Source of the DNA: Deferribacter autotrophicus
Lineage (GTDB): Bacteria; Chrysiogenota; Deferribacteres; Deferribacterales; Deferribacteraceae
Assembly: GCF_008362905.1 (NCBI RefSeq)
Contig: NZ_VFJB01000008.1
Span: 1-64,000, forward strand
Direction of reading: 5' to 3'
DNA: 64,000 nt
Positions 1 through 64,000 of the stretch are shown piece after piece; the stretch's first letter is position 1; the number at the start of each line of letters is the position of its first letter. The translations under genes and the position numbers were made by a program. The notes beneath the pieces were generated by a model. That model was not told where the DNA came from and did no database searches. It worked only from the letters and a program-made list of their open reading frames with translations.

Positions 1-65
1 GGATAATCATACTTTATATACAAATAAGAAAATTTGAAAAGATTATTTAACAACAAGATAGAGCT

Positions 66-713
66 ATGAAAAAGGATAGGCCTATATGTAACTATTTTTG
101 CATTTCACCTAATTTACTACACGAATCAAAATTAATAGATAAAAAGACACATGATGATATATTAAAGGACAAACAGTGTTTTAATAAGAGATTTAATGAG
201 AGATTTACATTTCAAGTGTTTCTCTCTTGTTCAGATGAATTTAATTTTGATTTAGAATGGAAATTAAATGATAAAGATCCGCCGGATATAGTAGCTAAAA
301 TACAAAAGTATAGCCTAGGATTTGAGTTAACTGAACTTGTTGATGGAGATAGTATTAAAAAAAGTATAAAGGAAGACAATAATGAATATTTTAGATTATG
401 GACTGAAGAAGAATTTATAAGAAAACTCACTGAATTATCTTACAGAAAAGATAAAAAAATGGAAAAAATAAGTAAATTATATTTTTTAAAAATATTGCTA
501 ATATATACAGATGAAGGATTTTTTGAAACTGACTTTAAATCAGAATTAGGTATGTGTTTAGCTAATGAAAACTTTAATAACCTTGACTCAATAAAACTTA
601 TGTTTAGTTATTCTCCAGATATGAAAAAATGCGAAATAATAAATCTCTTTGGTAATTCTAAGTATTATAATTTTATAAATAAAATAAAAGGTTCTGTAAC
701 GCAAAGTGTGTAA
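66..713 (+). CDS. Hypothetical protein, possibly nuclease-like
   Basis: A 215-residue protein I do not recognise. It has no signal peptide or membrane segment and is rich in Lys, Glu and Asp. Around residues 72-93 the pattern PPD, then IVAKIQKYSLGFELTEL, puts an acidic residue in front of a beta strand followed by ExTE. This is the spacing seen in some PD-(D/E)XK nucleases, but no clear catalytic Lys follows, so the idea is weak. The ATG has only a poor ribosome site (agatagagct). It stands alone at the left edge of a defence-rich, IS-scarred region. Confidence concerns its being a real gene, not its function. Confidence 0.55.
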   Translation: MKKDRPICNYFCISPNLLHESKLIDKKTHDDILKDKQCFNKRFNERFTFQVFLSCSDEFNFDLEWKLNDKDPPDIVAKIQKYSLGFELTELVDGDSIKKSIKEDNNEYFRLWTEEEFIRKLTELSYRKDKKMEKISKLYFLKILLIYTDEGFFETDFKSELGMCLANENFNNLDSIKLMFSYSPDMKKCEIINLFGNSKYYNFINKIKGSVTQSV

Positions 714-766
714 ATTTTTCTCGAAATATTTTAACTTAATAATGATAGAGAGGAAAATTTTATCTT

Positions 767-1047
767 CTCAACAGAGAAGAGATTAAAAGACTCATAAAAG
801 AAAAGAAATTAACTTTCCATGAAGATTTGCCATCAATTTTTTCTGAAATCATTAAAGATGTTGTATAAGCTATTTATGAAGATAAACTTACAGAGTTATT
901 TGATTTCTCGTTATGATAAATCATCTAATAAGGCAGATAATTTACGCAATGGTTATTGTTCCAAAACAGTATCCAGCTATGAAGAGAAAGAATTATCTGT
1001 ACGATTTATCATCAAGATATGTATTATAAGTAGGATTCTTTTTTTGT
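767..1047 (+). pseudogene. Remnant of an IS256-family (Mutator-type) transposase, N-terminal part
   Basis: Reading from 767 gives LNREEIKRLIKEKKLTFHED, an in-frame TAA at 866, then AIYEDKLTELFDF. After a one-base shift at about 908 the frame from 909 continues RYDKSSNKADNLRNGYCSKT. The second part matches the conserved N-terminal block of IS256 transposases (an acidic, then leucine-rich stretch, a Y-D-K pair, then N-x-RNG-x-x-K-T). An internal stop plus a frameshift and no catalytic DDE region mean it is dead. No terminal inverted repeats are visible nearby. Confidence 0.7.
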
Positions 1048-1128
1048 AGTCAATATGTTTTTTAAGTGATTCTCTTTTTTTCCGCCAGGGTTAAATCCTA
1101 ATAGCTAATAGGTATATTCCACCTTTTT

Positions 1129-1230
1129 TCAAGTATTCCATGAGCTATATATCAAATCTCCGTTTTTATTCATGTAATCACCTAATTCTTTTCCTATATA
1201 AGATATTAATTTTTCAGCTAAATAAGCCAT
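1129..1230 (-). CDS. Small ORF behind the AAA ATPase, perhaps a truncated gene
   Basis: A 33-codon frame starts at ATG 1230, preceded by a good ribosome site (gaggtg, 5-nt spacing), 27 bases after the stop of the AAA ATPase on the same strand. The peptide begins MAYLAEKLISYIGKELGDYM. The strong ribosome site and operon position suggest translation, yet the frame stops abruptly and about 80 bases further on lies other degenerate sequence. I read it as either a small protein or the surviving 5' end of a longer ATPase partner gene lost by mutation. Function unknown. Confidence 0.35.
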   Translation of the reverse strand: MAYLAEKLISYIGKELGDYMNKNGDLIYSSWNT

Positions 1231-1257
1231 TAAACACCTCAGTTTACTAATTGTTTT

Positions 1258-2838
1258 TTATTTAATTATATCAAAAATCTTATTTAAGACAAAATCTGGA
1301 TATGCTGTTTTTAATAAATGAAACAAACGAGAGAGATTCTTTAGCTGAAAATAAGTCAATGGATACTTTGCAATTCGATTAATTTCGATTTCTTCTATCG
1401 CTGGTAATAACTTTGCCAGCATATTTTTTCTGGTATTTTCATCAGGAAATTGTAATTGTATTTTAATATTGAATCTATTCTTTAAAGATTCTGGTAAGGA
1501 TTCCAATTTTTCTGTAGTAGCTATGAAAATCCCCCTAAAATTATCCAGTAGTTTTATGAAATTATTTAAAAATCTAATGTGTTTTAGATGTCCAAAAGCT
1601 TTAATTTCTGGTATTTTATGAAAAATGACATCTATGTTATCAAAAAATAAAATAGGTAAATTCTCTAAATCTTTATTAACCGTTTTGTAAAAAGTAAAAA
1701 TCTCGTTTAAAATTTGATAATTATAATTCAAATCAATTCCATCAAATGCTTTGTTATTGATTTCTAAGATTTCTTTGTTTGTAACCTTTGCTAAATAATA
1801 AGCAGTAGTTGTTTTACCAGTTCCACTTTCACCATAAAAAATTATTTTGATTGCAGTTGGAGAACAATTTTCTTTTGCAATTTTTGAGTCAACCTTTTCT
1901 AAAATTGTTTTTACTAAATCTAAATGTTTCTGTATTTCATTATTGAAAAAAACATTTTCAATTATAATTTCTTTACTTTTAAAGGTGATAATATCTGATA
2001 AGAAAAGCATATCTTTTTGAGACAAAAGTTTTGTTATCACAAGCTCATTTATTTTAAATTTTACATCAAATGGGTTTAAATAAGGATATTCTGAATCAAT
2101 CTGAATAATACTATCTCTCACTATTGGCAGTTCTTTTTTTAATATTGCGTAAAGGAATTTTAGCTTTTTGTGTATTGAAAAATTCATTATTTCTGCAAAA
2201 TTCTCGATCATTGGTTCTGGATAATGATAAGCTTCGAAATGAGTGGATAAAATATAAAGAAAAAATATCTGCTCTTCTTGAGAATATTTTGATAATAACT
2301 GATAAATATATAAAGACCTGTCTATTTTTTGCATTATATCATTGATAGATGATAGTAATAGTGAAGCAGATATATTTCCTGATATTCTCTCTTTTAACGG
2401 GTTCGTTAAGGCTTCTAAAACAGTATTATTGTCTTTCAGTTTTTCTGATGAAATTATAGGTTCTTCGCTTATCAATTTTTTTAAGACAGTTGCTTCTACC
2501 TTTATTTTGGGATTCAATATTGTTTCTTGGGTATCAAAAATATGTAATTCATTCGGTTTAGTTGTAATAAAGGTTTTATCTTCTAAGGCAATAATCAGTT
2601 TTAGAAGGCTTAAATATTCTTTTTTGGGCATATTTATTTTATCGCAAAAGTGTTTAATATCAACCCCTTTGATATCATCTATAGTTTTAGCAATTAAAAA
2701 TCCTAATAAATTTGCCTCATCATTATTTATATGAAAATAATCTTGTAAAACTTTTGTGAGTTCAGTGGAACTGTTTAATTTGCCCAATATCTTTTCATCA
2801 TTATAAACTTTTAAAATTTTCATTATCAATTGAGCCAT
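1258..2838 (-). CDS. AAA-family ATPase
   Basis: The protein has 526 residues. The last 200 form a classical AAA module: Walker A GESGTGKTTT near 334-343, a Walker-B-like strand ILFFDNID near 395 in which the usual Glu is Asn, a sensor-1-like strand IFIATTE, and an arginine-finger-like LKNRF. The first 300 residues are helical and unfamiliar. The fold suits ATP-driven remodelling of a protein or nucleic-acid partner; the missing Walker-B Glu suggests weak or altered hydrolysis. Ribosome site aaggggg precedes the ATG at 6 nt. It is divergent from the 3035 gene, and a 13-bp palindrome sits in each half of the shared promoter region. Substrate unknown; a defence role is inferred from neighbours. 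Confidence 0.8.
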   Translation of the reverse strand: MAQLIMKILKVYNDEKILGKLNSSTELTKVLQDYFHINNDEANLLGFLIAKTIDDIKGVDIKHFCDKINMPKKEYLSLLKLIIALEDKTFITTKPNELHIFDTQETILNPKIKVEATVLKKLISEEPIISSEKLKDNNTVLEALTNPLKERISGNISASLLLSSINDIMQKIDRSLYIYQLLSKYSQEEQIFFLYILSTHFEAYHYPEPMIENFAEIMNFSIHKKLKFLYAILKKELPIVRDSIIQIDSEYPYLNPFDVKFKINELVITKLLSQKDMLFLSDIITFKSKEIIIENVFFNNEIQKHLDLVKTILEKVDSKIAKENCSPTAIKIIFYGESGTGKTTTAYYLAKVTNKEILEINNKAFDGIDLNYNYQILNEIFTFYKTVNKDLENLPILFFDNIDVIFHKIPEIKAFGHLKHIRFLNNFIKLLDNFRGIFIATTEKLESLPESLKNRFNIKIQLQFPDENTRKNMLAKLLPAIEEIEINRIAKYPLTYFQLKNLSRLFHLLKTAYPDFVLNKIFDIIK

Positions 2839-2886
2839 ATTATCCCCCTTGTAAGTTTTGTGTTTTTATTGCTACACTAAGCAAGC

Positions 2887-2899
2887 GACAGATTTTGTC
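2887..2899. promoter_or_regulatory. Palindromic operator candidate, copy 1
   Basis: GACAGATTTTGTC is an almost perfect 13-bp palindrome lying about 50 bp upstream of the divergent AAA ATPase start. It matches the copy at 2975-2987 at 11 of 13 positions. A WYL-domain regulator is encoded 1.4 kb away and is the likeliest binder, by inference. Confidence 0.5.
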
Positions 2900-2974
2900 A
2901 TGCAATGAGATTTAAAGTTTTATTTCCAGTGTTAGAAAACGTAACAATATTTTTTGTTAATTTTTATCGTATGT

Positions 2975-2987
2975 GACAGAAATTGTC
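2975..2987. promoter_or_regulatory. Palindromic operator candidate, copy 2, abutting a -10 box
   Basis: GACAGAAATTGTC is followed one base later by TATTAT (2989-2994), a plausible -10 box for the plus-strand gene starting at 3035. A repressor bound here would block RNA polymerase. No good -35 is visible at the proper distance, so the promoter itself is tentative. Confidence 0.5.
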
Positions 2988-3034
2988 GTATTATCTGTGT
3001 ATATTGAAAAGAATCTATGATAAAGGAGGTTATT

Positions 3035-3532
3035 GTGGCGAAATCGATAGAGATCACTAAATTTAGGCAGATGTATGATTTTATAGTATTTTTGTTAACA
3101 AAGAGCTGTCATGAAATTTCCAAAAATAGGATAACTAAAGAACTCAGAAATTATGTAATTACAGGGATTTGTAACTGTATATCTGATGAAAATGACAAAT
3201 GCTACGGAACATGTTGTGGTTCTTTCTACCTATCTTCTATGTCAAATGAAGACGGAATTTTTCCTGCAGATGATTATTTCCTGTTCAGTTCAAATATAGG
3301 GATATTTATTTTTCATACTGATGAAAAAGGGCATTTGAAGGAGTGTGAATTTTTTTATGAAACTGAATTCTTTCCTGAATTTTATTTAGATATTTTAAAA
3401 TCATTTAAAACTGAAACTGAATTCGATTCGTTCATGAGATTCTTAAAGGTTAATAATGTAAAATTACGAACCTTGAGTGAGTTAAAAGAAATATTTAGGT
3501 ATGATAAATTAAACATTATTGAAGTGGAATAG
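3035..3532 (+). CDS. Hypothetical protein, first gene of a likely defence operon
   Basis: The start is GTG 3035, giving 165 residues: a strong ribosome site, AAGGAGG (3023-3029), lies 5 nt before it. An ATG at 3017 in the same frame would bury that site inside the gene. I do not recognise the family. Visible features are a cysteine cluster in the middle (ICNCISDENDKCYGTCC, roughly residues 50-66) that could bind metal or form disulfides, and a mixed alpha/beta C-terminal half. It is divergent from the AAA ATPase and followed at 42 bp by the UDG-fold gene, so it probably shares regulation with both. Confidence 0.65.
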   Translation: MAKSIEITKFRQMYDFIVFLLTKSCHEISKNRITKELRNYVITGICNCISDENDKCYGTCCGSFYLSSMSNEDGIFPADDYFLFSSNIGIFIFHTDEKGHLKECEFFYETEFFPEFYLDILKSFKTETEFDSFMRFLKVNNVKLRTLSELKEIFRYDKLNIIEVE

Positions 3533-3546
3533 TTTTGTGATATAAT
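3519..3546 (+). promoter_or_regulatory. Promoter candidate before the UDG-fold gene
   Basis: TTGAAG (3519-3524), a 16-bp spacer and TATAAT (3541-3546) lie at the end of the previous gene. A second TATAAT is at 3552-3557. The 42-bp gap to the next gene and the perfect -10 support a separate start point. Confidence 0.45.
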
Positions 3547-3574
3547 TTTAGTATAATTATTAAGGGGGGGATAT

Positions 3575-4225
3575 ATGTGTAAAACGTGGGCTGAAAATCT
3601 TCTAAAAGATGTCAGTACTTTTTATGAGAATTTCAAGGAATTTAATCAAGAATATGGATTTGCAGTTTTTTACTCTCCAATAAGATTAAACCCAGAACTA
3701 ATGATAATTGGTTACAATCCTGGGGGAGATGAAAAAGATTTTAATAAAGAAGAAGCTATGAGTATTCCAGAAAAACATGAGTATATTACGTATAAAGATG
3801 ATAAAGACTATAAAGCTGCAAAGAACATGTATGAATTGTTTAAAAGACTTAATAAAACTCAGCTTTTAGAAAACAGTATAAAATTAAATATGATCTTTTT
3901 TAGAACAAAAAACATCGCTAAATGGAAAGAAATCAATAAAAAAATTCGGATTGAGATAGAAGAGTACTGCTTTAATAAAGTGAAAGAAATAATAGAAAAA
4001 TTAAAACCCAGAATCCTTTTAATAGAGGGGATCAAAACTTTTGATTTATTTATTGATAAGATAATTTCTGAAAGATTCCATAAAAGCTGCAAAGTAGAAT
4101 GTAAAAAAGTTAATAATAAAAGAATATTATGTAAATGTTCTTTTGATAACATTAAAGTATTAGGTATTATACATCCTTCACACATTATATGGGAAGTAGA
4201 AAATTATTTAAAAATGGAGTTATAA
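3575..4225 (+). CDS. Uracil-DNA-glycosylase-fold protein
   Basis: This 216-residue protein carries the two hallmark motifs of the UDG superfamily in the right order: a strand plus GYNPGG near residue 47 (motif A, GxxPG type) and IIHPSH near residue 204 (the His-Pro-Ser motif). Between them a strand, ILLIEGIKTFDLF, fits the family's central sheet. Family members flip out and excise uracil or modified bases. It is not a housekeeping UDG by neighbourhood: it lies among defence-type genes next to a modification-dependent (McrBC-like) system. Excision of modified phage bases is a reasonable inference. Ribosome site aaggggggg lies 6 nt upstream. Substrate unknown. Confidence 0.75.
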   Translation: MCKTWAENLLKDVSTFYENFKEFNQEYGFAVFYSPIRLNPELMIIGYNPGGDEKDFNKEEAMSIPEKHEYITYKDDKDYKAAKNMYELFKRLNKTQLLENSIKLNMIFFRTKNIAKWKEINKKIRIEIEEYCFNKVKEIIEKLKPRILLIEGIKTFDLFIDKIISERFHKSCKVECKKVNNKRILCKCSFDNIKVLGIIHPSHIIWEVENYLKMEL

Positions 4226-4323
4226 TTTTAAAGGAAATTGGCAATACTGCACATTATTAATTAAGTTTATAGAAATAGAGCGTTAAAAACTAAATTTAAA
4301 AAGTTATTAATTTATATAGTGGT

Positions 4324-5244
4324 ATGAACAAACTTTATACAGCACTTAGATTAATAAGATTATTGAATGAACGGAAAAAGATAAATTCCAAAATTGTGGC
4401 TGAAGAATTAGAGGTGAGCATTCGAACTGCTCAAAGATACTTACAAGAGTTACAAGTATTACCTGGTATTACATATGATGAAAATGATAAATCATATAAG
4501 TTATTAGAAAATTATAGATTTGAAGGGACAATTTTATCCCAGACAGAACTGTATTATATTAACGCTTTATTTGATTTTATAAGCAGAGATCTTAATGAAG
4601 TTTCTGCTAAATATATTGAGAATCTGAAAAAGAAAATATTTCACTTAAATAGTCTTACATCACCAGTGAGTTTTTTATATGTGGATAATGTAGAGTTTGA
4701 TAAGATATCACCAGTTTTATCTAAATTAGAACAGGCAATTAAGGACAAACAAAGGATTAAGTTTTTTTATAAAAGATATAATAGGGATTATACAGTGAAT
4801 CCCTATAAAATAGTTTTATCAGAAGGGTTTTGGTATTTAGTAGGTGAACATGATGATGTTTTAAAGAAGTTTTTAGTTGATCAGATTGAGAAGCTTAATT
4901 TATTGGATAGTTTTTTCGTACCAAAAATGGATGTTGATAAGCTTTTAAATTCAGCAAATAATATTTGGTTTTCGGAAGATGAAAAAGATGATGTTGTTAT
5001 AAAAGTTGATAAAATTGTTGCTGATTATTTTAGAAGGAAAAAATGTTTAACAGGACAGATTATAGAATCTGATTTAGGAGATGGACTTGTAGTAAGATTT
5101 ACTGTTTTTAATGATTCTGATTTTATTTATCAAATAATTCGCTGGGCACCGTACATAGAAGTTATTTCACCAAAGAAATATAAAGAAGTCCTGAGAGAAT
5201 ATTTAATAAATTCACTTAGAAAAATATCAGACGACAGAAACTGA
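4324..5244 (+). CDS. HTH-WYL transcriptional regulator
   Basis: The protein has 306 residues. Residues 1-60 are a DeoR/HTH_11-type helix-turn-helix (NSKIVAEELEVSIRTAQRYL). The WYL domain covers about 135-220 and contains the signature GFWYLVGEHD near 172. A C-terminal extension of about 80 residues follows, as in many WYL proteins. WYL regulators often sense nucleic-acid ligands and control defence loci such as BREX and CBASS. Palindromes at 2887, 2975 and 5233 (overlapping its own stop codon) are possible binding sites. It sits between the UDG-fold gene and the AddAB/McrBC-like operon, both on the same strand, so it may control either side. The ribosome site is weak. Confidence 0.85.
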   Translation: MNKLYTALRLIRLLNERKKINSKIVAEELEVSIRTAQRYLQELQVLPGITYDENDKSYKLLENYRFEGTILSQTELYYINALFDFISRDLNEVSAKYIENLKKKIFHLNSLTSPVSFLYVDNVEFDKISPVLSKLEQAIKDKQRIKFFYKRYNRDYTVNPYKIVLSEGFWYLVGEHDDVLKKFLVDQIEKLNLLDSFFVPKMDVDKLLNSANNIWFSEDEKDDVVIKVDKIVADYFRRKKCLTGQIIESDLGDGLVVRFTVFNDSDFIYQIIRWAPYIEVISPKKYKEVLREYLINSLRKISDDRN

Positions 5245-5245
5245 C
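5233..5245. promoter_or_regulatory. Palindromic operator candidate, copy 3
   Basis: GACAGAAACTGAC overlaps the WYL gene stop codon. It matches copy 2 (2975) at 11 of 13 positions and would be a perfect palindrome with one base change. It lies about 210 bp upstream of the promoter candidate of the 5548 operon, so control of that operon from here is less direct. Confidence 0.35.
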
Positions 5246-5291
5246 GCTTATTGGGATTATAATAATTATAAAACTGACATTAGAGGTATTC

Positions 5292-5423
5292 ATGAAGCAT
5301 GATTTACCTTATTTAAAGGGCACATCGCTTTGGTTATCCTTAATTTTAGCTATTAAAGAGTTGTATGGTTTTTCTAATAGAAAATTAGTAGAGGTAGTGA
5401 AGCAAGTTGCAATTAGAATTTAA
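5292..5423 (+). pseudogene. Short ORF, probably a transposase scrap
   Basis: A 43-codon frame with ribosome site agaggt reads LKGTSLWLSLILAIKELYGF, then SNRKLVEVVKQ. The KELYG-x-S-x-R-x-L pattern recalls the N-terminal region of IS5/IS1182-type transposases. It is far too short to act. Family assignment is a guess. It fills most of the 300-base gap between the WYL gene and the next operon. Confidence 0.3.
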
Positions 5424-5454
5424 AATGAAATTTATTAAAACAGCATACGTTATT

Positions 5455-5484
5455 TTAAACTAATAGATGAAATTATGCTATAAT
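5455..5484 (+). promoter_or_regulatory. Promoter candidate for the AddAB/McrBC-like operon
   Basis: TTAAAC (5455-5460), an 18-bp spacer and a perfect TATAAT (5479-5484) lie 63 bp before the first gene. The leader between them is purine-rich (ggtggggcaatgagggtggg). No palindrome overlaps it. Confidence 0.5.
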
Positions 5485-5547
5485 TATTTTTGGTGGGGCA
5501 ATGAGGGTGGGTAACTTTTGTTAAGGGGGATGTAAAGAGGGTTAAAC

Positions 5548-8500
5548 ATGAGTGATAAAGAATCAAATCAATTTATTAATAGCTTATGTATTGAAGCTTC
5601 GGCAGGATCAGGCAAGACTTATCAGCTTGCTAAAAGATTTATTCATTTACTAACATTATACTTACTATCTAAAAAATCAAATGTTAGCAGGAAAACCTGT
5701 GAAGTATCTAATCCAGGAATAGATGATGAATTTTTATATCCTGATTCAATTGGCTCTATTGTTGCGATCACATTTACTAATAAAGCGGCAGCTGAGATGA
5801 AAGAAAGAGTAATACTGTTTTTAAAAAAATTAGCAGGTATTTATAAAGATAGTAAATTTGATAAGACTAATTTTAATGTTGAAGAAAGAGATGCTTTAGC
5901 ATTGTTAGTAGATATAATAAAAAATCATAGTGATTTTAATATCACTACAATTGATTCATTTATGAATAGAATTTTAAAAGCATTTGCAATCGATTTAAAG
6001 ATTTATCCCGATTACGAAATTACATTTGATAGGGATGAAATTTTTCAACTTGCAATAGATGATCTTATTACAGATCCAAGTAATTTTAACGATTTACTCA
6101 ATTTTCTTAATAGTCTTTTATTTTTGGAATATAAGGGTATGAATGCAGAATATATCATTAGGCAAGGAATCGAGAAGTTTAGAGATTTAGATATTCCTGC
6201 CGGTTTATTAACTTTTGATGATTTATGTGACAAATTTCAAGTAACTTCTAAAAATTTGAGAAAAATAAAAACTGAGATAGAAAATAGTATATTAAGTCAC
6301 ATTTCTTACTTTGAACGTGTTATTGAACATAATGTCGGTATCTTTCATGGGAATAAAATAAGAAAATTTAGGAACTTAAGTTTTGATAAATTGATTGAGA
6401 AGTATAGTGATTTTAAAGCTATTGTCGAGGCTGATTCTTTAATAACATTATATCGTAAAGGGAAATCTTTAGATAGTTTAAAAGAAAGTGAATTTATTTC
6501 AAAATTAAAAGTATGTGTTTCAGCTGTTGAGAAATATATTTTACTAAAACATGTGTATGAAACTAACTCTGTAGCTGTTCAGTTAAGAAAGTTTAGGCAG
6601 AAAGAAACAGAGATTAAGTCATTTTTAAATATTGTTGATGGGAGTAGGATAGCTAAAGATGTAAGTGATATTTTACTAAAGGATTCAGGTGTCAGTTATG
6701 CTTTTTGTAGGTTAGGGGAAAGGATATCACATTATTTGATTGACGAGTTTCAGGATACATCGAAGGAACAGTTTGATGCTATATACCACCTAATTGAAAA
6801 TGCCGTTGCAGAAGGTGGTTCATTATTTATAGTTGGTGATAAAAAGCAGGCAATATATGCGTGGAGAGGCGGAGATTATACAATATTTGATGAAGTACTT
6901 GGGAAAAACAACTTGAGAATAGCACAAGATTATATCAACACGAATTACCGTTCTTCTAAAAATGTAGTTGAAGTTAATAATAAGATTTTTGATGTTAACA
7001 ATATCTTTAACAATGATTTTAACGATGTATTAGATAACCAATATAAGAATCTTTTGGCTGATAAGTTAAAACAAGCCATCGAAGATATTTACAAAAAATC
7101 ATCTCAAAACAACTATATTGATTCAGAGGGGTATGTAGAAATTAATTTAAGAGAAATGAATGATGACAGCAGTGAATCTATTGAAGAAGATTTTTATCAT
7201 CATGAATTTAAAAATATTCTAAGCAAGCTACTTTACGACAAAAAAATTAAACCATCTGATATAATGATTTTATTAAGAAGTAAGAAGAATATTGATAAAG
7301 TGGTAGAGTGGGTAAGAAAGGATTTTCCAGAGATTCCGTTTATTACAGAAGATTCTCTTGTGCTATTAAATAATTTTGAAATTAAAAAAATTCTTTTGTT
7401 ATTGTCAGCCGTTATTTATTCAAATGATGATAGTTACAAATCTGCTTTGAAGATAGTAGGCATAGAACCAGCTATTGTTAGTGAAATAGAGGAAGATGTA
7501 AAACTATTATCACCATATGAAGTTTTTTGTAAATTAATGAGTTTGGATATTTTTGATGTAGATAACAATAGATTGTATTTTGATAGGTTATTAGAAGAAG
7601 TTTTGAAATTGACCGAGTCCCAAAAGAGTTTGGAAGATATATTAGAGTATTTTTATAATAATAAAGATATAACAATTACTATTAGCGAGGATTTGGATGC
7701 CTTAAAGATAATGACAATCCATAAAGCAAAAGGACTTGAAAGTCATACAGTAATTATTCCCTTTTATGACTGGAGTCTATACGATACTAAAAATATAACA
7801 ATTTATGATAGTGTAAACATTTCGTCTTTGACACAAAATGACGAATATGTGTTTGTTAAAATCAGCGGTGATTTAAAAGATATTTTACCGGATGCTAAGG
7901 AAAAATATTTTGAGCACGTAAAGACAAAATTTATAGAGTCTCTTAATCTTATGTATGTCGCCAACACAAGAGCAAAAGAGAATTTATTTATACTAGGCGC
8001 TTACAAACTTACAAAAGAAGGTAAATACGGTAAAACAATTACTGCGGCAAATTTATTACATATGATTTTAAATAAAATAAAAGAGAGTGATAACCTTGAA
8101 TATCCTTACATAATTGGAGATTTGAAAAGTGAATGTCAACAAGATAAGTCAAAAGAAGTTCATCATAACTATAAATTGAAAATAAATTCTACTTTTAGGG
8201 AATTTTTAAAAGTTTATCCAGAAAATTACTTTTTAAATCTTACTCCTACTGAGAAATTATTGGGTGAGTTATATCACATGGCTATGTCATATATTGGAAA
8301 GATAGAAGAAAATGATGATTTAGATAGTATAATAAAAAACGCTTGTGACAAAGCATCTAAAATTCTTAAATATAAGGATGAGATTGTGATAGATTTAATG
8401 AAAAGAACATTAGTTGATTTAAGGAATTATTATTATGAAATAGATGATTATTGGAATGAAAAAGAACTTGTTGATAGACAAGGGAGAATTTTCAGACTCG

Positions 8501-8664
8501 ATAGGTTAGTAAAAAAAGGTGATTGTTATTACATAATTGATTTTAAAACAGGAGAAAAAGAACATAAGCATGAATCACAGCTAAAAGATTATATGAAGTT
8601 TTTTAATAATGCTAAAGGTGTTATTTATTATACAGAAACAGGAGAGATTGTAAGTGTCAGTTAA
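5548..8664 (+). CDS. AddA/RecB-like UvrD-family helicase-nuclease
   Basis: The 1038 residues carry the full SF1A helicase set in order: Walker A ASAGSGKT near 17-24, motif Ia ITFTNKAAAEMK near 75, motif II LIDEFQDTS near 397, motif III VGDKKQAIYAWRGGD near 428, motif IV NYRSS near 470, motif V MTIHKAKGLE near 721, motif VI LMYVANTRAKE near 802. The C terminus is a RecB-type PD-(D/E)XK nuclease: a His in ELYHMA, FRLDRL, IIDFKTG near 995 and QLKDYM. Known relatives unwind and degrade DNA ends. It starts a four-gene operon and overlaps the next gene by 11 bases. It could be the cell's own AddA, but tight coupling to McrC/McrB-like genes in an accessory region argues for a defence role. Confidence 0.9.
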   Translation: MSDKESNQFINSLCIEASAGSGKTYQLAKRFIHLLTLYLLSKKSNVSRKTCEVSNPGIDDEFLYPDSIGSIVAITFTNKAAAEMKERVILFLKKLAGIYKDSKFDKTNFNVEERDALALLVDIIKNHSDFNITTIDSFMNRILKAFAIDLKIYPDYEITFDRDEIFQLAIDDLITDPSNFNDLLNFLNSLLFLEYKGMNAEYIIRQGIEKFRDLDIPAGLLTFDDLCDKFQVTSKNLRKIKTEIENSILSHISYFERVIEHNVGIFHGNKIRKFRNLSFDKLIEKYSDFKAIVEADSLITLYRKGKSLDSLKESEFISKLKVCVSAVEKYILLKHVYETNSVAVQLRKFRQKETEIKSFLNIVDGSRIAKDVSDILLKDSGVSYAFCRLGERISHYLIDEFQDTSKEQFDAIYHLIENAVAEGGSLFIVGDKKQAIYAWRGGDYTIFDEVLGKNNLRIAQDYINTNYRSSKNVVEVNNKIFDVNNIFNNDFNDVLDNQYKNLLADKLKQAIEDIYKKSSQNNYIDSEGYVEINLREMNDDSSESIEEDFYHHEFKNILSKLLYDKKIKPSDIMILLRSKKNIDKVVEWVRKDFPEIPFITEDSLVLLNNFEIKKILLLLSAVIYSNDDSYKSALKIVGIEPAIVSEIEEDVKLLSPYEVFCKLMSLDIFDVDNNRLYFDRLLEEVLKLTESQKSLEDILEYFYNNKDITITISEDLDALKIMTIHKAKGLESHTVIIPFYDWSLYDTKNITIYDSVNISSLTQNDEYVFVKISGDLKDILPDAKEKYFEHVKTKFIESLNLMYVANTRAKENLFILGAYKLTKEGKYGKTITAANLLHMILNKIKESDNLEYPYIIGDLKSECQQDKSKEVHHNYKLKINSTFREFLKVYPENYFLNLTPTEKLLGELYHMAMSYIGKIEENDDLDSIIKNACDKASKILKYKDEIVIDLMKRTLVDLRNYYYEIDDYWNEKELVDRQGRIFRLDRLVKKGDCYYIIDFKTGEKEHKHESQLKDYMKFFNNAKGVIYYTETGEIVSVS

Positions 8665-11482
8665 AGTATATAAAATTGATATAGGTTTTAATTTTGTTCA
8701 TTATATTGCATTACAATTAGTTAAATTAAAGAACGAATATAGAAAAATAATTTTTATTTCAGCAAATAGGCGTCCTATTAGATTTATTGAAAAATCGATA
8801 GATTTGAATGCTGCTCTTAATGTTGATTTTTATACAATAGAAGATTTTGTTAAAGATATTGTAATCAATTATTCTGATGAAATACCTACCATACATAGTA
8901 AACTGGAAAGGGAAATATATTTTTTAGAGTTGATACAGAAAATTCCTGCACTTTACGAAAAGCTGGGTGGAAATGATGTAAAAGTTTTTCCATGGGCTAA
9001 GAGGTTATCAAAGTTGTTTGATGAAATTGATAAACAACTATTAGGTGATAAACTAAAAGATTTCTACTATGTGGAGGCATTGGATGAGGCTAAAGAGATA
9101 TTAGAAAATTTAAAAAGTTTATATAGCAAATATGAAGAAGATTATAGTAATTTTACATACAATGGTAATATTTTTAAAAGAGCATCAGATTTAACTTCTA
9201 CAGATAAGTTTCATGATGAATTCAGAGATACTTTGTTTATTTTTAGCGGGCTGATTTATTTATCAAATTCTGAGTTAAAAATGATGAAAAATATTTCTGA
9301 AACTGCCGATATTCACTTTTATATCCAAACAGATTTGCAAGAAAGGGAAGATGAAACACTTGGTTTTGATACGTTTAAAATAGTAGATAATCTCATAATA
9401 AAATTAAACAAATATGTTAAGAGTGATATTGAAGAAATTAAAGATGATAAAAATACAGTAGAGACTGAATTTTATTTTTATCAGTTTCCTGATACTCATT
9501 CTGAGGCAGCTGAAATATTTAAGATAGTTAGAGATAAATATAGAGCTTTTAATGATAAAAAATCACCTGAAAAATTAGCAGTGATTTTGCCTGATGCAAG
9601 GACACTTTTTCCATTGTTGGCTTATTTTGATAAAAAGGATGATTTGCATATAAATATATCAATGGGATATCCCTTTGGTAATACAGATGTGGGGATGTTT
9701 TTAGATTCTTTATTCCATGTGCTCATTGATATGGATAGAAAACATAAAACTACAAGCAGTTATATTGTGGACTCAAAACTGCTGCTTAGGTTATTAAATT
9801 CAAATATTCTCACTTTATTTAAAAATGAGATTGTAAGTAGTGCAAACAAATTAAAAGAACAGCTATTTGAGGAACAATCTTCAACTTACAAGTTTGAAGA
9901 AAGTGAAGATTTTTTCAGATTATTATTAATGAAATTTATAGAAGTTAAAGACATTTACACATTACGAAGGTCTTTTTTAAACTTATTTAATCAGTTTGAT
10001 AATAATATCTTACAAAAAGACAAATACAAGTTTACAACACAGATATTGCAGTATTTTTATAATGAAGTAGTTGAAAATCTAAATTTATTGAATTCCGAAA
10101 GAAAAGTTGATGTGCTTTTTTCTTATCATTTAATCAAAGAAATAGTTAATGATATGACAATACCGTTTGAAGGGCATCCTCTTGAAGGTATTCAGATAAT
10201 GGGGATGCTTGAAGCTCGTTTATTATCCTTTGAAAATATAATTATAGCAGATGTAAATGAGGGGATTCTTCCTGCCGGAGATAAGATAGATCCTTTACTT
10301 CCTGAACAAATAAAAGTTGAGCTTGGGCTTACTTCATTTAAAGAAAAAGAGATGTTGATGAGATATAATTTTTTCAGGTTGGTTTATTCTGCTAAAAATG
10401 TTTATGTGATGTATAAATCGGGTGCTACCGGTGTAGATAAGTATATAAAAAGCAGATTCGTAGAGCAGTTAATTTTATTGAATGAATTAAAAACTAAAAA
10501 AGAGTTTCAAATATATACCCATGAGTTAGCATTATCCAAGTTTGAAAATATTGACAATAAAATTGTAAAGGATGGAGAAATTAAAGAGCATTTTAAAAAG
10601 TTATTTAAAGAAGGTAATATTTCACCTTCTAGAATAAATTATTATATGCAGTGTCCTTATGCCTATTATTTAAAATATATAAAGGGAGTTAAAGGTAAAA
10701 TAAAGTTAGATGAAGATTTTGAAGCAGATAAACTTGGAACAATAGTTCATAAATTTTTTGAGGAAAATTTTAAAAATTATTTGGGTAAAAGAGTAACAAA
10801 AGAAGACTTAGAACATATTTGTGAATCTATAAAGCGAGAAATAGATAATTTGCCTGACTATAAATATGTTGATAAAGATGGAAGCGTTAAAAGATTTTTA
10901 AAAAAATTAGATAATTTTAAAATAAAAGCGTTAAGACTCATATTAAAATATAGAATAGAAACTTACTTTGAAAATATTCTCTATAATCAAAGTGATTTTA
11001 CGCTATTAGCATTAGAAAAAGAACTTAAATCTGATTTATTAAAACTGCATGGATTTGCTGATAGAATAGATGAAATTGAAAATGGTAAGATAAGAGTAAT
11101 AGATTATAAAACAGGCTCAAGTAAACTTATGCCATACAAAAATAAGGTAGCTAATTTAATAGAAAACAACTCTGATATTTTAAATAATTATGATGATAAA
11201 GTGTTGTGTGAGGTAAGAAAGTGTATAAATTCTGTTCAAATGCCTTGCTATATTCTAATGGCAAAGGAAAAATTCAATGCTGAAGTTTTAGCTGAAATAC
11301 ATCATATTGGAGCATCTAAGAGGCATGAAATAATTGAAAAATTATCAGACGAACATATCGAAGATTATAAAAAACTTATAGAATATATCCTAAATCATAT
11401 GAAAAATTCTGAATATATATATGCTTTACCTGATAAACATTGTGAGTATTGTGATTATAGTCATTTTTGCAGGTATGTTTAA
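8654..11482 (+). CDS. AddB-like protein with PD-(D/E)XK nuclease and iron-sulfur motif
   Basis: This 942-residue protein lacks a proper Walker A (inactivated SF1-like N-terminal region). Its C terminus is a clear AddB-type nuclease: SPSRINYYMQCPYAYYLKY near 657, LGTIVHKFFEE, LHGFADRIDE, VIDYKTG near 815, and a final CEYCDYSHFC. The Cys in MQCPY plus those last three form the 4Fe-4S staple of AddB. At 942 residues it is shorter than Bacillus AddB (about 1150). The GTG start at 8654 overlaps the helicase gene by 11 bases, and the stop shares one base with the next start, so all are likely translated in coupled fashion. Partner of the upstream helicase. Confidence 0.85.
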   Translation: MSVKVYKIDIGFNFVHYIALQLVKLKNEYRKIIFISANRRPIRFIEKSIDLNAALNVDFYTIEDFVKDIVINYSDEIPTIHSKLEREIYFLELIQKIPALYEKLGGNDVKVFPWAKRLSKLFDEIDKQLLGDKLKDFYYVEALDEAKEILENLKSLYSKYEEDYSNFTYNGNIFKRASDLTSTDKFHDEFRDTLFIFSGLIYLSNSELKMMKNISETADIHFYIQTDLQEREDETLGFDTFKIVDNLIIKLNKYVKSDIEEIKDDKNTVETEFYFYQFPDTHSEAAEIFKIVRDKYRAFNDKKSPEKLAVILPDARTLFPLLAYFDKKDDLHINISMGYPFGNTDVGMFLDSLFHVLIDMDRKHKTTSSYIVDSKLLLRLLNSNILTLFKNEIVSSANKLKEQLFEEQSSTYKFEESEDFFRLLLMKFIEVKDIYTLRRSFLNLFNQFDNNILQKDKYKFTTQILQYFYNEVVENLNLLNSERKVDVLFSYHLIKEIVNDMTIPFEGHPLEGIQIMGMLEARLLSFENIIIADVNEGILPAGDKIDPLLPEQIKVELGLTSFKEKEMLMRYNFFRLVYSAKNVYVMYKSGATGVDKYIKSRFVEQLILLNELKTKKEFQIYTHELALSKFENIDNKIVKDGEIKEHFKKLFKEGNISPSRINYYMQCPYAYYLKYIKGVKGKIKLDEDFEADKLGTIVHKFFEENFKNYLGKRVTKEDLEHICESIKREIDNLPDYKYVDKDGSVKRFLKKLDNFKIKALRLILKYRIETYFENILYNQSDFTLLALEKELKSDLLKLHGFADRIDEIENGKIRVIDYKTGSSKLMPYKNKVANLIENNSDILNNYDDKVLCEVRKCINSVQMPCYILMAKEKFNAEVLAEIHHIGASKRHEIIEKLSDEHIEDYKKLIEYILNHMKNSEYIYALPDKHCEYCDYSHFCRYV

Positions 11483-12912
11483 TGAGTGAAGTTAAAATAA
11501 TCGACAATGAAATTATTAGCTTAAAAGATGATAAACAATTAAGTGAAGTAGTTAATAATCACTTATTTGAATATTTAAATGTTGAAGAAAAAATCTCATA
11601 TAATAAGGATGTTTTGATAGTTAATAATTTTTGTGGTTATTTGACAGAAAGTATATTGATAATCCCTAGAAAAATCAAAAATCTCTTAATAAAGGAAGAA
11701 TTGAATAATTCTGATGACATTAAGAAATCTTACGATGAGTTTTTTTCTAAATTTTTAAATTATATTTTACGGGAAATTTCTAAAGGAGATATAATATACA
11801 CTCTGTCTTTGGCAGATTTTAGTGTCAATGAAAGTGAACCTATTAATAGTGATATTTTAAAACTATCGGTTTTATTGAATAAGAGAGATCAGCTATTATC
11901 ATCAGTTCAATTAATCTTATCAAACCCTCATAGAAAACTCACAGAATATGAAGAGTATAAACCGTTATCAGAGGTTAGTAACATAGATGCCAACATATTA
12001 ATAAATATAACTCAGAATCCTCAATGCTATATAGAGACAGATGAAGGTATTTTAGAAATAAACAACAAAAAGTATTCACCTACAACAGTATTACAATACT
12101 CAAATGAAGAAAGTTTTGATACATTGGAAAACAGATTTGTAAAAAAATTCCTTAAAGAATTATCTGCCATCCTAAAAGATTTGTATAGCAAATTTTTACT
12201 GAAAGAGTTAGAAGATATGAACAATGAAATAGAAAAAGCTTTAAACTCATATATATTTTCAGAAATTGGTGAATTAAATATATTTCCATCCTATTCTCAG
12301 GTATTACAGAAAAAGTCAGGTTATAGAGAGTTATTCCAAATATATAGATTGTTGCATCTTTCTTTTGTCCCAGAGTTTTTTAAAGATTTAGATATGGCTT
12401 TTTCTTTAAAAGATATGGCGACTCTCTGGGAATATTATGTTTTGGTTGAATTGTTAAAAGAGTTAAAAAAAGAATTTGGAGAGTATAAAGTTAAATTGGA
12501 TTTTGTGGAAAAAAATCAAGGAAAAACAATATACGAAGAAGCTAAATTTAAATTTGAAAATGGTTTAATCTTAAATTTCCAGTCTACAAAATATTCATAT
12601 TCAGGGTTACCATTTAGACCTGATTTTTTAATAGAGTTTAAGGATAAAAACAAAAAAGTAGTGTTTGATGCAAAATTTAGAATTTTTGAAAATAATAAAA
12701 AAGATATTCTCCAAAATATGCATTATTACAAAGATGGATTAAAATTAAATTCAGCTACCGCTGTGTGTTTGGGGAATAAAAATAAAGGAAAATTTTGGCA
12801 AATCAATGAGAATGATAAAAAACCTGAAGAATTAAATAGTTTTATAGATTGTTTAGAAAAAGCTTTAAATGGAATTGGATATATAGATTTAAAATTAGAG
12901 ATAAGGAGTTAA
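11482..12912 (+). CDS. mcrC: McrC-like nuclease subunit (DUF2357 + PD-(D/E)XK)
   Basis: I choose ATG 11482 (476 residues), whose A is the last base of the previous TAA; a TTG at 11467 in the same frame is less likely. The middle has DTLENRFVKKFLKEL, the ENRFV block typical of DUF2357. The C-terminal third holds the McrC catalytic core: FRPDFLIE near 378 (the Asp) and VFDAKFR near 394 (D-x-K). In McrBC-type systems this subunit cuts DNA when driven by the McrB translocase. The next gene, the McrB-like motor, starts one base after the stop. The N-terminal 150 residues are unfamiliar and may touch the motor ring. Confidence 0.85.
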   Translation: MSEVKIIDNEIISLKDDKQLSEVVNNHLFEYLNVEEKISYNKDVLIVNNFCGYLTESILIIPRKIKNLLIKEELNNSDDIKKSYDEFFSKFLNYILREISKGDIIYTLSLADFSVNESEPINSDILKLSVLLNKRDQLLSSVQLILSNPHRKLTEYEEYKPLSEVSNIDANILINITQNPQCYIETDEGILEINNKKYSPTTVLQYSNEESFDTLENRFVKKFLKELSAILKDLYSKFLLKELEDMNNEIEKALNSYIFSEIGELNIFPSYSQVLQKKSGYRELFQIYRLLHLSFVPEFFKDLDMAFSLKDMATLWEYYVLVELLKELKKEFGEYKVKLDFVEKNQGKTIYEEAKFKFENGLILNFQSTKYSYSGLPFRPDFLIEFKDKNKKVVFDAKFRIFENNKKDILQNMHYYKDGLKLNSATAVCLGNKNKGKFWQINENDKKPEELNSFIDCLEKALNGIGYIDLKLEIRS

Positions 12913-12913
12913 A

Positions 12914-15454
12914 ATGAAAAACTTAATAGGGTTGTATTTTGTAGACAACCAGCAGTTAGAAGAATATACGCGAAAGATGATTGACTCTAAATGTAGTATT
13001 TTTTGGTGGCATCAATTACCTGCAGGTAGAGAGGAAATAATTAAAAATTTAGAAGATTTGTTAAATAAACAAGGATACTTTTATATATATGCTATAAAAA
13101 ACAAAACTCTATATGCAAGATATAAAATTGAAGGATTTTTAATTTTAAAAGACCCATTTAGTGATGATTTACCGGAAGATTGGAAAGATTGTGATAAAGC
13201 CAGCGAATGGTTTGATAAAGAAAAAAGAAAAAAGATGTTAGAAAAATTTATAGAAGATGATGGAGAGAAAAAAGGAAAGCCAAAAATTTTGTTTAAAGTC
13301 TCACAAGCAGAAATAATAAACAAGCCTATAAATTTAAAGGGGGTAAGAGCCCACATTCATCCATTATATAAGGAGGATATAGATAAAATGAATGGAGATC
13401 CATTATATGAAGAGGATACAAGTAAGATGAATAGTGAATATATAAATGTGATGGGAAAAACTTGTCATTTTAATTCATTAAAATTAGAAGAATATGTTAT
13501 AAATTCCTTTTACAATGCACTCAAAACTAAAGGTTTTGTTATTCTTGCTGGGCTTTCTGGAACAGGAAAAACAAAAATCTTTGAAGAGTTTGTTAAATGT
13601 TTCGATACAAAGTCTTCAATGCTACAACGTATCTTTAAAGAAGTTATGAAAAAAATTGCGAAAAACATACCTTATTTTGAAAAAACAATTAAAGAATTTC
13701 AAGAAAAATATACAGAAGACTATTTAAAAAATATGAAGATTGTGGATTGGCATGATACTAGGCAGGGGTTGGTATATGACTTAGAACATGGTAAATTCAA
13801 AGATTTGGGAGGTATTGCCGGAGGAAGTGCACATAAATTTTCAATATATAAATCTACAAGTAGTAATTGTACTAAAAAATTTAAGAATGAAAACGGATAT
13901 TGTTATGATCCAGAATTAGGAGATTCATTACAGGAAGCTTTTAATAATTTGAAAAAATATTTAATAAAACTAAGAGATTTAGCTTTGAATTCAAAAATTG
14001 AGGAAATTGAAAAACTACCTTTTCCTAAACATGTAGTTAAATGGAAATTAGCATATTTATGGAATCCAAGTTTAATTTTGAATATTTTTAGATTGGAAGA
14101 TCTTATTAATATTGCAAAATTTTTCTGTTTAGAGTGTAAGGAGTTTACAGACTGTCAAAAGAAATTGAAGAATGAAAAAAACAAATATTTAAAAGAAGTT
14201 CATGACTTAATATTTACTAATTTTATTTACGAACCATTAGTTAAAGAGTTATGGGAAAAAGGTAAATTTAAGAATTGTTTTAATCTTGATGATTTGTTTT
14301 CAATATTAAATCATATTTTTATATCTATTCGTCCGGATTTTAGAGATAGTAAATCATTACTCGGGTATTACAATCCTTTGACTAAAAGTTATGAAAAAAC
14401 TAAACTTTTAGAGTTTATAATAAATGCTGTTAAAAACTATACAATGAATGGGAAGAAAGCAGATCCATTTTTTATCCTATTTGATGAAATGAACTTAGCA
14501 AGAGTAGAGTATTATTTTGCTGATTTTTTGAGTGTTTTGGAGTGTAGAAGATTTAAAGATATAAATGAATCTAAAGAAAACAAATCTTTTGTTAAATTTT
14601 TAGAAAAAATAGGTTTTGCTGAAGAAAAACTCAGTGAAAATAATTATAAATTTACATCTCAAAGTATTAAACTTCATAATAAAGAAATAAATGATATTCC
14701 CCAAGAGCTTTTTTTACCTCCAAATCTTTATTTTGTTGGAACTGTAAATATAGATGAAACAACTCATATGTTTTCACCAAAAGTTTTGGATAGAGCTTTC
14801 ACTATTGAGTTTGATGTTGGAAGTTTTAATGAATACATAAAAGATAATATTAAAAATAGTAAAAATAATACCGTAGCAAAAGTGGAAAAAGAAGATTTTA
14901 CAAATAATTATAGTGAAATTGACACTGAACTAAAAGAAAAATTTAAAGAAGATTTTATAAACAATGGAGAATTTGCTGTTATTGATAAAGGAAAAATAAA
15001 AGAATTTTGTACAGAAAATAAAAAATATACTTCTAAACTAGAAGAAATCAATAATTTACTAAGGAAATATAATTTGCATTTTGGGTATCGTGTTTTTGAT
15101 GAAATAATAATGTTTTTATATAATTGTAAAAACTCAAAATATTTTAGCTATAAAGATTTAAATGAGGCATTTGACCTTGCTATAAAAATGAAAATTTTAC
15201 CTAAGTTTCACGGCACAAGGCAACAACTGGAAAAACCTATATTAGAATTAATTAATGTATTAGAAACTGAAAAAAGTAAAGAAATGGATTTTGGAAAGAT
15301 AAAGTCGATTCCTTTGATTAAGGATGAAGGAATAGAGGTTGAACTTGATGATGGAAAAACAATAAATATCAAGACTCCGTATAAGTATACGGTTAAGAAG
15401 TTGCTTGAAATATTATATAGAGCAAAAACTACTGGATATGCAGGGTTTATGTAG
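12914..15454 (+). CDS. mcrB: McrB-like AAA+ GTPase with an N-terminal reader-like domain
   Basis: The protein has 846 residues. Residues 1-145 look like a compact alpha/beta reader (WWHQLPAG, GYFYIYAIKNKTLYARYKI, ILFKVSQAEII) that may be a PUA/EVE-type modified-base binder; this is inference. The motor has Walker A AGLSGTGKTK near 212, the McrB-family Walker B FILFDEMNLARVEYYF near 517 and GTVNIDETTHMFSPKVLDRA near 609 (NxxD guanine-recognition region plus arginine finger). An insert of about 250 residues separates Walker A from B. Ribosome site aaggag lies 5 nt upstream. A 13-residue tandem duplication at 150-175 lies between reader and motor, with an internal start site (see findings). Works with the McrC-like subunit. 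Confidence 0.85.
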   Translation: MKNLIGLYFVDNQQLEEYTRKMIDSKCSIFWWHQLPAGREEIIKNLEDLLNKQGYFYIYAIKNKTLYARYKIEGFLILKDPFSDDLPEDWKDCDKASEWFDKEKRKKMLEKFIEDDGEKKGKPKILFKVSQAEIINKPINLKGVRAHIHPLYKEDIDKMNGDPLYEEDTSKMNSEYINVMGKTCHFNSLKLEEYVINSFYNALKTKGFVILAGLSGTGKTKIFEEFVKCFDTKSSMLQRIFKEVMKKIAKNIPYFEKTIKEFQEKYTEDYLKNMKIVDWHDTRQGLVYDLEHGKFKDLGGIAGGSAHKFSIYKSTSSNCTKKFKNENGYCYDPELGDSLQEAFNNLKKYLIKLRDLALNSKIEEIEKLPFPKHVVKWKLAYLWNPSLILNIFRLEDLINIAKFFCLECKEFTDCQKKLKNEKNKYLKEVHDLIFTNFIYEPLVKELWEKGKFKNCFNLDDLFSILNHIFISIRPDFRDSKSLLGYYNPLTKSYEKTKLLEFIINAVKNYTMNGKKADPFFILFDEMNLARVEYYFADFLSVLECRRFKDINESKENKSFVKFLEKIGFAEEKLSENNYKFTSQSIKLHNKEINDIPQELFLPPNLYFVGTVNIDETTHMFSPKVLDRAFTIEFDVGSFNEYIKDNIKNSKNNTVAKVEKEDFTNNYSEIDTELKEKFKEDFINNGEFAVIDKGKIKEFCTENKKYTSKLEEINNLLRKYNLHFGYRVFDEIIMFLYNCKNSKYFSYKDLNEAFDLAIKMKILPKFHGTRQQLEKPILELINVLETEKSKEMDFGKIKSIPLIKDEGIEVELDDGKTINIKTPYKYTVKKLLEILYRAKTTGYAGFM
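13361..13438 (+). repeat. 39-bp tandem duplication inside the mcrB-like gene
   Basis: Two adjacent 39-bp units (13361-13399 and 13400-13438) encode PLYKEDIDKMNGD and PLYEEDTSKMNSE. Eight of 13 residues are identical. The first unit contains AAGGAGG (13370-13376) and an in-frame ATG at 13388; the second has a weaker version with ATG 13427. It lies in the linker between the N-terminal domain and the motor. Confidence 0.8.
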
Positions 15455-15462
15455 AGTGATAC

Positions 15463-15491
15463 TTCTAAGTTAGAAACAGTAAAGGTATAAT
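15463..15491 (+). promoter_or_regulatory. Promoter with palindrome over the -35 box
   Basis: TTCTAA (15463-15468), a 17-bp spacer and TATAAT (15486-15491) precede the 15581 gene. The -35 is the left half of a 13-bp palindrome, TTCTAAGTTAGAA (15463-15475), and a second inverted repeat CACTACCGATAGTG (15530-15543) lies in the leader. This suggests regulated expression separate from the McrBC-like operon. Confidence 0.5.
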
Positions 15492-15580
15492 AGATTGATA
15501 GATATTTAGAAACCCTCACAATTTTTATACACTACCGATAGTGAAATTATTTTTAAATTTGTGTTATGGAGAATATTTAA

Positions 15581-16135
15581 ATGATTCGACTCACTTTAGA
15601 TGATGTGAACAGAGTAGTTGAGAATATAGATAATACTGTATTATATAAATATACATATTTACAAGAAAAACTTATGATAACTGATGTAACAATTGATCTT
15701 GAATTTCAAAGAAAATTTAATGGTTTTTATCGAGTAAGAAGAAATAAGGTCTGGCAGTTGCATTTTTATAATATACTTGAACAAAATAAGCATAATAAAA
15801 AAGTTTCATTTGCTGATATTTTATTTGACTTGAAAGAAAAAACAGGGAAGTTAGAAGCCTCGTTTGCTAGCAAACTTGTAGCGACAATAAATCCTGATAT
15901 GCCAGTTATTGATAAATTTGTTTTGAAAAATACCAATCTTAAGTTACCAAATTATAAATCAAATGAAAGAGCAAAAAAGATAATAATCTTGTATGAGCAA
16001 TTGCAACAGGTTGTTAATAATTTTTTATCAACTGGAATAGGGGAATTTTTGGTAGAAAAGTTTCAAAGAAAATTTCTGAATTTGAATATATCTAAAGTAA
16101 AGATGTTAGATTTTGTGTTATGGCAAATTCGTTAA
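15581..16135 (+). CDS. Helical hypothetical protein
   Basis: A 184-residue, mostly helical protein with ribosome site ggag 9 nt before the ATG. The block ASFASKLVATINPDMPVIDK followed by FVLKN, and the ending KVKMLDFVLWQ, look like a conserved family of accessory-region proteins. The arrangement vaguely recalls helical DNA-glycosylase-like folds, but I see no helix-hairpin-helix Gly-rich loop, so I do not assign a function. It has its own promoter 90 bp upstream and is the first gene after the McrBC-like operon, which makes an accessory role there possible. Confidence 0.6.
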   Translation: MIRLTLDDVNRVVENIDNTVLYKYTYLQEKLMITDVTIDLEFQRKFNGFYRVRRNKVWQLHFYNILEQNKHNKKVSFADILFDLKEKTGKLEASFASKLVATINPDMPVIDKFVLKNTNLKLPNYKSNERAKKIIILYEQLQQVVNNFLSTGIGEFLVEKFQRKFLNLNISKVKMLDFVLWQIR

Positions 16136-16140
16136 TTTTA

Positions 16141-16356
16141 TGAAATTATAAAAAACATTTAATTGTACTATATTCTCATCTTATTTTTTCTATCAGATTT
16201 AAATGATTTTCCATTATGGTGATGTTTTGTACAATCAACCATACTTTTCTTATCCTTATTAATTTTTAAGTGGTAAGTATCTTTGTATCCATCTACGATA
16301 AGGTGGGGATTTTTACTTGACTTTTACAATTTTATACTTTTTAAAGTGATGTTGGT
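16141..16356 (-). other. Intergenic stretch with a decayed minus-strand reading frame
   Basis: On the minus strand about 50 codons run without a stop (about 16320 down to 16175), reading NPHLIVDGYKDTYHLKINKD and then a His-rich piece. There is no start codon or ribosome site and it begins right after a stop, so I take it as a scrap of a lost gene, possibly a transposase. Otherwise the stretch shows nothing. Confidence 0.3.
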
Positions 16357-16794
16357 ATGAGTGGTAATCACATTAAAACAATGCAATATGGAAAAAATGT
16401 GTTATCTGATATGGGATTTAAACAGGATAAAAATACCACTATCTTTATTAAAAATGAAGTTTTTTGTCTTTCTCCTTCTGTTCAAAAAAATAAAAGTAAT
16501 TATTACTGGTTTGATATACGAGAAGCTAATATTAAAAAGTATAATCATTCAAAATATTCTAATTTTATCATCATAGTGCGCGTAAAAAATAAAGGGTATA
16601 TTTTTTTGAATTTCAAAGAATTAAAAAAAATATTATTATATGAAAGTAAATTGGAAAATTCTAAATTTAAAGTTTGGTCTTTCAAATTTTATGATGATTT
16701 TAGTTATATTTATAATAAGAAAAATAATAAATTGAAAATTCCTATAAAACTACTTACTGAGTTCGAACTAAAAAAACTAATAAATCAAATTTAA
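16357..16794 (+). CDS. Hypothetical protein
   Basis: A 145-residue basic protein, strongly enriched in Lys, Asn and Tyr. Strands such as YYWFDIREANI and NFIIIVRVKNKGYIFLNF alternate with a short helix. This mixed pattern is seen in several small nuclease-like accessory proteins, yet no catalytic motif can be named. The ribosome site is poor (gatgttggt). It is convergent with the TPR gene that ends 17 bp away. Function unknown; it may be a restriction-type remnant. Confidence 0.5.
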   Translation: MSGNHIKTMQYGKNVLSDMGFKQDKNTTIFIKNEVFCLSPSVQKNKSNYYWFDIREANIKKYNHSKYSNFIIIVRVKNKGYIFLNFKELKKILLYESKLENSKFKVWSFKFYDDFSYIYNKKNNKLKIPIKLLTEFELKKLINQI

Positions 16795-16811
16795 ATAAAT
16801 ACTATGGACAC

Positions 16812-18023
16812 TTATTTTTTATTCAATTTGGAGTTTAAATTTTTTAAAAGTTTGCAACCATAAGAATCTCCTAATTGACATGCTGTTAGAAAATCTTTTA
16901 GTGCATCATTATACCGTTTAATTTCCAAGAACAAAAGACCTCTCTGATCATAAACTAATAATTCATTAGGATTTAGCTCTACAGCTTTATTAAAATCGTT
17001 CAAAGCTTGTTGATAATTTCCTAATTTCTGATAAATAGTCCCTCTTAATGAATAAGCATTAGCTTTATTTGGATTTAATATTATTACCTTGTTAAAATCT
17101 GATAATGCATTGCTATATTCTTTTTTTTCTGAATAGATTATACCTCTCTGCACAAGAGCTTCTATGTTTTCAGGATCTAATAATATTGCAATGTTGAAAT
17201 CACTCAAAGCCTTTTCTCTTTGATGTTGTATACTATAAAGAACTCCTCTTATTGCATAGTACTCACTTTTATTTGGTTGCAGTTCCAAAACCTTGTTTAA
17301 ATCTTTAATTGCATTATCAAATTGTCCTAACGTCATATAAATCCTTGATCGAAATTCATAATAAGTACTGTTATTTTGATCTAAATTTATTGCTTTAGAT
17401 AAAGAATCAATTGCTTTAAAATTTTCATTTCTTAAAAAATACCAGAATCCTTCATCATAATACTGGGTAGCCAATAATCGATTTCTATTTTTATTAATTT
17501 GATTTTGAATCATTTTCATTTCTTGTTTATCTGTCGTTTTACTCATTTGTTTTTTCAGATTATCTAATTCTTTGAGCACCTTACTATAATCTTGTAGTAA
17601 TTTTTTATAATTTTCTAAAAAAGTTTTTTCGTTAGCTCTTATTATATTAATCATATCAGTAAGTTCATCCGTTTCTATAACGGCTTTTATTTTTACCCAA
17701 AATTGAATGCCATTGTTACTGACTAATCTTTTTTTATCAAGAACTTCCAATTTTATTATTCCTGATGATAAGATTTTTATTTCATCTTTTGTTAATTTGA
17801 AATTTTCAATTTTAGTAAAACTCTCAATATAAGTGCCAGCTTCTTCCAAAGCATTGCGTTTGGCATTTAGCAAAGCCATTCTTTCTGCAAAGAATGGAGT
17901 TTCCATATCACCCATGTTATATATACCTTCTGAAATGATTTCTTTTGTTTCAGCATAACCATTTGTAATTAAAAAATTTAATAAAAATAAAAATTGAAAA
18001 AAGGATAATAAGTATTTACACAT
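16812..18023 (-). CDS. Exported TPR-repeat protein
   Basis: The 403 residues begin with a signal peptide (residues 1-24, hydrophobic FFQFLFLLNFLI then GYAET). A domain of about 100 residues follows, with an FxERMALLNAKRNALEEAGTY block that recalls the N-terminal domain of FlgT/LPP20-like envelope proteins. A coiled-coil linker is near 125-170, then at least five tetratricopeptide repeats (for example QFDNAIKDLNKVLELQPN, EYSNALSDFNKVIILNPN). TPRs mediate protein contacts, so this is probably a periplasmic scaffold. Last gene of a four-gene minus-strand run; ribosome site aagaggtt overlaps the previous stop region. Confidence 0.85.
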   Translation of the reverse strand: MCKYLLSFFQFLFLLNFLITNGYAETKEIISEGIYNMGDMETPFFAERMALLNAKRNALEEAGTYIESFTKIENFKLTKDEIKILSSGIIKLEVLDKKRLVSNNGIQFWVKIKAVIETDELTDMINIIRANEKTFLENYKKLLQDYSKVLKELDNLKKQMSKTTDKQEMKMIQNQINKNRNRLLATQYYDEGFWYFLRNENFKAIDSLSKAINLDQNNSTYYEFRSRIYMTLGQFDNAIKDLNKVLELQPNKSEYYAIRGVLYSIQHQREKALSDFNIAILLDPENIEALVQRGIIYSEKKEYSNALSDFNKVIILNPNKANAYSLRGTIYQKLGNYQQALNDFNKAVELNPNELLVYDQRGLLFLEIKRYNDALKDFLTACQLGDSYGCKLLKNLNSKLNKK

Positions 18024-18024
18024 G

Positions 18025-18324
18025 TTATAACCTCTTTAGTTGAAGTAAATTTCTTTCTTCTAAATATGATATACAAGGAATATCATCAAAATGAATATCA
18101 ATTATATATTTCCACAGACAATCTCTGCAATCTTTAATAAAATAACAGAATGGACAATCCAAAAATAAATAAGGCCATTCTCTGCTATATTTTTCTTTTA
18201 AAACTTCTACAGATAACCTCAAAGCTTTTTTTGTCGGAGAACTTTTTAAAAGGTTTACAACTTCAGGTTTTAGTTTAACCATTATATCGTCACCTATTTT
18301 AACGTCAACACACCAATATTTCAT
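18025..18324 (-). CDS. Small cysteine-rich hypothetical protein
   Basis: A 99-residue protein with CPFCYFIKDCRDCLW near residues 57-71 and a further Cys near 83. The spacing C-x2-C-x5-C-x2-C suggests a zinc or iron-sulfur site. The ATG has ribosome site ttaggt. It lies 6 bp after the 81-residue gene and its stop abuts the TPR gene, so the three are co-transcribed. No known family recognised. Confidence 0.6.
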   Translation of the reverse strand: MKYWCVDVKIGDDIMVKLKPEVVNLLKSSPTKKALRLSVEVLKEKYSREWPYLFLDCPFCYFIKDCRDCLWKYIIDIHFDDIPCISYLEERNLLQLKRL

Positions 18325-18330
18325 GTAATT

Positions 18331-18576
18331 TTACCTAATTTTTCTACAACTATTATAAAATTCTTGTATGTCTTCTGGTGCATTATCTATATTTCGAATT
18401 ATCCATCTAGCTTTATAAGTACGAGTTCTGCACGAATTTAAAGTATATTTTTCCTTATTATGCATCTCATCTATAATTAGTTTATTTGGAATTTTTTCAT
18501 CAGAGAATAAATCAAAATATTTTTTAAAACAACTTTTACCAATACTTTCAAGATATCGGTAATACTTGTTATTCAT
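18331..18576 (-). CDS. Small hypothetical protein
   Basis: An 81-residue, charged, mostly helical protein preceded by a strong ribosome site (aaaggagc, 6 nt). It has no motif I can name. It lies between the gene with a ribbon-helix-helix-like N terminus and the cysteine-rich gene on the same strand, apparently one transcription unit. Confidence 0.55.
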   Translation of the reverse strand: MNNKYYRYLESIGKSCFKKYFDLFSDEKIPNKLIIDEMHNKEKYTLNSCRTRTYKARWIIRNIDNAPEDIQEFYNSCRKIR

Positions 18577-18612
18577 AGTTTGCTCCTTTTTATATTTTAG
18601 ATACTAAAATAT

Positions 18613-19029
18613 TCATTTTAAATTTAAATCATCTATATTTGTTGATATCTCAAACTTAACTATTCCTTTTTTACGCCAGTTTCTTAAATATCCAGAGTAT
18701 AAATTAGCTCTTAAATTCGATGTTGGTTTTAATTTATGGGCTTTCCAAGTGATATATTCTTTATCACCATTTTTATAGTATATTATTCCATATGCAATCT
18801 TCTTAGATAATATATCCTTAAAAAACGTAAATTCGTCAGGATGAAAAATTAATAAAGGTTTTTTAACTTTATCTTTTTCATTATAACCTCGTATAACTTT
18901 CGATTTATTATTTTGTTGGATATAAAAATCTATCAACCTATTTATAAGTGCTTCTTCTGTTTCGAAAGGCTTAGCTAAATTAGCAAGACGCTCATATGTT
19001 TCACTTGTTAGTTTAATGATTTTTCCCAA
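18613..19029 (-). CDS. Protein with ribbon-helix-helix/SeqA-N-like start
   Basis: I place the start at TTG 19029 (138 residues) because agaggtggt lies just in front; a TTG 15 bases further up would put that site inside the gene. Residues 1-38 (KIIKLTSETYERLANLAKPF, then EEALINRLIDFYIQ) resemble the short DNA-binding/dimerising ribbon-helix-helix module found in SeqA-like and antitoxin-like proteins. The rest contains HPDEF and a YSGYLRNWRKKGI block typical of accessory, restriction-linked proteins. It heads the minus-strand run and could regulate it. Function inferred only. Confidence 0.6.
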   Translation of the reverse strand: MGKIIKLTSETYERLANLAKPFETEEALINRLIDFYIQQNNKSKVIRGYNEKDKVKKPLLIFHPDEFTFFKDILSKKIAYGIIYYKNGDKEYITWKAHKLKPTSNLRANLYSGYLRNWRKKGIVKFEISTNIDDLNLK

Positions 19030-19199
19030 TCTACCACCTCTCAATTATGTTGTTTAGTAATTTAAATCATTTTTAGATATTATCAAGTATTTTTAGAAAT
19101 CTATAGAAAATTTTGATTACCTAAATATCATTATATTTTAAGAATTTAAAATAAATTGATTTAGTTAAATTTTGGCAGAACATAAATTTAATATTATAA

Positions 19200-19610
19200 A
19201 TTGGCTGTAGAGAGTCTATAACAGGGCAAACTATGCAAACCGTATTAGCTTCAAATTTTGATAAACATCATTTAATACCTAAAGCATCTAAGCCTAATAC
19301 TGGAGATAAAGTTCTTAATGGTTATATAAATTCAATTGCTAATTATGTAATAATATCATCAGATGATAACAAAAATTTAATAAAAGATATACCTGTTGAA
19401 GATTATTTATCGCATATTAAAGATGCCGTTGATGGTAGATTCAATGAGATTCTTGAAGCTAATTTAATTAATCCTGTTATTGTTAATGAACTAATAACTA
19501 ATAAAGCTAAATATGACAATTTAACACGTGCAGAGTTATTTAAAAAACTTCTTGAAGATAGAGCAGAAAAACTGGCTGAATTAGGGAATAAGTTTATGAA
19601 AAGTTTATAA
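19200..19610 (+). pseudogene. C-terminal fragment of a GmrSD/DUF262-HNH-type protein
   Basis: The frame is open from just after a stop at about 19198 to 19610; an ATG at 19233 would give 125 residues. It has DKHHLIPKA, then INSIANYVIISSDDNKN, which is the HNH-like active-site segment and following strand of DUF1524/HNH nuclease domains in GmrSD-type (type IV) restriction proteins. The whole N-terminal DUF262 NTPase part is absent. I call it a relic; an independently translated small HNH protein is possible, as no frameshift lies inside it. Confidence 0.6.
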
Positions 19611-19849
19611 ATGTAATTTAGATATTGAATTAGCAGTACATATACCAACTCCATACTCTCCTCTCTCTTTCATCTCTAAGAGCTTGTAAGTTATTTTATT
19701 TTAAGATGAGTTATTTTCATGAAAAACTGATACTATGTATCTGAAAATTTGCATACAACAATCAAACTTTAAACGAACGTCTAAAGATGTCGCCAAGTTA
19801 TAATAAATTAAAAATATCATACCAATAAAATTTCATTGGGAGAAATTCA

Positions 19850-21616
19850 ATGGAGAATAGGCAAAATCAATACAGTGAAATTTTTAAAGCTATTGAAAAA
19901 GGAGAGACTTTAAAAGTTAAAAAGCTTATTCATCAAAATTCCGATCTTATTAACATTGAGGATGAAAAAGGTGATACTCTTTTACATAAAGCAGTAAAGT
20001 ATAAAAAAATAGATATTGCAAGATTTCTTATTGATCAAGGAATTAAGCTGAATGTTTCAAACTTGAAGGGAGAAAAACCACTACATTATGCAGTAGAAAA
20101 TAATTGTTTTGAAGTTGTGAAATACCTAGTTGATCATGGAGCAGATGTTAACGTAAAAAACAATCTCAACCAAAGACCGTTGCACAAATTCACAAGGCAA
20201 AACTGTTTAGAAATTGTAATATATCTTATTAAAAACGGAGCAGATGTTGCTGTACAGGATGTTTACGGAGATACTCCATTGCACAGGGCTATTATTTTAG
20301 GAAATATTGAATTGGTAAAATTTCTTTTAGAAAAGGGTGCTAATGTGGATCTTAAAAATCGAATTGGAAAAAGTCCTCTTTATCTAGCTGTAATTAATAA
20401 TCATTTATCCATACTAAAATTGCTTGTTAAACATGGAGCAAAAATTGATAAAAATGAATTGTTATACTGTGCTGTAAAAACAGGATCTATGGATCTAATT
20501 TCTTATATAAGCGAATTAACTGATATTTCAAATAAAGATTTAGAAATGATGCTACCATTAGCGAGTGCTAATCATCACAATCAAATCATTAAATACATAC
20601 TTCAAAAAGATGTGAATATTAATATGAAAGATGATGAAGGGAAAACTCCCCTATATCTTACTATTGAATCTGCAAATTCTAAGATCAAGAGTAATTACAT
20701 TGAAACAATAAAATTATTACTTGAGCACGGAGCTGATCCTAATATTGCTGATGAAGAAGGGATCACACCATTACATATTGTCGTTAGTAACTTGTATCAA
20801 GAAAATGATATTGATTATAAAAAAATTATTAGACTGCTTTTACAATATAAAGCCAATATAAATGTTCGAGATGAAAATGGAAACACTCCATTATTCCTTG
20901 CGATTTTAAGAAATAATATAAATGCTGTAAAATTCTTGATAAAAAATAATGCTTTATTAAATATTGAAAATCGTTTAGGACAAACTCCTTTGTATACGGC
21001 TGCTTTAGTTGGAAATCTGGAAATTTTAAAATTTTTAATAGCAAAAGGGGCTAACATGCATGTAAAAGATAATAATGATAATTCTATATTACATGCAGCA
21101 GTACAGAAAGCAGATGAAAAAGTAATCAAATATATTTTAGAAAAAATAGGAAATATTGATTTAAGAAATAAAGACCAAAAAACACCGCTGCATATTGCTG
21201 TAGAATATAAAAATGAAAAAGCAATTAAATGTCTTATTGAAAATGGAGCGGATGTTAACTCATTAGACATTGATGGCGAAACTCCTTTGTATAAAGCAAT
21301 TAATTTTAAAAATCATTTACACACATTATACCTAATTCTTTCTAAAAGATACAATAAAGATGAAACTTATTTTACTTATTTAAAAATTACAAAATTATTA
21401 ATTGAAAATGGGGCAAATGTAAATATCCCCAAAAAAACTGGAAATACACCATTACATGTAGCTGTTCGAGCAAATTTACCAGAATTTGTTCACCTTTTAC
21501 TTGAGTATGGAGCTGATATAAACATACAAAATACAGAGAAAGAATCACCATTAGAAATAGCTGTAAAACAGAACAATTCATCAATTGTTGAAATATTTAG
21601 GACGTTTCAAAAGTAA
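19850..21616 (+). CDS. Ankyrin-repeat protein
   Basis: The 588 residues are almost entirely ankyrin repeats, roughly sixteen, each of about 33 residues with the pattern G-x-TPLHxA, then xxVKxLLxxGAxVN (for example GDTPLHRAIILGNIELVKFL). Two longer loops interrupt the solenoid near 285 and 490. There is no signal peptide or membrane segment. Ankyrin arrays bind proteins. Ribosome site gggaga lies 7 nt upstream. A 143-residue gene follows at 24 bp with a strong ribosome site, suggesting a functional pair. The target is unknown. Confidence 0.9.
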   Translation: MENRQNQYSEIFKAIEKGETLKVKKLIHQNSDLINIEDEKGDTLLHKAVKYKKIDIARFLIDQGIKLNVSNLKGEKPLHYAVENNCFEVVKYLVDHGADVNVKNNLNQRPLHKFTRQNCLEIVIYLIKNGADVAVQDVYGDTPLHRAIILGNIELVKFLLEKGANVDLKNRIGKSPLYLAVINNHLSILKLLVKHGAKIDKNELLYCAVKTGSMDLISYISELTDISNKDLEMMLPLASANHHNQIIKYILQKDVNINMKDDEGKTPLYLTIESANSKIKSNYIETIKLLLEHGADPNIADEEGITPLHIVVSNLYQENDIDYKKIIRLLLQYKANINVRDENGNTPLFLAILRNNINAVKFLIKNNALLNIENRLGQTPLYTAALVGNLEILKFLIAKGANMHVKDNNDNSILHAAVQKADEKVIKYILEKIGNIDLRNKDQKTPLHIAVEYKNEKAIKCLIENGADVNSLDIDGETPLYKAINFKNHLHTLYLILSKRYNKDETYFTYLKITKLLIENGANVNIPKKTGNTPLHVAVRANLPEFVHLLLEYGADINIQNTEKESPLEIAVKQNNSSIVEIFRTFQK

Positions 21617-21640
21617 AAAGCTAAAAACAAGGAGGAGTTT

Positions 21641-22072
21641 ATGGACGAAAGAAATTCTATGTTTTATTTAACGGAAGAAGAATTAAAGAAAATAAAAAAT
21701 TGGATTGCTAAAAATAAATTTTCATTAGACTCAGGATATTTTGAGTTGCATTATGATTTTACTCCATTAGGAAGTTGCGCTAACCTTTTTTATCACGATG
21801 GTAATAATCGCTATATATTAGAAATTTTTGAGTTTGAATGTAGAGATAATATTGAAAAACCTGTAAAACAAATTACAATAGGTGGGGTTAGAGTTAAACT
21901 GGCTCTTTCCAAAAAATCTCTTGCAAAATATTTCCAATTAGCAAGAGAATGCACAACTGCTCATATTGAAGAAGACTGCGAGCCCCCTGGATATTCTGTA
22001 ACATTTGTAGTCAATAAAAATGGCTACAAAATATACGCAGGCAATAATTTATTAGAGATTATTCCATGGTAG
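21641..22072 (+). CDS. Hypothetical partner of the ankyrin protein
   Basis: A 143-residue acidic alpha/beta protein with ribosome site aaggaggag. It starts MDERNSMFYLTEEELKKIKN and contains strands such as YFELHYDFTPLGSCANLFY and VTFVVNKNGYKIYAG. No known motif. Size, acidity and position right behind a repeat protein resemble immunity or chaperone partners, but that is inference only. Confidence 0.6.
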   Translation: MDERNSMFYLTEEELKKIKNWIAKNKFSLDSGYFELHYDFTPLGSCANLFYHDGNNRYILEIFEFECRDNIEKPVKQITIGGVRVKLALSKKSLAKYFQLARECTTAHIEEDCEPPGYSVTFVVNKNGYKIYAGNNLLEIIPW

Positions 22073-22079
22073 TGTAGTT

Positions 22080-22600
22080 GTGTAAGTTCTCAAGTAAAAT
22101 TGACCCAATTTTATCCAAAAGATTGCCAACCCTACAAGAAAATAACCCAAACTGTATTGTGGGTAAAAGGGGTAATAAGTATGGAAGACTGGGGAGCAAT
22201 AAGAATACGTAAAGAGCTGAATTTGAAGAGATAATTATATGTCTCTTATAAGTTTGTTATGCCAGATGCTTATTTAAAGCATTTTTTAGAAATTTAATAT
22301 AAAAATTTAATATAAATAATCGAAACATAACATATTTTATCACAATAATATCATGGTCCAGCACCCGAGAATAAAATTTAGACATTTTATTGCTGCAGTA
22401 TAACATTTGACATTGTAATTAAATATTGCATGACATAAAAAATTAACATTTTTTTGTGCACCATAAATTGACAAAGTAAACCCCTAATGATAAAATTAAT
22501 ATAGATTTTACGTTAAGATGGCTGCAGTATAATAATAAGTTATACATAATTGAAAGATAAATACGTCTTCATTTTTTAAACGTTCTGTAAAAAATATAAG
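22080..22600 (+). other. Non-coding stretch, possibly a decayed IS21-like end
   Basis: It contains aaattgacccaattttatcc and then a 17-codon frame from ATG 22181 reading MEDWGAIRIRKELNLKR. IstA proteins of IS21 elements often begin with V/M-x-EDWAEIRRL, and such ends often carry repeated tgaccc. The frame stops at once. An 11-base word, gctgcagtata, occurs twice (22392 and 22521). No intact gene is present. Confidence 0.3.
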
Positions 22601-22609
22601 AGATAGGAA

Positions 22610-25600
22610 ATGACAATAATTTTACCAAAATTAGAAAAAATATACTGGAAAAAAAACGGGATTAAAAATATAGTTTCACAATTAATAATCTCTGAAAAAG
22701 AAGTAGATTATAGTTTTGTTTCAAGTCATCGCGCTTTTACAATAATTGAAGCTAATGAAACACAATATTGTTTGGTAAGAAATGAGAATAACATACCTGA
22801 AGGTTACGATTATGTTATAAAAACTAATCAAAAAGCAACTGAAGAAAGGTTAATTTCTGGTTCTATTGAGCTAATTAAATGGTTAAAACATCCACTAGAT
22901 AAAAAGTATTCAACTGACGAAATTGTTAGATCTTGGAACAATAATTTCTATTTTATTGAAGAGAATTTGAAAGAAGGGATTAATGGATTAAGAGATCCAC
23001 AAATAGCTGCATTATATTCCATCTTAAGTCATTTCAAAGTTTCTAACGATATTGGAACTGTTGTAATGCCAACAGGTACTGGTAAAACTGAAGTAATGTT
23101 GGCTTCTTTAGTTGCAAGGAAAATTAATAAGTTATTAGTTGTTGTTCCTTTCGATGCTTTAAGAGAACAAACCTTTAAAAAATTCTATTCATTAGGATTA
23201 TTAAAACAGTTTAAATTACTTTCAAACAATTCTTTATTCCCAAGAGTGGGATTATGGAAGCAAAATTTTGCAGACATCGATGAATTAAAAGATTTTATTG
23301 ATAATTGTAATGTTGTTGTTACTACTATGGCGATCCTCTCAAAAAACACGCTTGAGACTCTGCAAATGTTATCAAAGGATTTTGAATATGTTTTTTTTGA
23401 CGAAGCTCATCACATCGAATCAAATTTGTGGAAAAAAGTAAGAGACTCTTTCAAAAGAGAACAAATATTGCAGTTTACTGCAACACCTTTTAGGAATGAC
23501 AGAAAAAAATTAGAAGGAAAAATAATTTTTAATTTTCCCTTAAAAAAAGCGCAAGAGCAAGGATATTTCAAACAGATAAAATTCATACCGGTAAGGGAAT
23601 ATGATTTAATAAAAGGCGATAGGTTAATTGCCGAAAAAGCAGTTGAGCAATTACGATATGATTTAGAAAACGGATACAACCACATTCTTATGGCAAGGTG
23701 TGAAAACAAAAAAAGAGCGGAAGAAATATTTCAAATTTATCATAAAAATTATAGTGATTTAAATCCTGTTTTAATTCACTCTTCTATTCCTGGAAAAAAA
23801 GAAATAACAGAATCTATTATTCATGGAAAGCATAAAATAATTGTTGCTGTAAATATGTTAGGGGAAGGTTTTGATTTGCCGCAACTAAAAATAGCTGCTT
23901 TTCATGACATAAGAAAAAGTTTACCAGTTACATTGCAATTTGCGGGTAGATTTACAAGAACTTCTATTGACAAACAACTTGGTACCGCAACATTTATTGC
24001 AAATTTAGCAGACTCAAATGTGGAAGATGAGTTAAGTGAATTATATGCACAAGATTCTGATTGGAATTTGTTATTATCAACTTTAAGTTCCGGTAAAATT
24101 GATGAACAGATTGATTTTGACGAATTTATTCGCGGATTTCAACATATTGACGATTCAAAAATCCCTTTTCAGAATATAAGATTTGCATTAAGTACTGTTG
24201 TTTATAAAAATCATACTTCAACTTTTAATTTAAAAAGATTCAAAGAAGGAATAAATCACTATGATGATCTTGAATATAAATTTTTTGATTATAACCCAGC
24301 ATCAAAAACATTAGTCTTTATTAGTGCAGAACGCAATGAAATAGAGTGGGTTAACTATAAAGATATTTATGGATTAAATTGGAAATTAATGGTCTTATAT
24401 TATGATACAACCAACAATTTATTATTTATTCATAGCTCAGATAAGTCAAGCTTATATAAAAATATTGCTAAAGCGGTTTTGGGAAATGGCTTTGAGTTAA
24501 TATCTGGTTTAAATACTTATAGAGTATATTCCGACATAAAGAGAATTTCTTTACAAAATGTTGGATTGAAAGAATTTTTAAATAGAAAAATAAGATTTAG
24601 AATGATGGTGGGGACGGATATTGAAGAAGCGCTATCTATTGCTGAACAACAAAGGGGGCAAAAAGCATTTACTTTTGGTTCTGGGTATGAAGATGGTAAT
24701 AAAATAACATTAGGTTGTTCATACAAGGGTAGAATATGGAGTTACTTAAGGGGTAATTTAAAAGAGTTTATTTCTTGGTGTGATAATTTAGGGAAAAAAC
24801 TTATCGATGAATCGATAAATCCTAATCAAATTTTGAAGGAGACATTAATACCTAAAATTGTAAATGAAATTCCTAAAAAATATCCTACTCATATTGATTG
24901 GAACGAAAGTATTTATTTTGAGCATAAAATTTTTATATTAATTAATGATAATGAATTTTATCTATCGGATTGCTCTTTAAACCTTGTAAATCCTTCTGAT
25001 AATGGGGAGATAAACTTCGAAATAGAAACACCATTGATTAAAGTACAATTTAAAAAAGAATTATTTTTAAATAGGGACGCTGAGACAGAAAATCAATTTG
25101 CTGATTATAAAATATCAAAGATAAGTTCTGATTCTGTTATTATAAAAATTGGTTCAAGAGAAATTGATATTGTTGATTATTTTAATGAAAATCCCCCCCA
25201 AGTTTGGTTTGCTGACGGTTCATCTCTTACGGGGTTTGAATATGTTGAATTAAAACAAACAATCATACCTTATCCAAATGAAAGATTGATATCTTGGAAT
25301 TGGAAAGGGGTAGATTTAAGTAAAGAATCTCAAGGTATAGATCCAATTCAAACTGATTCAATACAATATAAAGTCATTCAACATCTTAAACAGAGTAATT
25401 TTGACATAATTTATGATGATGATGGTTCAGGGGAAATAGCTGATGTTATAGCAATTAAAGAGAATGATAAAGAAATAAAGGTTCAATTTTATCACATTAA
25501 GTATGCAAAAGGCGGAACAATTAGCACACGTATAGATAACTTTTATGAAGTTTGTGGTCAAGCACAAAAATCAGTAAATTGGAAACATAAAAAAGGGTTA

Positions 25601-25867
25601 GAATTTTTTGAACACTTATTACGCAGAAAAACGAAAGTTAAACAAGGGTTTGAAAAAAGCCGAATTGAAAAAGGGACAGAAGAAGATTTAGAAAGATTAA
25701 TGTTAATAGCAAAAAATAAAAAAACTATGGAATTTGAGATTTTTATAGTTCAACCAGGATTATCAAAACAAAATACTTCTGAGAATATTATGACTTTATT
25801 GGGTGTTACTGAAAACTACTTAAAAGAAGTTGGCGGTATTGATTTAAAAGTAATTGTAAATGAATAA
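22610..25867 (+). CDS. SF2 DEAH-box helicase with nuclease-like C terminus
   Basis: The 1085 residues hold a full SF2 core: Walker A MPTGTGKTE near 151-159, DEAH at 264-267, motif III LQFTATPFRND near 285, and helicase half 2 with GEGFDLPQ near 419 and QFAGRFTRT near 444 (motif VI). The fold is of the restriction type III/Rad25-like group. A long C-terminal part follows, in which DDGSGEIADVIAI near 934-946 and KVQFYHIKYAKGG near 956 have the spacing of a D-x-E/Q-x-K nuclease core. It stands alone, with several hundred bases free on each side. A single-protein restriction or anti-phage activity is a reasonable inference. The ribosome site (agatagg) is modest. Confidence 0.8.
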   Translation: MTIILPKLEKIYWKKNGIKNIVSQLIISEKEVDYSFVSSHRAFTIIEANETQYCLVRNENNIPEGYDYVIKTNQKATEERLISGSIELIKWLKHPLDKKYSTDEIVRSWNNNFYFIEENLKEGINGLRDPQIAALYSILSHFKVSNDIGTVVMPTGTGKTEVMLASLVARKINKLLVVVPFDALREQTFKKFYSLGLLKQFKLLSNNSLFPRVGLWKQNFADIDELKDFIDNCNVVVTTMAILSKNTLETLQMLSKDFEYVFFDEAHHIESNLWKKVRDSFKREQILQFTATPFRNDRKKLEGKIIFNFPLKKAQEQGYFKQIKFIPVREYDLIKGDRLIAEKAVEQLRYDLENGYNHILMARCENKKRAEEIFQIYHKNYSDLNPVLIHSSIPGKKEITESIIHGKHKIIVAVNMLGEGFDLPQLKIAAFHDIRKSLPVTLQFAGRFTRTSIDKQLGTATFIANLADSNVEDELSELYAQDSDWNLLLSTLSSGKIDEQIDFDEFIRGFQHIDDSKIPFQNIRFALSTVVYKNHTSTFNLKRFKEGINHYDDLEYKFFDYNPASKTLVFISAERNEIEWVNYKDIYGLNWKLMVLYYDTTNNLLFIHSSDKSSLYKNIAKAVLGNGFELISGLNTYRVYSDIKRISLQNVGLKEFLNRKIRFRMMVGTDIEEALSIAEQQRGQKAFTFGSGYEDGNKITLGCSYKGRIWSYLRGNLKEFISWCDNLGKKLIDESINPNQILKETLIPKIVNEIPKKYPTHIDWNESIYFEHKIFILINDNEFYLSDCSLNLVNPSDNGEINFEIETPLIKVQFKKELFLNRDAETENQFADYKISKISSDSVIIKIGSREIDIVDYFNENPPQVWFADGSSLTGFEYVELKQTIIPYPNERLISWNWKGVDLSKESQGIDPIQTDSIQYKVIQHLKQSNFDIIYDDDGSGEIADVIAIKENDKEIKVQFYHIKYAKGGTISTRIDNFYEVCGQAQKSVNWKHKKGLEFFEHLLRRKTKVKQGFEKSRIEKGTEEDLERLMLIAKNKKTMEFEIFIVQPGLSKQNTSENIMTLLGVTENYLKEVGGIDLKVIVNE

Positions 25868-26021
25868 ATTACTGCTAGAAAATCCCATAAATGCAAAAAG
25901 AGTATAAAAATTGCTAAAATTTCAGAGGAGGCGAATAAAACAAAAGGGAGTACAAATATTGATTTGAGTGTATTAAAAAATATGATATAAATGTGCATTA
26001 CATTTTAAAGAAGATGAAAAA

Positions 26022-26090
26022 GTATAACAAACCGTTGCACCTGGTCGCTATTCCGCTGGTGCTTCCATAGCAGTAGGTGAGCTTGAACAG
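26022..26090 (+). mobile_element. attC-like (integron cassette) site, degenerate
   Basis: In the otherwise gene-free stretch 25868-26483 lies a patch of clearly higher GC. It starts tataacaaaccgttgcacct, and after an unpaired centre has atagcagtaggtgagcttga. GCACCT/AGGTG and GCTAT/ATAGC can pair, with an extrahelical base, as in integron attC sites, and the taacaaa plus gtgagcttgaac words are common there. The closing GTTRRRY core is missing, so it would be a dead site. No integrase is in the window. Confidence 0.4.
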
Positions 26091-26304
26091 TGGTAGCTTG
26101 ATTTAAAAGTAAGCATTATAGATGGATGTCAATTTTCATGAAGGTGATCCGTTTTTTGTACGAATTTTTGCCTATAAAATGATTTAAGGACGTTGCACAT
26201 CAATGGTATTCTAAAAATATCCCTTCATTTTATAAAATTTTTTCATTTGAAATCTAAAATATCCCAATATTTCTATTCATTCTTGCCTTTCCAAAGCAGT
26301 TTTC

Positions 26305-26329
26305 CGTCCAAAATCACTGATTTTGGACG
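26305..26329. repeat. 25-bp near-perfect palindrome
   Basis: Arms of 12 bp (26305-26316 and 26318-26329, cgtccaaaatca and its exact complement) flank a single central base. No T-run follows on either strand, so it is not a standard terminator. It lies about 155 bp past the stop of the minus-strand NYN gene. It may be a recombination or protein-binding site. Confidence 0.5.
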
Positions 26330-26483
26330 CAATTCCACTGGCAAACACATTCTAAAAGGTAGTGTATAAATTATTTTGTATTTCAATAAGTTATAAGTCA
26401 GACGAATTATTGCTCTTTCAAGTATTAAACTGTTATGTCCACCCAGATGAAAATAACTGTTTAACTCAAAGATGAGTAATAAA

Positions 26484-27134
26484 TTATTGTTTGTTATTAT
26501 ATCTGTGAATTGCAGTTACCTTAAAATCAATATGCTCTTCTAATTCTGGTCTAACTTTGTTCCCTAAAGTATCCAAACCTATTTGAATGCCTTCTTTCCG
26601 AGCATGTTTTAAAGCAGGAACAATATCTGAATCACCTGTTATCACAATAATAACATCAACAATTCTTTTATTTGCTAAAGAAGCAATATCCAATCCAATT
26701 TTTAAATCTACTGATTTCTGTTTAATCAAAGGCTTTATATCTCTTTCTTCTAACTCATTAACAGTGATTTTTCCTTTAAGTAATTCCTTTAATCTATCAT
26801 AACGAATAGTCCAAGCATTATTCTCCCAATATGTGGTCCCAAGTCTAAGAGCAAATAGTGGTGTCTTTTTTATTGATTCTAATAATTCTGTTTGTTTTTT
26901 AGCTTGTTCAGTTTTTGAAAAATCAATACTTTTTTTCGTTAAAGGATGTTCACCTTTTTTATTCAAAGGTAAAGTATCATAATAATAAATTCTATATAAA
27001 TAATCATTCATTCGTAATAATTTTTTACAGTAGTTCCTAATGTTTTCTCCATTGTAATAAAATAATTTTAATGATTGTATTCTTTTGTACATAAACCAGC
27101 CATCAATTACAAAAGCTACTTTTCGAATAAACAT
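26484..27134 (-). CDS. NYN-domain (LabA/DUF88) putative nuclease
   Basis: The 216 residues match the NYN family of PIN-like ribonucleases. The first acidic residue is in AFVIDGWFMYKR near residue 11. KQKSVDLKIGLDIA near 138 and VIIVITGDSDIVPALKHARK near 160 carry the other conserved acids (D-x-K, GDSD). Family members cut RNA in a metal-dependent way; several act in defence or tRNA/rRNA turnover. Ribosome site ttggag is 8 nt upstream. A long hairpin (27156-27205) is in its leader. It lies between the attC-like patch and the CRISPR array. Confidence 0.85.
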   Translation of the reverse strand: MFIRKVAFVIDGWFMYKRIQSLKLFYYNGENIRNYCKKLLRMNDYLYRIYYYDTLPLNKKGEHPLTKKSIDFSKTEQAKKQTELLESIKKTPLFALRLGTTYWENNAWTIRYDRLKELLKGKITVNELEERDIKPLIKQKSVDLKIGLDIASLANKRIVDVIIVITGDSDIVPALKHARKEGIQIGLDTLGNKVRPELEEHIDFKVTAIHRYNNKQ

Positions 27135-27155
27135 TATTTTTCTCCAAAAAGTAAA

Positions 27156-27205
27156 GCCCCTTGGTCGGCCCTGCTTCTTTTAATTAGCAGGACGTTGCAA
27201 GGGGC
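27156..27205 (-). promoter_or_regulatory. Two-stem RNA hairpin in the NYN gene leader
   Basis: GCCCCTTG (27156-27163) pairs with CAAGGGGC (27198-27205), and inside it CCTGCT (27170-27175) pairs with AGCAGG (27186-27191), separated by unequal internal loops. In the direction of the NYN gene it is followed by tttacttttt and then the ribosome site, like an attenuator or a structured leader. In the other direction it also ends in acttttt, but no plus-strand gene precedes it. Confidence 0.6.
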
Positions 27206-27338
27206 ACTTTTTAAGTATATAACTGTTTGTCTATAATTTTCATCTGTTACTTATAATTTAGCGAAAATTTTCATTAGAGTCAATAAAAATTGACCAGGGT
27301 ACTTTTTTTAACAAATTTCAAGACTTTCCTCTCAAACA

Positions 27339-27607
27339 TACCTAATCCCTTCGAATAGGGTAACAAATTCTGACAAGAATGTCACCAGACTTTTGTGGTC
27401 ATGATCCGCATACTGTCGCAATCCCTTCGAACAGGGTAACCAATTCTGACCGATAGAAGATATAAGATTTTTAGCAATGGTTTGCAGTAATTACGTCGCA
27501 ATCCCTTCGAATAGGGTAACCAATTCTGACAGAACTTGCTTTAGAACTTAGCATGGAAATGATGCTTGAAGGTCGCAATCCCTTCGAACAGGGTAACCAA
27601 TTCTAAC
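27339..27607 (-). CRISPR. Short CRISPR array, four 36-bp repeats and three spacers
   Basis: Repeats are at 27339-27374, 27415-27450, 27495-27530 and 27572-27607; spacers are 40, 44 and 41 bp and unrelated. The plus-strand repeat begins GTCGCAATCCCTTCGAA and ends CCAATTCTGAC, with one alternating base (Y) at position 18. The first copy is degenerate in its first six bases, so it is probably the trailer end, putting the leader on the right and transcription on the minus strand. Read that way, the repeat ends ATTGCGAC, like the 8-nt handle of type I/III crRNAs, and CCCT/AGGG can form a small stem. No cas gene is in the window. Confidence 0.9.
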
Positions 27608-28005
27608 AGTATATTTACTAAATACCAAATTATCAATATGTTAGCAACCTATTTTTAAAGTTCTCCGTTTTATTTTTCGCTACCTATCTTTTAAAAGCAC
27701 CCTATCTTATAACTTATTGACAATAAATAACAAAAATTTTCGTGTTCACAATAAATAAACCATCGATAACTTTCTGATAATCCTAAACTTTTACTTTCAA
27801 TCTAAACATCATTGGAGAACTTTAAAAAATTGCACAACTATTTGTTAAATAAAAACTTTATATAATTGTCATGCTTCCTATTATCCTATTCATCCACCAA
27901 TTATACAATTTTTGCCTAAATTTTAATCATCTCATCACAAAAAAATATTCAATTGTCAAACAACATTACATTAATTATAACATATTTTATGAAATCAACA
28001 ACTCA
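27608..28005 (-). other. AT-rich probable CRISPR leader, no gene
   Basis: About 400 bases next to the least degenerate array end have very low GC and no open frame of note. This fits a leader for the minus-strand array. No specific promoter could be singled out with confidence. Confidence 0.4.
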
Positions 28006-28620
28006 TTAAATTTTTTTACTAATAAAATGCCTATACCAAAAATTTTTTAGTGTATTACTTGCTACACTGTAACCTTTTTCCTGTAAATGTTTCATTAGAT
28101 CATCGAAAGTCATATATTTTAATTTTTCTATATTCTCTAAAACATAATCTTCAAATTCAATTTTCATGTTTGGTTTAAAATCAACAAAACAAGTTTTTAT
28201 CCCTGATCTGTTAAAAGCTTTTACAAGCCACTGAATTTTTAAAAAATCAACTTGAAGCTTATGAGCAACTTCACTGATTTTCCTGCCTTCAGCAAGCATA
28301 AGTAAAGCTTTTGCTTTTTTTGTGGGTGTATTCTTTAAAACCTCAATTTCCCATTTTTCAAGCTGCCTTTTGAAATAATCAACTTTGGGTTTTTCTATTT
28401 CTATTCTTTGCCGATATCCAGTAGTGAACTGAATATCAACATGTTTATCATATACAACAATCTTTTCAATCAAAGCACTCAGTATCCTTTTTCTATCTGT
28501 TAAATCCGATACTTCCCATAAAATTTCAAACTGTTCCAACAAAGCATTTATTTTTTCTTTTTCTTCATCAATGGAGTCTATTTCGTTCGATTTTAGCCAT
28601 TTTGATAAAACAAAATGAAT
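28006..28620 (-). pseudogene. C-terminal fragment of a serine recombinase-like protein
   Basis: The frame is open from 28620, directly after a stop, to 28006. A start at 28542 would give 178 residues. LWEVSDLTDRKRILSALIEK followed by IVVYDKHVDI matches the region behind the zinc ribbon of large serine recombinases. A helix-turn-helix-like segment (LMLAEGRKISEVAHKLQVDF) follows. The catalytic serine domain is missing. It lies 320 bp from the 3' end of tRNA-Leu, as expected for an integrase remnant of the island. Confidence 0.65.
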
Positions 28621-28864
28621 TTAAAATCTGTTATATCATAACTCAACCAACTCCTAAAAAGTACAGACATATATATGATAGATGGGTGTTAACAGCAAAA
28701 ATAGATAATCTTTTTAAATGGATTTGAAAGAATGAACAGGCCAAGGTATTATAAAGACTCAAAATATTCTTTTCCAAAATACTCTGATGAACATAATATT
28801 TTTGTCCATGGAAAATTAATATTTCTTCAATGCGATTTAATCGCCTAATTTCCAATCTATTACC

Positions 28865-28900
28865 AAAGTGTAACCCAAAGTGTAACCCAAGGTGTAATCT
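28865..28900 (+). repeat. Three tandem 12-bp units beside tRNA-Leu
   Basis: AAAGTGTAACCC occurs at 28865-28876 and 28877-28888, and a worn copy AAGGTGTAATCT at 28889-28900, ending 42 bp from the tRNA 3' end. The rest of 28621-28941 shows no convincing gene. Confidence 0.7.
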
Positions 28901-28941
28901 GGCAAAATTTATGATTTTTATAACTTATTGATAATTAAGAA

Positions 28942-29028
28942 TGCCCGGGGCCGGACTCGAACCGGCACGGGCTGAAAGGCCCACAGGATTTTAAGTCCTG
29001 TGTGTCTACCAAGTTCCACCACCCGGGC
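28942..29028 (-). tRNA. tRNA-Leu(UAA)
   Basis: The minus strand gives a complete class II cloverleaf: acceptor GCCCGGG/CCCGGGC, D-arm with TGGTAGAC, anticodon loop CTTAAAA (UAA), a long variable arm and T-loop GGTTCGAGTCC. Discriminator A is at 28942; CCA is not encoded. The island lies on its 3' side. Confidence 0.95.
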
Positions 29029-29081
29029 AAACAAGACATTTAAAGTGCGTGGAGAGTTTATAACCATTTAGCAATTATTTG

Positions 29082-30113
29082 TCAAGCAAAAGATTGGATG
29101 ATTGATAAAAATTCATCAATTTTGTTTTCCTTTGTAGCCCAAGATGTTACAAGTCTTACTGCGTAATGTTCTTCATCTATTACTTTCCATATATAAAAAT
29201 CGAAGCTTTCTAATAAAATATCGATAAGTCTTTTAGGAAAAATTGGAAAAATTTGGTTACTTTCAGGTGGATACAAAAAAGAAAAACCTAACTGTTTTAT
29301 ACCCTCAGCTAATTTAAGAGCCATTCTGTTTGAGTGATTTGCTAAATCAAAATATAAGTTTTCTTTGAAAAGTTCAATGAATTGAATTCCAAAAATTCTT
29401 CCTTTTGCAATTAATCCGCCTTTCTGCTTAATGTGATATCTGAAATCATCTTTTAATTTACTATTTGTTATAATAATAGCTTCACCTATCAAAGCTCCAT
29501 TCTTGGTGCCACCGATATAAAACATATCGCAAAGATTAGCTATATCATTTAATGATAAATCATTAAAAGGTGAGGTGAGGGCTGAACCAAGTCTTGCTCC
29601 ATCCATAACGAGGTATAGGTCGTATTTTCTACAGATTTCAAACAATGCCTCTAAGTCATGTTTTTTATAGATTGTTCCAACTTCAGTTGAATTTGATATA
29701 TAGACAAGTTTTGGCTTAACCATGTGTTCATCAGTGTGGAATTTTAAGATTTCTTCTACTAATTCCGGCGTAAGCTTTCCGGCAGAGGTATCAATCGAAT
29801 TAATTTTATGTCCTGTTGATTCGATGGCTCCAGCTTCATGGATGTTTATATGTCCCGTAGTTGCTGATATTACAGACTCGTAAGGTCTTAATGCAGAAGA
29901 AATCATTATAAGATTTGCCTGAGTTCCTCCAGATACGAAATGGATATCTATATCATCTTTCCCAATTTTATTCTTTAAGATTTTGCTAGCTTCTAAGCAG
30001 AAAATATCTGTAGAATACCCTTCTGTTTGAATAAAATTTGTATCATTTAATGCATTTAATAAATTGGGATGAGCACCTTCACTATAATCATTTTTAAAGC
30101 TGTATTTTTTCAT
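29082..30113 (-). CDS. Low-specificity threonine aldolase family protein
   Basis: A PLP enzyme of the beta-eliminating lyase/threonine aldolase family, 343 residues, usual length. It shows the Gly/Thr-rich cofactor loop SGGTQANLI near 61, VMDGARLGSAL near 169 (the Asp that contacts the pyridine nitrogen) and the Schiff-base lysine in YIGGTKNGAL near 202. Such enzymes split threonine or allo-threonine to glycine and acetaldehyde. Start ATG 30113 is chosen over an upstream extension whose first residues ([11 protein letters not shown]) come from translating tRNA-Pro. It lies 30 bp behind that tRNA on the same strand, so read-through transcription is likely. Confidence 0.85.
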   Translation of the reverse strand: MKKYSFKNDYSEGAHPNLLNALNDTNFIQTEGYSTDIFCLEASKILKNKIGKDDIDIHFVSGGTQANLIMISSALRPYESVISATTGHINIHEAGAIESTGHKINSIDTSAGKLTPELVEEILKFHTDEHMVKPKLVYISNSTEVGTIYKKHDLEALFEICRKYDLYLVMDGARLGSALTSPFNDLSLNDIANLCDMFYIGGTKNGALIGEAIIITNSKLKDDFRYHIKQKGGLIAKGRIFGIQFIELFKENLYFDLANHSNRMALKLAEGIKQLGFSFLYPPESNQIFPIFPKRLIDILLESFDFYIWKVIDEEHYAVRLVTSWATKENKIDEFLSIIQSFA

Positions 30114-30142
30114 GATTTCACCATTATTGAATTTAAGAAAAA

Positions 30143-30219
30143 TGGTCGGGGCGACTGGATTTGAACCAGCGACCACACGCGCCCCATGCGTGTGCGCTAC
30201 CAGGCTGCGCCACGCCCCG
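30143..30219 (-). tRNA. tRNA-Pro(GGG)
   Basis: Acceptor CGGGGCG/CGCCCCG with discriminator A and encoded CCA (30143-30145). The anticodon stem CACGC/GCGTG encloses loop ATGGGGC with anticodon GGG. The T-loop is GGTTCAAATCC. Confidence 0.95.
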
Positions 30220-30226
30220 ACAGAGC

Positions 30227-30532
30227 CTATTTTTTTAGCAGATTTAAAATTTCTTGCAACTCTTTTTTGATTTCTTCTTTTGAAAGTTTAACTCTGGAAT
30301 CAGAAAGGCGCTTACGAGCGCCTTCAATAGTCAATTTTTCATCATATAGCATTTTTTTTATCTGTAAAATCAAGTCTATATGTTTTTGGGTATATAGGCG
30401 ATGTTTGCTACCTGTTTTTATTGGTCTTAATTGTCTAAACTCTTTTTCCCAAAACCTTAAAACTGAGGGTTTTAAGCCGGTAATTTCGCAAACTTCACTG
30501 ATTTTGTAGTACAGTTTTTGAGTTTTAAGCAT
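30227..30532 (-). CDS. MerR-family regulator
   Basis: A 101-residue protein with a typical MerR winged-helix N terminus ([20 protein letters not shown] then WEKEF), followed by RHRLY-type residues ([14 protein letters not shown]) and a short coiled coil, without an effector domain. The gene starts 8 bases inside the end of the IHF-like gene. An ihfA-merR pair of this kind is common in Proteobacteria and relatives; the regulator's target is not evident. Confidence 0.85.
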
Positions 30533-30800
30533 TAACCTCTTCTTTGAATAAGTGGCTTGGTTTAAAAGATACTACGTATCTTGGTGGTATTACCACTTCA
30601 TCGCCTGTTTTTGGGTTTCTTCCAACCCTTCTACCTCTTACTTTTACTTCAAAATTACCAAATCCTGAAACTTTGACACTATTTCCACTTAAAATTTCTT
30701 CTCTCATTGTTGTGAAAACCATGTCAACAACATTTGCAATATCTTTTTTTGTGATACCAAGCTTTTCATAAATTTTTTCAACGATGTCAGCTTTTGTCAT
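30525..30800 (-). CDS. ihfA: Integration host factor/HU-family DNA-bending protein
   Basis: 91 residues, the normal HU/IHF length. It shows the helical dimer core (MTKADIVEKIYEKLGITKKD), GFGNFEV near 46, the DNA-contacting arm with GRNPKTGDEVVIPPR near 60 and the closing FKPSHLFKEEV. The arm sequence favours an IHF-alpha-type subunit over plain HU. Ribosome site ggaggtg. A strong promoter lies just upstream (30822-30850). It bends DNA in the nucleoid and helps recombination and transcription. Confidence 0.85.
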   Translation of the reverse strand: MTKADIVEKIYEKLGITKKDIANVVDMVFTTMREEILSGNSVKVSGFGNFEVKVRGRRVGRNPKTGDEVVIPPRYVVSFKPSHLFKEEVNA

Positions 30801-30821
30801 AGGACACCTCCGTTTATATAA

Positions 30822-30850
30822 ATTTTAACTAAAAAGATATTATATGTCAA
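30822..30850 (-). promoter_or_regulatory. Sigma70-type promoter of ihfA-merR
   Basis: On the minus strand TTGACA (30845-30850), a 17-bp spacer and TAAAAT (30822-30827) lie 22 bp before the ihfA start. It is the best promoter in the window. Confidence 0.75.
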
Positions 30851-30864
30851 TGGTTTTGATGATA

Positions 30865-31476
30865 TTATTTTATTAAATCTTCAATTTTGTAGTTTTTAGG
30901 ATTTCTTATAAAAATAGGATTATTAGAATCGGATAAATCGATAATTGTAGAAGGGACGTCTGACTGCGCTTTTTTATAAATAAAATAGTCAACTTTGTTT
31001 TTAAACTGGTTGAGGATATCTTTAAAGTTTTGGTTGATATTTGTGTTGGAAATATTTGCACTTGTTGAAGTTATTGGGAATGTTACTTTGATAGCTTCTG
31101 TTAATTCTTTGTATTTCGGGAATCTAACTGCTATTTTCCCTTTATCTAAAAGATAGGAAGGTAAAGTCTTTTTTGCATTAAATATTAATGTAAATTCACC
31201 TGGCCACAGTTTATTAATGATTTTTTTGTGTGTTGCGGTAAAAGATGATTCATCTATTAGCATGAATAATTGATCTAAATTTCCTATTAAAACAAGGAAC
31301 GGTTTTTTGTAGTCGCGTTGTTTTATTAGGTATATATGTTTGTTAGCTTCAAAATTTAAAAAAGGAGCACCGATACCGTAGATAGTATCGGTGGGATAGA
31401 TAAAAGGAATGGAATATTTATCAGATAATTTAAAAATTTTTATAAAATGTTTTGTGGATGCCTTGTAAATAATCAT
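30865..31476 (-). CDS. tsaC: Threonylcarbamoyl-AMP synthase (Sua5/YrdC/TsaC)
   Basis: A 203-residue single-domain YrdC protein. PTDTIYGIGAPF near 29 and KQRDYKKPFLVLIG near 52 form the Lys/Arg-rich nucleotide site. LWPGEFTLIF near 92, IAVRFP and ITSTSANIS near 136 complete the family pattern. It makes threonylcarbamoyl-AMP from Thr, bicarbonate and ATP for tRNA t6A37. The start overlaps the purE stop by one base, so it belongs to the purine operon end. Confidence 0.85.
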   Translation of the reverse strand: MIIYKASTKHFIKIFKLSDKYSIPFIYPTDTIYGIGAPFLNFEANKHIYLIKQRDYKKPFLVLIGNLDQLFMLIDESSFTATHKKIINKLWPGEFTLIFNAKKTLPSYLLDKGKIAVRFPKYKELTEAIKVTFPITSTSANISNTNINQNFKDILNQFKNKVDYFIYKKAQSDVPSTIIDLSDSNNPIFIRNPKNYKIEDLIK

Positions 31477-31976
31477 TATTCAGACTGTACCAATTTTTGG
31501 ACTTCTTCGTTGTCTTTAACAACTTTATTCTTGATTTCCTGCCTATATTTTTTAAGGCGTTCGTTAATTTCTGGATATTTGACGGCTAAAATCTGACAGG
31601 CAAAAATAGCAGCATTTTTTGCTCCTGCATTACCTATTGCCATTGTAGCTACAGGAATTCCGCCAGGCATCTGAACCATTGATAATAGTGCATCAATACC
31701 GCCCAATGTCGTGGCTGCTACAGGTACAGCAATAACTGGTAATGTTGTTTCACTTGCCACAACTCCAGCAAGATGGGCTGCCGCACCAGCAATTGCTATG
31801 ATTACTTCGATCCCTTTTTCTTCTGCTGTTTTGGACCACTCACTTGTCCTTTCAGGTGTCCTGTGGGCGCTTGATACTATCAGTTCGTACCCTACGCCAA
31901 ATTCTTTTAATACATCCAAAACGGTTTTTGCTACCGGGAAGTCAGATTTACTTCCAATGATGATTCCTATTTTCAT
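31476..31976 (-). CDS. purE: N5-carboxyaminoimidazole ribonucleotide mutase
   Basis: 166 residues, class I PurE size. GSKSDFPVAKTVLDVL near 8, SAHRTPER near 41 and IAIAGAAAHLAGVVAS near 70 form the active site. GIPVATMAIGNAGAKNAAIF near 108 is the other conserved loop. It converts N5-CAIR to CAIR in purine synthesis. The ribosome site aggaggt lies 7 nt upstream, only 5 bp behind purD. No purK is seen in the window. Confidence 0.95.
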   Translation of the reverse strand: MKIGIIIGSKSDFPVAKTVLDVLKEFGVGYELIVSSAHRTPERTSEWSKTAEEKGIEVIIAIAGAAAHLAGVVASETTLPVIAVPVAATTLGGIDALLSMVQMPGGIPVATMAIGNAGAKNAAIFACQILAVKYPEINERLKKYRQEIKNKVVKDNEEVQKLVQSE

Positions 31977-31981
31977 TGATA

Positions 31982-33259
31982 TTACCTCCTAAGTGCCTTT
32001 TGACCTATATCATTTCTATAATGCATATCTTTAAAATGGATTTGTTTTACTGCTGAGTAAGTTTTTTCTATTGCCTCATGAAGGTTGCTAGCTCTTCCGG
32101 TAACTCCGAGTACACGTCCACCATTGGTAATGATTTTGCCATTTTCAAATTTTGTTCCTGCGTGAAATACCTTTATACCATCAATATTTTTTGCATCATT
32201 GATACCTGTAATTTCATATCCTTTTTTGTATGATTTAGGATAACCACCTGATGCCAATACAACACAAACGGTGGCATCATCATACCATTCTACGGAAGCA
32301 TCTTTCAGTTGTTCATCCACTGCAGCAAGTATTATTGGGACGATATCGGATTTCATTTTATATAAAACAGGTTGCGTCTCAGGGTCACCAAACCTACAGT
32401 TAAATTCTAAAACTTTAGGTCCATTTTCAGTTATCATAAGACCTGCGTAAATGATTCCTTTATATTTAATCCCTCTGTTGGCTAACTCATTGATGAGTGG
32501 TTTTGCTATCTTTTCTGTGGTAAAGTCAAAAATATCTTTGGTAACAACCGGGGCAGGGGAGTAAGCACCCATACCGCCAGTATTGGGACCTTCGTCATTG
32601 TCATAAATTGGTTTATGATCCTGACTTGATACAAGTGGAAGGATCACATTACCATCAGTAAAAGCAAGATATGATGCCTCTTCACCTTCGAGAAATTCTT
32701 CAATGACAACTTTATTTCCTGATTCACCAAATACTTTTTCTATAAAAATTTCTTCTAAAGCTTTTATCGCTTCATCAATCGTTTTTGCTACAGTAACCCC
32801 TTTTCCAGCAGCAAGTCCATCAGCTTTTACCACTATGGGTGCACCTTTTTCTTCCACATAAAACTTTGCAGATTCAAAATCACTAAATTCAGCATAATAT
32901 GCTGTAGGAATACCGGCTTTTATCATTACATTTTTTGCAAAGGCTTTACTTGCTTCAATCATTGCTGCAGCTTTTTTAGGACCGAAGATTTTTAAATTGT
33001 TTTCTTCAAAAATATCAACAATACCTTTTGCCAACGGATCTTCAGGTCCCACGACGGTAAGGTCTATATTGTTGTTTTTAGCAAATTTTAAGAGACTGTT
33101 AAAATCGTCAGCTTTTATATCTACATTTTCACATTTTTCTTCAATAGCAGTTCCACCGTTTCCTGGAGCTACAAAAACCTTTTCCACCAAACTACTTTGA
33201 GCTATTTTCCAGCTCAAAGCGTGTTCTCTACCACCTGAACCTATTACCAAAACTTTCAT
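31982..33259 (-). CDS. purD: Phosphoribosylamine-glycine ligase
   Basis: 425 residues, full GARS length. N-terminal GSGGREHALSWKIA, the ATP-grasp region with VVKADGLAAGKGV near 143, EEFLEGEEASYLAF near 187, and NTGGMGAYSPAP near 226, then FNCRFGDPETQ near 289 are all typical. It couples phosphoribosylamine with glycine using ATP. Second in the purH-purD-purE-tsaC run on the minus strand, separated from purH by a 66-bp gap with short degenerate repeats. Confidence 0.95.
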   Translation of the reverse strand: MKVLVIGSGGREHALSWKIAQSSLVEKVFVAPGNGGTAIEEKCENVDIKADDFNSLLKFAKNNNIDLTVVGPEDPLAKGIVDIFEENNLKIFGPKKAAAMIEASKAFAKNVMIKAGIPTAYYAEFSDFESAKFYVEEKGAPIVVKADGLAAGKGVTVAKTIDEAIKALEEIFIEKVFGESGNKVVIEEFLEGEEASYLAFTDGNVILPLVSSQDHKPIYDNDEGPNTGGMGAYSPAPVVTKDIFDFTTEKIAKPLINELANRGIKYKGIIYAGLMITENGPKVLEFNCRFGDPETQPVLYKMKSDIVPIILAAVDEQLKDASVEWYDDATVCVVLASGGYPKSYKKGYEITGINDAKNIDGIKVFHAGTKFENGKIITNGGRVLGVTGRASNLHEAIEKTYSAVKQIHFKDMHYRNDIGQKALRR

Positions 33260-33325
33260 AACTCACCTCAACACACAATTTTATATCTTTCACGCATCAT
33301 GCGTCACGTATTTCGCATCACGGGT
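33260..33325. repeat. Degenerate GCATCACG-type short repeats between purH and purD
   Basis: Between the two genes the sequence reads cacgcatcatgcgtcacgta then ttcgcatcacggg. This is a run of imperfect ACGCATC/CACG words on both strands, able to fold (acgcat/atgcgt). Such runs occur between genes in many bacteria as non-coding repeats. Confidence 0.45.
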
Positions 33326-34873
33326 TTAATGTTTGAAATGTCTCATTCCTGTAAAAATCATTGCAATATTATGTTCATTTGCAGCTTGAATTACTTCATC
33401 ATCCCTTATAGAACCGCCAGGTTGTATGATTGCAGTAATACCGTGTTTTGCAGCTTCATCCACAGAGTCTCTAAAAGGAAAGAAAGCGTCAGATGCCATA
33501 ACAGTGTCATTAAGAGATTTTCTTGCTTTTATTGCTGCAATTTTGCTTGAATCCACTCTACTCATCTGTCCGGCTCCAATACCGATTGTCTGATTACTGT
33601 TTGCATAAACAATGGCATTGGATTTCACATGCTTTACAACAATCCAAGCAAATTTTAGTGCTTCAAGTTCTTCCTTGGTAGGTTTTCTTTTTGTAACCAC
33701 TTTAAAACCAACATTTTCATCAAAATTTTTCAAATCTCTATCTTGAAGGAGAAAACCGCCCACAACTTTTTTCATATCGTATTCGTTATCTCTATATTTG
33801 TTGAGATTTCCTGTTTTAAATAATCTGAGATTTTTTTTCTTTGTTAAGATATTAAAAGCTTCTTCTTCAAAATCCGGTGCGATTACAACTTCTAAAAATA
33901 TTTCGGACAATTTTTCTGCTGTTTTGCTGTTTACAATTCTATTAAACGCTACAATTCCTCCAAAGGCGCTTATAGGGTCGCATTCAAGGGCATAGTTGTA
34001 TGCATCAAAGATGTTGTCTGCTATTCCCACTCCACAAGGGTTTGTATGTTTGATTATTGCTGCAGCAGGTTGTTCAAATTCTTTGATTAATTCAAGAGCG
34101 CCATTAATATCTATAATATTGTTAAATGAAAGCTCTTTGCCGTGCAGCTTTTCTGATGTAGATACGCTAATCTCTTTAATGAGGGGTGATTTGTAAAAAG
34201 CTGCTTTCTGGTGAGGATTTTCACCATAACGTAAATCAATATCTTTTCTCATTGGAATGGTTAATTCTTCAGGAAACTCAATATTGCAAATTTGATTGAA
34301 ATAGTTTGAAATAAGACTGTCATAGACAGCGGTATGGGTAAATGCTTTTCTTGCAAGATTTAATCTCGTATCGTAAGAAATACCTCCTTCATGCAGCTCT
34401 TTTAAAATCAACTCAAAGTCTTTGTTATCCACTACCACTGTCACAAATTTATGATTTTTTGCGGCACTTCTTATCATTGTGGGACCGCCAATATCAATGT
34501 TTTCAATAGCTTCGTCAAAAGTAAAGTTTTCTTTGGAAATAGTGGCTTCAAAGGGATAAAGATTTACTACAACCATATCTATATTTTTCAGGTTCATTTT
34601 TTCCATTGTTTCTCTGTGGACTTTACTATCTCTTACATTCAGAATACCCGCATGAACATTTGGATGAAGTGTTTTTACCCTACCATCAAGTATTTCAGGA
34701 AATCCTGTAAAGTCGGATATTTCTATAATATCAATGCCATTTTCTTTTAACAGTTTTGCAGTGCCACCAGTGGAGATGATTTCAATTCCATATTGAACAA
34801 GACTTTTGGCAAATTCAACAATACCTTCCTTGTTTGAAACACTGATTAAAGCTCTTTCAGGCATTATTTTCAT
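33326..34873 (-). CDS. purH: Bifunctional AICAR formyltransferase/IMP cyclohydrolase
   Basis: 515 residues, normal PurH length. Residues 1-145 are the methylglyoxal-synthase-like IMP cyclohydrolase domain ([33 protein letters not shown]). The rest is AICAR transformylase, with [14 protein letters not shown] near 200, [15 protein letters not shown] near 260 and [13 protein letters not shown] near 465. It carries out the last two steps to IMP. ATG 34873 (ribosome site ggagg, 9 nt) is chosen; it overlaps the lspA end by 17 bases. First of the pur genes after lspA. Confidence 0.95.
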
Positions 34874-35351
34874 TATTTGAATCCTCCTTTTTATTAATTA
34901 CCATATCCAGAATAAGAAAAAATATTCCGATACTTATGCTTGAGTCTGCCACGTTAAAGGCAGGCCAATGATATGAGCTTATATAAAAATCAAGGAAATC
35001 AACTACCTTACCGATAAATAGCCTGTCAATAAAATTACCAAGTGCTCCGCCTAAAATAAGTGAATAAGATAGTTTTCGCAAAATCGAATTATTTTCTTTA
35101 GTAAAGAGATAAATTACTATAATTATTGCCATAATTGTAACAAATACAAAAAAGAGCTGTCTATATTTTTCATTTAAGTTAGCAAGAAATCCAAAGGCTG
35201 CTCCTGGGTTTAGTATATAAGTAAGATTGAAAAATCCCTTTATAACAGGTTTTATTTCAAAAAGATGAAAACTCTTTTTAATAAGGTATTTTGTATATTG
35301 GTCTAATATTAAAATTATAAAAGCTAAGATTATATAAATTCTGTTTTTCAT
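34857..35351 (-). CDS. lspA: Lipoprotein signal peptidase
   Basis: The start is ATG 35351 (164 residues), with ribosome site ggggggt; an upstream in-frame extension would read through the ileS end and terminator hairpin. Four membrane segments are visible. The catalytic aspartates sit in [21 protein letters not shown] near 107-127 and [11 protein letters not shown] near 138-148. LspA cleaves signal peptides of prolipoproteins in the inner membrane. ileS-lspA is a classic gene pair. Confidence 0.95.
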
Positions 35352-35365
35352 TTTTACCCCCCAGA

Positions 35366-35397
35366 ATAAAAAAATAGGGAGCGTAAAGCTCCCTTTA
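35366..35397 (-). terminator. Intrinsic terminator between ileS and lspA
   Basis: On the minus strand GGGAGC (35388-35393 as complement) and GCTCCC (35377-35382) form a 6-bp GC-rich stem around tttac, followed by tattttttt. It begins inside the last ileS codon region, so some transcripts would end here and lspA-pur expression would depend on read-through. Confidence 0.75.
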
Positions 35398-38196
35398 AAG
35401 TTGACTAACACATCTTTCACACAGGGTAGGGTGTGCGCTACTTTTGCCGATTGATGCAGAATGCGTCCAGCATCTCTCACATTTTTCAAAGGAAGATGCT
35501 TCAACTTTTACCTTAATTTTACCGTCCTCAGAAACGTAACAATCGGTTAATTTGTCAAAATCCTCAGTATAAAACTCAGAAACTATAAATATTTTTTCAA
35601 TTCCTTCATCAACTTGCAAAAGTTTTTCATCGTAATCTTTTATAGCAACAATTACTTTTGCATCAAGAGAATGACCTATGATTTTATCTCTTCTTGCTAA
35701 TTCACAAGCTTTATTAACTACTGATTTTAATTCCTTCAAAAATTCCATTTTCTTAATTAGTTCGTCATCCTCGATTTGTTTTACAGGAGGAAATGTGTGT
35801 ATGAATACAGATTCTTCTTTTCCTTTAAAATCTGGTAAAAATTCCCAAACCTCATCAGCAGTGAATGAAAGAATAGGGGACATAACTATGGCCATCTCTC
35901 TTAGAAGGATAAACATTGCTGATTGAGCTGACCTTCTTTCAAAAGAATCCGCTTTATAAGCGTAGACCCTATCTTTTATTATGTCGAGATAAAAAGATGA
36001 TAAGTCATTGATACAGAAATTTAAGAATGTGTGGTAAAAAATGTGGAATTGATAATTATCGTATGCTTTATAAATTCTTTCTTTTACTTTTTGCCACCTT
36101 ATTAGAATATATTTATCGAGTTCTTTGAGATTCTCAAATTTAATGATATCTTTGTTCGGAGAAAAGTCGTAAAGGTTGCCAAGAAGATATCTTTGAGTAT
36201 TTCTTATTTTTCTGTAGGATTCTACGAGATGTTTTATTATATCATTTGAAATTCTGATATCTTCAGTGTAATCCTCTGCAGCCACCCATAATCTTAAAAT
36301 TTCTGCACCATACTTGTTGATTATCTCATCTGGAGTTATTACATTACCCATAGATTTGGACATTTTAAGCCCTTTACCATCTACCACGAAACCATGGGTA
36401 AGTACTTCATTGTATGGTGCTTTGCCTCTTGTACCTACACTTTCTAACAAAGAACTGTGAAACCATCCTCTATGCTGGTCACTACCTTCAAGGTACATAT
36501 CTGCGGGCCATCTAAGTTCTTCCCTTTCTTCACAAACAGCTGCATGGCTTACACCAGAATCAAACCAAACATCCAAAATATCGGTTTCTTTTCTGATATT
36601 TTTACTTTTACAATGTGGGCATTCAAAATCTTTGCCCAAGAAGTATTCAACATCTTTTTCAAACCAGATATCGGCACCATATTTATAAAATTCGGAGAGT
36701 ACTTTTTCTTGAATATCTTTATTTATAATTACTTCACCGCATTCACCGCAAAGGAAAACCGCTATTGGAACACCCCAACTTCTTTGTCTTGAAATACACC
36801 AGTCAGGTCTATTTTCTATCATAGAATAGATTCTGTTTCTTCCCCATGATGGAATCCATTGTACTTTATCAATTTCATTTAGAGCTTTTTTTCTCAAATC
36901 ATTTTTTTCCATTGAGATAAACCACTGAGGTGTAGCTCTAAAAACCACTGGTTTTTTGCATCGCCAACAATGCGGATATGAGTGTTTTATTTTGGATGTT
37001 TCTAGTAAAGTCCCATTACTATCTAACAGTTTTATGATTTCTTCATTAGCTTTGAAAATATTCATTCCACCAAATAGTTCTGTATCTTTTTTAAAGTTTC
37101 CGTAATCATCCACAGGATTAAGTATTTCTAATCCATAGGTTAAACCTATTTCATAGTCTTCTTGACCATGCCCAGGAGCTGTGTGAACAAGCCCTGTACC
37201 CTGTTCAAGAGTTACGTGATCACCGAGAATAAAAAGTGAATTTCTATTATAAAATGGATGTTTTGCATTTGTTCTTTCAAGTGTATTGGCATTGAATACT
37301 TTTTCAATTTTAAGTTCTTCTATTTTGAAAATATCTTTAAGCTTTTCTACCAACTCTTTTGCTAAAATTAACAATTCGTTTTCTTTTAAATTTTTATTGT
37401 CAGATTTTAAAACTCTTACAACAGCGTATTCAAGTTCAGGATTCATAGCAATTCCAAGGTTTGCAGGCAATGTCCAAGGGGTAGTTGTCCAGATAACGGC
37501 TGAAATCTCTTCTTCTATATTTAAAGCTTTTTTTGCGTCATCATTAAGAGGGAATTTTACATAAATGGATGGTGATGTGTGATCATGGTATTCTACTTCG
37601 GCTTCGGCCAAAGCTGTAACACAAGAAATACACCAATAAACAGGTTTTAGCCCTTTATATGCACCACCGTTATCAAAAAATTTGTACAATTCTTTCAATG
37701 TGTTAGCTTCATATTTAAAATCCATAGTGATATATGGGTTTTCCCAATCACCCAGTACACCAAGCCTCTTAAATTCTTCTCTTTGTATATCGATGAATTT
37801 GCTTGCATATTTTCTACAAAGCTTTCTCTTTTCATGTTTTGGAATTTCATTTTTTTTCTTACCAAGTTCTTTATCAACTTGATGTTCAATAGGCAAGCCA
37901 TGACAATCCCAACCAGGGATATAAGGGGTATAATACCCTTTTAAAGATTTGGTTTTGAGTATAAAATCTTTTAAAATCTTATTTAGAGCATGTCCCATAT
38001 GAAGATGTCCGTTTGCATAAGGTGGACCGTCATGTAAAATATATTTATTTTCAGGATTTCTTTTTGCTAATATTTTTTCATAAATCTTTTCTTCTTCCCA
38101 TTTTTTCAATCTGATAGGCTCATTTTTGGTTAGGTTAGCTTTCATGGGAAAATCTGTTTTTGGTAAATTTAGGGTATCTTTGTATTCCATATCCAC
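35395..38196 (-). CDS. ileS: Isoleucine-tRNA ligase
   Basis: 933 residues, standard class I bacterial IleRS. HIGH signature in GPPYANGHLHMGHALNKIL near 59; the editing domain contains VIWTTTPWTLPANLGIAM; KMSKS is in GLKMSKSMGNVITPD near 611. A C-terminal zinc site is given by CERCWTHSAS, then CERCVSQL at the very end. It charges tRNA-Ile and edits valine. Start ATG 38196 follows aggtgg. A minus-strand promoter lies at 38226-38254. No T-box leader is visible. Confidence 0.97.
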   Translation of the reverse strand: MDMEYKDTLNLPKTDFPMKANLTKNEPIRLKKWEEEKIYEKILAKRNPENKYILHDGPPYANGHLHMGHALNKILKDFILKTKSLKGYYTPYIPGWDCHGLPIEHQVDKELGKKKNEIPKHEKRKLCRKYASKFIDIQREEFKRLGVLGDWENPYITMDFKYEANTLKELYKFFDNGGAYKGLKPVYWCISCVTALAEAEVEYHDHTSPSIYVKFPLNDDAKKALNIEEEISAVIWTTTPWTLPANLGIAMNPELEYAVVRVLKSDNKNLKENELLILAKELVEKLKDIFKIEELKIEKVFNANTLERTNAKHPFYNRNSLFILGDHVTLEQGTGLVHTAPGHGQEDYEIGLTYGLEILNPVDDYGNFKKDTELFGGMNIFKANEEIIKLLDSNGTLLETSKIKHSYPHCWRCKKPVVFRATPQWFISMEKNDLRKKALNEIDKVQWIPSWGRNRIYSMIENRPDWCISRQRSWGVPIAVFLCGECGEVIINKDIQEKVLSEFYKYGADIWFEKDVEYFLGKDFECPHCKSKNIRKETDILDVWFDSGVSHAAVCEEREELRWPADMYLEGSDQHRGWFHSSLLESVGTRGKAPYNEVLTHGFVVDGKGLKMSKSMGNVITPDEIINKYGAEILRLWVAAEDYTEDIRISNDIIKHLVESYRKIRNTQRYLLGNLYDFSPNKDIIKFENLKELDKYILIRWQKVKERIYKAYDNYQFHIFYHTFLNFCINDLSSFYLDIIKDRVYAYKADSFERRSAQSAMFILLREMAIVMSPILSFTADEVWEFLPDFKGKEESVFIHTFPPVKQIEDDELIKKMEFLKELKSVVNKACELARRDKIIGHSLDAKVIVAIKDYDEKLLQVDEGIEKIFIVSEFYTEDFDKLTDCYVSEDGKIKVKVEASSFEKCERCWTHSASIGKSSAHPTLCERCVSQL

Positions 38197-38225
38197 CTGC
38201 CTTATTTAGTTTTTTCGGAGCTTGA

Positions 38226-38254
38226 TTATTAGCACTAAACTTTTTTTAAATCAA
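38226..38254 (-). promoter_or_regulatory. Promoter candidate for ileS
   Basis: Minus-strand TTGATT (38249-38254), a 17-bp spacer and TAATAA (38226-38231) lie 30 bp before the ileS start. Confidence 0.5.
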
Positions 38255-38278
38255 GGTGTTATATGAACTTTTTTGTAG

Positions 38279-38307
38279 TTTACATAATCATATTTTGTGT
38301 ATATTAT
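38279..38307 (+). promoter_or_regulatory. Promoter candidate for the DsbA-like gene
   Basis: TTTACA (38279-38284), a 17-bp spacer and TATTAT (38302-38307) lie 27 bp before the start codon. Confidence 0.6.
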
Positions 38308-38334
38308 TTTTTTTGATAAAATCAGGAGGTTTTT

Positions 38335-39165
38335 ATGAAAAAATATTTATCATTAATTTTATTAATAATGTTTATTAGTGCCGTTTCTTTTGCTTCAAGT
38401 ATCGAAGATACTTTAAAAGAAAATTTAATGAAAAATTTTGCTAAAAGGGGTTTAAGTGGTATTGAAGTCTCTGTAAAAATTATAAAACAACTTGATAATC
38501 CTAAAGGGTTTTATTTTGTAAAAGTTAATATTAATGATAAGATGAGAAATAGGCAAGTTTCCCAATTTTTGATCTCTGATGGTGAAATTCTTATCCCTGA
38601 TATTATAAATATTAGTACAGGAACAAGCTTGATAAAAGAAATGAGTTTTATGTATGATACTGTTGATATCCCCACAAAAGATTTGACTCTTATGCAGGGC
38701 TCAAAAAATGCAAAACATGTTATTATAAAGATAAGCGATTTTCAGTGTCCTTTTTGTAGAAAAGCTTATAATTATCTTGAACCAAAAATTAAAGATAGAA
38801 AAGACATTGCTCTTTATATGCTAAATTTTCCTTTGCCAATTCATAAAAATGCCATGATTTATTCACAAGTATTTGAAGCAGGAATGATTATGGGGCATAA
38901 TTTTGCTGATGAGCTTTATAGTGGAAAGTTTGATAGTAAAAGTGCTGATGAGATTATTAAGTATTTTGCACAAAAAACAGGTGATGAAAAAAGATTTGAA
39001 GAACTTGTAAAGTCTAAAGAAATTAAAGATAGGATTGAAAGACAAAAGAAAATTGCTGAAAGATATGGTTTTAGGGCCACCCCAGTGTTGATTTTTGATG
39101 GTAAGAAGGTAGAAGGCTTTGATAAAGCTTTAATTGATAAAGGATTAAAATCTTTCAAAAATTAG
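38335..39165 (+). CDS. Exported DsbA/DsbC-like thiol-disulfide protein
   Basis: 276 residues with a signal peptide (residues 1-20, [20 protein letters not shown]). Residues 22-105 form an N-terminal domain of the type that precedes thioredoxin domains in DsbC-like proteins. The thioredoxin fold follows, with the redox pair in [12 protein letters not shown] near 139 and the cis-Pro loop in [12 protein letters not shown] near 244. It should form or isomerise disulfides in the periplasm. Ribosome site caggagg at 5 nt. Stand-alone gene with its own promoter. Which of DsbA, C or G it replaces cannot be told from sequence alone. Confidence 0.85.
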
Positions 39166-39205
39166 TTGACAAGTTAAATAAATTGTAATATATAGACCAT
39201 CCGTT

Positions 39206-39282
39206 CGGGGCGTAGCGCAGTTTGGTAGCGCATCGGTCTTGGGAACCGAGGGTCGGAGGTTCAAGTCCTCTCGCCCCGACCA
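39206..39282 (+). tRNA. tRNA-Pro(UGG)
   Basis: Acceptor CGGGGCG/CGCCCCG, anticodon loop CTTGGGA with anticodon TGG, T-loop GGTTCAAGTCC, discriminator A and encoded CCA (39280-39282). Confidence 0.95.
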
Positions 39283-40228
39283 TCTAAAAAATCTTATCTA
39301 TCAATAAATCATAAAATTCAAAAAAAATCTTTTTTTTCCAAAAAAAAATTAGTTGTGGATACATCTTTTATATTTTTTGTTTATTAGTCTGTTGGTTTTA
39401 GAGCAAAATTTATCCATTAAAATATCTTTTTTGTCGCCATTAAAAATAAAGCAACATCTATCCTTCTTCAGTTAATGGTTTATTTTCTTTGAGTGTTTTT
39501 AAGAATATATGTTTATATCTTTTATCCCAGAAATTTGAAGTTGTAAAAACTTAGATATGGTTGTTTCTCTATCTTTCAACATACTGTAAGGGGGATAATC
39601 TGGGAGTAGGTCGGACATAAAAAAACCTTTTAAAGATAACTAGATACTCAACTCAACAAAAATCTTTCAAGCTTTATTTAGGGTTATAAGGTTGAGCTTT
39701 ATATTCTTAAAGTCATTCATCAATTTTTATAAAAGGGATTTGTCTTTTTAATGTAAGTTTGTAAATTGATGATTATAAGTATTTAAGATATTTTGATAAT
39801 TCATCTATTTATCAGGATTGTTAGGTTGGTTAAAACTGATTATGTTTTTGAAAGTATTAATAATGTATCTGAGAAAATTTAAAAATCACACCTCCCCCTT
39901 AATTATTAATATGTACCGCTTAAAATAAATTGCAAGCAAAAAATCAAAAAATATGACTTTAATTTGTTTGAAAACACTTTTTTTGTAAGTTTAGTTAATT
40001 GTGTTAATTAGTTAGCTTTATGTAAAAGGGGATAAAGAAAATTTATAATTTATAAATTTTAGTATTTCAGAACATCGCATTTCAATTTTCAGGGTAATTA
40101 AAACTTAATAATACAGGTAACAATTTGATTTTTTACTTTTGTCTAAAAGTTTTTGTTTATCTTTTTATGAATGTATAACTTATCGATATTGCAGAATATA
40201 TAGCAATGAAAGCAGGTCAAATTGAGGT
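39283..40228. other. Gene-free stretch behind tRNA-Pro, probably decayed DNA
   Basis: I find no intact gene. The longest suggestive frame is on the minus strand, ATG 39618 to stop at 39499 (39 residues, starting MSDLLPDYPPYSMLKDRETT), without a ribosome site. The stretch is very AT-rich, with several homopolymer runs near 39325-39350. Together with the tRNA remnant at 40229 it looks like the wreck of an inserted element. Confidence 0.5.
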
Positions 40229-40282
40229 AATCGGTTTTAGAAACTGAGGGGCGAGGGTAGGAGGTCAAGTCCTCTAATCCCA
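40229..40282 (+). pseudogene. Decayed copy of the tRNA-Pro 3' half
   Basis: aatcggttttagaaactgag, then taggaggtcaagtcctctaa, line up with the anticodon arm and T-arm of the tRNA-Pro(UGG) gene at 39206, with several substitutions, small indels and a ruined acceptor end (atccc instead of gccccg). It cannot fold as a full tRNA. Confidence 0.65.
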
Positions 40283-40438
40283 AACTTCTAAAATCTTAAT
40301 TCAAACTTAAAATCTGATGATTTTTGGAGTATTTTTGATAAGCTCTTGATTTTATTATCAATAAAGGTATTAATTACTTTTTTAAATAAATATTATTTTA
40401 TTTAATGATAGATTTGAAATACAGTGAATTATTTTAAT

Positions 40439-40466
40439 TTGAATATTTCTAAAATGTGTATATAAT
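40439..40466 (+). promoter_or_regulatory. Promoter of the DtxR-type regulator run
   Basis: TTGAAT (40439-40444), a 16-bp spacer and TATAAT (40461-40466) lie 28 bp before the regulator start. Confidence 0.65.
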
Positions 40467-40469
40467 AAT

Positions 40470-40482
40470 CTAACATTGTTAG
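40470..40482. promoter_or_regulatory. Palindromic operator over the transcription start
   Basis: CTAACATTGTTAG is a perfect palindrome around one central base. It starts 3 bp after the -10 box, hence covers the expected transcription start. Its position directly before a DtxR/MntR-type gene suggests metal-dependent autoregulation. Confidence 0.6.
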
Positions 40483-40493
40483 TGGAGTGTTTT

Positions 40494-40934
40494 ATGGATG
40501 AGAAATTATCAAGAAATATGGAAGATTATTTAGAAACAATTTATGTACTTTTAAAAGAAAGTCCAGTGGCGAGAGTAAAAGATATTGCAGAAAAGCTTGA
40601 TGTGAAAAAATCTTCAGTGACAAATGCATTAAAATTATTATCCGAAAAAGGATTGGTTAATTACGATAAATACAGTTATATTACCCTGACGGATGAAGGG
40701 ATGAAGTATGCGGAGGAAATTTTCCACAAGCATACTGTGCTTACTAAATTTTTAGTTGAAGTATTATCAGTCGAGAAAGAAAGAGCTGAAGAAAATACAT
40801 GTAGAATTGAACATGTGATAGATAAAGATATTTTCGAAAAGTTTGAAAGATTCTTGTCTTTTTTTCTAAAAGGAGATAAGGAGTGTTTGGATATAAATGA
40901 GTTTTTTATACAAGAAAAGAAAAGGAGAAATTAG
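40494..40934 (+). CDS. DtxR/MntR-family metal-dependent regulator
   Basis: ATG 40494 (146 residues) has ribosome site gtggagtg; a TTG further up is unlikely. The winged helix (ARVKDIAEKLDVKKSSVTNA then LKLLSEKGLVNYD) and the dimer/metal domain with HKHTVLTKFLVEVL and ENTCRIEHVID match DtxR/MntR proteins; His, Cys, Glu and His ligands are in the expected places. It lacks an SH3-like third domain, like MntR. With Mn or Fe bound it should repress from its operator at 40470. The mntP manganese exporter lies 4 kb downstream in the same run, so manganese is the likely metal, by inference. Confidence 0.85.
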   Translation: MDEKLSRNMEDYLETIYVLLKESPVARVKDIAEKLDVKKSSVTNALKLLSEKGLVNYDKYSYITLTDEGMKYAEEIFHKHTVLTKFLVEVLSVEKERAEENTCRIEHVIDKDIFEKFERFLSFFLKGDKECLDINEFFIQEKKRRN

Positions 40935-40950
40935 ATAAGATAAGTGCAAG

Positions 40951-41856
40951 TTGTTAAGTGGTTTATCATTCCATGGATATTATTTTTTTTTAATCTTTTT
41001 TTTGTATATAAAGTTTTATATGGTAAAATTAGTAGGGTTAAAGCCATTTAAGGATTTAAAATCTGTAGATACTTATGAACTTTTAGCACTTGATAAAAAA
41101 AGAGCTCAATCAGAGGGCGTATCTGTAAAAGAGAATTTCCCAAAATTTTTGCCTGGAAATAATGGTACTGGTGTTTTACTTGTTCATGGATTTACTGCTT
41201 CACCTTATGAGATGTCATTATTAGCTGATTATCTAAATGAAAAAGGATATAGTGTTTATCTTGCAAGAATAGCAGGACATGGAAGTACTCCGAAAAACTT
41301 GAATGTTTTAACTTATAATGACTGGTATGAATCTTTAAAGTACGGTTATTTTGTATTGAAAAAAAATTGTAAAAAGTTGGTTATAATTGGACAATCTATG
41401 GGTGCACTTTTAGCCATTGATGTTGCAATTCTTAATGGTGCAGATAAAGTTGTTATGTTATCACCAGCTTTAGGAATAAAGGATTTTGGATTTAAACTGA
41501 TACCGTTAATTAAAAATTTTAAAGAATATGTCATAAATGAGGAGTTTGATGAAAATCTTTCAAAATATTACTATCCAGTAAGACCAGTTAAAGGACTTTA
41601 TCAACTTTACCTGCTTATTGAATATACATGGAAAAGTGTTAATCAAGAGAGTGTCCCAATATATGTAATTTTATCAGAATATGATAATCTTATTGATACT
41701 AAAAAAGTAAAGTTATTTTATAAAAAAATTAAAACAAAGGAAAAAAAGATTGATTTAATAAAACAAAAAAGTATAAAACATATTTTAACACTAGATGACA
41801 ATCCACTTAGGGGTGAAATATTTGAAAAAATTGAAATGTGGATTAGGGAGGGTTAA
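40951..41856 (+). CDS. Alpha/beta hydrolase (esterase/monoacylglycerol-lipase type)
   Basis: 301 residues if the TTG at 40951 is used, which gives a hydrophobic anchor (YYFFLIFFLYIKFYM) before the enzyme; ATG 41020 would give a soluble form, and neither has a strong ribosome site. Catalytic features are the oxyanion strand VLLVHGFTASPYE, the nucleophile elbow GQSMGA (Ser near 151), an acid in ILSEYDNLID and a His in KSIKHILTLDD. The pattern is that of carboxylesterase/monoacylglycerol lipase. Located 16 bp behind the regulator and directly joined to proC. Substrate unknown. Confidence 0.8.
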   Translation: MLSGLSFHGYYFFLIFFLYIKFYMVKLVGLKPFKDLKSVDTYELLALDKKRAQSEGVSVKENFPKFLPGNNGTGVLLVHGFTASPYEMSLLADYLNEKGYSVYLARIAGHGSTPKNLNVLTYNDWYESLKYGYFVLKKNCKKLVIIGQSMGALLAIDVAILNGADKVVMLSPALGIKDFGFKLIPLIKNFKEYVINEEFDENLSKYYYPVRPVKGLYQLYLLIEYTWKSVNQESVPIYVILSEYDNLIDTKKVKLFYKKIKTKEKKIDLIKQKSIKHILTLDDNPLRGEIFEKIEMWIREG

Positions 41857-42684
41857 GTGTTTTCCGGCAAAAAAATAGGTTTTATTGGTGCGGGAAATAT
41901 GGCTACTGCGTTAATTAAAGGTATTTTAAAATCTGGCCTTGTACCACCTGAAGATATATATGCAAGTGATATAAATATTGAAAAACTTGATGCATTGAGA
42001 AATGAATACGGAATAAATACAATTTTTAAAGATAATGTAAAGCTCGTTTCAAATGTAGATATTGTTGTTTTAGCTGTAAAACCTCAAATTATAGATAGGA
42101 TTTTAAAAGAGATTGACCATGCTGTTGATGAATCAAAACTTATTATTTCAATTGCAGCAGGGATAAGTACTGATTATATTGAGCGAACAGTAGGTAAAGA
42201 ACTTCGTGTTATAAGAAGTATGCCGAATACTCCTGCTTTAGTTCTTCAAGGTGCTACTGCTATATGTAGTGGGATTCATGCAACGGAAGAGGATATTAAA
42301 TTAGCATATGAGATCTTTAAAGCTGTGGGATTGGTGGTTATAGTAGATGAGACTCAATTGGATGCTGTTACTGGATTGTCTGGTAGTGGTCCTGCATATA
42401 TTTTTATGATTATAGAGGCGCTTAGTGATGCTGGCGTGAAAATGGGACTTTCAAGAGAAGTAGCATTAAAACTTTCAGCGCAGACTGTTCTTGGTTCAGC
42501 TAAACTTTTATTAGAAACGGGTATGCATCCTGGTAGACTCAAAGATATGGTAACCTCACCAGGGGGGACTGCAATAGCTGGTTTGCATACCCTTGAACAG
42601 GGAGGATTAAGGACAACTCTAATTAATGCAGTTGAGGCTGCTACTAACAGATCAATTGAGTTAGGGAGGAAAAATGGAAAATAG
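41857..42684 (+). CDS. proC: Pyrroline-5-carboxylate reductase
   Basis: 275 residues, normal length. Rossmann start KIGFIGAGNMATALIKGILK, then AVKPQ near 69, ISIAAGIS, RSMPNTPALV near 122 and the C-terminal signature SGSGPAYIFMIIEALSDAGV near 172, with SPGGTAIAGLHTLE near 230. It performs the last step of proline synthesis with NAD(P)H. The GTG start abuts the previous stop and has ribosome site gggaggg. The end overlaps the TetR gene by 11 bases. Confidence 0.95.
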   Translation: MFSGKKIGFIGAGNMATALIKGILKSGLVPPEDIYASDINIEKLDALRNEYGINTIFKDNVKLVSNVDIVVLAVKPQIIDRILKEIDHAVDESKLIISIAAGISTDYIERTVGKELRVIRSMPNTPALVLQGATAICSGIHATEEDIKLAYEIFKAVGLVVIVDETQLDAVTGLSGSGPAYIFMIIEALSDAGVKMGLSREVALKLSAQTVLGSAKLLLETGMHPGRLKDMVTSPGGTAIAGLHTLEQGGLRTTLINAVEAATNRSIELGRKNGK

Positions 42685-43255
42685 TAAGGAAAATAAATTT
42701 GAAAGAATACTCAACGCTGCTATTAAAGTTATTGGTAACAAAGGATTTCACAGTGCTAAAGTAAAAGATATTGCTGAATTAGCCGATGTAGCGGATGGAA
42801 CAATTTATAATTATTTTCAAAATAAAGAAGATATTTTAGTAACCATTTTTAAAATTAAGCTTGAAGAATATGTATTAAATGCAAAAAGAGAAATAATAAA
42901 TATTAAAGATCCTGCTGAAAAATTAAAGGTATTGATAAAATATCACATTAAGATAATGACAGACAATCCAGATTTAGCTAAGGTGTTGCAGATTGAATTG
43001 AGACAGCCACATATTGAGCTGCGCAGTAAAATAAGAAAAAATTTAAGAAGTTATTTCAAAGTAATTGAAGAGGTAATTGAAGAAGGTAAAGAAAAAGGGA
43101 TTTTATCTAAAAACTTGAATGTTTATCTTGCAAGAGAAATGTTTTTTGGTACACTTGATGAATTAGTTTCAACTTGGGTATTTACAGGGATGGCTAGAGA
43201 CTTGAATGATTATATTGATGAAATATATGATATGTTATTGAAAGCTTTTAAATAG
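42674..43255 (+). CDS. TetR/AcrR-family regulator
   Basis: 193 residues. The helix-turn-helix is in the first 60 (ILNAAIKVIGNKGFHSAKVK then DIAELADVADGTIYNYFQNK), and the all-helical rest is of the FadR/YsiA-like type, with NPDLAKVLQIELRQPHIELR. YsiA-like TetR proteins often answer to acyl-CoA and regulate lipid genes; this link is inference. Co-transcribed with proC (overlap) and followed one base later by the transporter gene, which it may control. Confidence 0.85.
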   Translation: MENSKENKFERILNAAIKVIGNKGFHSAKVKDIAELADVADGTIYNYFQNKEDILVTIFKIKLEEYVLNAKREIINIKDPAEKLKVLIKYHIKIMTDNPDLAKVLQIELRQPHIELRSKIRKNLRSYFKVIEEVIEEGKEKGILSKNLNVYLAREMFFGTLDELVSTWVFTGMARDLNDYIDEIYDMLLKAFK

Positions 43256-43256
43256 A

Positions 43257-44843
43257 ATGGATCATTTACCAACAGTTTTTTACATTTTTTTGTTAATTTC
43301 ACTTGGGTTGCTTTTAGGGAATTTGCATTATAAGAATTTCAGTCTTGATATTGCGGGATTGTTAATTATATCGCTTATAGCAGGCCATTTTGGGATTGTT
43401 ATACCGGAAGATTTTAAGTATTTTGGACTTGCTATTTTTATATATGCTATAGGACTCCAGACTGGACCTGGTTTTTTTGATTCATTAAAAAAGGAAGGAC
43501 TAAAACTAAATCTTTTATCTTTAACTTTATTATCTTTAATCTTTTTTTCAATAGTAGGAGTTTCTTATCTTTTAGGATACAATAGTTCCATTGCAGCAGG
43601 AATTTACACTGGTGTGCTTACGTCAGCTCCTGCGCTTGCATCTGCACTTGAAATGAAAAATGATCATACGATTTCAGTAATTTTTGGTGTTGTTTATCCT
43701 TTTGCACTGATAGTTACGGTTTTAATATTTAGAATATTACCTATGGTTTTTAAAATTGATTTCAATAAAGAATATGAAAGATATAAAGAAGGGGTTTTGA
43801 AAGAACATCCACCAATATTAACAAAGAATTTTAAAATAACTAATGAAATATTTAAAAAAGAAAAGATTAGAAAAAGCGATTTGGAAAGACTAACTGGTAC
43901 TGTGGTGGAGCGTATTGCCTCAGAACATGAGATAGGTGAGATTGTGGATGATTTTGTTATCCATTATGGAGATATCATAAGAGCAACTGGTACTGACGAG
44001 CAGCTTAAAAGGATGAAAATTGTTGCAGGAGAAGAAGCGGAAGCAGATGTGCAGTTTAAAGACAATATGAAGATATATCGATTGCTTGTAAGTAACAAAG
44101 ATATTGTAGGTAAGAAGATTAACGAGTTAAAAGAGCTTTATGCTTTGGGGGGAAGAATTTCTAAAGTTAGGAGAGCAGGTATAGACATTTCTCCAATGCC
44201 TGAAGTAACATTAATGCTTGGGGATAAGCTATATATCGTGGGCCTAGAGAGAAACAAAGATAAAATTATCAGATTGATAGGTGATAATTTGATGGCATTC
44301 CCTTCTGCAGATTTTATTCCTATTTCCCTTGGAATAGTTTTGGGTATGCTTGTTGGGTATATTCCCATAGAATTACCTTTTGTTGGGGTATTTAAGTTGA
44401 GTTTTGTGGGGGGAATACTTCTGTGTGCTTTAATCTTTGGTAGGCTTGGTAGAATTGGTCCCATTGTTTGGCAATTATCTCCTCATTCCAACAATCTTAT
44501 GAAAGTGTTAGGACAGCTTCTTTTTGTAGCCACTGTGGGAACAAATGCAGGGAAATATTTGGTTGAATCAATAACCACTCATGGCATTTATCCTGTTTTG
44601 TTTGCAATTGTAACATTAATAGTAGTAACTTTTAGTTTCAGTTTTTATGTGCTGAAGATTTTAAAAATGAATGGATTGCAATATTTAGGTTTTCTAGCAG
44701 GAACTTTTACATCTACACCTTCTTTAGGAGTTGTAAATAATATGGTAAAGAACGAGTTACCATCAATCAGTTATGCGGCGGTTTACCCATTTTCATTGAT
44801 AGTGAGCTTAATTTTTGCTGAGGTGATTTTTAAAATAATATGA
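43257..44843 (+). CDS. AAE-family (AspT/YidE-like) permease with RCK_C domain
   Basis: 528 residues. Five to six membrane segments (1-160), a cytoplasmic RCK_C/TrkA-C pair (about 205-345, with GTVVERIASEHEIGEIVDDF and VGKKINELKELYALGGRISK) and five to six further membrane segments form the AAE layout. The repeated signature GVLTSAPALASALEM near 118 and GTFTSTPSLGVVNNM near 481 is typical. Relatives exchange aspartate/alanine or other carboxylates. RCK domains suggest gating by a small ligand. The substrate is not predictable. The mntP gene overlaps its end by 4 bases. Confidence 0.85.
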   Translation: MDHLPTVFYIFLLISLGLLLGNLHYKNFSLDIAGLLIISLIAGHFGIVIPEDFKYFGLAIFIYAIGLQTGPGFFDSLKKEGLKLNLLSLTLLSLIFFSIVGVSYLLGYNSSIAAGIYTGVLTSAPALASALEMKNDHTISVIFGVVYPFALIVTVLIFRILPMVFKIDFNKEYERYKEGVLKEHPPILTKNFKITNEIFKKEKIRKSDLERLTGTVVERIASEHEIGEIVDDFVIHYGDIIRATGTDEQLKRMKIVAGEEAEADVQFKDNMKIYRLLVSNKDIVGKKINELKELYALGGRISKVRRAGIDISPMPEVTLMLGDKLYIVGLERNKDKIIRLIGDNLMAFPSADFIPISLGIVLGMLVGYIPIELPFVGVFKLSFVGGILLCALIFGRLGRIGPIVWQLSPHSNNLMKVLGQLLFVATVGTNAGKYLVESITTHGIYPVLFAIVTLIVVTFSFSFYVLKILKMNGLQYLGFLAGTFTSTPSLGVVNNMVKNELPSISYAAVYPFSLIVSLIFAEVIFKII

Positions 44844-45382
44844 GCTTAGTAGAAATATTTATTATTGTCGTAGCTTTAAGTATTGATGCTTTTAGTGTAT
44901 CTTTTGGGGTAGGGTGTAAATACCACACTCCAAGACATTATTTCAGGCTTGGTTGGCATTTTGGATTATTTCAATTTTTGATGCCCTTAATAGGTGCTTT
45001 TATTGGTTATAAAGTGCAAAAATTTGTAAACAATTTGGATATTATCGCAGCTATCATACTTTTCGTTATTGCCTACAAAATGATTAAGGAAGCTATGGAA
45101 AATAAAGGAGAGGTATGTAATATTAATGATCCAACTAAGGGGTTATCACTTGTATCTTTATCCCTTGCTACAAGTATGGATGCTTTGGGAGTTGGTTTTA
45201 CTTTTGTTCTGTTTAAAGGTAATATTTTTGTTGCTTCATTATTAATTGGTTTTGTGTGTGCTATTTTTTCCCTTGTTGGTGTGTATCTTGGAAGTATATC
45301 AAAGAGGTTTTTTGGAGAAAAAATTGAAATTTTAGGTGCAATTGTTTTGTTTTTTATTGGAATAAAGTTTTTTATGGTGTGA
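44840..45382 (+). CDS. mntP: Manganese efflux pump MntP
   Basis: 180 residues with six membrane segments. The two acidic signatures of the family are present: ALSIDAFSVSFGVG near 12 and LATSMDALGVGFTF near 108, which hold the metal-binding Asp residues. MntP exports Mn2+ across the inner membrane. Translationally coupled to the AAE gene (ATGA overlap). The DtxR/MntR-type regulator at the head of the run fits manganese homeostasis. Confidence 0.92.
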   Translation: MSLVEIFIIVVALSIDAFSVSFGVGCKYHTPRHYFRLGWHFGLFQFLMPLIGAFIGYKVQKFVNNLDIIAAIILFVIAYKMIKEAMENKGEVCNINDPTKGLSLVSLSLATSMDALGVGFTFVLFKGNIFVASLLIGFVCAIFSLVGVYLGSISKRFFGEKIEILGAIVLFFIGIKFFMV

Positions 45383-45383
45383 A

Positions 45384-46172
45384 ATGCTGATAATTGGTGA
45401 AATAGAATATGCAAATGTGTATCCAATTTTTTATGAGCTTAAAAAGAATGGCAAATATAAGTTTATTAAATCTTATCCTTCTGTTCTGAATAAGGCACTG
45501 AGGGATGGTGGCATAGATATATCATGCTGTAGTAGCATTGAATATGCAAGGCATCCTGAAAATTATTTAATTTTAAAAAACTTGTCCATTAGCAGTATTA
45601 AAGAGGTGAAGAGTGTTTGTCTTTTTAGTAATTATGAAATAAAGTATCTTGAAAATAAAAATATTTATCTTACGGATGAATCAGGGACGAGCATTGTTCT
45701 TTTAAAAATTTTGTTAAAAAAATTTTTAAATATCAATGTAAATTATAGCATTGATAAGAATGATTGTGATGCCTTTTTATACATAGGTGATAAGGCATTA
45801 TATCGGTTTTATAATTCAGAATTTAAATATGTTTTTGATCTTGGTAAACTCTGGTATGATTTTACTGGCTTTCCATTTGTGTATGCTTTGTGGTTAGTTA
45901 ATAGGGAAGTTGCTAAGGATAAATTAGATATTTTGAAGAATTTTTATAATGAATTAGTTGATATTAAAACGAATAGTAAGAAAAATTTGTCCACTTTAAT
46001 TGACCATTATTATTTTAAAGGGTTAACTTCCTATCAGATTATCGATTATTGGGAAACGATTAATTATGATCTTACTACAAGCCATCTGAATGGACTTAAA
46101 ACTTTTTATGAATACGCTTATGAAATTGGTGAAATAAAGAAAGTTCCTAAATTAGAGTTTATAAATTTTTAA
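45384..46172 (+). CDS. mqnA: Chorismate dehydratase (futalosine pathway)
   Basis: 262 residues of the MqnA/MqnD periplasmic-binding-protein fold. IGEIEYANVYPIFYEL at the start, GGIDISCCSSIEYA near 42, LTDESGTSIVLLKILL near 97 and WYDFTGFPFVYALWLV near 157 are family blocks. MqnA converts chorismate to 3-enolpyruvylbenzoate, the first step of futalosine-dependent menaquinone synthesis. Last gene of the plus-strand run, one base after mntP. Convergent with the MscS gene, overlapping its end by 14 bases. mqnB lies at 60550. Confidence 0.9.
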   Translation: MLIIGEIEYANVYPIFYELKKNGKYKFIKSYPSVLNKALRDGGIDISCCSSIEYARHPENYLILKNLSISSIKEVKSVCLFSNYEIKYLENKNIYLTDESGTSIVLLKILLKKFLNINVNYSIDKNDCDAFLYIGDKALYRFYNSEFKYVFDLGKLWYDFTGFPFVYALWLVNREVAKDKLDILKNFYNELVDIKTNSKKNLSTLIDHYYFKGLTSYQIIDYWETINYDLTTSHLNGLKTFYEYAYEIGEIKKVPKLEFINF

Positions 46173-47271
46173 TATCTGCTTCACGTTCAGGTGTTTTTTC
46201 GATATAGACAGACATAGATGGAAAAGCAAATTCTATATTCAGTTTTTCCATAATTTCCATAATCTTAAGGTTGACATCCTGTCTAATGGCAAGATATTCA
46301 GCCCACACACTTGTTTTTGTGAAGCAGTAAATAAAAATATCCAATGAACTGTTGTTAAAATCTGTGAAGTAAACCATTAGTGGTTCATCATGAATCATGG
46401 GATGATTTTTGAGCATATTTTCTATTTCGTTTACAGCTTTCTCCATTTTATCTCTTGGAGTTGAGTAGGTTACCCCTATAACCATTTTTATTCTTCTTCT
46501 ATCCCTCAATGACCAGTTAGTGATGGGAGATGTGGCAATGATGGAATTTGGTACTGATACCAGAGCTTTTGCAAATGTTCTAATTCTAGTGCTTCTAAAC
46601 CCTATATCTTCCACTATCCCTTCGATATTGTTACATATAATCCAGTCACCAACTTTAAAAGGTCTATCAAGGAGAATCATTAAACTACCAAAAAAATTTG
46701 CCAAAGTATCTTTAGCAGCAAGGGCGATGGCCACACCGCCAATTCCAAGTCCAGTAAGCAGGGCCCCTACATTATAACCCCATTCTTGAATGATAAATAT
46801 TATCCCAAAAATAACAATGGTAATCTTGATAAATTTGTTGATAAAAGGGACAAAGCTATCAATGAGTTCAAACTGCCTGTCTTTAAGAAACTTTTCAATA
46901 GACTTATTAATGATTGTTTCAGAGCGATAAAGTGACCAGGAAACTGCAAATATTAAGAGAGAATTGATGATATGTCTTACAAGTAATTGTGATTTATCCG
47001 GAAGGTTAAGATATAAAAAACCAAAATGGAACCCGATTAATACAATAACCAGTTTTGCAGGTTTTTCTATAGCAACAATTAATAGATCATCGACTTCTGT
47101 TTTAGTTTTTCCTGTTAATTTTTTAATTGTTTTTAAGATAAAGTTTGTAACGATCTGTTTTAGAAAGAAGAAAACAAATATGATAAAGAAAAATATTAGG
47201 AGTTTTTTAATGCTAATATTTAAGACTGTAAAGTTAAAAAATTCTTTCAATGTATCTATAAAATCATACAT
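46159..47271 (-). CDS. MscS-family mechanosensitive channel
   Basis: 370 residues with about five membrane segments. The pore-lining helix GVGGVAIA-type sequence appears as GALLTGLGIGGVAIALAAKD near 171, followed by FFGSLMILLDRPFKVGDWI, the MscS hallmark. A beta domain (IEDIG-like EGIVEDIGFRSTRIRTF) and a C-terminal alpha/beta domain complete it. Resembles the YnaI/YbdG-type medium-length channels. It relieves osmotic downshock. The sspB-like gene lies 2 bp upstream on the same strand. Confidence 0.92.
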   Translation of the reverse strand: MYDFIDTLKEFFNFTVLNISIKKLLIFFFIIFVFFFLKQIVTNFILKTIKKLTGKTKTEVDDLLIVAIEKPAKLVIVLIGFHFGFLYLNLPDKSQLLVRHIINSLLIFAVSWSLYRSETIINKSIEKFLKDRQFELIDSFVPFINKFIKITIVIFGIIFIIQEWGYNVGALLTGLGIGGVAIALAAKDTLANFFGSLMILLDRPFKVGDWIICNNIEGIVEDIGFRSTRIRTFAKALVSVPNSIIATSPITNWSLRDRRRIKMVIGVTYSTPRDKMEKAVNEIENMLKNHPMIHDEPLMVYFTDFNNSSLDIFIYCFTKTSVWAEYLAIRQDVNLKIMEIMEKLNIEFAFPSMSVYIEKTPEREADIKNL

Positions 47272-47273
47272 GT

Positions 47274-47687
47274 CTAGTTTTTAGACTGAAAGTTTATTTT
47301 TATTACCTTATCGCCTTTTTCTACAAGAGGTTTTTTGGGTTTTTCCTGTTTTTCTTCAGTTTTATCTTGTGTAGCTGTTATTTTAAAGCTGAATACAAAT
47401 GAGGGGGTAAGAGGATCATCAAAAATAGACGTAATTGCTACATAAGGAATAACTAAACTTTCCCATTTTCCTGAAAATCTCATTGATACATAAATATTTT
47501 GATCATCCCACTGAAGGTCCTTATATGAATATGGACCAAATACAAGGAGCAAACCTTTTTCCTTTTCCTGATCAAGAAGTCCTCTTGTACCAATAATTAG
47601 ACCATTATGTGGCATTATGTGAATATAAAATTTATCAAAGTTGTCAAAAACCTTTTCAAGTATTTCTTGCTTAAATTTATTATTCAT
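47274..47687 (-). CDS. SspB-like ClpXP adaptor
   Basis: 137 residues. HNGLIIGTRGLLDQEKEKGL then LLVFGPYSYKDLQWDD near 28-62 and SGKWESLVIPYVAITSIFD near 72 are the conserved strands of the SspB fold (stringent starvation protein B). The tail after about residue 105 is acidic/basic and flexible and ends in KVIKINFQSKN, like the ClpX-binding tail of SspB proteins. It should tether ssrA-tagged or other substrates to ClpXP. First gene of a pair with the MscS channel. Confidence 0.75.
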   Translation of the reverse strand: MNNKFKQEILEKVFDNFDKFYIHIMPHNGLIIGTRGLLDQEKEKGLLLVFGPYSYKDLQWDDQNIYVSMRFSGKWESLVIPYVAITSIFDDPLTPSFVFSFKITATQDKTEEKQEKPKKPLVEKGDKVIKINFQSKN

Positions 47688-47732
47688 ATAAATTAGTTAA
47701 CATAATAAATTAAAAAAGAAAAGGGGAAATTT

Positions 47733-48548
47733 ATGAGTGATAAATTTCTTTTTTATAAGCAACTTGCTGTCAGTTTTGGTATTAAAATCATAATTGGTCT
47801 TTTAATAATTTTTATCGGAAAGTTTTTGTCCAAAAGAGTTAGTGTTGTTGTAAGTAAGGGGTTAAAAAAAGCAAAAGCCGATGATATGCTTGCAGGCTTT
47901 ATTGGTGATTTGACTTATTATGCACTTTTTATTGTTTCCATAGTTATTGCATTAAATACCATAGGGATTAAAACCACATCATTAGTTGCCATTATTGGTG
48001 CTGCAACTCTTGCTGTAGGTTTATCTTTGCAGAGTAATCTTTCAAATTTTGGGTCTGGTGTTTTGATTCTATTCACAAGACCTTTTAAAGTGGGGGATTT
48101 TGTTGAAGCAGGTGGTGTTGCTGGAATTGTTGAAAAAATATCAATTTTTAATACTTTATTGAAAACTCCTGATAATCGAAGCATTATAATGCCGAATTCA
48201 AAAATTGTAGGAAATGAAATCATAAATTATTCTGCAAGAGATATAAGGAGGATAGATCTCGTTGTAAGAGTAGGGTATAAGGAGGATTTGAAAATAGTAA
48301 AGACTGTTTTAAAGAAAATATTAGATGAAGATGAAAGAATTTTAAAAGAGCCAGAATATTTTATTGGGGTGTCAGAGCTTGCAGATAACAGCATAAATTT
48401 TGTAGTACGTCCATGGGTAAAATCTTCTGATTACTGGCAAACAAGATGTGATTTGCTTGAAAAGATAAAAACTCGTTTTGATAAAGAAGGTATAAGTATT
48501 CCTTATCCACAAATGGATGTTCATTTAAAAAATGGTAAAAGCTTTTAG
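47733..48548 (+). CDS. Small MscS mechanosensitive channel
   Basis: 271 residues, MscS core size: three membrane segments, with the pore helix LVAIIGAATLAVGLSLQSNL near 90, then FGSGVLILFTRPFKVGDFVE, a beta domain and an alpha/beta end (YPQMDVHLK). Ribosome site aaagggga. Divergent from the sspB-like gene, with 45 bp between starts. A second, shorter channel next to the long one at 46159, hence probably different tension thresholds. Confidence 0.92.
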   Translation: MSDKFLFYKQLAVSFGIKIIIGLLIIFIGKFLSKRVSVVVSKGLKKAKADDMLAGFIGDLTYYALFIVSIVIALNTIGIKTTSLVAIIGAATLAVGLSLQSNLSNFGSGVLILFTRPFKVGDFVEAGGVAGIVEKISIFNTLLKTPDNRSIIMPNSKIVGNEIINYSARDIRRIDLVVRVGYKEDLKIVKTVLKKILDEDERILKEPEYFIGVSELADNSINFVVRPWVKSSDYWQTRCDLLEKIKTRFDKEGISIPYPQMDVHLKNGKSF

Positions 48549-48635
48549 TTTCCTTAACGTGAATAATAATGATTAAAGCTTAAAACTGTAATAGATTCTT
48601 TATTATACTTAAAATGACGCCATTTTTTGTTTTTG

Positions 48636-48741
48636 CGAGGTACGACAAGTTCTGAAGTAATCTTTTGTTTGATGTTGCTTCACTTTGTTTGCATGACGGC
48701 TAAAGGGAGATTGCTCTCCACCCACGGGTGGATCGCAATGA
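48636..48741 (+). repeat. Intergenic foldable repeat (GAGATTGC...GCAATGAC type)
   Basis: The gap between the small MscS gene and the glycosyltransferase holds gcgaggtacgacaagttctg, and later a hairpin: ATTGC (48710-48714) and CCACCC (48718-48723) pair with GGGTGG (48726-48731) and GCAAT (48735-48739). Words of the type gcgag...gagattgc...gcaatgac are a common dispersed non-coding repeat style in bacteria. Confidence 0.5.
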
Positions 48742-48792
48742 CTGATATACACGCTATTTTAAGACTTGCTTAGAAGGTTTTTTCATAGAAAA

Positions 48793-50028
48793 CTAAAGTA
48801 AAGAAGTGAGAAGAGGATTAATTTTTTCTTTAAAAATATTATCAAGGCTGTATTCTTTTAATACTTTTCTGAAAAACAAACTTGTTTTATATGTTTTTGA
48901 GACTTTAATAATTTTGTCGGCAATACTATTTATATCCTCATTTAAATCGAAAAATGTAACATATTCACCTGCAATTTCTTTAAATGGTGGAATATTTGAG
49001 CAAACTACAGGTATTTTCAGCATACCTGCTTCAAGTAAAGGTATTCCAAACCCTTCCTGAGTGCTTGGGAGAAAGAGTATATCAGCAAGATGATATATGT
49101 CTTTTATTTTTATCTTGTTACTTTGAATAGCTTCTCCTGACGGGAGAATGTATTTAGCAAGTAAGATTGCATTATTTTCAACTTTTAAATCTTTTATTAA
49201 GTTGCAAAGTTTGTCATAATATTCAATGGTTGATTTTTCATGGGGATCAAAAGCTCCAGTTATTAATGCTTTTGCATTTACCCCTTTTTCAATAAGTGCT
49301 TTTATAACTTTTATAGTTAGCTCAATATTTTTTCTTGGATGTAATCTTGAAGGTTGAACAAGGAGAAGATCACAGTTATATAAATCTTCTTGCTTTATAA
49401 TTTTTACAGTATTTGTATCAAGCATAAAAAATTTAACTGGGTCAACTCCATTTTTAATTACATGTATTTTATTTTCTGAAATATTAAAGAGGGACGCAAA
49501 CAGTTTTTGCCTACTTTTTGATATTGCGACATAGGTTATATTTTCGTTGTATTTTTTTAAAATATTAAAGGGTTCTTTATCAAAGATTGGGTTATAGTTA
49601 TCATAAAAATATAATGAATCATGACACCAACTGATAACTTTAGTAATTTTTTCATTAGCAATTTCATGGATTGCCATGGCTGCGGGAAGATTGTATTTCA
49701 TGTTGAGAATGTTATGAACAACGAGAAAGTCAAAATCTTTCACAGAATTTATCAGGTAATTTTTAATATTTTCTTTTAATTTAAATAAATATTCCATATT
49801 GCCTTTTAATGCTGATTCTACAGATTTGGCAATTTCCTCTGAATCAGAAGCCAATAAAGGATTAGTTTCAACAGGGATAAGTTTATCAAATTGTTCACCT
49901 TTTCCAGCTACTATTTTTACGCTTATTAGATTTCTGCGAAAAAGAAAAGCTTGTTGTTTTATTACCTCTTCAACACCGCCTATTACAGGTGGTGCAGAAT
50001 AGTGCAAAATTGCCACGTTATATTTCAT
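48793..50028 (-). CDS. Family 4 glycosyltransferase
   Basis: 411 residues of GT-B fold. N-terminal LHYSAPPVIGGVEEVIKQQA is the acceptor-side Rossmann start. The C-terminal half has LLVQPSRLHPRKNIELTIKV near 230 and the retaining-GT4 signature LPSTQEGFGIPLLEAGMLKI near 330, in which the two Glu of the E-x7-E motif lie. It should move a sugar, probably mannose because manC is in the same operon, onto a lipid or polysaccharide precursor in the cytoplasm. Last gene of three, joined to the preceding GT gene with no gap. Confidence 0.85.
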   Translation of the reverse strand: MKYNVAILHYSAPPVIGGVEEVIKQQAFLFRRNLISVKIVAGKGEQFDKLIPVETNPLLASDSEEIAKSVESALKGNMEYLFKLKENIKNYLINSVKDFDFLVVHNILNMKYNLPAAMAIHEIANEKITKVISWCHDSLYFYDNYNPIFDKEPFNILKKYNENITYVAISKSRQKLFASLFNISENKIHVIKNGVDPVKFFMLDTNTVKIIKQEDLYNCDLLLVQPSRLHPRKNIELTIKVIKALIEKGVNAKALITGAFDPHEKSTIEYYDKLCNLIKDLKVENNAILLAKYILPSGEAIQSNKIKIKDIYHLADILFLPSTQEGFGIPLLEAGMLKIPVVCSNIPPFKEIAGEYVTFFDLNEDINSIADKIIKVSKTYKTSLFFRKVLKEYSLDNIFKEKINPLLTSLL

Positions 50029-51294
50029 TTATAAACACTGCTCCTCAATATTTTCAATTAAACGCAATAATTTTTTTTCTAACACGTCAAAAGAAAAGTA
50101 TTTTTTTGCTACTTCATAGTTTTTTTCAACCATTTCATGAAGCTTATCTTTATTATTTAAAGTTTCTAAAACCTCTTCAATGAAATCTTCTGTTACAAAT
50201 CCATCAAACTTAAAAACATCAAATCCATAAGGCTCAATATCTGTGATAAAAATTGAATACCTGTTTACAATAATAGGTTTTTTAAAGTAGATTGTTTCAA
50301 GGAATGCATTTCCAAACCCTTCATAACCTGATGGGTATGTCACAATATCACAGCATTGATAAGCATCTTTAATTGTAAAGATTGATTTACCGTTTTTAAC
50401 ACATCTTTCAGTTCCAATATGTTCATCCAACCCAACTATTTCAACACCTAAAATCTTTGCATAGTTTTTTACTCTAACGTAATAAACATCCCCTTCATCA
50501 CCCTTGGCGTGAGAAATAACAAGCTTTGGATTTTTCAATTTCATAAGGTGAACTATTTCTACAGCTCTCTCAATCCATTTTCGCGGTACGATTCTTGTGG
50601 GCTGGAGCACAAATAAATCATCATTTTCAAGTCCAGCAAGTTCCCTAATCTGATGGCATATTTTATCATTTATTTTTTTCGCTGAATTTGAAAAATCGAA
50701 AACATTTGGTATTACAACATTTGATATACCTTTTCTCAGACTTAATTGTTCTGATGCTAAAGAATTAATTACCACATGCTGAATTGATTTTAGGTCGGGA
50801 GGGAAAGCTCTATCAAGATAATCTTTGACTGAGTTTATTAAAAAGCGGGTTCGCTCCCAGTAAAAATCGTGATGGTGGGCAATGGTGGGAAAACAAGTTT
50901 CTGCTATAAACTCTGTTAGAGCAAGCCCTAGTGGAATGTTCATAGGTATGGTTAAAGCGTTTTCAGGTATTAAGAGATCAATATCAAATCTTTTAACAAA
51001 ATCATAAAGCTGTATTTTCAAATATTCTTTGATTTCAGAGACTTTAAGTGATGTCTCGTGATCTCTTACTCTTACACCAAAAAACTTTTCGTTGAGTTCT
51101 TCAATTTCTGGATGGTTAAAATGTGCTATAGGACACAGATATGATTTTTCAGGTTCCCTATCGAGCTCTCCTGCAAAATAGAAACAGTTAAATCCATTTC
51201 GTTCAAGAATACTTGCCCATTTTTCAATTTCAAGAGATACTCCATCTGTGCCAGCTATTCTTGTGGAAACAAAACCTATATTTTTTATCTTCAT
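50029..51294 (-). CDS. Family 4 glycosyltransferase
   Basis: 421 residues, GT-B fold. Start ATG 51294 overlaps the manC stop by 4 bases. IGFVSTRIAGTDGVSLEIEK at the N terminus and VLQPTRIVPRKWIERAVEIV near 228, plus TYPSGYEGFGNAFLETIYFK near 335, mark a retaining GT4 enzyme. It is only distantly similar to the next gene product; the two probably act in sequence on one glycan. Mannose from GDP-mannose is the likely donor given manC. Confidence 0.85.
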   Translation of the reverse strand: MKIKNIGFVSTRIAGTDGVSLEIEKWASILERNGFNCFYFAGELDREPEKSYLCPIAHFNHPEIEELNEKFFGVRVRDHETSLKVSEIKEYLKIQLYDFVKRFDIDLLIPENALTIPMNIPLGLALTEFIAETCFPTIAHHHDFYWERTRFLINSVKDYLDRAFPPDLKSIQHVVINSLASEQLSLRKGISNVVIPNVFDFSNSAKKINDKICHQIRELAGLENDDLFVLQPTRIVPRKWIERAVEIVHLMKLKNPKLVISHAKGDEGDVYYVRVKNYAKILGVEIVGLDEHIGTERCVKNGKSIFTIKDAYQCCDIVTYPSGYEGFGNAFLETIYFKKPIIVNRYSIFITDIEPYGFDVFKFDGFVTEDFIEEVLETLNNKDKLHEMVEKNYEVAKKYFSFDVLEKKLLRLIENIEEQCL

Positions 51295-52679
51295 TTTACC
51301 CTACCGTAAATATCTTCAAATCTAACAATATCATCTTCACCCACGTATTCACCAATTTGCACTTCAATCATCTCAAAATGAATTTTCCCTGGATTTTCAA
51401 TACGGTGTTTTGTGGCTTTTGGTATGTAAGCTTTTTCATTTTCATGTAAATAAATGAATTCATCTCCAATCTGCACTTTAGCTGTTCCTTTTAGCCCTAT
51501 CCAGTGTTCAGCTCTATGATAATGAAGCTGTAAGCTCAGTTTCTGGCCTGGGTTTACTACAATTTTTTTGACTTTGTAATTTACTCCTTCATCAAGGACT
51601 GTGTAACTACCCCAAGGTCTGTAAACGGTTTTATGAACTTCTGCTTCTTCCCTTTCCTCTTTACGAAGTAGTTCTACAATATCTTTTACCTGCTGAGAAT
51701 ACCCTTTTTTTGCAATAAGTATAGCATCATCAGTATCAGCAATTATCAGGTCTTCCACACCTACGGTGCAAAGTAGCCTTTTGGATCCAATTATAAGGCT
51801 ATTTTTACTGTTTTTTGATACCACATTTCCCTGAATAACATTTTTGTTTTCATCTTTAGGCATTACTTCATATACACTATCCCATGAACCTATATCAGAC
51901 CATGTTATATTTATTGGTATAACAACCACTTTATTAGATTTTTCCATTATTGCATAATCTATAGATATCTCAGGCATTTTATGAAAATTTTCTATCATAT
52001 CTTCAAAGCTGCTTGTAAAAATATCATAAATTTTAGGCTCATATTTTTCTATTTCTTCGATAAATGTTTCTATAGAAAACATAAACATACCAGAATTCCA
52101 TAAGTAATTTCCTGATTCAAGATACTTTTTAGCTGTTTCTAAATCCGGTTTTTCAACAAACTGTTTTACTTTATAGCAGTTTTCGTCAATTTTTTCCCCT
52201 TTGTTAATATATCCATAACCAGTTTCAGGTTTTGTGGGGACAACACCAAAGGTGACTATGTAACCATTTTTTGCAAACTTTTCTGCAGTTTTTACATAAT
52301 CAGCAAATTCTGATGCAGGGCTTATAATATGGTCAGATGGTGAAATAAATACAGGGTCATTGAGTTTACCATGAAGTTTTTCTTGGATATATTTGATGCC
52401 AAGTGCTATTGCCGGAGCCGTATTTTTCCCTACTGGTTCATCTAGGACATTTACTTTTTCTCCGAGCTTTGTCTGAACCTGACTTTTGACAAAAAATGAA
52501 TGGTCTTGATTTGTAACGATTACTATATCCTCTTTTTCGCTGAAAAATAAATTTCTTTTTACAGTTTTCTGCAAGAGTGTTTCATCGTCAGTTAGTTTGA
52601 GAAATTGCTTTGGAAATTTTCTTCTTGATAAAGGCCACAACCTTGAACCACTTCCCCCTGCCAAAATAATTGAGTACAT
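51291..52679 (-). CDS. manC: Mannose-1-phosphate guanylyltransferase/mannose-6-phosphate isomerase
   Basis: Start ATG 52679 (462 residues) with ribosome site gggagggg; an upstream in-frame extension is not needed. SIILAGGSGSRLWPLSRRKF and FPKQFLKL open the nucleotidyltransferase, with FVEKPDLETAKKYLESGNYL near 150. The C-terminal cupin (type II PMI) has RPWGSYTVLDEG, QKLSLQLHYHRAEHW near 395 and IPKATKHRIENPG, which supply the metal-binding His/Gln/Glu. It makes GDP-mannose from mannose-6-phosphate together with a phosphomannomutase, not seen here. Heads the glycosyltransferase operon. Confidence 0.93.
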   Translation of the reverse strand: MYSIILAGGSGSRLWPLSRRKFPKQFLKLTDDETLLQKTVKRNLFFSEKEDIVIVTNQDHSFFVKSQVQTKLGEKVNVLDEPVGKNTAPAIALGIKYIQEKLHGKLNDPVFISPSDHIISPASEFADYVKTAEKFAKNGYIVTFGVVPTKPETGYGYINKGEKIDENCYKVKQFVEKPDLETAKKYLESGNYLWNSGMFMFSIETFIEEIEKYEPKIYDIFTSSFEDMIENFHKMPEISIDYAIMEKSNKVVVIPINITWSDIGSWDSVYEVMPKDENKNVIQGNVVSKNSKNSLIIGSKRLLCTVGVEDLIIADTDDAILIAKKGYSQQVKDIVELLRKEEREEAEVHKTVYRPWGSYTVLDEGVNYKVKKIVVNPGQKLSLQLHYHRAEHWIGLKGTAKVQIGDEFIYLHENEKAYIPKATKHRIENPGKIHFEMIEVQIGEYVGEDDIVRFEDIYGRVK

Positions 52680-52784
52680 AATCCCCTCCCAGTAAATGAT
52701 CTTACTTTTATTTATAATAAAAAAAATAATTGAAAATTTCAATAAATAAAATAAGTTAGAAAGAAATTATGCGATTTTGGTTTG

Positions 52785-52879
52785 AAAATGAGATTCTTTG
52801 TCCGACTGGTGGCGAACTTAGAATGACTACTGTAAGATGTTATTTTGATCCAATTACAGTCGGAGAAGAATCTCATTTT
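52785..52879. repeat. Long inverted repeat, 23-24 bp arms
   Basis: Left arm 52785-52808 (starts aaaatgagattctttgtccg) and right arm 52857-52879 are complementary except for a short mismatch, separated by a 48-bp loop containing gtggcgaacttagaatgac. It lies between divergent manC and the aminopeptidase gene. It may fold as a large hairpin; it has the look of a small non-autonomous element. Confidence 0.75.
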
Positions 52880-52922
52880 AATAAAAATTGTATTAAAAAA
52901 TAGACAAAGATAGGAGGAGATG

Positions 52923-54020
52923 ATGAGTTACGAAGAGAAATTGGCAAGATTGCTTTGTGATTATAGCTTGAAGGTGAAAAAAGGTGATGTGGTGGAGATC
53001 AGAGGGGAGATATGTGCCGAGCCGTTAATAAAAGTTTGTTATGTATATTTGTTAAAGATAGGTGCTTATCCTATTGTGAAAATGAGTTTTCCTGAGCAGA
53101 TGTATTATTTTTATAAATATGCCCAGAAAGAGCAATTGGAATTTATACCAGAAGTTAGTATGACAGCTGCAAAAACCATTAATGGATTGATTGCCATTGA
53201 TAGTGAAACAAATACAAAGCAATTAACCAATGTGGATTCGACAAAGGTAGCTATCAATAGAAAAGCAACCAGGATTTTAAAAGATATTATGTTTGAAAGA
53301 GAAGCTAAAGGTGAATTTAAATGGGTATTGGCACCTTATCCTACTTATTCAATGGCACAGGATGCTGAAATGTCTTTTGATGAGTATAGAGACTTTGTAT
53401 TTGGTGCATGCAAATTGAATGAAGAGAATCCTGTAAAAGTTTGGGAAGAGGTTAGCAAATTTCAGGATAAGGTTGTTGAACTGCTTACAGGTGGTAAAGA
53501 GTTGAAAATTTTGGGCAAAAATACTGAGCTTATTTTAAAAGTTGAAGGGAGAAAGTGGATCAATTGTAATGGATCTCATAATATGCCTGATGGTGAGGTT
53601 TTTACAAGTCCTGTAGAGGACAGTGCTGAAGGAGTAATGTTTTTCGATGTACCAACTTCTTTTATGGGGGTAGAAGTAAAAAATGTGACTCTTTATTTTG
53701 AGAAAGGCAAAGTTGTGAAAGCTACTGCTGAAAAAGGTGAAGAATTTTTGAATAAAATGCTGGATACCGATGAAGGTGCGAGATTTGTGGGAGAAATAGC
53801 TTTTGGATTGAATGATAATATTGATAAACCGACTAAAAATATACTTTTTGACGAGAAAATAGGAAAGACTATGCATCTTGCAGTGGGGTCTTCCTATCCT
53901 GAAGCAGGTGGCAAGAATAAATCCGGACTTCACTGGGATTTGATAAAAAGGATGGATAATGGCAGCGAAGTTTATCTTGATGGTACATTGATCTATAAAG
54001 ATGGAAAATTTATATTTTGA
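52923..54020 (+). CDS. M29-family metalloaminopeptidase
   Basis: Of two adjacent ATGs I take 52923 (365 residues), because the aggagg at 52912 has proper 5-nt spacing to it. The family pattern of thermophilic aminopeptidases (AmpS/AmpT) is clear: [16 protein letters not shown] near 220, [26 protein letters not shown], and the metal-site segment [20 protein letters not shown] then WDLI near 318-340. It removes N-terminal residues from peptides using two Co/Zn ions. A DUF438/PAS gene follows at 18 bp. Confidence 0.9.
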
Positions 54021-54038
54021 TGGGTTGGAGGTTTATTA

Positions 54039-55238
54039 ATGTCTGAGTTTAACGGCAAACATAACGAGAGAGTGGAGTCGATATATCGATATACTCTGGA
54101 TTTGATAAATGAAGGTGGGAAAAAAGAATATTACGAAAGGTATAAAGATATCCTGAAAACTGTTACTCCATTGGATACGGTGGTGGCTTTTGATAAAGTG
54201 GTAAAAGATGGTTATGATATGGAGGATATTAAATCTGCCGTTAGTAAAGTTTTGAACATTATTTACGAACCTTTGGTTTCTTTTAAAAAACCTGAATATT
54301 CGCCAATGTCTATTTTATATTACCTTGAAAAAGATAATGAGGAGCTTGAAAAAAGGTTGAAAAACGCAAAAGAGATAGTGAAGAGATTAAATGAGAATCC
54401 TCAGGATGATGAAATAAAAAAGCAGATGAAAGAAGTTTTACAGGAATTGGTAAATTTTGAAAAACATTATGTTATCAAGGAGAATATTCTTTTTCCTATC
54501 ATTGAAAAAAACTTTTCAGAATACAGATGCTTGCAAATTATGTGGGCAATTCATGATGATGTGAGAGGATATTTCAAAGAGTTAAATAAGTTGTTATCGA
54601 AAGAGTCATTTGATATTGAGACGTTCAACAAATTGATAGGTAAGCTTTATTTTGATATGTTTACTTTGATTTTTAGAGAAAATAAAATTTTATATCCTGT
54701 TGCTGCAATGTATATCCCTGATAGATTGTTTGATGAATGTTTGAATGAGGCTCTGGAAATAGGTTTTCCTTTTGTGAAAATTGAAAATGGCAACTTGACT
54801 GAATCCTGTGAATCTGATGATTTTGGTGGCGGTGTTGTTAATTTGGGAACAGGGGTTCTCACAGCTAAACAGATAAAGCTTATTTTTGATCATCTGCCGG
54901 TTGATATTACTTTTGTGGATGAAAATGATACGATAAAATATTTTTCATCGCCAAAAGATAGAATTTTTGTAAGGACGAAATCTGTGATTGGTAGAAAAGT
55001 TCAAAATTGCCATCCTCACGACAGTGTGCATGTGGTTAATGAGATTATTTCTGCATTTAAAAATGGAGAAAGGGATATGGCGAAATTCTGGATAAAAATG
55101 GGTGATAAGTATGTACTAATTCAGTATTTTGCCATAAGGGATGAAAATGGGGATTATAAAGGTTTGATAGAGGTGAGTCAGGATATTGCCGATATTAAAA
55201 AGATTGAAGGTGAAAAAAGACTGCTTGACTGGAGTTAA
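54039..55238 (+). CDS. DUF438/hemerythrin/PAS domain protein
   Basis: 399 residues in three parts. About 1-70 is DUF438 (KYKDILKTVTPLDTVVAFDK). A hemerythrin-like four-helix region at 95-235 has FEKHYVIKENILFPIIEKNF, HDDVR and FRENKILYPVA, with His and Glu placed as in O2- or iron-binding hemerythrins. A PAS domain follows at 275-395 (IFDHLPVDITFVDENDTIKY, GRKVQNCHPHDSVHVV). Such proteins are common in anaerobes and probably sense oxygen, redox state or NO. No output domain is present. Possibly in one operon with the aminopeptidase. Confidence 0.88.
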   Translation: MSEFNGKHNERVESIYRYTLDLINEGGKKEYYERYKDILKTVTPLDTVVAFDKVVKDGYDMEDIKSAVSKVLNIIYEPLVSFKKPEYSPMSILYYLEKDNEELEKRLKNAKEIVKRLNENPQDDEIKKQMKEVLQELVNFEKHYVIKENILFPIIEKNFSEYRCLQIMWAIHDDVRGYFKELNKLLSKESFDIETFNKLIGKLYFDMFTLIFRENKILYPVAAMYIPDRLFDECLNEALEIGFPFVKIENGNLTESCESDDFGGGVVNLGTGVLTAKQIKLIFDHLPVDITFVDENDTIKYFSSPKDRIFVRTKSVIGRKVQNCHPHDSVHVVNEIISAFKNGERDMAKFWIKMGDKYVLIQYFAIRDENGDYKGLIEVSQDIADIKKIEGEKRLLDWS

Positions 55239-55253
55239 TCATGCTTTTATGTG

Positions 55254-55505
55254 TAATTTTTGCTGGTGTCACCCCATTTTTTGTAAAAGAGCAGTAATTT
55301 TATGAGTATTATTAGTATGTTACACACTAAATACAGAGGAAAATATTTTTCTCATTCTCGTGGCACGTCCGGTGCCACTTGCGAGGCAGGTTTCTCAAAA
55401 ATCGCCATCCATGGCGATTTTTTGGAAACCTAAACCCGAAAAATATTTTCCTCTGTATTAGAAAATGTTATTTTGTAAATTTTGGGGTGACGCCAGTAAT
55501 TTTTG
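55254..55505. repeat. Nested-hairpin intergenic element
   Basis: Outer arms CTGGTGTCACCCCA (55263-55276) and TGGGGTGACGCCAG (55483-55496) pair with one mismatch. Inner arms of 22 bp (55330-55351, aatacagaggaaaatatttt..., and 55438-55459) are exact complements. Within them lie two more hairpins: GTGGCAC/GTGCCAC (55360-55378), and ATCGCCAT/ATGGCGAT with flanking A and T runs (55397-55423) inside ggttt/aaacc (55389-55430). It codes for nothing. Confidence 0.85.
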
Positions 55506-55592
55506 AGATTGTCAGATTTTGCGGCTCTGATATAAATTTATAAAATTTAAAATTCAGTCGAGAGGCTCGATGATTAAGAGATGAGGTAAGCT

Positions 55593-56669
55593 ATGAAGAA
55601 TTTTAGTTTTTATTCTCCAGTAAAAGTTATTTTGAGTGATAATTTTAAAGATGAATTGGAAAAGATATTAAATAAATATAAAAATATTGCTCTAATTTGT
55701 GGTAAAAACGCTGCTTACAAAACTGGATTTGTTGATTTATTGAAAGATACAGTAAAAGAATCACTTTTTATCTTTGATGAAGTGGAAGAAAACCCTTCTA
55801 TTAATACGGTTATAAAAGGAGGGAAGTTTGTTAGACAGAATAAATGTGATTTGATTGTAGCCTTTGGTGGTGGTAGTAGCCTTGACGCAGCAAAGGCAAT
55901 TTCCGCTTTTGCTACAAACAATAAGGGATTTTATGAACTTCTAAGTGTGAATGGACTTCCTAATCCGACTATTCCTATAGTTGCCATACCTACAACGTGT
56001 GGGACAGGTTCTGAAGTGAATCATTATGCCATTATAACTGATTATGAGAAAAAAGATAAAATCAATTTTGCAAAAGAAGAGTGCTTTCCAAAATTTGCCA
56101 TTTTAAATCATGAATACTTAAACTTTCTTAATGAAAATACCCTATATGCAACCATATTTGATGCTTTCACTCATGCTTTTGAAGGTTATTTATCAAAAAG
56201 GGCTAACCCTTTCAGTGATATGGTAGCTACCCAGTCTATAAAAATTATCCTTGAAAATTTAGAAAAAGAGAAGCTGGATGATAGTTCACTAAAAAATTTC
56301 CTTTATGCTTCCACTCTTGCAGGAATTGTTATTTTACATACAGGCACAACTTTGCTTCATGCTCTTGGATATTACCTGACAAATCATAAGAGTATACATC
56401 ACGGTATGGCAAATTTTATCCTTTTGCCAAACTATATTGAAATGTTAGAGCATAAAAATGTTGATAAATATTATGCTTTGAAAAAGATTTTTCCAAACAT
56501 GGTGGATATTTTGAATAAGTATAGGGGGATGTTTAAAGAAAAGGTTGACTCAATTTTAAATGAAAAAGAATTGTCTGAAATGTGTGAATACGCATTAAAT
56601 AAAAAGAATGCAGAAAATACCCTTTTTAGTATGGACAAAAAAGAGTTAATGAGTTTCTTTGGATTTTAA
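55593..56669 (+). CDS. Iron-containing alcohol dehydrogenase family protein
   Basis: 358 residues of group III (Fe-ADH). LIVAFGGGSSLDAAKAISAF near 88 is the NAD(P) loop and VAIPTTCGTGSEVNHYAII near 132 the next conserved block. Metal ligands are in FDAFTHAFEGYLS near 188 and LLHALGYYLTNHKSIHHGMA near 254. It should interconvert an alcohol and an aldehyde in fermentation or detoxification. Ribosome site gaggt. Its last 24 bases overlap the convergent transglycosylase gene. The substrate cannot be told. Confidence 0.9.
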   Translation: MKNFSFYSPVKVILSDNFKDELEKILNKYKNIALICGKNAAYKTGFVDLLKDTVKESLFIFDEVEENPSINTVIKGGKFVRQNKCDLIVAFGGGSSLDAAKAISAFATNNKGFYELLSVNGLPNPTIPIVAIPTTCGTGSEVNHYAIITDYEKKDKINFAKEECFPKFAILNHEYLNFLNENTLYATIFDAFTHAFEGYLSKRANPFSDMVATQSIKIILENLEKEKLDDSSLKNFLYASTLAGIVILHTGTTLLHALGYYLTNHKSIHHGMANFILLPNYIEMLEHKNVDKYYALKKIFPNMVDILNKYRGMFKEKVDSILNEKELSEMCEYALNKKNAENTLFSMDKKELMSFFGF

Positions 56670-57251
56670 ACTGGTGTATTCAATTAATATTTTTTTTAAG
56701 TAATGTTTTGTTTCAAAAATTTCCGGGATTTTGTTGTTTGTTATTGCACCGGGACCTGCATTATAGGCTGAAAGTGCTAATTCTAATTTTTTAAAATAAC
56801 CTAATTGTATTTTTAAGTATTTTGTACCTGCTTCGATGTTTTCTTCGATATTAAACGGGTCTTTAAAGCCCATTTCAAAAAACGTAATCGGCATAATCTG
56901 CATTAATCCCATAGCACCTGTTCTTGATATAGCAAATGGATTGTATTTTGACTCTACCTTGATTATTGCATGGATGAGTTTTGGATCAACACTATATTTT
57001 TCAGCGACTTGATTTACAGTTTTATTAATTTTTTCCATATCTCTTATTTTTACAGGTATTCCTGATTCGAAAATTATATGTTTTAGTAGAAGGTAAACAC
57101 TGATAGTCCGATTTTTTATAAAAAAAGGATTGATTAGTGCTTTTGGATTAAATGTAGTAATAAAGCAAAGAAAATTTAAAACAACTAAATAAAGGATAAA
57201 AAGTTTAAAAATTGATTTGTAAATTTTTTCCAGCATAATTAAATATTTCAT
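56646..57251 (-). CDS. Membrane-anchored lytic transglycosylase (SLT domain)
   Basis: 201 residues. An N-terminal membrane segment (FKLFILYLVVLNFLCFITTF) is followed by a goose-type lysozyme domain at 78-190. The catalytic Glu is in AIIKVESKYNPFAISRTGAM near 92, then GLMQIMPIT, and LALSAYNAGPGAI near 163. It cleaves murein to 1,6-anhydro products in the periplasm. Ribosome site poor. Convergent with the Fe-ADH gene, divergent from metF. Confidence 0.88.
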   Translation of the reverse strand: MKYLIMLEKIYKSIFKLFILYLVVLNFLCFITTFNPKALINPFFIKNRTISVYLLLKHIIFESGIPVKIRDMEKINKTVNQVAEKYSVDPKLIHAIIKVESKYNPFAISRTGAMGLMQIMPITFFEMGFKDPFNIEENIEAGTKYLKIQLGYFKKLELALSAYNAGPGAITNNKIPEIFETKHYLKKILIEYTSLKSKETH

Positions 57252-57319
57252 AAAAAATAGTTGAAGTCAAATGATATAATAAGTATAAAAGCGGTTATTC
57301 AATTAGCAGGAGGTTAGGG

Positions 57320-58183
57320 TTGAAGATATCTGAGATATTGGAAAGTAAAAAAATGACTTTATCATTTGAATTTTTTCCGCCTAAAAAGGTAGAAAATGAA
57401 AAGATATTGTTTGATACTATAGATATTTTAAAAAATTATAATCCTGATTTTGTCTCTGTAACTTATGGTGCTGGTGGTAGTACAAAAGATAAAACAGTAG
57501 ACTGGACCATTAGAATTCTAAAAGATTATAATTTAAATGTTATGATGCATTTGACATGTATAGCGTCATCTAAAAGTGATATTGATGTAATTCTTGAAAT
57601 ATTGAAAGCAGAGGGTGTTGAAAATATTTTAGCTTTAAGGGGTGATATTCCTAAAGATTTTCCTGTAGAAGATATTAAAAAAGATTTTAACTATGCATAC
57701 GAGTTAGTTAAATATATACGTGAAAAAAATGGATTTTCCATTGGTGTGGCAGGATATCCAGAAGGTCATTTGGAATCTGAAAGTCTTGAAAAGGATATAG
57801 AATATCTTAAATTAAAAGTGGATAGTGGTGCTGACTTTGTAATAACTCAATTGTTTTTTGATAATAATTATTATTTTGAGTTTTTAAATAGAGCAGTACA
57901 AGTGGGGATAGATGTTCCAATAATTCCAGGTATTATGCCTGTAGTAAATCTTTCACAAGTTCAGCGATTTGTTGAGATGTGTGGTGCAACAGTCCCTGAT
58001 GAACTAGTAAAGAAGCTTGAGGGTAGAACTCCAGATGATATGTATAAAATCGGTGTAGAATATGCTGTTTTACAATGTAAAGAGCTTATTGAGAATAATG
58101 TTAGAGGTCTTCATTTTTATACATTGAACAAATATAATGCCACAAAAGAAATTTTAGAAGGTCTAGGGTATGCTGCTGAGTAG
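57320..58183 (+). CDS. metF: Methylenetetrahydrofolate reductase
   Basis: 287 residues, MetF length. Start TTG 57320 with ribosome site aggagg. LSFEFFPPKK near 14 (active-site Glu), VTYGAGGSTKDKT near 48, HLTCIASS near 75, LALRGDIPKD near 103, GVAGYPEGHLES near 139 and FVITQLFFDNNYYF near 172 are all conserved. It makes 5-methyl-THF for methionine or, in some anaerobes, the methyl branch of acetyl-CoA metabolism. First of four overlapping genes. Confidence 0.95.
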   Translation: MKISEILESKKMTLSFEFFPPKKVENEKILFDTIDILKNYNPDFVSVTYGAGGSTKDKTVDWTIRILKDYNLNVMMHLTCIASSKSDIDVILEILKAEGVENILALRGDIPKDFPVEDIKKDFNYAYELVKYIREKNGFSIGVAGYPEGHLESESLEKDIEYLKLKVDSGADFVITQLFFDNNYYFEFLNRAVQVGIDVPIIPGIMPVVNLSQVQRFVEMCGATVPDELVKKLEGRTPDDMYKIGVEYAVLQCKELIENNVRGLHFYTLNKYNATKEILEGLGYAAE

Positions 58184-59072
58184 TTTAGATTTCTTACCAG
58201 AATATAGCTACCCTTTGTATAGACCTCCTAGTGAAGCTAATTCGTTGATATTTCAAATTACAGAAGGATGTTCTTATAATCAGTGTTCTTTTTGTGGAAT
58301 GTATGTTACCAAAAAGTTCAAGCTAAAGAGTTTTGAAGATTTCAAAAAAGAGGTGGACACAATACCAGATTATGTGAGAAACTCTGTTAGGAGAATTTTT
58401 CTTGCAGATGGGGATGCAGTGATTTATCCTACTGATGGATTAATTGAAATTCTTGATTATATAAATGCTAACTTTCCAAATCTTGAGAGGATTAGCTCTT
58501 ACGCAGGACCACAGGCAATTTTAGCTAAAGGAATAGATGAATGGACCCAGATTTTAAAAAGGAAATTGAATCTGCTTTATTTTGGTCTTGAAAGTGCTAA
58601 TAATGAAGTTTTGAAGATAATGAATAAAGGGATGGATGCAGAGGAGATAAAGCCAAAGGTGTTGAAACTACAAGAAATAGGATTTGCTTTTTCAATTATG
58701 GTTATTCTTGGCGGTGGGGGAATCAAGTTGAGTGAACCTCATGCTTTGGATACTGCAAAATGGATAAGTGATGTGAATCCAAAATATCTTGGTATGCTTA
58801 CTCTTTTTATTCGCAGAAAAAAGAACTACTTTGAAAAGATTGAAAAACCGATGATAAAGCATTTGATAAAAGAAGCTCGAATGATGATTGAAAATATTAA
58901 TGGTAACGGGATAATTTTTCGTTCAAATCATGTTTCAAATATGTTTATTTTAAAAGGTGTTTTAAGTGAAGATAAAGAAAAGCTCTTAAATTATCTTGAT
59001 GAAGTTTATTTATATCTTGCTTCAAAAAATATACTTGATACTTATCCAGATTATTACAAGGAAGAGTTTTAG
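58170..59072 (+). CDS. Radical SAM protein
   Basis: 300 residues. The cluster motif is EGCSYNQCSFCGMYV near 31 (C-x4-C-x2-C), a variant found in a family of uncharacterised radical SAM proteins with GCSHNKC-type motifs. LADGDAVIYPTDGLIEILDY near 76 and LLYFGLESANNEVLKIMNKG near 136 are further TIM-barrel blocks, with VILGGGG near 172. Overlaps metF by 14 bases and the next gene by one. The reaction is not known; coenzyme-B12-binding or SPASM domains are absent. Confidence 0.88.
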   Translation: MLLSSLDFLPEYSYPLYRPPSEANSLIFQITEGCSYNQCSFCGMYVTKKFKLKSFEDFKKEVDTIPDYVRNSVRRIFLADGDAVIYPTDGLIEILDYINANFPNLERISSYAGPQAILAKGIDEWTQILKRKLNLLYFGLESANNEVLKIMNKGMDAEEIKPKVLKLQEIGFAFSIMVILGGGGIKLSEPHALDTAKWISDVNPKYLGMLTLFIRRKKNYFEKIEKPMIKHLIKEARMMIENINGNGIIFRSNHVSNMFILKGVLSEDKEKLLNYLDEVYLYLASKNILDTYPDYYKEEF

Positions 59073-60562
59073 TGAAAAAATATTTTATCTTTTTCTTTAC
59101 TGCAATAGTAATTTTGTTTAATTTACTGATATACATTGAAAAAAAACCTTTAATTCATGAAGAGCCTAGAAGAGCTATTATTGCTCAAGAGATGCTCCTA
59201 AGTGGAAATTATGTTGTTCCAACGGTTTATTCAAAACCTTATATAAAAAAACCTCCCCTACAAAATTGGTTAATAGCGATTTTAGGTTACAAAGAAAAAT
59301 ATGTATCAAATTTTGATGCTAGATTTCCGTCTGTATTAGCTCTTTTATTAATTGGACTTTCTCTATTAATTTTTATTAGGAATAAAGAAATTGCTGTAAT
59401 GGCATCGATTATAGCAATGACTAATTATTTAATGCTTTATTCTTATGGTAATAAATCCGAGCCTGATTTACTGTTGACTTTATTTACGTTGTTAGCTTTT
59501 TTCTTTTATATTAGATCCCCAAAGAATTTTAAGTTTATTTTTGTATCATCTATTTTTATGGGGTTGGGTATAATTACAAAAGGGGTATCACCTTTGTTCT
59601 TTTATCCAGGTATTATTATCTATTTATTTTTGTATAAAAGAAATGAATTTTATAGTTATTTTAAGTTTTTGTTATTACATTTCATATTATCATTAATACT
59701 ACCTATAGCATGGCTTAGCATGTATTATTTTAGTGGAGATATTAATAATCTTTTGTCAGGTTTTTCCTCTCAAGCAGTTGACCGTGTAAAAGGTGGGGTT
59801 GGAAAAATAATTGCTCATTTTTTTATGTTTTCTTTTAGGATTTTCTTAGCTCTTTTTCCATGGAGTATTTTGTTGATGTTTTATAAAAAGTTTTCTTTTA
59901 GAGTTAAAGATGAGTTATTTAATTCTTCTTTGGTTATTTTTTTAGTTTCCTTTTTAATTATGGCTATATTGCCTGGAGGTAGAGGAAGATACTTCATGCC
60001 GGCAGTACCATTTTTTGCGATTGTTATTTCATATTTTTTATCTAATGATTTAAGATACAATTCAAATTATAAGAAGATTATAACTTATGTATTTAGTTCT
60101 TTACTGGTGATTTCAGTTTGTATTTTAATATATTATGGTTTTTATTTTCAGATATTAATAATTTCTGTAGGATGGTTATTGTTTTTATTTTTTGCAAGAG
60201 CTACGAAGTCAGTTAGTTTTCTCATTTTATTTTTAAATTTATTCATTTTTACAATTTTTACACACGTTTATGAGTTCTATAAAGTGAAAAATTATTATAA
60301 CTATAAAGATGCTGCAAAAAAAGTGGTAACAAGATTGAAAGAAGATTTGCCTTTAGTAGTAGATACCAGAATTAATCCAATACAATTAATGTTTAATTAC
60401 GAAAGGATAAGTAAAAAAAGGGTCTATTCTGCTGCAGTGAATAGTTTTCAAAAATATTATTTTGTCACAGATAAAAATGTTGATGATTGTGAGCTAATAT
60501 TTGATTTGGATTATCCTAAAAAAAGATTTCCGAAACTTTATTTTTACAAATGTCAAAAGTAA
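59072..60562 (+). CDS. GT39-type membrane glycosyltransferase (ArnT/PMT-like)
   Basis: 496 residues with roughly eleven to twelve membrane segments. After the first helix comes HEEPRRAIIAQEMLLSGNYV near 27, in which the acidic pair is catalytic in the ArnT/PMT family, followed by YSKPYIKKPPLQNWLIA and RFPSVLALLLIG. Uses a polyprenyl-phosphate sugar to decorate lipid or protein on the periplasmic side. GTG start overlaps the previous stop; the last 13 bases overlap mqnB. Sugar and acceptor unknown. Confidence 0.85.
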   Translation: MKKYFIFFFTAIVILFNLLIYIEKKPLIHEEPRRAIIAQEMLLSGNYVVPTVYSKPYIKKPPLQNWLIAILGYKEKYVSNFDARFPSVLALLLIGLSLLIFIRNKEIAVMASIIAMTNYLMLYSYGNKSEPDLLLTLFTLLAFFFYIRSPKNFKFIFVSSIFMGLGIITKGVSPLFFYPGIIIYLFLYKRNEFYSYFKFLLLHFILSLILPIAWLSMYYFSGDINNLLSGFSSQAVDRVKGGVGKIIAHFFMFSFRIFLALFPWSILLMFYKKFSFRVKDELFNSSLVIFLVSFLIMAILPGGRGRYFMPAVPFFAIVISYFLSNDLRYNSNYKKIITYVFSSLLVISVCILIYYGFYFQILIISVGWLLFLFFARATKSVSFLILFLNLFIFTIFTHVYEFYKVKNYYNYKDAAKKVVTRLKEDLPLVVDTRINPIQLMFNYERISKKRVYSAAVNSFQKYYFVTDKNVDDCELIFDLDYPKKRFPKLYFYKCQK

Positions 60563-61191
60563 TTTTTATACCAACAAAAAAAGAGTATGAAAAATTATTT
60601 CCGAATTTATCATTAGAATACAATAACTTCTATTACTATGCAAAATATAATGATATAACTATTGTTGTAACTGGCATTGGGAAAGTTAATGTATCAATTT
60701 CTGCTACACATTATTTTTGTAATCATCATGATGTGGAGGAAGCTTATCTTATAGGAATAGCTGGAGCATATAGAGAAAGTGGATTAAATGTAGGTGATGT
60801 GGTTACAGTGGAAAACGACTTCTTTGTGGATGAAGGGTTGATAGAAGATAATTATTTAAAAATGTTAAATGAAATAGGATTTGCAATATGTGAGGATAAT
60901 AAAACAGTATTTAAAACAGTAGATGGTTTAAAGCATGTAGATGCTAATACAGTATCGTTGCTTTCTTCCACTGATCAACTGGCCAAACTATATAAAAATA
61001 AAACTGGTGCATCTATTGAATCAATGGAAGGTGCTGCATTTGGCCTTGTGTGTGCGAAATATAATATTAATAGTTATCAGATAAGAAGTATTTCAAATTA
61101 TTGTGGTAATAGAAAGCATCAAGAATGGAATATCAAATTAGCTTTTAAAAACCTTAAGAATACTCTATGCAGTTTATTATCTGTAAAATAA
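60550..61191 (+). CDS. mqnB: Futalosine hydrolase
   Basis: 213 residues of the nucleoside phosphorylase fold. VTGIGKVNVSISATHYF near 37, AYLIGIAGAYRESGLNVGDV near 64, GASIESMEGAAFGLVCAKYN near 153 (ESMEG is the ribose-binding motif) and IRSISNYCGNR near 178 agree with MqnB. It releases dehypoxanthine futalosine or its relative in menaquinone synthesis. Complements mqnA at 45384. Last gene of the metF run. A related 5'-methylthioadenosine nucleosidase is the main alternative, but the FxVDEG segment and the menaquinone context favour MqnB. Confidence 0.8.
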   Translation: MSKVIFIPTKKEYEKLFPNLSLEYNNFYYYAKYNDITIVVTGIGKVNVSISATHYFCNHHDVEEAYLIGIAGAYRESGLNVGDVVTVENDFFVDEGLIEDNYLKMLNEIGFAICEDNKTVFKTVDGLKHVDANTVSLLSSTDQLAKLYKNKTGASIESMEGAAFGLVCAKYNINSYQIRSISNYCGNRKHQEWNIKLAFKNLKNTLCSLLSVK

Positions 61192-61297
61192 TGTTCCTGT
61201 AAATATCCCTAATAAAGAAATTGATTTTTATTATAAAACGATAAATAGTTAAGTAATAACTGTGAATTTTTAACGCACCATTGTTAATAAATTTATA

Positions 61298-61326
61298 TTG
61301 ACTAAAAATAAAAATTATGTTTTATT
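61298..61326 (+). promoter_or_regulatory. Promoter candidate for the carboxylase genes
   Basis: TTGACT (61298-61303), a 17-bp spacer and TTTATT (61321-61326) lie 30 bp before the carboxyltransferase start; TATTAT two bases on is another -10 choice. Confidence 0.5.
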
Positions 61327-61355
61327 ATTACAACAAAAAACTCAGGGGGAGTTTT

Positions 61356-62900
61356 ATGGAAGATAAAATCAAACAGCTTCAAGAATTAAATCGCCAGGCA
61401 GAATTGGGTGGTGGACCTGCTAGAATTGAAAAGCAGCATGAAAAGGGGAAATTAACAGCTCGCGAACGAATTGACAAATTGCTTGATAAGGGGACATTTG
61501 TAGAGCTTGATAAGTTTGTAGTTCACAGATGTAACTATTTTGGTATGGAAAAAAACAAAATACTTGGTGATGGTGTTGTAACCGGTTATGGTAAGGTTAA
61601 TGGCAGAACAGTATTTGTTTTTTCTCAGGATTTTACTGTTTTTGGTGGTTCATTATCAGAGATGTTTGCTAAAAAGATATGTAAGATAATGGATCTTGCA
61701 ATGGAGGTTGGTGCACCTGTAATCGGTTTGAATGACTCCGGTGGTGCTAGGATACAGGAGGGTGTTCTTTCTCTTGCAGGTTATGCAGACATATTTTTAA
61801 GAAATACATTGGCATCTGGTGTTATTCCTCAAATTAGTGCCATTATGGGACCTTGTGCAGGTGGTGCAGTATATTCTCCTGCACTGACTGACTTTATTTT
61901 CATGGTTAAAGAAACAAGTTACATGTTTATCACAGGGCCAGAAGTTGTAAAGACTGTTACCAATGAAGTGGTTACAAAGGAAGAGCTTGGTGGTGCTATG
62001 ACTCATAATACGAAGAGTGGCGTTGCTCACTTTGCTGCGGAAAATGATGATGAGTGTCTGCTTAAAATTAGAGAGCTTTTAAGTTATCTCCCATCCAACA
62101 ATATGGAAGATCCTCCAGTAATTCCATGCAAGGATGACCCTAACAGGATTGAAAAATCACTCAACGATGTTGTACCTACTGACCCAAATAAACCATATGA
62201 TATGCATGATGTGATTTTAAAAATTGTTGATGATGGCAATTTCTTTGAAATACATGAGCATTATGCGAAAAACTTAATCGTTGGTTTTGCTAGATTGAAT
62301 GGTAAAACCATTGGTATTGTTGCAAACCAGCCTGCAGTTCTTGCGGGAGCTCTTGATATAGATTCCTCGATTAAAGGTGCGAGATTTGTTAGATTTTGTG
62401 ATGCTTTTAATATTCCTCTTCTTACTTTTGTTGATGTTCCAGGATTTATGCCAGGGACTGCGCAGGAATACGGCGGTATTATTAAACACGGGGCAAAACT
62501 ACTGTATGCTTACTGTGAAGCAACTGTACCTAAAGTAACTGTAATAACCAGAAAGGCGTATGGTGGTGCATATGACGTTTTAAGCTCTAAACATGTGCGC
62601 GGTGATATCAACTTTGCTTACCCTACTGCTGAAATTGCAGTTATGGGGCCAGAAGGTGCCGTTCAGATTCTTTTTGCAAAAGAGGTTGCTAAGTCGGATG
62701 ACCCAGATGCAATGAAGAAACGTCTTGTTGCCGAATACAGAGAGACTTTTGCTAATCCATATAGAGCTGCTGAACTTGGATTTATTGATGAGGTTATTAT
62801 CCCAGAGCAAACACGTCCAAAACTAATACAGGCTTTCGAATTGCTTGCCAATAAGAGACAGACAAATCCGCCTAAAAAACATGGTAATATCCCACTTTAA
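61356..62900 (+). CDS. Acyl-CoA carboxylase carboxyltransferase subunit
   Basis: Start ATG 61356 (514 residues) with ribosome site gggggag. It has the two crotonase-like halves of PccB/MmdA proteins: [20 protein letters not shown] near 19, [20 protein letters not shown] near 127, [18 protein letters not shown] near 163, and in the second half [20 protein letters not shown] near 353 and [14 protein letters not shown] near 396. It moves the carboxyl group from biotin to propionyl-CoA, acetyl-CoA or a similar acyl-CoA, or takes part in decarboxylation; the sequence does not settle which. Biotin carboxylase follows at 20 bp. Confidence 0.92.
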
Positions 62901-62920
62901 TAGTTGTATGGAGGAAGATT

Positions 62921-64000
62921 ATGCCTGAGATAAAAAAAGTATTAGTTGCAAATAGAGGTGAGATAGCAATCAGAGTATTTAGGACATGTAGGAAAATGGG
63001 GATAGAAACTGTAGCGATTTATACTCATGCTGACAGAAAAGCTCCCCATGTGAGATATGCCGATGAGGCATACTGCATTACTGATAGTCCTGCAGATACA
63101 AGTTACCTTAAAATGGATAGAATCATAGATATAGCCAAAAAAACTGGAGCTGCAATTCATCCGGGGTACGGTTTTTATGCAGAGAATGCTGACTTTGCTA
63201 GAGCTTGTGCTGATTCTGGAATAATCTTTATAGGGCCTTCTCCAGAGCATATAGAGCTTATGGGTAGTAAAACAGGTGCAAGAAAGGCTATGATGGAAGC
63301 AGGTGTACCTGTTGTACCTGGGACGGAAGATCCTGTAAAGGATTTAGAAGAAGCTAGAAAGGTGGCAGATGAAATTGGCTATCCTATAATGTTGAAAGCT
63401 GTACATGGTGGTGGTGGTAAAGGTATGAGGCTCGTGGAAAAGCCAGAAGACCTTGAGTCAGCCTTCAGAACAGCCCAGTCCGAGGCATTAAATGCTTTTG
63501 GCAGCAGTGAAGTTTACATAGAGAAGTTTATCGTTCAGCCTCACCATGTTGAGATTCAGGTTATCGGCGATAAGCATGGAAATGCACTTCATCTATTTGA
63601 AAGGGAGTGTTCAATACAGAGAAGGCACCAGAAAGTCATTGAAGAAGCACCATCTCCGTTTATAACTGATGAGACAAGGGCAAAAATGTATGAAGTTGCT
63701 GTGAAGGCCGTGAAGAAACTTGGCTATTATAGCGCTGGAACACTGGAATTTATTGTTGGCGCAGACCAGAATTTTTACTTTCTTGAGATGAATACTAGGC
63801 TTCAAGTGGAGCATCCTGTTACTGAATTGATAACAGGTGTTGACCTTGTAAATCAGATGATAAGAGTTGCTGCTGGACAGGAATTAATGTACAAGCAGGA
63901 AGATATTCAAAGAAGAGGCCATGCTATTGAGTGCCGTATTTACGCTGAAGACCCAACTAACAACTTTGCTCCATCTCCAGGACTTATCACAGTTTATGAA
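62921..64000 (+). CDS. accC: Biotin carboxylase subunit, cut by the window end
   Basis: ATG 62921 with ribosome site ggagga; 360 codons are visible without a stop, of about 450-500 expected. VLVANRGEIAIRVFRTCRKM at the start, HPGYGFYAENADFA near 81, the ATP-grasp Gly loop AVHGGGGKGMRLV near 161, ERECSIQRRHQKVIEEAPSP near 228 and FLEMNTRLQVEHPVTEL near 287 all match AccC/PccA. It carboxylates biotin with ATP and bicarbonate. Whether a biotin-carrier domain is fused cannot be seen. Confidence 0.93.
   Translation, partial: MPEIKKVLVANRGEIAIRVFRTCRKMGIETVAIYTHADRKAPHVRYADEAYCITDSPADTSYLKMDRIIDIAKKTGAAIHPGYGFYAENADFARACADSGIIFIGPSPEHIELMGSKTGARKAMMEAGVPVVPGTEDPVKDLEEARKVADEIGYPIMLKAVHGGGGKGMRLVEKPEDLESAFRTAQSEALNAFGSSEVYIEKFIVQPHHVEIQVIGDKHGNALHLFERECSIQRRHQKVIEEAPSPFITDETRAKMYEVAVKAVKKLGYYSAGTLEFIVGADQNFYFLEMNTRLQVEHPVTELITGVDLVNQMIRVAAGQELMYKQEDIQRRGHAIECRIYAEDPTNNFAPSPGLITVYE

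Follow-up and report, generated by a model that had tools for sequence, protein, structure and literature searches.

An accessory AddAB-like helicase-nuclease and a thermophile-type McrCB pair joined in one gene run in a defence island of Deferribacter autotrophicus

We analyzed the first 64 kb of contig NZ_VFJB01000008.1 in the 2.54 Mb genome of the deep-branching, thermophilic bacterium Deferribacter autotrophicus (64,000 nucleotides, hereafter the window), where four consecutive genes on the + strand encode an AddA-like, an AddB-like, an McrC-like, and an McrB-like protein. Our preferred reading, to which we give a probability of about 0.6, is that this operon consists of an accessory AddAB and a thermophile-type McrCB with an NxD motif (type IV restriction), two independently mobile modules that were joined once, in one lineage, in a defence island headed by a WYL regulator. 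The two pairs live apart everywhere else in our sample, and thus, as far as gene neighborhoods can tell, two known modules most likely landed together rather than forming a new joint system.

Gene organization of the operon

The AddA-like gene (5548..8664) overlaps the AddB-like gene (8654..11482) by 11 nt, and AddB starts with a GTG at 8654. The AddB-like and McrC-like (11482..12912) genes overlap by 1 nt in a TAATG at 11480-11484. The McrC ORF was called from a TTG at 11467, a start that is purely mechanical, and the TAATG start was taken instead. A gap of 1 nt separates McrC from the McrB-like gene (12914..15454). An earlier sequence-only reading of this DNA had named the four genes, their families, the overlaps of 11 and 1, and the gap of 1, and all of these were borne out by the ORFs, by matches in Pfam, NCBIfam, and PADLOC, and by motifs. 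Since overlaps within each pair (AddA/AddB and McrC/McrB) recur in relatives, the AddB/McrC junction is the only new one. The perfect TAATG overlap suggests that the two genes are translationally coupled and selected for co-expression rather than merely close together, and this junction is the single piece of evidence for a coupling between AddAB and McrBC.

The same reading had placed the genes in one operon behind one good promoter. The tight junctions favor the operon, and the four genes are likely to be co-transcribed. The promoter fared less well, as promoter-like matches in the region were not above those in shuffled sequence in a consensus scan (93 vs 91.4 +/- 8.9). The promoter meant was probably an extended -10-like element, TATGCTATAAT (5474..5484, + strand), which by motif reading is an unproven candidate for the operon promoter. 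Downstream, a 184-aa protein is encoded on the same strand (15581..16135, +), 126 nt after McrB. It had no match in Pfam, NCBIfam, or PADLOC, and its membership in the operon is uncertain.

The defence island

A WYL-domain transcriptional regulator (4324..5244, + strand; Pfam WYL 1.1e-12, WCX 9.6e-9) is encoded 303 nt upstream of addA and is likely to be the regulator of the island or operon. WYL regulators of the BrxR family are recognized as markers of defence islands (PMC9122601). Three other genomes of the phylum have relatives of this WYL protein (54%, 37%, and 38% identity), located in accessory regions with differing gene contexts. A search for a dyad operator for WYL near AddA gave weak inverted repeats only. 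Between the WYL gene and addA (window 5245-5547) is a short ORF, MKHDLPYLKGTSLWLSLILAIKELYGFSNRKLVEVVKQVAIRI, that reads like an unconfirmed transposase fragment and had no match among the fetched loci.

Two other genes of the island lie nearby. An AAA protein (window 1258-2838) has a weak score to the anti-phage IetA/IteA ATPase, and a related segment is also in the island of a genus-mate. A 1085-aa helicase (ResIII/DEAD; window 22610-25867) has weak scores to models of Dnd phosphorothioation restriction and RadD and is probably another defence gene of the island.

The AddA-like and AddB-like proteins

The AddA-like protein is an AddA/RecB-like SF1 helicase (PF00580 1.9e-35; UvrD_C 7e-15) whose C terminus carries a PD-(D/E)XK-like nuclease motif, and this combination of helicase motifs (ASAGSGKT-17, DEFQDTS-399) and nuclease motif (DFKTG-998), seen by Pfam and by inspection, is that of AddA. 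It matched an NCBIfam RecB-like helicase model (PRK13909 group) with 1.9e-75, at a score of 254.7, which is below the cut-off of 650. The AddB-like protein is a PDDEXK nuclease (PF12705, PDDEXK_1, 3.1e-32) with the motif DYKTG-817 and four cysteines of the Fe-S type (C667, C930, C933, and C939, invariant among seven aligned sequences), as in AddB. Its match to TIGR02786 addB (addB_alphas; 7.8e-29) had a score of 100.4, also below the cut-off (486.5). Motif inspection found no Walker A in this protein. The stand-alone homologs of another genus of the phylum, genus g8, also score below the curated AddA and AddB cut-offs, so the models are unsuited to this lineage, and we therefore call the pair AddAB-like.

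The McrC-like and McrB-like proteins

The McrC-like protein has a DUF2357 domain (PF09823 2.1e-41) and a PD-(D/E)XK nuclease (PF04411, PDDEXK_7, 2.1e-5). RPDF-379 and FDAKF-395 form an intact PD-DxK motif that is conserved in all seven aligned sequences. The McrB-like protein is an AAA+ motor with an NxD-type GTPase motif, an N-terminal PUA-like (ASCH/EVE/YTH) domain assigned from weak fold matches, and an insert of ~250 aa after Walker A, as judged from motifs and alignment. It has no Pfam family name and was named only by the PADLOC candidate PDC-M26A (2.4e-42). Its Walker A (GLSGTGKT-213), Walker B (FDEMNLA-523), and NxD variant (VNIDE-611) are invariant in seven aligned McrBs. Thus, by motif inspection the catalytic motifs are intact in all four proteins of the operon.

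Foldseek matched the N-terminal region of McrB to ASCH, YTH, and the McrB NTD 6n0s at TM ~0.3-0.45, from a low-confidence model (mean pLDDT 52.5). The predicted model of the ~250-aa motor insert (mean pLDDT 44) gave no usable structure, and neither McrB nor McrC had a sequence match to any solved structure. A McrB/McrC pair on a Thermococcus barophilus plasmid is a full-length relative, with 42% and 35% aligned identity.

The two pairs in other genomes

From the AddB side, we took the closest relatives of AddB in GTDB genomes (80 loci) together with the loci of genera g8 and g2 of the window's phylum, which gave 85 loci with an AddB match. McrB or McrC was found in none of the 85 (71 of them with at least 3 kb downstream) by BLAST and profile HMMs with working positive controls. 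AddAB without McrBC occurs in genus g8 (50-51% identity), in genus g2 (36-38%), and in Desulfurellales/Hippea. In genus g8, an HD-domain gene lies 1 nt after AddB, in place of McrC. Two apparent candidates for linkage were rejected. In a Desulfurellales locus where the contig ends after AddB, McrC is absent and the end reads in translation like an IstB-type transposase gene, and the neighbors of the AddB genes on Bacteroides and Parabacteroides plasmids are not McrBC. Scans of viral contigs for carriers confirmed no relative.

From the McrC side, ~520 genomes were searched, 136 of a second bacterial phylum and a further 385 that include the window's phylum, where DUF2357 was found in 2 of 51 genomes. 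A profile of the window and Thermococcus McrCs gave six matches in the 136 genomes. Five are full-length, with 51-56% identity, and lie beside McrB, and the sixth is a match at a contig end. Apart from the window's own McrC, the further 385 genomes gave weak matches to the profile only. Profile HMMs with positive controls found no AddA or AddB in the fetched flanks of the eight McrB/McrC loci, the flanks being shorter for two of the six second-phylum matches, which are on contigs of 10-11 kb. Two second-phylum genomes have both AddB and McrC, and there the genes are ~446 and ~552 kb apart. One stand-alone McrB of the second phylum has 46% identity to the N-terminal specificity region of the window McrB, which indicates that the McrCB module travels whole.

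Some of these relatives have features of their own. In one locus (L170:5081-5904), McrC and McrB are separated by a DUF6036/AbiEii-like nucleotidyltransferase gene and one for a 96-aa partner, and these two genes look like a toxin-antitoxin pair inserted in the McrCB operon. Another relative has only a homolog of the small partner in this position (L171:11589-11894). The McrB gene of a third (L172:12224-13916) is apparently split by a frameshift into ORFs of 106 and 469 aa.

The sequence-only reading had proposed that the four genes are a single cut-and-destroy system, in which McrBC would make breaks in modified DNA of an invader and a dedicated AddAB would degrade it from the resulting ends. 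We consider such a dedicated system unlikely. The tight operon with the 1-nt AddB/McrC overlap, the setting in a defence island, and the intact nuclease and motor motifs all speak for it. However, the adjacency of the four families, whose conservation that reading suggested checking, was seen only in the present genome among the sampled genomes. It is absent from the 85 AddB loci and the 8 McrB/McrC loci, the two pairs being unlinked by ~450-550 kb where they co-occur in two genomes, and the existence of McrCB relatives without AddAB indicates that this McrBC family does not need AddAB. The survey covered ~520 genomes for McrC and, for AddB, 80 GTDB loci and the window's phylum, so it could have missed a four-gene unit in a small clade.

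A second end-processing enzyme in the same genome

The genome encodes recC, recB, and recD together on another contig, with Pfam matches to Exonuc_V_gamma and RecC_C in RecC, UvrD and PDDEXK in RecB, and RecD_N in RecD. The check for a second addAB or recBCD was therefore positive. The adjacency to McrBC is unique in the sample and the nearest AddAB homologs lie in loci without McrBC, but the third point that the sequence-only reading had set against its own proposal, that the pair would be the only copy, does not hold. A second end-degrading enzyme beside a restriction pair needs a reason in a genome that already has RecBCD, and this is a further argument for the dedicated system.

The genus-mate G001 has a RecC match and no AddB match, and genera g8 and g2 have AddB matches and no RecC match. 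The GC3 of the four operon genes is 18.7-20.7%, like that of their neighbors in the AT-rich, WYL-headed island, compared with ~29% for recB and recC. Given the RecBCD elsewhere in the genome, the genus-mate without AddB, the low GC3, and the island setting with WYL, the window AddAB is accessory.

The alternative offered by the sequence-only reading, that a housekeeping addAB happens to sit here, is weakened by the recC-recB-recD set and by the genus-mate with RecC and without AddB. In its fuller form, an ancestral AddAB was kept, perhaps relocated, for general double-strand-break repair with no defence role, and an McrCB cassette was inserted downstream by chance. In the AddA tree the window pair lies next to genus g8, in which no enzyme of this class other than AddAB was detected. 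The AddB tree gives the same placement, with the difference that a Desulfurellales row is included in the same group of five rows, and the 11-nt AddA/AddB overlap recurs in relatives. On the other hand, the genus-mate lacks AddAB while both genomes have RecBCD, and the pair is part of an accessory island that is AT-rich and has a WYL regulator. Moreover, since the trees group the window AddAB with both g8 and the Desulfurellales of another phylum, transfer is likely. We thus regard a retained housekeeping pair as improbable.

Another explanation is that AddAB is a defence element of the island in its own right, a backup against phages that inhibit RecBCD, and that McrBC is an unrelated neighbor. 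RecBCD is encoded in the same genome, and inhibitors from phages, such as Gam, block RecBCD once restriction has cut the DNA (PMC12707154). Genome G010 of the same phylum has RecC plus a divergent AddB-AddA pair (L080:230-6488) ~4 kb from a homolog of the WYL protein (L079:14961-15875). This may be a parallel example of accessory helicase-nucleases in such islands. However, the arrangement was seen in two genomes only, and we know of no phage of these hosts that acts against RecBCD, so we give this explanation little weight.

Possible mechanism and significance

In the family of McrBC-type enzymes, McrC acts as the nuclease, and McrB carries an N-terminal reader and works as a translocating GTPase (PMC11090510, PMC12707154). 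In our preferred reading, the N-terminal PUA-like domain of McrB would probably recognize modified DNA of an invader, McrB would assemble and translocate with GTP, and McrC would cut. Cutting of modified DNA by McrBC is the leading possibility, as the N-terminal fold matches are consistent with the PUA-like modified-base readers known in thermophile McrBs. In E. coli, RecBCD degrades the ends after a restriction cut (PMC12707154), so either the window AddAB or the resident chromosomal RecBCD, whichever end-processing enzyme is present, could finish the degradation. Co-transcription would give the two modules shared expression, perhaps under the control of WYL, and the parts would not require each other. 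The earlier proposal that McrBC cuts and AddAB eats from the ends is thus biochemically plausible, but a dedicated partnership is not needed for it. None of the tested evidence requires a role for the window AddAB in McrBC action. Such a partnership is possible, but the comparisons between genomes give it no support.

The active sites are all intact and there is no sign of decay of a redundant copy, which counts against our preferred reading. The proteins are members of known families, and it is doubtful that they make up a joint system. A bolder and rather speculative form of that idea is that, in this lineage, the type IV restriction motor and a dedicated AddAB shredder have merged into a single co-translated unit for cutting and destroying DNA, a safeguard against phages that disable RecBCD, and that such four-gene units may also exist in thermophiles outside the sample. 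Should the pairing be functional, it would be a natural example of a restriction enzyme that brings along its own enzyme for end degradation, and it would test whether cleavage or later degradation kills the invading DNA. Even as a chance junction, the locus indicates that a genome with RecBCD has kept an intact AddAB as well, within a defence island, and that a thermophile NxD-type McrCB module is common to two phyla.

Comparison with known systems

Like AddAB and RecBCD helicase-nucleases, the first pair has a UvrD-type AddA with a nuclease motif, a four-cysteine PDDEXK AddB, and overlapping genes. It differs from them in scores under the curated cut-offs, in an AddB without a detected Walker A, and in its place in the defence island of a RecBCD-bearing genome.

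The second pair resembles the NxD-motif branch of McrBC type IV restriction (Bell et al. 2024, PMC11090510). It shares a McrC with DUF2357 and PD-DxK, an AAA+ motor with Walker A/B and a shortened NxD followed by E, a variable N-terminal specificity domain, and an insert in the motor domain. The order is McrC then McrB, unlike in that branch and as in the relatives of the present pair. No NxD-type McrB has been characterized so far according to PMC11090510, and the terms AddA, AddB, RecB, and UvrD are absent from its main text. In the thermophile McrBs that carry PUA-like readers (Thermococcus gammatolerans YTH-McrB and the Staphylothermus marinus McrB NTD, PDB 6n0s), the N-terminal region is similar in size to the present one, which gave weak fold matches to ASCH, YTH, and 6n0s. 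Unlike them, the present McrB has no sequence match to solved structures, and its model is of low confidence.

Both the present McrB and the Thermococcus McrB match PDC-M26A, but no further component of the PADLOC candidate PDC-M26 was detected here, and no mention of PDC-M26 was found in the literature examined. CoCoNuT systems have a long coiled-coil McrB and RNA-linked domains, and those that have lost the McrC nuclease have HEPN or another nuclease as partner. No HEPN match was found by Pfam among the neighboring genes scanned. The NxD motif is common to CoCoNuT and the present McrB, whereas the McrC nuclease of the present pair is intact.
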